Below are positions 1-20,028 of a stretch of DNA of 20,028 nt, piece after piece. The notes below the pieces were generated by a model. It was given only the letters and a program-made list of their open reading frames with translations, made no database searches and was not told where the DNA came from. The position numbers and the translations under genes are program-made. The stretch comes from a virus, in the IMG/VR virus record IMGVR_UViG_3300001589_000287, positions 1-20,028 of that record. The stretch is one strand, 5' to 3'. How positions within the stretch are numbered: the stretch's first letter is position 1; every line of letters starts with the position of its first letter.

Positions 1-3000
1 GTTCTTAACGTCTGGTCAGTCCCTTGCTCTAATTCTAAGTACAGTCCGCTTTCAGTCGCAATGTGGTCGTGAGTGACTGGCTCTATGGAGTCTACCCTTG
101 CTGGGTCAACCCGAACAAAGTTAGCCCCCTGAGTCATCGTCGCAAACCTTTTGATCTCCGGCATGACCTCCCAGTCTGCTTCTGCAACAGCCTGTGTGCC
201 CCCTGCACATGGCGCACCAATCTCTAATCTTACTGGAGCATACTCTGCACCCTGTATGTATTTGCCGTCATGCCCCCCTATTGGAACTCCTGTTTCAGCA
301 AGAATGTTAATTCCGTAGTCTGTGTCCCACCCAGCGTTCTCAATAATCACATCAACCAGTTGACCATCAGAAACAACTCCTTGTGCAGTTGCTCCCTCGA
401 CGTTTGGCACAGTTATGATCGGTGCCTCTCTGTAGCCAGAGCCACCGTTTGTCACAACAGTTCCAGTTAACGATGCGTTTGGCTCGTCGCCATCACCATC
501 ATACTCGTACAGGTTTCCGTCAACTCCACCAAGCAGTATGGTGTTAATACGCTGTGCATCGGGCCTGCCGGTGCATGCGGCAGTCATGCTATTAGGGTAA
601 CTCTCTGTCCACCAACTCTGTGCTTGAATGTCATAGCACAATGCCATAGCAGGCGTATCAGTACCAATAACCTTAGTCGTGCAGAAGAATCTAAGAATGT
701 GTGTACGAGGGTCAGTCTGTAGGAAGAAGGTTTCTCTCTTAGAGAAGTCTATGAGTTCACCAACAAAGTAGTCTCTAACGGGAAGGCTGATGTCATTAAC
801 TTCACCGTTTCGAGACATTGCATAAATTCCTGACTCGTCAGCAGAGTAAAGAATGTTTTCATGAATGTCCCAACAACGCTGATGAAGCGTGCCCCGGTGA
901 CTCATCATTTGTATAGAGGCATCAAGGGATGGGTCTGTATTGTAAGTCAATGCATATGTATGCGTGTGTTGCATTGCTAGGAGCATGGAGCCGAAAGGAA
1001 CGAGTGCGGTAATCACATCGTTAGACTTTTGATTAGACTGGATTGGTAGTTCGTTGACATCTGGTACGCTTTCAAATTCGTCAAACTCGCTGTAAAACAA
1101 CGTGTTGACATCCTTTCCGCTAGTAGACACAGCCATGAACAACCTGTCTTGAAAGGCTACGGCAACTGCCATGTCTTTGCGAGGCTGGCCGAAACGAAAG
1201 GCATTCACGCCTCCGTTAGGCAGGACTACTGGGAGTGCAGCGTAGTTCGGCCTGTCGGGATCAAACAGTTCCTCGTCAGTAAGGGTGTCTTCTCCAACAA
1301 TTTCAACATTATTGTCCGATGGTTTTCCGTAAGCCTCAACTCGGTAAAAGACTAGCGACTGGTCGGAACTTGTTCTCCACAGTTCTACCATGTCGCACCT
1401 GCTAGAAGGTTCTGCACCCTCTAGAATCCAGTCCATCTTTGATGCGTGGCTTCTTTCTGCTGTCGGGCCTGCATCAATATCTGCTATAGGAGATAGATCG
1501 CTGTACGCAACAGGCTTCTTAGGATCACGGACGGTTATGCTCGCTATAACTCTTCCGCTCTTAACCTGCAACTGCCCGCCGTTAGTAAACTCTAGCGTTG
1601 CGGGAAGTTGCCCGCTAGGAATAACAATGCCTGTTCCGGTTATGGGATTGGAGACAGGCCAATCAAAAGGAAGGATATAAAGTTGACCGTCAGTCCCAAG
1701 TTTTGCATACGCATTTGCAACTGGCACATAACCTAAGTCAGAGAACGCCCACTTCTTAGTGTCGTAAACATCCTCCGTTGCTGTGGTTCCGCTAGCAGAA
1801 TCAAAGCCCGTAACAAAGGTTCTCTTTTGGTAAATTACAAGATCACCATCGGCCTGCATTATCAGGGCAAACTCATTGTTCTCGCTATATATGGTTGTGC
1901 CAGAAGCAATACTGTAACTTGTAGTTGCTGTGGAACTGCCCAGTATTTTTGATCCAGAAGAATTGTTAACAAATGGAGTTGACCAATAAATCTTATAACT
2001 TTCAGGCAAGTTGATAATTTCTTCGCTTAATTCAAGTTGATCTTTTACAACACTTTTAATTCTAGTGAAGTCTGCCAGTTCTGGGCTTTCAAGCAACATT
2101 CCCGCTTCGAGGTCTGTTACGTCTTCAACAGTAAGCATCGTTGAAGACTCGCCTCTTTGAGCAGTAATAGTTTTTATTACTTGCTCCGATCTGTCAGCGT
2201 AACGATAGGCACATCGATACTTGCCTCTCATCGTAGGTCGCATGACAGGAGTTAAGTCCGCTGCTCTTGCTAGCGTGTACAACTCGGGATTAGTGTTGTA
2301 TGACTGACCACTGTCTAATATGGTTAACGAGTCGATGCGACCGTTTTTCATCACAGGATCGACTTTTAGGCCGTAGCCAGTACCCTCATGCCTAACCAAT
2401 ACATTCGGTTTAGAACGATAGTTATTACCTTTATTGTAAATTGTAAAGCCAGTGATGTTATTGTTTGTTGCGGCCTGCAACGTAGCAATTAGTCCCGCAG
2501 TCCACGCAATTGCTTGCCCGACTACGTTGGCGGTGGCCCCTATTACCCTCTTACGCAACTCAACTGTGCCCACATCTCCACTACTGTATCCATCTCCAGT
2601 TATTCCGACTACGCTTGGATTTATTAAAGAATGCGGTGGCCCGTGTGGAGTGTTCGCATCTGCCACTGTAGTCTTTACATTAAACTCAACGTATCGGTTG
2701 TTACCGGAATACGCCGCATGCGCCGCTGGCTTAGTTAGTTCTGTGTCTGCCGTATTGTGGTCATGTATTTGAGCGTAAGAGTTTGCTTGATAAAGTCTGA
2801 AGACAAACTGAGTATTCTGTCCCCACCCGCTACCAGCATTTATGATTTGACATGCAGTAGTTTCAATCTCATTCGTAATTCCATCCCTAGGAAGATCGAC
2901 AACCGGCCTTGGAACGCCGGACGAAGGAGAGTACCAAGGCAATCTGTTGCCTTGTCCGTGTCTTCCTGTTTCTTTATTGGCAGTAGGTATGCACTGGTCG

Positions 3001-5243
3001 CCTTCTACTATCCAAGTGTCAGGGCAATCAACCAGATTAATCCTAACCTTTGGAGGTGTCGCCTCGGGTAACTCTACCTGATCTTCGTATTCAGTTACGA
3101 TGGACGCACGCTCAGTACTAGTTACTTTCTTTGCTTGCTTGTGAGGCTTTAAATCAAACTCGATATACCTAGCACCGCCACTGTCTTGCTGGACAGTAAC
3201 GTCTGCTCTTGTCCATTGCGAAAGAGAACTAGACCGAACGCCTGTGTTGAACCACACGCTTAGTTTAGAGTAATCAGGCCAGTAAACGTCAGTCTTGCGA
3301 CCGCCGGTAGTTCCCGAGAAACCATGCACGAACGAACTGCCGCTTGCTTGAAGGCCACCATAACTTGCGTTTTCTGATGAACCCGGTCTATCAAAGTCTG
3401 ATCCAGACCAGTACTCCCCATATAAATATTCTGTTAAAGTGGTTTGTCGAGTCCAGCGACCGCCTTCACCCCCAATAATATTAAAGTGTTTATTGAGGCC
3501 AGTGTCACTGACCCCCTTGGAACTTTCCCCGCTTGTGTTAACAGCGTATCCTAAAGGAAGAGGAGAGAACACTAAAGTAGCATGTGCATCTTGCCCTTTT
3601 ACCGATGAAGCAGTCGTAAGAGGAATATTGGCAAAGTACCTTCTTGACGAACTTTCGTAAATAGCGGCAGCGTAACCAGACCCTTGGTTTGTTGTGGCGA
3701 CAAGGACTTTGTTGCTTACTGGGTCATGAAACGCATCTGTGCTTGAGGCCGCAGGTTTTGTTGTGCGGTTGGATGTGAAACTGCCGCCCACATGTATCGT
3801 TTTGTCTACGGTTATCTGTTTGGTATTAGCATCAACAGAAAGTACTTTTGCTTCTGCCGCATTAAAGGAAGTGTAGTTTGCAGTGTACAAATTAGTGGTA
3901 GCAGTCGGCATTGTATTCCCCGCAACAGGAATGCAATTTATATCAGGAGTGAATTTAACTATGTCGCCAACAGAGATTCCATTTACATCTTCCAATGAAA
4001 GTCCTACTCGATGGGACGAGTCGCTTTGCACAACGAAAGAATATAGATAGACTCCGTAAGTTGCTGATTCGTCGGCTTGGTTGGCAAAGAAAGAATCAAG
4101 CGTGACTGTTTTGTTTACCGTATCTATTCCAGTAATAGTCTTTAACGGGTAGGCTGTGCCGGTGAAGGAGGTAATAGCAGTCCCGTTAAAGTTATAGATA
4201 TAAAGCCTAACCTGCATCCCTACCAATAAGCCATCAACCCTCTCAAGTGGTATCGGATAGCCAACGTTAGGAGTGATGGTTCCGGTGTGTGCCCATTTAT
4301 ACATCCATGCAGATAGGGTGTGGTCGGTTTCCGAAAGAGGTGCTGTGTAAGCAATCTGCTGATTTTCTGTCCCATCCTTGTTGCCGTATGTTTCGTTGGA
4401 GCCGCAACCAGTGCCGGTGATTGAACCAGCACTGGTATCGTCAAAGCCGGAAATTGTCGCAGCACTTCCCGACCTTATACCGATTGCACGAAACCCAGAA
4501 CCTACGTCACTCAAATCTGCTTTGATTTCTGGAGGGGTCTTATACCCTGCCCCTCCATCAATTATGTCTACCCCAACAACATTACCACGCTGAACCAAGG
4601 CTTTTAATTTAGCGGGGCGTATGGGGTCTCCCTCAGTTACCGTCAGGTTTGGGGGCGAGTTGTAGCCACCTCCTCCAAGGTCTACATCAACCTGCTCTAT
4701 AAAAAAACCTTCTCCTGACGGCGTGATCTTGGGCATTGACAATGGTGCAGGCATGCCCATGTCAATTGCTAAGGTAGACAGGAGGTCTGGTCGGTACAGC
4801 CTTGGCTCGACACCATGACCGTAAAAGATAAATATTCTTCCATGCCTGTCTTCTGCAAGACTGAAGTTATTAATAGAAGTGCCATTAGGGGCAATTTCTA
4901 GTTCGTCAATAACCCTTGCTTGGTCGTCCTTAATCCTTTTGACCTGCCACCTATGCTCAAGTGGAAATACAGATTGACCAATCTCGTCTGCACTAAGTAC
5001 TTTTTCTACAAGAATCTTTTGCAACCAGAGAAAGTCAGATGGTGTGCCTAGTATGGTAGATCGACGATATAATCCAAATATGGTCTCATCGTCATACTCT
5101 CCATATATCTTTTTAATTCCCGGTCGTGCTATAAGCATGCCCGGTCTGCGAGACTGAAGGTTATTAAGTACACGCAGTTCGCCCGGTCGCAGCAAATACT
5201 GCGATGCATCTTCGTTGTACCCTAGCCATTGCCTAATCTTCAT
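1..5243 (-). CDS. Giant tail nozzle / stabilization-like protein, 3' end missing
   Basis: A single stop-free frame runs from an ATG at 5243 to the left edge, giving at least 1747 codons with the C-terminus outside the window. The ATG overlaps the stop of the upstream adaptor gene as ATGA, and no strong Shine-Dalgarno site is seen, so coupled translation is likely. Residues about 1360-1480 look like the beta-propeller nozzle proteins of short-tailed phages (T7 gp12, P22 gp10): a QDRLFMAVS segment (M1370), then FYSEFDEF, then ITALVPFG (F1417) and LLAMQHTHTYALTY. A later GGVDGNLYEYD fits the same fold. Glycine-tyrosine modules of about 40 residues occur in pairs around Y194/Y234, Y942/Y982 and Y1604/Y1643. 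T7 gp12 is about 800 residues, so this protein is enlarged by inserted beta-rich modules. Its place after the adaptor supports the role. A large fibre-like tail protein is the alternative. The existence of the gene is near certain; the role is inferred. Confidence 0.8.
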   Translation of the reverse strand, partial: MKIRQWLGYNEDASQYLLRPGELRVLNNLQSRRPGMLIARPGIKKIYGEYDDETIFGLYRRSTILGTPSDFLWLQKILVEKVLSADEIGQSVFPLEHRWQVKRIKDDQARVIDELEIAPNGTSINNFSLAEDRHGRIFIFYGHGVEPRLYRPDLLSTLAIDMGMPAPLSMPKITPSGEGFFIEQVDVDLGGGGYNSPPNLTVTEGDPIRPAKLKALVQRGNVVGVDIIDGGAGYKTPPEIKADLSDVGSGFRAIGIRSGSAATISGFDDTSAGSITGTGCGSNETYGNKDGTENQQIAYTAPLSETDHTLSAWMYKWAHTGTITPNVGYPIPLERVDGLLVGMQVRLYIYNFNGTAITSFTGTAYPLKTITGIDTVNKTVTLDSFFANQADESATYGVYLYSFVVQSDSSHRVGLSLEDVNGISVGDIVKFTPDINCIPVAGNTMPTATTNLYTANYTSFNAAEAKVLSVDANTKQITVDKTIHVGGSFTSNRTTKPAASSTDAFHDPVSNKVLVATTNQGSGYAAAIYESSSRRYFANIPLTTASSVKGQDAHATLVFSPLPLGYAVNTSGESSKGVSDTGLNKHFNIIGGEGGRWTRQTTLTEYLYGEYWSGSDFDRPGSSENASYGGLQASGSSFVHGFSGTTGGRKTDVYWPDYSKLSVWFNTGVRSSSLSQWTRADVTVQQDSGGARYIEFDLKPHKQAKKVTSTERASIVTEYEDQVELPEATPPKVRINLVDCPDTWIVEGDQCIPTANKETGRHGQGNRLPWYSPSSGVPRPVVDLPRDGITNEIETTACQIINAGSGWGQNTQFVFRLYQANSYAQIHDHNTADTELTKPAAHAAYSGNNRYVEFNVKTTVADANTPHGPPHSLINPSVVGITGDGYSSGDVGTVELRKRVIGATANVVGQAIAWTAGLIATLQAATNNNITGFTIYNKGNNYRSKPNVLVRHEGTGYGLKVDPVMKNGRIDSLTILDSGQSYNTNPELYTLARAADLTPVMRPTMRGKYRCAYRYADRSEQVIKTITAQRGESSTMLTVEDVTDLEAGMLLESPELADFTRIKSVVKDQLELSEEIINLPESYKIYWSTPFVNNSSGSKILGSSTATTSYSIASGTTIYSENNEFALIMQADGDLVIYQKRTFVTGFDSASGTTATEDVYDTKKWAFSDLGYVPVANAYAKLGTDGQLYILPFDWPVSNPITGTGIVIPSGQLPATLEFTNGGQLQVKSGRVIASITVRDPKKPVAYSDLSPIADIDAGPTAERSHASKMDWILEGAEPSSRCDMVELWRTSSDQSLVFYRVEAYGKPSDNNVEIVGEDTLTDEELFDPDRPNYAALPVVLPNGGVNAFRFGQPRKDMAVAVAFQDRLFMAVSTSGKDVNTLFYSEFDEFESVPDVNELPIQSNQKSNDVITALVPFGSMLLAMQHTHTYALTYNTDPSLDASIQMMSHRGTLHQRCWDIHENILYSADESGIYAMSRNGEVNDISLPVRDYFVGELIDFSKRETFFLQTDPRTHILRFFCTTKVIGTDTPAMALCYDIQAQSWWTESYPNSMTAACTGRPDAQRINTILLGGVDGNLYEYDGDGDEPNASLTGTVVTNGGSGYREAPIITVPNVEGATAQGVVSDGQLVDVIIENAGWDTDYGINILAETGVPIGGHDGKYIQGAEYAPVRLEIGAPCAGGTQAVAEADWEVMPEIKRFATMTQGANFVRVDPARVDSIEPVTHDHIATESGLYLELEQGTDQTLR

Positions 5244-6715
5244 GCTGTATCTTGCCCAAGGTCTGAGTGCCAGCCCATAGTTCTTGGAGAACCTCCGGGT
5301 GAATAAGCCCCGCTCGGCAATCCACTGAGCGGCGTTACGACATCATTCTCCATAGCGATTCTCAAGTCTCTGTTAAAAGTATTCATGGCAAGCCCGTAAT
5401 CCTTTCCGGCAAGACGGGCATACCACATTTCGCAAGCAGAGAGGATCGCTGTGTACATTTGCGGAGAAGCGTTGATTACATCCGTAATTGCATATTTCGT
5501 TAACGCTGGCAATGCCGTATTAATGTCGTCGTAATCATTTGTTACATAAGGATTGTTTGTGTTTGCATCGACAGGGGTAGACGATGGAGAACTTACATCC
5601 ACTTCGTTCGCATCAAAGTCTAAAGGCTCGTATGGAACGCCGGTTACCCCACGGCGTTGATACACGGAAGTGCTTGTGAGACTTAGGCTCGTAGTAGACG
5701 ACCAGCCTTCGACCCTTCGCTCCATTATGAATGGGACTGTTGATCCCAGTGCATCAGCAGGCATGCCGTTTGAACCAAACCTTATGAACGTCCCGAGACA
5801 ATCTTGCGGGAAGTTTGTGCCTACGCCAGTAACCCTAACGTCAACGCTGCGTAGCACAAGGTTTGTTGCAGTAGCCGTAGCGTTTGCGTCTACCACAACT
5901 GATCCAGCAGACACACTGAGGATTGTTACTTCGCTTGTAGGGAAGTTACTTATTACTACACGCATTCCGACAACTAAGCCGGTAGGGTTTGCAACTGCTA
6001 TTGTGCTGCTGCCGCTGGTTACGCTCCCAGTAGTCGCAACCTTTCCAACCGTTACTGTGCCTTGCCTGCAAAGTTTTTCATACCCCATGTACTTGATTGG
6101 CTTTGGAAGTGTCCGGTATGTGTACGACACCCTTATCGGGTTATGCGTGGCTCCAACAAATCGTATCTGGTATCTATCAGGACTTACATCACTTCGCATT
6201 ACCGTATAGAAGTAAGGCTCTCCAGAACCTCTGTGGTTTACTTCTAGACGTTGCCACTCTTGTGGACTTATCCGGCAATGCAAGGTTCCGACAGTTTGGG
6301 TTGACAGGGTGTCTAAATCTTTAAGGTCATATGGCAAGTCGTAGTATTGCTGCGGAGTTACAGTCAGATTAGTTGCAGAAGATTTTGCTATTCGATCTAC
6401 AACAACGCTCCCATCACGCACCTGAACAATCCTTACAGGGTCATCAAATCCAGCGACATCAACTATTCTGCCGGGGACAAACCCAGCAACACTTGCTACA
6501 TTGATGACATTACTGCCAGTTGTAACTGCCCCTACAGTAGTTACCTTAGAAGTCGAAAAGGAATTGGTTGACGTATGCCATAGCCAATTCTTGCATTGCA
6601 TGACCTCTCTGACCCCATGTAAAACAGCGTGACGAACAGCAGTATGTTCTCCATCCTGTGCGCCGCCTCCATTACTTGCCAAAAGGAAGGCTACAATATC
6701 TTGTGCTGTTTGCAT
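5240..6715 (-). CDS. Tail adaptor (head-tail connector), T7 gp11 / P22 gp4-like position
   Basis: This 491-aa protein probably forms the ring that joins portal and nozzle. The N-terminus (residues about 1-50) is helical and ends in a tryptophan-rich CKNWLWHT segment, as in adaptor proteins of short-tailed phages. The middle is beta-rich and the C-terminus (about 410-465) returns to helices with a CEMWYARLAGKD segment. Two related modules interrupt the protein at residues 59-120 and 222-290. Both carry TTG..., a V-rich strand, GSVVVD and ATNL, and they look like a duplicated beta domain. The ATG overlaps the upstream stop by one base (TAATG), with an AAAAGG ribosome site eight bases away; its own stop overlaps the nozzle start by four bases. 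The fold call rests on order and motif style, not on a search. Confidence 0.72.
   Translation of the reverse strand: MQTAQDIVAFLLASNGGGAQDGEHTAVRHAVLHGVREVMQCKNWLWHTSTNSFSTSKVTTVGAVTTGSNVINVASVAGFVPGRIVDVAGFDDPVRIVQVRDGSVVVDRIAKSSATNLTVTPQQYYDLPYDLKDLDTLSTQTVGTLHCRISPQEWQRLEVNHRGSGEPYFYTVMRSDVSPDRYQIRFVGATHNPIRVSYTYRTLPKPIKYMGYEKLCRQGTVTVGKVATTGSVTSGSSTIAVANPTGLVVGMRVVISNFPTSEVTILSVSAGSVVVDANATATATNLVLRSVDVRVTGVGTNFPQDCLGTFIRFGSNGMPADALGSTVPFIMERRVEGWSSTTSLSLTSTSVYQRRGVTGVPYEPLDFDANEVDVSSPSSTPVDANTNNPYVTNDYDDINTALPALTKYAITDVINASPQMYTAILSACEMWYARLAGKDYGLAMNTFNRDLRIAMENDVVTPLSGLPSGAYSPGGSPRTMGWHSDLGQDTA
5846..6052 (-). repeat. Second copy of the internal beta module in the adaptor gene
   Basis: Codes for adaptor residues 222-290. 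It shares the pattern TTGS...I.VA...G.V.G..V...F...V.I..V..GSVVVD..A...ATNL with residues 59-120. The resemblance is at protein level; I did not find an exact nucleotide repeat, so the duplication looks old. Confidence 0.6.
6356..6541 (-). repeat. First copy of the internal beta module in the adaptor gene
   Basis: Codes for adaptor residues 59-120, including TTGSNVINVA, GSVVVD (102-107) and ATNL (114-117). It matches the later module at residues 222-290. It probably decorates the outside of the adaptor ring, since the adaptor core would be discontinuous around it. Confidence 0.6.
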
Positions 6716-7248
6716 TAGTTACGCCTTTTGCGACCGTACTTCTCTTGCACCATCTCTTTGAGTTCACCCTGTTTCATGGTCGGATGGCTCTTCTTCTCTA
6801 CCTTCATCATTTCTTTAGTTAGATTTTCGCTTAGTGGAGGAGATTTTGGCCTTGGCATTTTGCGGCCTTTGTGATTTACTGCCCCTTCTACTGTGAGGTT
6901 TCTTTTTCTTGCGACATTCGTCACATCGTTCGCACTGTCGATCCACGCTGCCGGGTCTTGTACCCCTCGCTTGTCTGCCAGACCCGCTGCGTAATACTTT
7001 CCGTTGGGATTGATACCTGCCCGTCTTGCTAGGGTTATCATGTTTTGAGCATGATCCTTCGGCATCTTGTCGAACTGTTCGTTGTTGTACCGGCCTTGCA
7101 TCAGGCTCCTGTCTGTTCCCTTTAAACCGGGTGCGATTTGCAGGGCGCACATTTCTGCGAACCTTGGACTTTGCCCGTCTTTTATCATCTTGTCGTAGTG
7201 CCGCTGCACTTCTCTGCTTGCGCACTCTATTTCGATTGGGTAACTCAT
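6715..7248 (-). CDS. Conserved-looking phage protein of unknown function, basic C-terminus
   Basis: A 177-aa soluble protein that I cannot assign. The N-terminal half has well-spaced hydrophobic and charged residues (REVQRHYDKMIKDG, FAEMCALQ) and looks like a folded helical domain. The segment NGKYYAAGLADKRG.QDPAAWID is distinctive. The last 45 residues are strongly basic and end in KYGRKRRN, which suggests nucleic-acid or capsid contact. The ATG has an AGAGG ribosome site 5-6 bases upstream and the stop overlaps the adaptor start (TAATG). The endonuclease VII-like frame is also open across the first 434 bases of this gene. Composition favours this frame as the functional one there. Lying between portal and adaptor, it may be a minor virion or head-completion protein, but that is only inference. 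Confidence 0.75.
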   Translation of the reverse strand: MSYPIEIECASREVQRHYDKMIKDGQSPRFAEMCALQIAPGLKGTDRSLMQGRYNNEQFDKMPKDHAQNMITLARRAGINPNGKYYAAGLADKRGVQDPAAWIDSANDVTNVARKRNLTVEGAVNHKGRKMPRPKSPPLSENLTKEMMKVEKKSHPTMKQGELKEMVQEKYGRKRRN

Positions 7249-7528
7249 TTTTTCCTCTTAAGTAACTTAATGCTCTTTCGACTCCTGCGATATCATCACC
7301 GAGAGTACCTATGGCTCGGTTGCATCCAATACATAGATGGCCCCTGACTCTTCCTGTCTTATGACAATGATCTATACACTTGCCTTTCCTCTTGTTGCAA
7401 ACATGACATAAGCCACCATTACTTTCAGTTAATAAGTACCATTCTGTGACCGTAAGCCGGTATCTAGTCCACAGATTGTGTGCCCGCTTTTGAGTAGTAT
7501 GCGGGTACTTTCTCCGTGACCGTGACAT
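6815..7528 (-). CDS. Endonuclease VII-like (His-Me/HNH) nuclease with an out-of-frame tail
   Basis: The first 93 residues match the recombination endonuclease VII family. A zinc-binding quartet is visible as C41..C44 and C66..C69, with the catalytic DHCH at 53-56, followed by TGRVRGHLC and GCNRAIGTLGDD. Relatives resolve branched DNA (T4 gp49) or act as small free-standing homing endonucleases; this short form next to the portal suits either. It begins five bases after the portal stop. Family members of this size usually end near residue 90-130, but here the frame stays open for another 144 residues that lie over the next gene in a different frame. That tail is almost entirely R, K, S, Q and N and looks like the shadow of the 177-aa gene. 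The catalytic domain is confident; whether the tail matters is unknown. Confidence 0.72.
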   Translation of the reverse strand: MSRSRRKYPHTTQKRAHNLWTRYRLTVTEWYLLTESNGGLCHVCNKRKGKCIDHCHKTGRVRGHLCIGCNRAIGTLGDDIAGVERALSYLRGKNELPNRNRVRKQRSAAALRQDDKRRAKSKVRRNVRPANRTRFKGNRQEPDARPVQQRTVRQDAEGSCSKHDNPSKTGRYQSQRKVLRSGSGRQARGTRPGSVDRQCERCDECRKKKKPHSRRGSKSQRPQNAKAKISSTKRKSN

Positions 7529-7533
7529 AATTA

Positions 7534-9576
7534 CTACGTTTGCAACTCAGGTGGAACTTGTGGCGGTGGTGGCGGTGGCGGTGGCGGCTCCTGACTTCCC
7601 CCGGCCCCCTGTGCTTCCGGCCCAGCGGGGGAGGGAGGGCTAGGCGGCGCATCAGGAGGGGGGGGAGGAGCAGGAGGTGGAAGCAAGTAGCCGCTAGCGT
7701 TTATGTCGAGAGAGTTAGCCCAATCTTTCATTAATGAGTTAAACGGTTCCGTAATACCTGAGCCTGCTAACTGGCTGAGAATAGGCCCGAGTGTTTGTAC
7801 AGCCATCTGCATTTGTTCAACACGGCTCGATTTATTTGGTTTTCGGGCAGACCCGGCTTCAACTCGGAAGAGCAACTCTCGGGTTAAAGCCACTATGTCT
7901 CTTTTAGAAATAGTCTGATACCAAGCAGCAGCACCCATTGCACCGAGAACTGGCTGAACATCTTGAGGTTCAAGAAGCCATCTTGCCGCAAGTGCTTCCC
8001 TTCTAGCAAGAAGACTCATGCAGTCCTCTAACTCATTCGCCATGTTATCTGGCCGAATAGAAATGTTTTCGTTTTTAATTTGTGCTTCAGCAGCACTTCG
8101 GAATTGCGCACGAGTGTAACCAAATACTAATTCCGACAAACCAGTACGCTGTGCAAACTGATCTAGAATTGCTTGGATAATATCCCACAGGTCTTTGTTT
8201 ACCTGTGGCATCTGGAACACAGACACAACGTCCTCAACTCGCCTGCCGAGCAACTCAGACAGTTCAATTATCTTGAACCCGCCCTCTGAAGGAGCAAGCA
8301 ACTTGTCTTTAATATCTTGGTCGGCTGCCTTTTGAACAGCAACAACTGTTTCGCAACTAGTTGCAATACGTGTAGCCAGAAACGAGAAGCACCAGTTAAG
8401 TAGCCTGAGTTCACCAATTGCTGGTTTGATATGGCTAATCGGCCAAGAATGTCCGGGCTTGCGATGAAACGCGAGCATCGTAAAGGGCCATCCTTGCGGG
8501 TCTGCGTAGAACGGTATAGGCCACGATACCCTTGATGTAAGGCTTGGTGGCAATCCGGTCTCATCAACTTCTTCTTCAAGAATAGAAGGCGGCATATTCA
8601 GAGGATAAGGAACACCTTCGCATACTACTAAGTAGCAATACCTGCCGACAGAATCAAAGAATCCCTTATTTTCTTTAGGGCTATCCTTGAACCGATCACC
8701 CATTCCAGTCTTGCTCCATATCTTATAGAACGTAACGAGATTATTAGTGGTGTCCCTCTTCTTCCTTCTGCCCTTGTACTCCTTACCCAGAGTGCTTGTG
8801 TTGTCGTCAATATGCTTTCGCAGGGCTTCTTCTGGTATTCCGTAAGTTGCGGCTACCTCCTGCACTGGCCTGCAACATTTCTTTGCACACCAAAGCATGT
8901 CGTCTTCATTATCAAAATCAGGATCAATGAGAAGGTTATCTACTGTGTCATAAAACGAACCAACCATCTTCATGGCTGGCTGCTCTTCGTTAGCAGACAC
9001 ATCCACAGAAACCATCTCTGTCCAGAATACACCGGCACCTTTTATCATTGCCTCGTTGACAACTTTACGTGCCTGCTTCTTTAGGTCTAGTTCAACAGGA
9101 CTCCAGTTTAAGTAACTGCTTAGGAGTTTTGCTGCATTTTGCCTTGACTGCCTTTCGTCTTCTTCGTTCTTGACAGTCTGCATAATCGCCATCTGATCAG
9201 GTGACGGCTGACCCATTTCACCTGAAGGCTCATCTAAGCCAAGTTGACCAAGGTCTGTGTCGTGGGCATCCATTACCGTCACTGTACGCACAGGGTTTCT
9301 GTGGTATATGACGCTCCCAAACAAATCGACTAACTCAAAGACCTTGTTCAACTGCATGCGGAACGCGGGGGGTGCAATGTTTGAATTGTACCCTCGCTCA
9401 CCCCGTGAATACGAGTCCTTCCACATCCAGTTGTGATCGCCGTCATAGAACTGACTTGCTTCTTTAGCAACGTCATCAAACGGTTTTTTATATTTCTGAG
9501 CAGCCTTGAGTTTTTTAACCCAAGTTGTCACGCACTGCTTAAGTGGGTTGTTACTTGGTAGGCTTTGTTCGTCCAC
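7534..9576 (-). CDS. Portal protein
   Basis: This 680-aa protein would form the twelve-subunit channel at the capsid vertex through which DNA is packaged and ejected. Supporting evidence: length in the range of short-tailed-phage portals, an N-terminal segment with FYDGDHNWMWKDSY and the hydrophobic FELVDLFGSVIYHRNPV, a long mixed central region, and a late helical region (about 470-600) typical of portal stem and wing. It sits one gene after the large terminase. The start codon is GTG, with GGGGTGA just upstream, and overlaps the end of the preceding gene by 26 bases. Residues 633-680 are an unusual tail of proline runs (nine in a row near the end) mixed with A, G, S and E. The assignment rests on context and general sequence character; a search should confirm it easily. 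Confidence 0.85.
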   Translation of the reverse strand: MDEQSLPSNNPLKQCVTTWVKKLKAAQKYKKPFDDVAKEASQFYDGDHNWMWKDSYSRGERGYNSNIAPPAFRMQLNKVFELVDLFGSVIYHRNPVRTVTVMDAHDTDLGQLGLDEPSGEMGQPSPDQMAIMQTVKNEEDERQSRQNAAKLLSSYLNWSPVELDLKKQARKVVNEAMIKGAGVFWTEMVSVDVSANEEQPAMKMVGSFYDTVDNLLIDPDFDNEDDMLWCAKKCCRPVQEVAATYGIPEEALRKHIDDNTSTLGKEYKGRRKKRDTTNNLVTFYKIWSKTGMGDRFKDSPKENKGFFDSVGRYCYLVVCEGVPYPLNMPPSILEEEVDETGLPPSLTSRVSWPIPFYADPQGWPFTMLAFHRKPGHSWPISHIKPAIGELRLLNWCFSFLATRIATSCETVVAVQKAADQDIKDKLLAPSEGGFKIIELSELLGRRVEDVVSVFQMPQVNKDLWDIIQAILDQFAQRTGLSELVFGYTRAQFRSAAEAQIKNENISIRPDNMANELEDCMSLLARREALAARWLLEPQDVQPVLGAMGAAAWYQTISKRDIVALTRELLFRVEAGSARKPNKSSRVEQMQMAVQTLGPILSQLAGSGITEPFNSLMKDWANSLDINASGYLLPPPAPPPPPDAPPSPPSPAGPEAQGAGGSQEPPPPPPPPPQVPPELQT
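7537..7680 (-). repeat. Proline-codon low-complexity tract, portal C-terminus
   Basis: On the coding strand this is a run of CCA/CCG/CCC/CCT codons that encodes portal residues 633-680, including runs of five and nine prolines separated by a G/A/S/E-rich spacer. Such tracts change length easily by slippage. Confidence 0.8.
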
Positions 9577-9877
9577 TGCTCACCCCTGAAGTTAAGTCGC
9601 GGTATGTTTTAGTTATCGTTGCAAAATCCCACGCCCCAAGGTCTTCCCATCCATGATCTCCCTGCAATGCTGGGTCATCTCTGTGATGGGCAGACGAATG
9701 AACCGTGGCAAAACCTGCGGGCGAGAACGTCAGAATGCTTATGGTCGTATCACCCGGCTTAGATGCTACAAAACCTATCTGTGGGTTCTTAAAGGTTTGC
9801 CAGTCCGAACTGAACAACACCACATCTCCAATGTTTGGGATAGGCATTGTCCATTTCTTTGTCTCAACTGTACTCAT
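9551..9877 (-). CDS. Small conserved-looking protein between terminase and portal
   Basis: About 108 aa, function not recognised. The first half looks like a small beta barrel (MPIPNIGDVVLF...PQIGFVASKPGDTTISILTF), and the second half carries HHRDDPALQGDHGWEDLGAWDF, rich in H, D and W as if binding metal or a partner protein. AAGGAGG precedes two adjacent ATGs. The second (9877) is spaced five bases from it and the first (9880) only two, so I prefer the second. The gene overlaps the end of the large terminase and the start of the portal, which ties its translation to both. A packaging accessory or portal-associated role is a guess from position. Confidence 0.75.
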   Translation of the reverse strand: MSTVETKKWTMPIPNIGDVVLFSSDWQTFKNPQIGFVASKPGDTTISILTFSPAGFATVHSSAHHRDDPALQGDHGWEDLGAWDFATITKTYRDLTSGVSSGRTKPTK

Positions 9878-11573
9878 CATTTCCTCCTTGCGGCCCTAAG
9901 TAAACATGACCGGGGTCACCTTGCCCCTGTCTCTTCTTTCTTTCATGCTGCCATTTTACCCACCAAGGCTCCTTCTCGCCGTTACGAATTGGTGGTGCAT
10001 GGTAATGTGGGCGATATGCACACAAATACTCAAGACATTGGCACAAATGTACCTCGCCTTTTGCATTTGGCTTGTCCGTGACAATAGGCGTACCAGATAT
10101 GTAATTGACCAGTTTCCTGTATCTTTTGAGTTCCCTGACTAAATCCGGGCAGGAGTTTTCTAAGACTCTGAGAGTAGGCTTACCTTCCGGCTTAATGTGT
10201 AGCGATACTCGGGTAGACTCGGTACGTGCTTGTATGTCATCGCAGCCCGCCAAAAAACTAGCCCCAGTAATCTCGGATCGCACCCCATTCTTAACAAGTT
10301 GTTCTGTGTACTGCTCTGAAGGCAATCTACCACTACCGAGGTCTCTGAGCCTCGCACCATGAGCATCGATTATAAACGCATGGAAGTGCCAATCACGAAC
10401 CTTTTCGGTAAACCTCTTTCCGAATATTGTGGCGTTGCACTGGCGTAGGTACAATTGATCATAGCACAGGACGAACGATTCGTCGGGGGGAACAGCCGCA
10501 AATAGGATTGCAGTGACTGCGTGTCCGGGGTCAATGACGGCGTACCTCGTCCACTCATGAGGTATCATGCCGTTAGGCAACTCCTCTTTAGACATCCCGT
10601 GTATCCGCATATCAAAGTTTGGGTACATCAGTATGCTGTCCGTGACGAAGTCACCCTCGGCACGCATCCTCAATATGTCGTCGCCTAGAGCGGCCCATCT
10701 CTCAATACTCTTTTTCTTTTCTTCTTGATCCAAGTATGGGTTGTCGAGGAATCGTAACTTAAACTGTTGTATGTTTGATTCTTTACCTAGGTCTGCTGTC
10801 GAGGCTTCCGCTCGTTCCTTAAGACCAAGCAGTGCATTGTTTGTACTGTGCGGCATAGCAGACCAACACATCATTCCTTTGCGGTCAACTATACGAGCCT
10901 GCATTTCAGGCACCCACCTCTCGTCCGAAATATCTTCATCGATATGGACGCGATTACAATTGAAGCCTTGTACAGGCTCGCCTTCGCTAGAGAAGAAATA
11001 TATCTGCCAGCCATTGTGCAATGTGCAACGCTGCATGTAGTTAGCACTACGCAACAACCATGACGTATTTTTAATCATACGTTTGGGGATTAGTGCTGGT
11101 GCTGGCTTTGCTTCGTTCTTTCGTTCTTCATCTGTTTCAGGATTAAACGCCCTCCACTCCCCACTCTTCTCGTCTTTTATAATCTTGAACGCACCTTCAT
11201 TGAATAAGTAAGGTACTGCGACCAGTCCGATATGTTTCCAGTCTTTGCCAACTACTACCAGAATGCCGTCTTTCTCTGGGTATTTCTTGAAAGGGTCTTG
11301 GCCCGTAACAGCCCTAGCATCTTCAACAAAAGTGCATAACGATTTGCCTGATCTATTACCACCGATGACAAGTACTTCACTTGCTTTTGTTCTGTGTACC
11401 TCTGCCTGATTTGGATTTGGCTGGTACAACTTCAGTGCCTCTACCTGCCTCTCCTTCAGTTCCTGCTGTACGTCCTTCAAATGATCCATCTGATGCTGGG
11501 TCATACTCGATTGAACGGACACCTTCTTCGGCTGCACCTTCGGATGTTTCTTCTGTCGTTTCCGCTGTGGCAT
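9864..11573 (-). CDS. terL: Terminase large subunit (packaging ATPase-nuclease)
   Basis: This 569-aa protein is the motor that cuts concatemeric DNA and pumps it through the portal. Walker A is GGNRSGKS at 71-78. Walker B with catalytic glutamate is RVHIDE at 208-213 (DEDI follows), and the coupling motif is probably WSAMPHST at 237-244. The nuclease half shows the first acidic site in AVIDPG (D348) and the second in IIDAHG (D403). The third acidic site, usually in a D-A-L-R-Y-like motif, corresponds to QCLEYLCAY (512-520), so the usual Asp seems replaced. The start at 11573 has AAGGAG nine bases upstream. It makes the first 65 codons overlap the upstream gene by 197 bases in another frame. 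That N-terminus is very basic (PQRKRQKKHPK). Confidence 0.95.
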   Translation of the reverse strand: MPQRKRQKKHPKVQPKKVSVQSSMTQHQMDHLKDVQQELKERQVEALKLYQPNPNQAEVHRTKASEVLVIGGNRSGKSLCTFVEDARAVTGQDPFKKYPEKDGILVVVGKDWKHIGLVAVPYLFNEGAFKIIKDEKSGEWRAFNPETDEERKNEAKPAPALIPKRMIKNTSWLLRSANYMQRCTLHNGWQIYFFSSEGEPVQGFNCNRVHIDEDISDERWVPEMQARIVDRKGMMCWSAMPHSTNNALLGLKERAEASTADLGKESNIQQFKLRFLDNPYLDQEEKKKSIERWAALGDDILRMRAEGDFVTDSILMYPNFDMRIHGMSKEELPNGMIPHEWTRYAVIDPGHAVTAILFAAVPPDESFVLCYDQLYLRQCNATIFGKRFTEKVRDWHFHAFIIDAHGARLRDLGSGRLPSEQYTEQLVKNGVRSEITGASFLAGCDDIQARTESTRVSLHIKPEGKPTLRVLENSCPDLVRELKRYRKLVNYISGTPIVTDKPNAKGEVHLCQCLEYLCAYRPHYHAPPIRNGEKEPWWVKWQHERKKRQGQGDPGHVYLGPQGGNDEYS

Positions 11574-12084
11574 CGATAGTCACTCCTTTGAAATGCATGG
11601 CTGCCTCGTTCAGGCGAGCGTCAAGTTCTTGCTCTAGTTCATCTTCACTCCAGAACTGTAGTGGCTTCTTAGTGCCGCCCGCTTCTACATTCCTAGTTAC
11701 CATTCGGCACATGGTTTCAAGCAACTTGCTCCTTTGGCTGCTACCCGGCGGGCTGTCCCAATATTGCTTGACCATAACAGAGGAAAATCCTGAGACTCCC
11801 CCGAAGTACGACATTACCTTCTCTACCACCTCTGCGGTGTGGGGTATGTTGTTGCCGCCTTTAGAAATTGTAGCAAGAAACACATCTACGCCAGACTGCT
11901 CTATCTCTTGCAGTGCCAACTTCTTATTAAGTTTGTTTTCTTCAATCCTTTTCTGCTTTGTAATGTACTCACACTTCTTACAGACATTGCTATACGACTC
12001 CTTGCCGTCCCTCGTTCGATGACGGAAGTTATCAATGTCTATATCTTTTTCTTCAGAGCATTTAATACAAAGTTTCTTTTTCAT
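11377..12084 (-). CDS. Zinc-finger protein in the small-terminase position
   Basis: A 235-aa protein directly upstream of the large terminase. Residues 1-40 form a four-cysteine finger (C6-x2-C9 ... C35-x2-C38), a type often found at the N-terminus of phage DNA-binding proteins. A helical middle follows (KGGNNIPHTAEVVEKVMSYFGG, then a WDSPPGSS turn and a further helix), then FWSEDELEQELDARLNEAA. The last 60 residues are acidic and low in complexity. Position and DNA-binding finger suggest a small terminase or terminase accessory protein, but no homology is proven. I chose the ATG at 12084, which starts right at the finger. A GTG at 12144 would add 20 residues encoded by a strong hairpin, and neither start has a clear ribosome site. 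The 3' end overlaps terL by 197 bases. Confidence 0.7.
   Translation of the reverse strand: MKKKLCIKCSEEKDIDIDNFRHRTRDGKESYSNVCKKCEYITKQKRIEENKLNKKLALQEIEQSGVDVFLATISKGGNNIPHTAEVVEKVMSYFGGVSGFSSVMVKQYWDSPPGSSQRSKLLETMCRMVTRNVEAGGTKKPLQFWSEDELEQELDARLNEAAMHFKGVTIDATAETTEETSEGAAEEGVRSIEYDPASDGSFEGRTAGTEGEAGRGTEVVPAKSKSGRGTQNKSK
11583..11588 (-). promoter_or_regulatory. Ribosome binding site that fixes the terL start
   Basis: AAGGAG on the coding strand, nine bases before the ATG at 11573 and inside the upstream gene. Later in-frame ATGs (11504, 11489) have no comparable site, so this supports the long overlap between the two genes. Confidence 0.65.
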
Positions 12085-12099
12085 ATATATATATGCTAA

Positions 12100-12126
12100 C
12101 AGCCCACAGGGGGTGCCTGCGGGCTG
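12100..12126 (-). promoter_or_regulatory. Strong intercistronic hairpin before the packaging module
   Basis: On the coding strand CAGCCCGCAGG and CCTGTGGGCTG pair over 11 bp (one G-U) around the five-base loop CACCC. It lies between the stop of the putative decoration gene and the ATG at 12084. What follows is TTAGCATATATATATATG, not a U-run, so a full rho-independent terminator is unlikely. An attenuator, RNA-processing site or mRNA stabiliser that separates the abundant capsid messages from terminase messages is more likely. Confidence 0.6.
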
Positions 12127-12154
12127 CTTTGCATATCCTATCACGGACTGTTCA

Positions 12155-12736
12155 TTAGATGAAGTTACAGTGAAGGTTGACTCGACCTTTTACTGCTGCC
12201 GAAATTGACGCTGCGAGAGCAGTGCCATCAACAGTCGATGAAGCACTACCAGTGCCTGTCTTGACTGTTTCACCAGCAACAGAGCCTGCAACAACGTTAT
12301 CACCAGCGGCAATAGCACTGCTGCCGTTAGTCTTAACTTCGGCTGGGCCTTTAACAACGAGCCACACGATGTCATTCTGTCGGAGTTCCCCAGTGAGGTA
12401 CTCGTCTAGGATGCCTGAAGGTACAGCAGCGTCTGCGTTAACCTTCGTTCGTGCAGAGGTAATCGTGGTCTGATCACCACCGAGTGCATAACGCACACCG
12501 GCAACCGTTGAAGCGTCAGCGACTGTTGATCCAAGGTATCGGACTGCAATGCAGTAAACAAGTTTGTTACTGTGTCGAGTTCCGTGACCTGTAGGCGAAA
12601 CGTCTTGGAAGGCTTTAACCTGTCCAATGACCTCTGTGCCTGCGACTGGATTGCCAGCAGCATTAAGTTCAATTGTTTCTCCGGTGAGAAGCGTTGAGCC
12701 TCTACGCCAGAATGGGTCTGAAAAAATACTTGACAT
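12155..12736 (-). CDS. Putative capsid decoration / minor head protein
   Basis: A 193-aa protein directly after the major capsid gene, preceded by AAGGAG ten bases before its ATG. The sequence is rich in A, G, T, V and S and looks all-beta: ETIELNAAGNPVAGTEVIGQV, then DIVWLVVKGPAEVKTNGSSAI, then AAGDNVVAGSVAGETV. The phrase V.KGPAEVKT..... IAAGDNV.A resembles small capsid-cementing proteins that have a beta-barrel coat domain. It ends in VNLHCNFI. Position and composition support a virion surface protein, but I see no catalytic motif and the family is not certain. Confidence 0.6.
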   Translation of the reverse strand: MSSIFSDPFWRRGSTLLTGETIELNAAGNPVAGTEVIGQVKAFQDVSPTGHGTRHSNKLVYCIAVRYLGSTVADASTVAGVRYALGGDQTTITSARTKVNADAAVPSGILDEYLTGELRQNDIVWLVVKGPAEVKTNGSSAIAAGDNVVAGSVAGETVKTGTGSASSTVDGTALAASISAAVKGRVNLHCNFI

Positions 12737-12753
12737 TTAAAGTCAACTCCTTA

Positions 12754-13929
12754 TTAAGCAGGTGTAGAGATGCCATCGAGCATGAAGAAGTTACGAGGCG
12801 ACTTGAAACGCAAGTTGCCAAGGGTTGAACAAGCATAACGGTAGGACTGAGTTTCTTCTGAGAAGAATGGCCCTTCCGCTACCATGAGTTGATTTTCAAG
12901 GCAACGCATTTCCATGTTGCCAATTGAAAGTCCGTAACCCTTACCCGCTGGGCAAGCGTACTCACTCGTTACTTCAACGCCATCAATAGTGATTGCGTCA
13001 TTGAATCCTAGAGCCTTCAGGCCGTTCTCCTTACTGACTACAATTCGCTCTTGATCCTTATAGGTATTCAACAACTGAATGTAGAGGTGACGGTCAAGCA
13101 CTACAAGATCAATCTGTGCTTCGCGGGTATCATTTCGTTTGCACTGATGAATACCTTCACGAACAGCAAAGACGCAATTGCTCTTCCAGTTTTGTCCACC
13201 ACCAGCACCGTTAAACGATGTTGCATTGTAGTTGACAATAATTGGAGAATAGAAATCGAACTCTGGATCAACACCTACGTCAGGCCATTGACCAGTAGTA
13301 CCACTCATTCGACCACCACCGTAGTAACCTAGTTTGGTACTAAGACCTGCATAGGTATCATTCGGGTGAGCGAAACGATCTCCGGTGCCAGTGAAGTAAG
13401 CAGGTGTTCCTGAACTTCCGGTGTCAACATCTGCTACGCCTGTTGCTGACTCATCAACAGTACCGTTGTACTTGAGAAAACTTTCAAGTCCGTGGAAGTC
13501 ATTCTCATGACCGGCGGCACTACCATCAGCGTATGGCTGATAGGACAGATGCTGTTCCAAACTCTCTTGGAGTCGCTCTGCCATTTTTGATGCTACATCG
13601 ACAAGGGCCTGCTGACCTCTGTTTTCAAGCATTTCTCGACGATAGATAGCATCGGTGGTCGTAAAACCACGCCAAGGCAACTCTGCCTTTTTCCACATAT
13701 TGACACGGGAGAATGTTCTTGGTGTGTCGCCAGTATTCCCTGTAACAGGAGCGTTGCGATAACGAACATTCCAGTCAAAGCCTCGGCCCGACTGGTTCAT
13801 TAAAACATTGCCGGATGACTCCAGCATTGCAAAAATTTTAAACTTACGAAATGTCGTCAACTCCTCTTCACGAAGATGCTGGACAATCGTAGTTGCGATA
13901 ACTCGGCTCCAGTCGGTTGGACTCGCCAT
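12754..13929 (-). CDS. Major capsid protein
   Basis: A 391-aa protein of typical size for an HK97-fold coat subunit. It starts with a helical N-arm (SRVIATTIVQHLREEELTTFRKFKIFAMLES). There follow an extended region with R/W-rich turns, KMAERLQESLEQHLSYQPY (the long spine-helix candidate), a glycine-rich middle, DTREAQIDLVVLDRHLYIQLLNTYKDQERI and a C-terminal FKSPRNFFMLDG. AAGGA lies about ten bases before the ATG. It follows the scaffold gene by 30 bases and precedes a putative decoration gene, the usual context. I infer the fold from length, order and helix/strand pattern. Mass spectrometry of virions would show it as the main band. Confidence 0.85.
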   Translation of the reverse strand: MASPTDWSRVIATTIVQHLREEELTTFRKFKIFAMLESSGNVLMNQSGRGFDWNVRYRNAPVTGNTGDTPRTFSRVNMWKKAELPWRGFTTTDAIYRREMLENRGQQALVDVASKMAERLQESLEQHLSYQPYADGSAAGHENDFHGLESFLKYNGTVDESATGVADVDTGSSGTPAYFTGTGDRFAHPNDTYAGLSTKLGYYGGGRMSGTTGQWPDVGVDPEFDFYSPIIVNYNATSFNGAGGGQNWKSNCVFAVREGIHQCKRNDTREAQIDLVVLDRHLYIQLLNTYKDQERIVVSKENGLKALGFNDAITIDGVEVTSEYACPAGKGYGLSIGNMEMRCLENQLMVAEGPFFSEETQSYRYACSTLGNLRFKSPRNFFMLDGISTPA

Positions 13930-13959
13930 AATTAATTATTCCTTTTTAGAAATAGTTTG

Positions 13960-15012
13960 TTAAAGGTAACCTTGTTCCTGAGCAACTGACTGTAGTTTCT
14001 CAGCGAACGTCATTCCTGAAGTATCAGGCTTTTCAGCGTTTGTACCTGTCGATGACCTTTGACTTGGAGTCCTTGACGCTTGTTGGCGTAAATAATCCAT
14101 GTTTTGTTGTGCGACCGATGGTTGCGTCTGCTGTATTGGGGCTTGTTGTTGTAACTGTGGTGCTGCTGCCTGCTGACCACCCTGCATCCGTTGGACGGTT
14201 TGAAGAAGTAAATCTCTCTCTACCATCTTGGTTGCATAGTCCCAGCGGGCTTGTGCGCCATTGATGCCGTTTCCTTTAGCATCTGCAATATACTTTTGGA
14301 CTGCCAGACCCTCCGCAGATACATTCCCTTTTTCGTCATAAAGCCAATCTTTATTATCGGTCTCTAATCCAGAAACGTATTGCTCGTCTTTCATGCGACC
14401 CATTCGCTCGTCAATAAGGGATTCTGCCCGCTCTACAGCGACTTTCTCCACCATTGGGCCTAGTGCCTCTTGAGGATTATCTAAAAACTTTTGAGCAAAA
14501 TCTGCCCTAAAGTTCATATATTCTTCTAGGGAAGCCTTGGCATCTAGCGGGGCTTCGGGGTGTATTGTGTCCCTGCCCTGTTCGTCCTTTACTAAATACC
14601 GCTTATGAGACTCCTTAACATCTGGTGGGTTCCACCAAGACTTCTCTTCTGGCTGCGGTGCGGCTTGTGGTTGCTGCGTCCTCTGCGGGTTTTGGAACTG
14701 CGAAGCCTTCCATGCTTCGTATTGATCTCTGTTTTGCAAGTACTCCTGTGCAATCGGGACTACCGTCTGGTATTGCTGTAACGCACGATTAGCGTGATCT
14801 TCTCGTTGCATAGCCTCATACAAAGACTGAGCAATTGTGTTGTCGTCTTTACCTTGGAACTGTTCCATTCCACGGAAATGATTCCAGACATCAGTCTGCT
14901 CTACTGCTTCTACTTCCTCACCAGACTCTACAGATTCTTCAACCTGAGATTCCCCCACGGCTTCAGCCGGTGCTTCCACTGTATCTTCAACTTCAAGTGA
15001 TTCTTCGCTCAT
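13960..15012 (-). CDS. Capsid scaffold protein
   Basis: A 350-aa protein expected to guide assembly of the coat protein and then leave the prohead. The first 45 residues are very acidic (runs of E with V, A and S). The middle (about 60-240) is helical and charged, with coiled-coil-like stretches (MVEKVAVERAESLIDERMGRMKDEQ). Residues about 275-330 are glutamine-rich (QQAAAPQLQQQAPIQQTQ) and the extreme C-terminus is a short helix (TFAEKLQSVAQEQGYL) of the kind that binds coat protein. The ATG has AAAGGAG six bases upstream. Its place immediately before the major capsid gene agrees. No protease motif is seen. Confidence 0.85.
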   Translation of the reverse strand: MSEESLEVEDTVEAPAEAVGESQVEESVESGEEVEAVEQTDVWNHFRGMEQFQGKDDNTIAQSLYEAMQREDHANRALQQYQTVVPIAQEYLQNRDQYEAWKASQFQNPQRTQQPQAAPQPEEKSWWNPPDVKESHKRYLVKDEQGRDTIHPEAPLDAKASLEEYMNFRADFAQKFLDNPQEALGPMVEKVAVERAESLIDERMGRMKDEQYVSGLETDNKDWLYDEKGNVSAEGLAVQKYIADAKGNGINGAQARWDYATKMVERDLLLQTVQRMQGGQQAAAPQLQQQAPIQQTQPSVAQQNMDYLRQQASRTPSQRSSTGTNAEKPDTSGMTFAEKLQSVAQEQGYL

Positions 15013-15028
15013 AGTGTTCTCCTTTACG

Positions 15029-15048
15029 AGGTAATGTCATTATTACCT
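15029..15048 (-). promoter_or_regulatory. Inverted repeat upstream of the scaffold gene
   Basis: AGGTAAT and ATTACCT pair over 7 bp around a six-base loop, ending just before the scaffold ribosome site. On the coding strand it directly follows a C-rich run (15051-15074). There is no U-run, so it is not a standard terminator; it could be an operator or an mRNA stem. Confidence 0.45.
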
Positions 15049-15050
15049 AT

Positions 15051-15074
15051 AGGGGGAGGGGGGGAGCAAAGGGG
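15051..15074 (+). other. G-run cluster (possible quadruplex) between two virion genes
   Basis: The plus strand, which is the template strand here, reads G5-A-G7-AGCAAA-G4. Four or more G-runs of three or longer lie close enough for a quadruplex in single-stranded DNA. It sits in the 65-base gap between the 914-codon gene and the scaffold gene. Confidence 0.4.
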
Positions 15075-15077
15075 TAT

Positions 15078-17822
15078 TTAAATAAATGCCGGGACTTGAA
15101 AACCTCCCGCCTTTGTCCTTGGAGCAAGCACTGAGTTTTTCTTTTTTTCAGGCAGCAGGTCATCAAGAACTCCATACTGCTTACCTTGTGCGGCGGTTCT
15201 TTTCTTCTCTATTTCTTCTCTCTTCTGGTCATAACTAGGATCACTTGGCTTGACTCCAGTGACTGGGTCTGTTGCCGAGGCATCGCCCGTGAAGAACGCA
15301 GGGCCTTCTTTTGCTATGCCGCCAATGGCAGGTATACCACCCTCAATGATCATGTCTTCAGGCCCAAAGGCACCTAGTGCCGCACCTTTTAGACCATAAG
15401 GAATTGCTTTACTGGCTCCCTTGGCAAACAGTCCACCCGCTCCACCTAGACCAGCAAAGGCAACTGTTGATGGGTCTGTCCCTATTCCTTCTACTGCTTC
15501 TGGCACAGCCTTCTGGAATCCAGTCGCCGCTATCCTCATGTCTTCCTTGTCACCTAAATCAAACGGCTCGCCTGTCGTAAACTCGATCAATGGATTCTTA
15601 TTCAATACTGCATGAGTTCCATCAGATATTGCAGTAGCGAATTGTTGATTGAAATCTTCATTGGATTCCTTTTGGCCTGCATTAAACTCTTTAATCGTCT
15701 GTGCGTACTCTTCCTGCGTTAAGCCTTCAGGCATACGTCCAGTTGGCCCACGGTCTTGAGACCTACGCTGCTCTGCGTTTATTTGTCTAATCCTATCTAC
15801 CGGCATACCCGTTTCTTGTGCTATGCGACTTATCTCTAGTGGACGGAACGCCGACTCAAAGCCTGAAGTTATTCGTCCAAACGGATTCATGTTCCTTTGA
15901 TTGCCGTATACAGAATCGATAGTATTATTGAAACTATCTGTAGCGTAACGATTAAACCTTGGTTTGCCCTTGGGGTCATAGATTGACCTGTGGTCTTCAT
16001 TCAATGTACTAGGAATGTTTGACCTTCCGTACAATTCGTTTGCGTAGCCAAACCTTTTCGCTGGCTCGTCTTCCTCTGCAATGGGAAGTTGCTGTTGCTG
16101 CATACTATGAATCCCACCGATGCCAATTCCACTTGGTGCGTCCCGTGTAAACTGTGGCCTTGACGCTCCCTCCGCAGAATAAAACGAATCTTTATTACCG
16201 GCTGCTGCCAAGTCTACGCCACGCAGATATTGATGGTTCCTAAAGGCATTCTCATTCATGTAGTAGTCAGGGTTTTCTCCGGTTCGTTCTGCTATAGCGT
16301 TTGCTTCTTCTTCTGTTCTGAAAGAAGGGAGGCTGTAGTCGCCATCAAAATGATCTTGAGAAATAGTTGCTACATCGCTTATAAACCTAGGGCCTCCGGT
16401 CTGCAAGCCTCCCAATGTTCTCTCCCATGAACTAGTCATATCTGCCTCTATGTCTTTGCCGTCCGCTTGCAGTACATCTTCAGCCATAACAGCGAGGGCT
16501 ATGTTCATGCCATCTTCACGCTGGGAATCAAACCACTCCATCACCCCTTCGCCTTGATCTGGAAACTTTTCCACCATCCTTCTAGCGATGTCATCTCTAT
16601 AGCGTGGGTCTACAAGTGTCTCTGTTGCGTAGGTATGCATATTGGCTAGGTACTGCTGACCTGCTTCTGAATCCAGTCCGGGCTGGGAGTATTGAATTGC
16701 TGGTTCCTGACCTACGTCTTGTAACTCCTCTGCCAAAGCAGTCGATCTGTCGATTGGGTCAGTCACCTTAGAGATATTGTCTACTGATGACTCAATAATA
16801 TTTCCGCTCGCAGCGTCTGTTGCCCCTGCTGCTGCACCGCCAACTCCATATGTCCTTAGTTTCTTAATTAAATCTTCTGAACCGGGAAACATAACGTAGT
16901 TTCTTGACTCACCAGAATTGTTACTAGCCATCAAAGTATCATCTAGATACGTGCTTCCGGGTACACCTCCCTTCTGCAAATGCTCGGCTACACGGCGATT
17001 AGCCACTAACTCCCTAGAGCCAAGCGTATTCATAAAGTGATCTGCCCTATGCACGCCTTCTGGTACTGGAGTCATTGGGGGAAGAAACTCTTCGTTTGAG
17101 AAAGCCAGAATGCCATCGCCGGTTGCAGCACGCCCTTTCCTGTCGATGAAATCCCTAGTCTCTTTCGGCAAGTCCATGCTGGTCAACTTGTCCATGACTT
17201 GGTCGGACTGACCTTCTTGCAGTTGCATCAGTTGATCCATCTGCACATCAAGGTCAACTTCGCTCATTGTTCCCCGCATCGGGGAGAACTCAAGTTCTGC
17301 TCCACCCGGAAGGTTTAACTCATCTCTTATCTGCTGGAGCCTCTGTATATGATTCTTGTCGCCTGCGGCAGAAGCATCGTTCATTGCAATATCAATGCGT
17401 TCGTTCAAGAACTGCGGAAAGTCCTCTGTTGGCAGACCTCGAAGTCTCCTTTCCTCGACCATTGCGTCTTCGACTAACTGAGACCGAACAGTATCAAGGT
17501 CATACTGATCTTTAGGTAGATTGTGGTCTGGCGAGTAATCCATTCGCGGGACTTCAACAACCTTATTGCCAACCTTGATGCGTACCATCTGGCCTTCTTC
17601 GCCACTTAACGGGCGATATCCACCAGCAATAGCAGGATCGCCGCTGAAGTAGTGGCCCACGCCATGCATATACCCGCCCTTACCCGGCATATTAGGATCA
17701 AACTGATCGAACCTTGCGGGAGAACCGTGGTACGCACGGAGTGGCGACGTAGTTGTAGGCACTGGAGCCTTACCAGCCATGATCAAGTTAAGTAAAGTAG
17801 AAGCACTCTTGCCCTTACTCAT
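15078..17822 (-). CDS. Large virion-associated protein with N-terminal ADP-ribosyltransferase-like domain
   Basis: A 914-aa protein. Residues 28-323 match the pattern of ADP-ribosyltransferases found in phage polyvalent proteins, PARP-like with an H-Y-E triad. H32 lies in YHGSPARFDQFDP, Y58 in GVGHYFSGDPAIAGGYR, and E305 in SGESRNYVMF. Two further marks agree: MSEVDLDVQMDQLMQLQEGQSDQV (186-209, in two parts, like the family's strand followed by L-D-x-P-L-x-E-Q), and GGVPGSTYLDD (285-295). Residues 345-760 are hydrophilic and largely unassigned. About 784-840 are glycine/alanine-rich with hydrophobic stretches that could enter a membrane. The end is lysine-rich. Its place just before the scaffold suggests a protein packed in the capsid and ejected with DNA, as T4 Alt is. 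The start overlaps the upstream stop by eight bases. Activity and target are unknown. Confidence 0.78.
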   Translation of the reverse strand: MSKGKSASTLLNLIMAGKAPVPTTTSPLRAYHGSPARFDQFDPNMPGKGGYMHGVGHYFSGDPAIAGGYRPLSGEEGQMVRIKVGNKVVEVPRMDYSPDHNLPKDQYDLDTVRSQLVEDAMVEERRLRGLPTEDFPQFLNERIDIAMNDASAAGDKNHIQRLQQIRDELNLPGGAELEFSPMRGTMSEVDLDVQMDQLMQLQEGQSDQVMDKLTSMDLPKETRDFIDRKGRAATGDGILAFSNEEFLPPMTPVPEGVHRADHFMNTLGSRELVANRRVAEHLQKGGVPGSTYLDDTLMASNNSGESRNYVMFPGSEDLIKKLRTYGVGGAAAGATDAASGNIIESSVDNISKVTDPIDRSTALAEELQDVGQEPAIQYSQPGLDSEAGQQYLANMHTYATETLVDPRYRDDIARRMVEKFPDQGEGVMEWFDSQREDGMNIALAVMAEDVLQADGKDIEADMTSSWERTLGGLQTGGPRFISDVATISQDHFDGDYSLPSFRTEEEANAIAERTGENPDYYMNENAFRNHQYLRGVDLAAAGNKDSFYSAEGASRPQFTRDAPSGIGIGGIHSMQQQQLPIAEEDEPAKRFGYANELYGRSNIPSTLNEDHRSIYDPKGKPRFNRYATDSFNNTIDSVYGNQRNMNPFGRITSGFESAFRPLEISRIAQETGMPVDRIRQINAEQRRSQDRGPTGRMPEGLTQEEYAQTIKEFNAGQKESNEDFNQQFATAISDGTHAVLNKNPLIEFTTGEPFDLGDKEDMRIAATGFQKAVPEAVEGIGTDPSTVAFAGLGGAGGLFAKGASKAIPYGLKGAALGAFGPEDMIIEGGIPAIGGIAKEGPAFFTGDASATDPVTGVKPSDPSYDQKREEIEKKRTAAQGKQYGVLDDLLPEKKKNSVLAPRTKAGGFQVPAFI

Positions 17823-18195
17823 CGTTCGTAACCCACTTTCTTCGCCAAAGGATTATCTTAGCCCTGTTATCTTTACGCCTTCTCCACCACTGGCACATAA
17901 CGACAAGCAACTCAGGCAGCAGGCAATCAATGCCAATCACCCTATAGCCCTCCCACCGTTCTTCGCCGTACACACAAGCAAGCACTCGATGTACGTCCAT
18001 AGCAACATCTGCCAGACAGTCAGCCTCGTCGATTGTCATTGGCTGGGCTTGGCTTAATTTCTCTACAGGCCAATGCTGTATGGCGACAAGGATGCAATCG
18101 CAGATAGATTCTTTATCTACGGCTTCCCTACGAACTGGAAGCAAGTCCCAGCAGTATTTGCTGAACGCCGGTATGGTAGCAGTGGATTTACCCAT
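17815..18195 (-). CDS. 126-aa protein of unknown function
   Basis: I do not recognise this protein. It has several cysteines and tryptophans (CWDLLPVRREAV, CDCILVAIQHWPVEKL), an acidic middle (MTIDEADCLADVAMDVHRVLACVYGEE), a hydrophobic stretch (GIDCLLPELLVVMCQWW) and a very basic end (RRRKDNRAKIILWRRKW). The ATG at 18195 lies four bases after the previous stop with AGAAGAAG upstream. An in-frame GTG at 18222 would add nine residues but would overlap the previous gene, so I prefer the ATG. It overlaps the 914-codon gene by eight bases. That overlap and the non-random segments favour a real gene; a small internal head protein or accessory factor is possible. Confidence 0.6.
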   Translation of the reverse strand: MGKSTATIPAFSKYCWDLLPVRREAVDKESICDCILVAIQHWPVEKLSQAQPMTIDEADCLADVAMDVHRVLACVYGEERWEGYRVIGIDCLLPELLVVMCQWWRRRKDNRAKIILWRRKWVTNDE

Positions 18196-18199
18196 TCGA

Positions 18200-18343
18200 C
18201 TACTTCTTCTTGCACGACTCACACTTGCAACCCTTTTTGCTACGGCCCTTCCCCTTGCTGTAACCAGATTTCATTTTAACGTATGAACTATCGAACTTGT
18301 CTTTAAGTTTTTCGCCTTCAGTTTTCGGTACGCCTTTTGGCAT
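18200..18343 (-). CDS. 47-aa lysine-rich protein with C-terminal cysteine cluster
   Basis: A small gene with a strong ribosome site (AGGAGA five bases before the ATG). The protein starts MPKGVPKTEGEKLKDKFDSS, continues with KMKSGYSKGKGRSKKG, and ends CKCESCKKK. The three cysteines and heavy lysine content suggest a metal or nucleic-acid contact. It is the first gene after the terminator at 18392-18439, so it opens the capsid transcription unit. Its stop is four bases from the next ATG. Function unknown; the case for a real gene is the ribosome site, spacing and conserved-looking basic composition. Confidence 0.7.
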   Translation of the reverse strand: MPKGVPKTEGEKLKDKFDSSYVKMKSGYSKGKGRSKKGCKCESCKKK

Positions 18344-18391
18344 TACTGTCTCCTTTTTTATGGGTACTCTATTTACTTATGGTCAACACAT

Positions 18392-18439
18392 AAAAAAACG
18401 CCCCCTAACGCTGAAAGGATGTAAAGCGTCAGAGGGCGT
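18392..18439 (-). terminator. Rho-independent terminator
   Basis: On the coding strand ACGCCCTCTGACGCT and AGCGTTAGGGGGCGT pair over 15 bp (two G-U) around a 12-base loop, followed by a run of seven T. It lies 53 bases past the stop of the nuclease-like gene, so it ends the small-gene unit and isolates the capsid genes downstream, which then need their own promoter. Confidence 0.9.
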
Positions 18440-18491
18440 ACATGCGGTTGGCTAAACCGCTTCCACACAAAGGTAGGGAAAGTTTACGGTG

Positions 18492-18989
18492 TTAAGCCCC
18501 TGTGTCAATCGAATCTTCGTCCCAAGGTTTCTTTAAAAATTCAAAAGGCACTACTACTATGTCTTTGCTACCACGTTTTAATGCATCATTAGCATCTATG
18601 TATCCTAACAACTCGATTCGTCGAAATTCTTTATCTAAGCACCTTGCACCCCAGACACGCTTTCCCTCATCCTTTTTCCTGACAGTGACACCCTTTGCTG
18701 TCCGAACACGCCTAACTTCTATGTCATTCCCTACATCGGCTAGATGTTTGTGTGACCTATGTGATGCTGCACGCCAAACAGAAGCATGCCAGTATTGGTT
18801 TAAATACTTAGCGACTGCTAATTCGCACAACGCTGCTGCGGCTTGTGCCTTCTGGTCTTCCTCCATTTTGTCTCGGTCATAGTAGGAAGCATCTCTTCTT
18901 CCCCAGTTTTCAGTGAACCTTCGTATACCTACTTGGTAGGCGTACTCATACTCCCACGTTTGTATCCTAACTAGCGATGGGTTGTTCAT
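18492..18989 (-). CDS. Putative PD-(D/E)XK-fold nuclease-like protein
   Basis: About 165 aa. Numbered from the GTG at 18992, an early helix contains ALCELAVAKYLNQYW (E57), then HLADVGNDIEVRRVRT with D86, D90 and E92-V-R94. A lone acidic residue, then D-x(n)-E-x-(K/R) on a strand, is the layout of restriction-endonuclease-like folds. Next come GVTVRKKDEGKRVWGAR (a hairpin) and RRIELLGYIDANDAL (another strand and helix). The usual Lys of E-x-K is Arg here. I prefer the ATG at 18989; a GTG three bases earlier is equally possible, since GGAGG lies 10 and 7 bases away respectively. It overlaps the previous gene by 23 bases and is the last gene before the terminator. Possible roles are DNA processing during infection or host DNA breakdown. 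The fold call is tentative. Confidence 0.65.
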   Translation of the reverse strand: MNNPSLVRIQTWEYEYAYQVGIRRFTENWGRRDASYYDRDKMEEDQKAQAAAALCELAVAKYLNQYWHASVWRAASHRSHKHLADVGNDIEVRRVRTAKGVTVRKKDEGKRVWGARCLDKEFRRIELLGYIDANDALKRGSKDIVVVPFEFLKKPWDEDSIDTGA

Positions 18990-19221
18990 CACAAAGGTTC
19001 CTCCCTAGTTGAACAGATAAGTCGTCCTTTAGTTGCCTAGCAAGATTCCTCCAATTACCCTTTGCATTCTCGCTTTTAACCAAATGCGACTTTAACTTCT
19101 TGCTGTATTCGTCCAGATCATTAATACGCTCCTTGGCATCTGACAAATCACGATAGAGAGTTGAGACAATCATCGAGTAGTCGTGGCAAATCTTAGTTAG
19201 CCTTTCCTCTTCCTTGGTCAT
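18967..19221 (-). CDS. 84-aa helical, coiled-coil-like protein
   Basis: A small, highly charged protein that appears to be one or two long helices: EERLTKICHDYSMIVSTLY, then LSDAKERINDLDEYSKKLKSHL with heptad-like spacing, then NWRNLARQLKDDLSVQL. No membrane segment, no metal site. AGGAG lies five bases before the ATG, eight bases after the previous stop. The 3' end overlaps the nuclease-like gene. Function unknown; a dimeric partner or regulator of that neighbour is conceivable. Confidence 0.7.
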   Translation of the reverse strand: MTKEEERLTKICHDYSMIVSTLYRDLSDAKERINDLDEYSKKLKSHLVKSENAKGNWRNLARQLKDDLSVQLGRNLCDEQPIAS

Positions 19222-19229
19222 TACTGCTC

Positions 19230-19373
19230 CTATGCTGCAAGTATGTACAAGCCTATGTTACTAAACGAGTACCCTAGGTACGCGATCCCTAATCCGATGT
19301 TCCCCTCAAGTGATTGCTCTATTGCCACCCATAGGTAAATCAGACCAGTGATTATGATTAGCCATCCACTCAT
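19230..19373 (-). CDS. 47-aa protein with two membrane helices
   Basis: A tiny membrane protein: SGWLIIITGLIYLWVAI (residues 2-18) and IGLGIAYLGYSFSNIGLYIL (26-45) are two hydrophobic helices joined by the short polar turn EQSLEGN. I chose the ATG at 19373, which has AGGAGG just upstream and overlaps the previous stop as ATGA; a longer frame from 19421 would add residues that lie over the previous gene. Small two-helix proteins of this form are frequent in phage accessory regions. A holin is possible by size and topology, but no lysis partner is visible here. Confidence 0.72.
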   Translation of the reverse strand: MSGWLIIITGLIYLWVAIEQSLEGNIGLGIAYLGYSFSNIGLYILAA

Positions 19374-19564
19374 TCTTCTTCCTCCTGCAACTTGTAGTAC
19401 TCGTCTATTGCTGCACACCACTCCTCTCTCTGCTCCTCCGTATGCGGAGTTTCACCGGGTGGCCCAACGATCAAACCAGTTTTCTTAATTGCATATTTCA
19501 ATTGAGGCTCAATGCCAGCCTTGTCTAGAAGTTTTGCTAATACCTCGTCATGTTCACAGTTCAC
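19370..19564 (-). CDS. 64-aa acidic protein of unknown function
   Basis: A GTG-start gene whose first codon overlaps the previous stop as GTGA, with GAGGAG nine bases upstream. The protein is acidic (HTEEQREEWCAAIDEYYKLQEEEE at the end, shown whole as the last 24 residues in two parts: HTEEQREEWCAA and IDEYYKLQEEEE). It begins with a helix (EHDEVLAKLLDKAGIE). No motif recognised. Its stop overlaps the start of the membrane protein gene by four bases, so the three small genes here are translated as a coupled set. Confidence 0.65.
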   Translation of the reverse strand: MNCEHDEVLAKLLDKAGIEPQLKYAIKKTGLIVGPPGETPHTEEQREEWCAAIDEYYKLQEEEE

Positions 19565-19791
19565 CTTTGCATACTCCTCTTTGGTTTTACCGGGTGAGGA
19601 ATACCGTACATCTCGTTCCCCATCACACGGATTTCACTTGAATCAATGTGGACGACCTTGCCAGTGTCGAACAAGTGTACCAGCCAGACCGTGTTGATAC
19701 TTGCCCCATAGTCCAAGAGAAACAAGCAGTGACCCTCTCCTAGAGGAGTTTGCACGTATATCGGTGGATCACACTGATGAATGCCAGTCAT
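19561..19791 (-). CDS. 76-aa conserved-looking phage protein of unknown function
   Basis: First gene of the visible small-gene unit. The protein looks like a compact beta fold: PIYVQTPLGEGHCLFLLDYG, then SINTVWLVHLFDTGKVVHID, then SSEIRVMGNEMYGI. Strand-turn alternation and the clear hydrophobic pattern argue that it is real. This style of small protein (TPLG.G...LLDYG...N..W.V.L..TG.V) is one I associate with phage accessory regions, but I cannot name a function. The ATG at 19791 has an AGGATG-like site upstream. Its stop overlaps the next start by four bases. Confidence 0.68.
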   Translation of the reverse strand: MTGIHQCDPPIYVQTPLGEGHCLFLLDYGASINTVWLVHLFDTGKVVHIDSSEIRVMGNEMYGIPHPVKPKRSMQR

Positions 19792-20028
19792 CCAGACATC
19801 CTAGCACGCACACAGACCCCTTTGCAAAACTGGAAAAAATACAGGAGCCAAAGATATATATAGTTCGTCGGCTGTGGGGGGGGGCCGGGCTAACGCATGC
19901 ATAAGTCTTTATGTGTACGGGCATTAGGTGGCCCGGCGTGGAACCACCGCCGCCCCGTCCCGTCCCCGGTAAGAAAGAAGTGTACCATCCTGCTGCTACT
20001 GCCTGCCCTCCTGCTTGCCTGCCATTGT
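19792..20028. other. Non-coding right end with low-complexity and stem-forming runs
   Basis: I see no supported gene in these 237 bases. Contents: an AT run (19851-19861), a nine-G homopolymer (19876-19884), an inverted repeat GCCGGGC (19884-19890) / GCCCGGC (19931-19937) that encloses a smaller stem CATAA/TTATG (19900-19913), then C-rich runs (about 19946-19969) and CTGC/CTGCC-like repeats to the end. Any promoter for the small-gene unit should lie here. A TTGCAA/TAGGAT pair with 18-base spacing is visible just before 19791 but is too weak and too close to the start codon to call. Confidence 0.5.

Follow-up and report, generated by a model that had tools for sequence, protein, structure and literature searches.

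A probable nozzle gene with paired GY repeats and a lectin-like insert in a short-tailed phage known from metagenomes, and its two-gene counterpart in shorter relatives

The nozzle of a short-tailed phage is pictured as a ring below the adaptor, of six copies to judge by solved nozzles, whose beta-propellers would gate the exit of DNA. Among the closest described systems, the SU10 nozzle gp17 is reported to carry four Ig-like domains as an insertion between blades 2 and 3 of the propeller (PMC9509320; PDB 7z47), and T7 gp12 is described as an adaptor-bound propeller gate whose tip domain leaves the propeller via a loop (PMC6702177). The cyanophage A4 nozzle (9k09_U, deposited as tail tubular protein B) is one chain of ~1015 residues.

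We analysed a 20,028-nucleotide stretch of viral DNA (the window), positions 1 to 20,028 of the 20-kb IMG/VR record IMGVR_UViG_3300001589_000287. Its ORF list includes a 1747-codon frame, open at the window edge, that probably encodes the nozzle, the gate through which DNA leaves, of a short-tailed phage known from metagenomes only, as suggested by the predicted fold of a relative. The locus resembles that of SU10 gp17, as far as the latter is described in the cited account, in this predicted fold, in the neighbouring SU10-like adaptor gene and in a putative Ig-like insertion in the propeller; the window differs in its GY motifs, its lectin-like insert and a much longer insertion. The arrangement that we propose shares with T7 gp12 an adaptor-bound propeller gate with a domain leaving the propeller, whereas gp12 has about 790 residues and a beta-barrel tip, and GY pairs are not reported in the cited passages of its description (PMC6702177). 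With good confidence, we read the features below jointly as a nozzle gene with an Ig-like GY-pair arm and an optional lectin add-on, the gene being split in relatives with shorter nozzles (short types):

3..5243, minus strand: nozzle gene, 1747 codons visible, 3' end beyond the window edge; probable from the fold of relative L028
4863..5243, minus strand: residues 1-127, N-terminal nozzle part, homologous by profile matches to a separate gene of ~90 amino acids in short types
4713..4862, minus strand: residues 128-177, putatively the next propeller segment; corresponds to the first residues of the split relatives' big ORF
4458..4712, minus strand: residues 178-262, GY pair 1 (Y194/Y234), probable Ig-like domain from profile and L028 model
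3474..4457, minus strand: residues 263-590, variable region in a 9-row alignment
2508..2867, minus strand: residues 793-912, half motifs GxGW807 and GxGY886, possibly a fourth pair in degenerate form, weak for Y886
2250..2471, minus strand: residues 925-998, GY pair 2 (Y942/Y982), from profile comparison
1983..2177, minus strand: residues 1023-1087, a second kind of beta-rich module, from profile comparison
1530..2000, minus strand: residues 1082-1238, beta-prism II (bulb, B-type) lectin-like insert, from a four-insert profile
480..1529, minus strand: residues 1239-1588, conserved core leading into and predicted to form most of the beta-propeller, from alignment and L028 model
264..479, minus strand: residues 1589-1660, GY pair 3 (Y1604 and W1639), from profile comparison
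3..263, minus strand: residues 1661-1747, start of the putative C-terminal (platform) part, ending at the window edge
5240..6715, minus strand: adaptor gene, SU10_adaptor-like, with two inserted repeats, directly upstream of the nozzle gene and in stop/start overlap with it

The nearest relative, L002, has a complete gene whose product is 85% identical to the window protein over the common part. Because that gene has 2266 codons against the 1747 visible here, ~520 C-terminal residues appear to be absent from the window. An earlier note on this DNA, made from the sequence alone, had described a nozzle-like protein over twice as long as T7 gp12; both parts of that description hold, the gp12 chain having 790 residues and the nozzle identity being favoured by the fold match of L028, a profile match to the Pa223 tail and the portal/adaptor gene order.

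A model of window residues 590-1747 reached a mean pLDDT of 42.6 and was set aside; the fold is judged instead from a model of the complete L028 big ORF (27-row alignment, pLDDT 76), whose conserved core is 42% identical to that of the window. The best 20 PDB rows returned by Foldseek for the L028 model were all phage tail-complex chains, with a nozzle named for some alone. The A4 nozzle came first (E 1.9e-14), with SU10 at 7e-13, Pa223 at 4e-11, T7 at 1.3e-8 and P22 at rank 23 (E 3.9e-6). Because the TM-scores of the nozzle rows were low (0.22-0.29 by query length, rmsd 13-44), the match appears to be one of domains, not of the whole chain; the predicted fold in common with solved nozzles is a beta-propeller plus platform. 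VIA comparison of the same model gave Z 15-18 over 338-405 residues for VP1, Pa223, GP4, SU10, P22, Pan3 and A4; ordinary cellular propellers reached Z 14.8-16 over about 235 residues, so that a propeller by itself is not specific for a nozzle. The best match in a BFVD search was an unnamed 778-residue protein (E 1.6e-31); other matches bore tail tube B or P22 gp10-like names, and most had no name.

At the sequence level, a profile of 27 relatives (A3) matched the Pa223 tail chain 9nwi_Y, deposited as 'capsid and scaffold protein', at E 1.7e-5. Searched singly, the window sequence matched no solved nozzle in the PDB, and the whole window nozzle had no Pfam match at E up to 1. The gene order is portal, a 177-amino-acid ORF, adaptor and nozzle. 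The portal gene (7534-9576) matches PHROG 156 (E 3e-6), and the window, L002, L003 and L012 match SU10_adaptor with E-values between 1.4e-3 and 1.2e-5, short of the curated cut-off. An adaptor was recognised at 30 of the 32 short-type loci examined.

Comparison of nine window-type rows (window included) separated constant from variable parts of the protein. The core, residues 1239-1588, has 350 residues in all nine (partial L014 left out) and a mean identity of 76% (L002 left out). The earlier note had placed the nozzle-like region at about 1360-1480, which is too narrow: the conserved block comprises 1239-1588 plus the N-terminus. The GY pairs are nearly constant in length (84-85, 72-75 and 72-78 residues for pairs 1, 2 and 3) with 49-58% identity. 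Most variable are region 263-590 (178-328 residues, 34% mean identity) and the lectin site at 1082-1238 (8-158 residues, 24% identity).

The N-terminal ~90 residues are encoded by a separate gene in short types and are fused to the nozzle in the window clade. The short-type big ORF begins at about window residue 127, and an upstream small ORF that abuts or overlaps it is homologous to the window's first ~90 residues in all 42 short-type loci that have a nozzle core. These are 41 viral loci plus L070, from an assembly; with ten exact copies removed, together with L066 (a repeat of L061), 31 distinct loci remain, and the split is present in every one (31/31). Outside this count are L069, which has no nozzle core, L071, whose frames are broken, and L072. 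In L028, for example, the stop-to-stop frames are 4162-5124 for the adaptor, 5125-5403 for the small gene and 5399-8410 for the nozzle. Small genes that had not entered the small-gene profile (L033, L034, L042, L051, L052, L061 and L070) matched it at E 4e-25 or better, most other small genes being themselves part of it; in L033 the first 64 positions alone match and extra residues follow. The same profile, built without long types, matches the long-type N-termini at E 1e-5 to 9e-5.

The big-gene start candidates nearest the small-gene stop lie at -3 to +25 nt, and the frame of the big ORF relative to the small one is +1 in 13, +2 in 17 and 0 in 1 of the distinct loci. Since this offset varies and many split loci have TGATG, TAATG or ATGA start junctions, we read the pair as two coupled genes and not as a frameshift. 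Sequencing errors or a programmed frameshift, with one chain made in all relatives, would fit ORFs that overlap or abut within a few bases, and some contigs (L008, L071) do have broken frames; a programmed shift would, however, be expected to keep one offset, the split recurs at all distinct loci on many contigs, and the small-gene ORF of L061 extends over 1238 codons with seven fn3 domains. We consider this explanation extremely improbable. The reading as two coupled genes also agrees in part with where known nozzles align: the VIA alignments of the L028 big ORF begin at 83-89 of VP1, Pa223, P22 and Pan3 and at 112 of A4, with starts off the split point for GP4 (63) and SU10 (two rows at 526, a third at 96). 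The only PDB match of the N-terminal profile, weak alone, was to residues 24-80 of the A4 chain (E 0.039); unlike the split relatives, A4 has its nozzle, the best Foldseek match of the L028 big ORF, in one chain.

Of 17 window-type loci that include a nozzle core, 14 (copies counted) have a fused N-terminus; L014 and L027 are without a 5' end, and L008 was scored as split solely because its frame is broken near 11.1 kb. In a quick unrooted tree of 45 rows, the long fused type forms one clade of 13 rows (SH-aLRT 100). The near copies L012 and L026, L013 and the short L008 piece (both too short) and exact copies were left out of the tree, and L072 was unusable as a root (branch of 9.5 changes per site). 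On inspection by eye this very distant relative looks single-chain, and the N-terminal profile found no match in it. The single-chain state of known nozzles, and of L072 by eye, suggests, with the tree unrooted, that the split state may be derived. The earlier note had looked to homologues with a split frame as evidence against its modular reading. Such homologues exist among the short types, so this check came out positive, in a particular form: the split falls at residue ~127, not between modules. Among the matches listed in a literature search, titles and abstract openings held no mention of a split nozzle or of a nozzle lectin.

The modules in question are paired GY motifs, which the earlier note had placed at Y194/Y234, Y942/Y982 and Y1604/Y1643, with a further motif at Y886. 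Y194, Y234, Y886, Y942, Y982 and Y1604 are all where it had put them, and two of the pairs hold as described. The third does so in its first half: Y1643 differs among relatives and is no motif residue, the second motif being the invariant G1638 and W1639 (Y in L004), 35 residues past Y1604. Y886 is present, but as a half motif with no proline and poor matches to the pair profiles (E 0.01 to 0.6). A GxGW motif at W807, invariant and absent from the earlier note, matches pair 2 (E 9e-6); the W807 and Y886 half motifs match each other at E 1.3e-4 and may be a fourth, degenerate pair.

These motifs exceed chance expectation. The strict pattern GxGY...P.[VI] occurs at two places (231 and 1601) against a shuffle mean of 0.0045, and 0 of 2000 shuffles reached two. 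Three looser patterns, composed after the motifs had been seen, each occur at six places against 0.3-0.8 expected, with 0 or 1 of 2000 shuffles giving as many; position 326, one of the six places of one such pattern, lies outside every pair. Alignments of relatives over 180-262, 925-1000 and 1590-1655 match one another as profiles (hhalign E 1.2e-12, 2.4e-8 and 2.7e-9, as single-comparison E-values), and two control regions (20-100 and 600-680) gave no match to the pair profiles, nor did the lectin region (E 0.055 to 0.88). By profile comparison the three paired regions are homologous. The pair profile found three pairs in all 12 window-type ORFs that span the three places (window included), a count that includes the near-copies L009/L012 and L025/L026, of which L009 and L025, for instance, gave the profile no sequences. 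The proposal of one duplicated domain type at three sites is thereby upheld. The incomplete window-type ORFs L013, L014 and L027 have two pairs, and the two L008 pieces have none. As background, nine chance matches arose in 940 shuffled sequences at the loosest threshold. The second kind of beta-rich module, residues 1023-1087, is possibly related to the two repeats of the adaptor gene (E 7.6e-5 and 2.9e-3).

What the unit of repetition is can be judged from the tailspike Dpo31, the one sensible match (E 0.049) in a PDB search with the pair profile. Residues 434-536 of Dpo31 are described as D3*, a protruding Ig-like domain solved by crystallography (PMC13317679; PDB 28lx). Both GY motifs align with D3* over the whole pair (hhalign E 1.6e-6 against the chosen segment), and the pair profile scores higher against whole Dpo31 than against any of 1000 shuffles. 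Motifs are 35-40 residues apart in the window pairs versus 44 in Dpo31. In the L028 model, pair 1 is predicted to have three strands in each half-repeat, six in all, and a seventh directly precedes them (pLDDT 83-92). Both GY motifs thus fall in a single inserted Ig-like domain in Dpo31, as proposed here; unlike the window, Dpo31 has a single copy, on a beta-helix depolymerase, an unrelated carrier protein. From the sequence alignment and the predicted strands, each GY pair is probably one Ig-like domain made of two half-repeats of 35-44 residues. The 40-residue module that the earlier note took as its unit is therefore likely to be half of such a domain.

Elsewhere the repeat has a wide distribution. 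PHROG 701 was matched by 19 of 20 pair sequences, and the other families matched were baseplate wedge, head closure and tail fibre families. None of the 20 had a convincing Pfam match; identity with a known Pfam repeat was rejected, as matches were scattered (best E 0.0055). The GY profile did not match the A4 nozzle chain at E up to 1, and phmmer with the most GY-rich pair (from L035) found no match in the PDB. Linking a GY repeat of many phage virion families to a solved Ig-like domain could make vague 'virion structural protein' annotations readable.

The earlier note had suggested that the modules extend the tail tip or bind receptors or sugars. Extension is reasonable for pairs 1 and 2, because by chain order they lie at the place of the Ig-like insertion of SU10; pair 3 follows the propeller. 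Binding is less supported. Receptor- or sugar-binding by the GY-pair domains themselves would accord with the presence of tail fibre and baseplate proteins among GY-bearing PHROGs and with a distant similarity of D3* to Ig-like sugar-binding domains given in the cited part of its description (DALI Z 2.8-2.9; PMC13317679). A DALI Z under 3 is weak, however, the repeats also occur in head closure and baseplate wedge families not known as receptor binders, and the pairs hold their length and identity across the nine rows while other parts vary. We think such binding unlikely. The near-constant length of the pairs and their presence in 12 of 12 ORFs instead make them look like nozzle core and not variable receptor binders.

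Could the long frame have arisen recently by the joining of a nozzle to a tail-fibre gene, with the fibre now represented by the GY and lectin parts? Its great length, adhesin-like lectin and variable middle region would suit such an origin, but most short-type nozzles (about 790-1070 amino acids) carry GY pairs at corresponding places, so the pairs are not tied to lengthening. Exceptions among the short types are L034, without pair 2, and L032, L033, L038, L045 and L046, where that pair is incomplete or weak; the L035 group, with four pairs, has none at the place of pair 3. Putative fibre genes, named by eye, are found at other positions of the same loci (18712-19863 in L012, for instance). 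A recent fusion is very unlikely.

The earlier note had overlooked the insert at residues 1082-1238, which by sequence is a beta-prism II (bulb-lectin) domain. A profile of four inserts matched pyocin L1 in the PDB at E 1.2e-12, followed by plant agglutinins from 4e-5, and the L003 insert alone matched pyocin L1 at E 7e-10. The single window sequence reached pyocin L1 weakly (E 0.11 and 0.25); because of this, the window insert is assigned largely by its alignment with L003 and L004. In Pfam, L003 alone among the inserts matched PF01453, below the cut-off (E 1.7e-3), and the window insert had no match. The insert resembles pyocin L1 and the plant mannose-binding agglutinins (PF01453) in the profile match and, by eye, in a three-repeat layout. 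It differs in lacking their conserved sugar motif and in being set in a nozzle, not in a bacteriocin or plant lectin.

The defining motif of solved B-lectins, QxDxNxVxY, is their sugar-binding site. It has no exact copy in the window, L002, L003 or L004; a near-copy, QADGDLVIY (N to D), occurs in the window and L002 alone, in the window at 1130-1138 within the first repeat. With the motif absent, we file the insert as a B-lectin domain type by sequence and not as a sugar-binding B-lectin. The window, L002, L003 (with its copy L015) and L004 carry the insert, as does L008, where the frames are broken. It is missing, with intact flanks, from nine distinct relatives (L005, L007, L009, L011, L012, L013, L014, L025 and L027), which have exactly 86 residues between the anchors, versus 212-236 in those with the lectin. 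L006 has a different insert of 103 residues with no lectin match.

That the insert is merely structural, a beta-prism spacer or interface whose sugar binding has been lost, is a strong competing explanation that we put at somewhat less than even. The absence of the motif from all four proteins, near-copy aside, speaks for it; against it, clean gain and loss at one site among similar phages is how a host-range domain behaves, and other beta-prism surfaces could bind. We therefore still treat the lectin as an optional arm add-on that may touch host-surface glycans, and as a better candidate for receptor or sugar binding than the GY modules.

The arrangement that we infer, from its ring and blade numbers to arm geometry, gene coupling and glycan contact, would be as follows. 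Six copies would hang from the adaptor, with propellers closing the channel and arms reaching towards the host, by analogy with SU10 and T7. Residues 1-127 are probably the platform edge and first propeller blade. Some 1070 residues would be inserted between the N-terminal segments and the core at 1239-1588, probably, from the order along the chain, at the Ig-like site of SU10 (blades 2/3). The arm would comprise two GY-pair domains, the variable region and the bulb-lectin domain, with a third GY-pair domain after the propeller. The GY-pair domains may act as rigid links, spacers or docking blocks of the arm, and the lectin and variable region 263-590 are the candidates for host contact. In short types, the propeller should need a second polypeptide, because its first ~90 residues come from a separate gene; this polypeptide would be supplied by the small gene, with a coupled start.

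A broader combination of these features is more tentative, and we lean against it while finding it worth stating: a large uncultivated phage clade whose propeller would be built from two polypeptides, a first-blade subunit of ~90 residues and the main chain. The small subunit's free end (with seven fn3 domains in L061) and the main-chain arm (lectin in the window) would be exchangeable platforms for host contact, the window clade being single-chain. If this were true, the nozzle itself, besides fibres, would carry receptor specificity. A single kind of tail gate that comes as one gene or as two, and with a lectin or without, forms a natural experiment that makes host specificity of the nozzle testable.

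Relatedness to cultured phages was slight. With tblastn, the window nozzle matched no cultured phage at E 1e-5; the window nozzle and major capsid protein matched no phage record, and relatedness in tail genes to the Kuravirus/SU10 group was not seen. The short-type nozzle of L034 gave five weak matches to cultured phages, each covering at most 14% of L034. The terminase is 24% identical over 56% to that of Arthrobacter phages. Two relatives (L070 and L071) lie in contigs of one Pirellulaceae assembly, a weak hint of a host.

In split-type relatives, the N-terminal ~90 residues of the nozzle are encoded by a separate small gene, and this gene carries added parts at the following loci:

L061, 9-3725, plus strand: extended small N-terminal nozzle subunit, 1238 codons
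L033, 4220-5818: small nozzle gene with additional residues
L053, 3261-3968: small nozzle gene with additional residues

In the extended L061 subunit, Pfam identifies seven copies of the fn3 domain (E 2e-86), a stretch that is, judged from its sequence, a predicted adhesin-like tail on the nozzle subunit. The additional residues of the L033 and L053 genes lie within or after the conserved domain, and the L053 gene had no match in Pfam. Nozzle relatives also occur on two contigs of a single Pirellulaceae assembly, L070 and L071, which provide a possible host link; the nozzle of L070 is split-type, and that of L071 is damaged, being broken across several frames.

In the window itself, the adaptor and the nozzle may have a ~64-residue beta-rich module in common:

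5240-6715, minus strand: adaptor with two copies of the module
1983-2177, minus strand: single nozzle copy, possibly related to the adaptor module (E 7.6e-5 and 2.9e-3)

The two adaptor copies match each other (hhalign E 5e-11), and sequence similarity suggests that the nozzle module could be related to both. The window adaptor comprises 491 amino acids, compared with 375 in L003, a window-type relative.

Three further minus-strand ORFs of the window resemble enzymes, at least in part:

6815-7528, minus strand: Recombination endonuclease VII-like ORF in the portal-adaptor interval (Pfam E 5e-18)
11377-12144, minus strand: ORF with an endonuclease VII-like start (PHROG 1035, E 2.5e-6)
15078-17822, minus strand: 914-aa protein with an ADP-ribosyltransferase-like N-terminus (ART-PolyVal)

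The 3' half of the first overlaps, in a different frame, the 177-aa gene located between the portal and adaptor genes. The second had no match in Pfam and immediately precedes the large terminase gene, a position from which we infer that its endonuclease VII-like stretch is possibly fused to a small terminase. The ART-PolyVal match of the 914-aa protein (E 2.9e-6) falls under the curated cut-off; this protein is perhaps packaged in the virion. A putative scaffold gene, named by eye, lies downstream of its gene.

What the first reader, a model, noticed from the sequence alone, without database searches (positions are those of the whole stretch)
16854..17741. ADP-ribosyltransferase-like domain on a probable capsid-packaged protein
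Residues 28-323 of the 914-aa protein show an H-Y-E-type ADP-ribosyltransferase pattern (H32, Y58, E305) with the secondary marks of the phage polyvalent-protein type. Seen in sequence: the motifs and their order. Known: T4 packages the ADP-ribosyltransferase Alt and injects it to modify host RNA polymerase, and related domains occur in MuF-type phage toxins. Inference: this lytic-style gene cluster carries an ejected effector fused to a large internal protein next to the scaffold. That would be a host-takeover or anti-defence system in an uncharacterised phage group.
Basis: partly seen in the sequence, partly recalled or inferred. Interest (0 to 1): 0.75.

Follow-up and report, generated by a model that had tools for sequence, protein, structure and literature searches.

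The report
Swappable NAD-enzyme domain on phage head-gene protein
An uncultured tailed phage carries, at the start of a large protein encoded beside its capsid scaffold, an enzyme-like domain of the ADP-ribosyltransferase kind; related phages gain, lose or swap that piece while keeping the rest, which looks like an exchangeable cargo slot for proteins delivered into the host cell.

Summary
The ADP-ribosyltransferase (ART) domain is real. A profile built only from other phages matches residues 24-335 of the 914-aa protein at 118 bits; the best of 1000 shuffles scores 7. It belongs with Pfam ART-PolyVal, although the window copy falls just below Pfam's cut-off (28.5 against 31.2 bits). H32 and Y58 are invariant in 51 homologues. 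E305 is not (1 of 51). The invariant residue at the start of strand 5 is N308 (51 of 51), so the signature is H-Y-N, not H-Y-E.

The gene fills a conserved slot between a 135-aa gene and the scaffold-capsid genes. In 20 related phages with a complete slot, 19 keep a homologous C-terminal part; four have the ART, two fused and two as a separate upstream gene. The closest kin (96% identical capsid protein) lack it. Of 63 distinct loci from an ART-based scan of viral contigs, 40 lie upstream of this same scaffold-capsid cassette.

Best reading: a modular virion cargo protein with an optional ART effector, a variant of the known head-packaged ART theme. Packaging, ejection and activity are inferred, not shown. 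The window copy is the most divergent of its family and may be inactive.

The parts
15078..17822 (-). 914-aa slot protein P0001: N-terminal ART domain, middle region, conserved C-terminal module
   Evidence: ORF and translation; homologues in the same slot
16818..17753 (-). ART domain, residues 24-335
   Evidence: 118.5 bits with a profile from other phages only; ART-PolyVal E 2.9e-6; AlphaFold model matches ART-PolyVal viral models at E 3.5e-13
17727..17729 (-). H32, strand 1, invariant
   Evidence: 51 of 51; strand 28-34 in the model
17649..17651 (-). Y58, strand 2, invariant
   Evidence: 51 of 51; strand 57-60
16899..16901 (-). N308, start of strand 5, invariant; the position that holds E/D/Q in canonical H-Y-[EDQ] ARTs
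   Evidence: 51 of 51; strand 307-311
16908..16910 (-).
   Evidence: E in 1 of 51 at this distance from N308
15210..16379 (-). Conserved C-terminal module, residues 482-871, with Gly/Ala-rich hydrophobic stretch around residues 785-833
   Evidence: iterated profile search of slot proteins; hydropathy
17815..18222 (-). 135-aa gene P0011 marking the 5' side of the slot; overlaps P0001 by 8 nt
   Evidence: homologues upstream of the slot; overlap ATGAGTAA
13960..15012 (-). Probable scaffold protein P0002 (by position and composition), 3' side of the slot
   Evidence: homologues next to the capsid gene; no family match
12754..13929 (-). Major capsid protein P0003
   Evidence: phrog_9953 major head protein E 2.1e-11; NCBIfam capsid_maj_Podo E 1.6e-20, below cut-off
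9864..11573 (-). Terminase large subunit P0006
   Evidence: tblastn to annotated terminases, 24-25% identity
7534..9576 (-). Portal protein P0007
   Evidence: phrog_156 E 3e-6

Best explanation
P0001 is a modular virion-cargo protein. Its C-terminal module, conserved across the phage group, is most likely an internal head or ejection protein made with the scaffold and capsid and taken into the prohead. Its N-terminal ART domain is an optional effector carried along: after ejection with the DNA it binds NAD+ (H32, Y58, with N308 at the strand-5 position) and most likely transfers ADP-ribose to a host macromolecule, to help takeover or counter a defence. The ART-type domain and the slot's modularity are shown by sequence comparison and structure prediction. 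Packaging, ejection, NAD+ use and target are inferred.
For: Domain: 118.5 bits against best shuffle 7.4; 50 of 53 family members match ART-PolyVal; the window model matches ART-PolyVal viral models at E 3.5e-13; a family model of pLDDT 89.4 has RES toxin 6gw6, an ART-fold enzyme, as top PDB hit, not significant (E 0.66). Slot: P0011 homologue - variable gene(s) - scaffold - capsid in 20 related phages, C-module in 19, ART in 4, two fused and two as an adjacent gene. Linkage: 40 of 63 distinct ART loci found by ART sequence lie upstream of this cassette, median 353 nt. Turnover: capsid and terminase 92-96% identical to L002 and L003, which have a different N-terminus and no ART; at least 4 gains or losses on the capsid tree. 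Parallel: phiGT1 gp5, an ART protein, lies two genes upstream of that phage's scaffold. Literature: about 44% of phage ARTs lie in contexts suggesting head packaging (PMC9503650). Operon: 8-nt overlap with P0011, no terminator-like site found between P0001 and the scaffold.
Against: No virion proteomics. The C-module matches no known ejection protein. No acidic residue is conserved at the start of strand 5. The window ART is the most divergent of 51 (mean identity 26%) and differs at several otherwise conserved positions, e.g. Y187S, D202Q, R301N. No significant match to a solved ART structure. The ART scan used patterns drawn from this phage group, so the 40 of 63 is partly biased.
Confidence: 0.55

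Rival explanations
1. The window's ART is a degenerate, inactive copy kept as a structural or binding part of an internal virion protein.
For: Most divergent member (mean identity 26%, maximum 30%) with changes at conserved columns such as Y187S, D202Q, R301N and two gaps before G47; Pfam score below cut-off.
Against: H32, Y58, Y69, Y292, D294 and N308 are all kept; the reading frame is intact over 914 codons.
Confidence: 0.2
2. The domain consumes NAD+ (NADase or NAD+ phosphorylase, as RES-type ART-fold toxins do) rather than modifying a macromolecule.
For: Top PDB fold hit of the family model is the RES toxin 6gw6, with 9r35 also listed; one member matches Pfam RES at E 0.0077; the strand-5 residue is Asn, not an acid.
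Against: Fold hits are not significant; H and Y motifs match ART-PolyVal in 50 of 53 members; viruses are poor in NADase-type ARTs according to PMC9503650.
Confidence: 0.15
3. The protein is a late, non-virion enzyme that acts in the infected cell; its place beside the scaffold only gives late expression.
For: No proteomics; small separate ART genes also occur in the slot, so fusion is not required.
Against: A C-module is kept in 19 of 20 slots and is the fusion partner; large proteins of other phages carry the same ART, e.g. vir555 near an annotated internal virion protein and L131 with LPD3 and ddrB-ParB domains.
Confidence: 0.15

Closest known systems
ART-PolyVal (Pfam PF18760; Tox-ART-HYD2 clade) of phage polyvalent proteins (Iyer et al. 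2017, PMC5512222)
   Same: H in strand 1, Y in strand 2, N-terminal motif YHGSP..F..F and G.G.YF; phage head or internal-protein context
   Different: Reported signature is H-Y-D; here strand 5 starts with an invariant Asn and holds no conserved acid; window copy below Pfam cut-off; about 310 aa owing to a helical insert
Sulfitobacter phage phiGT1 gp5 (QLB38217.1)
   Same: ART-PolyVal-like domain (E 1e-6), gene two places upstream of the scaffold
   Different: No blastp likeness of its portal, scaffold or capsid to the window; 387 aa, different N-terminal part, no C-module
T4 Alt
   Same: Proposed role: packaged ART injected with DNA
   Different: R-S-E clade, not the H-Y clade (PMC5512222); no sequence relation seen
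Large polyvalent proteins (LPD, ddrB-ParB, MPTase domains)
   Same: L131, 3736 aa, carries the same ART with LPD3 and ddrB-ParB
   Different: P0001 has one recognisable domain plus a C-module of no known family
RES toxins (Xre-RES, PDB 6gw6, 9r35)
   Same: Weak fold likeness, ART superfamily; non-acidic strand-5 residue (own knowledge)
   Different: Different strand-1 motif; toxin-antitoxin context; fold match not significant

Membership tests
ART-PolyVal (PF18760) | Profile match above curated cut-off | tested here: not met
   28.5 bits against 31.2; other members tested singly also fall below it, 50 of 53 at E <= 0.01
ART-PolyVal (PF18760) | His in strand 1 and Tyr in strand 2 | tested here: met
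   H32 and Y58 in 51 of 51, in strands 28-34 and 57-60
ART-PolyVal (PF18760) | Asp in strand 5 (H-Y-D, PMC5512222) | tested here: not met
   Strand 307-311 holds invariant N308; position 313 is Pro in 47 of 51; the invariant acids D294 and E316 (E/D) flank the strand
ART superfamily fold | Significant match to a solved ART structure | tested here: inconclusive
   RES 6gw6 top hit but E 0.66; PARP1 E 3.9; significant only to predicted ART-PolyVal viral models
ART superfamily fold | H, Y and third residue meet in one NAD+ pocket | not testable with these tools
   Model coordinates not available
Phage polyvalent proteins | Two or more unrelated domains with disparate activities in one polypeptide | tested here: not met
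   Only the ART is recognised in P0001 by Pfam, and nothing by PHROGs, NCBIfam or PADLOC
Head-packaged ejected effector | Present in the virion | not testable with these tools
   No proteomics; phiGT1 virion data are in Table S3 of PMC10386132, which could not be opened
T4 Alt/VIP2 ARTs | R-S-E active site | tested here: not met
   His and Tyr at strands 1 and 2; no Alt family match
MuF-type toxins | MuF domain fused to the effector | tested here: not met
   No MuF match in Pfam or PHROGs

The most novel reading that the evidence does not exclude
The gene between P0011 and the scaffold is a dedicated effector bay: one conserved C-terminal packaging and ejection module onto which unrelated N-terminal effectors are swapped (ART here, unknown domains in kin), so that the other N-termini are a set of undescribed injected effectors; the ART is an H-Y-N enzyme with a chemistry not yet described for phage ARTs.
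Probability: 0.3. Interest if true: 0.65.

Novelty: new variant of a known kind. Interest (0 to 1): 0.42.

Why it matters
If right, the slot marks by position alone the protein that an uncultured phage group delivers first into its hosts, and gives a way to find new injected effectors by comparing close relatives. The invariant Asn in place of the catalytic acid makes a direct biochemical question: transferase, NADase or dead enzyme.

Tried and rejected
E305 as catalytic residue: rejected by 51 homologues. Single-sequence scan of viral contigs with P0001: nothing. PDB sequence search with P0001: nothing; with the ART profile: only viral gp41 coiled-coil constructs in the helical insert, judged chance. 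PDB fold search of the window model: nothing significant. C-module: no Pfam, PHROGs or PDB relative; a tape-measure protein at E 0.42 is noise. Ntox27 hit of P0001 (E 0.013) judged too weak. T4 Alt or MuF membership rejected. Host: only three metagenome-assembled contigs found (two labelled Planctomycetota, one Ignavibacteriales); binning errors are possible, so no host is claimed.

Full report
What is there. The window is a 20,028-base IMG/VR virus record. All long genes run on the minus strand, in the order P0012 - P0011 - P0001 (914 aa) - probable scaffold P0002 - capsid P0003 - P0004 - P0005 - terminase P0006 - portal P0007 - P0008 - adaptor-like P0009 - very large P0010. The capsid, portal and adaptor assignments rest on weak but consistent profile matches, and the terminase on distant tblastn hits. 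The capsid and scaffold find nothing in 50,697 phage records, so the group has no detectable isolate in that collection.

The ART domain is real. Pfam ART-PolyVal matches residues 26-81 at E 2.9e-6, just under its cut-off. Homologues in related phages were found by their capsid and terminase, and many more by an ART-based scan. A profile of 46 ARTs from phages outside the window's clade matches residues 24-335 at 118.5 bits, while the best of 1000 shuffles of P0001 reaches 7.4. Fifty of 53 members match ART-PolyVal. AlphaFold gives a moderate model for the window copy (pLDDT 71.5) that matches predicted viral ART-PolyVal proteins at E 3.5e-13, and a good model for a central member (L109, pLDDT 89.4, pTM 0.82). 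Against solved structures there is no significant hit; the top one is the RES toxin, an ART-fold enzyme, at E 0.66. The fold assignment therefore rests on sequence profiles and predicted structures.

The active-site claim needs correcting. In 51 aligned homologues H32 and Y58 are invariant. E305 lies in a small insertion and is unique to the window at that spacing; N308, at the start of strand 307-311, is invariant. That is the position of the catalytic acid in H-Y-[EDQ] ARTs (strand order from PMC5512222; correspondence to the PARP glutamate from own knowledge). The reported strand-5 Asp of polyvalent ARTs is not seen: position 313 is Pro in 47 of 51. D294 and E316 (E or D in all) are the invariant acids nearby. 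The window copy is the most divergent member and departs at several conserved columns.

The slot. Between P0011 homologues and the scaffold, related phages carry one to several variable genes. Iterated profile search shows that nearly all encode a homologous C-terminal module of about 310-415 residues. Of 20 phages found by capsid or terminase with a complete slot, 19 have the C-module and 4 the ART: fused in L043 and L047, separate and upstream in L030 and L035. L026 carries instead a separate cytosine DNA methyltransferase gene in the slot. The two closest relatives share 92-96% identity with the window in capsid and terminase but have unrelated N-termini and only 31-39% identity in part of the C-module. 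On a capsid tree the ART label needs at least 4 changes and is as scattered as random. Fusion and adjacency of the same two parts, with fast turnover of one, is the pattern of a modular cargo protein.

Linkage outside the clade. Of 63 distinct ART loci from the ART-based scan, 40 have a homologue of the window's scaffold downstream, at a median of 353 nt; most belong to a second branch with about 55% capsid identity, where the ART is a separate gene. The scan patterns came from the window's own clade, so the fraction is biased, but that second branch was not in the query. Among named phages the ART occurs in phiGT1 gp5, two genes upstream of a scaffold with no blastp likeness to the window's, and in a 1974-aa protein of vir555 near an annotated internal virion protein. 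In an unnamed contig it lies with LPD3 and ddrB-ParB domains in a 3736-aa polyvalent protein (L131).

How it most likely works. Shown: ART-type domain, conserved slot, modular exchange, 8-nt overlap with the upstream gene. Inferred: late co-expression with the scaffold; incorporation into the prohead through the C-module, which has a Gly/Ala-rich hydrophobic stretch in most members, as ejection proteins often do (own knowledge); ejection with DNA; NAD+-dependent modification of a host target. Similar roles were proposed for head-linked phage ARTs in general (PMC5512222, PMC9503650), so the idea is not new. New are the close tie to this cassette, the swap within one phage group, and the H-Y-N signature.

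Verdict. Observation partly confirmed, interpretation partly supported; a new variant of a known kind, of moderate interest.

Noticed in passing
window 15024-15049, minus strand: A hairpin (AGGTAAT-AATGAC-ATTACCT) sits just before the scaffold's ribosome-binding site; related loci fold a hairpin near the same place with different sequence (z -1.8 in the window, -2.8 to -4.4 in five relatives).
   Followed up: partly
L105, L110, L152: Two ART genes lie near each other or in tandem upstream of the scaffold.
   Followed up: no
L026:1734-2642: A cytosine-5 DNA methyltransferase gene sits in the same slot (Pfam PF00145 E 1.1e-32).
   Followed up: partly
L018, L020, L025, L026 slot proteins: 1355-1420-aa proteins share an N-terminal motif KPGPGIYSRLERAV; L018, L020 and L026, which were scanned, have no Pfam match.
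   Followed up: no
window 7534-9576: The portal protein ends in a long proline-rich tail.
   Followed up: no
window 11377-12144 and 9864-11573: P0005, possibly the small terminase subunit by position, overlaps the large subunit by about 200 nt in another frame; a similar overlap recurs in relatives.
   Followed up: no
L169, L170, L171: Capsid relatives occur in contigs binned as Planctomycetota (two) and Ignavibacteriales (one); L170 also has the ART upstream of its scaffold.
   Followed up: partly
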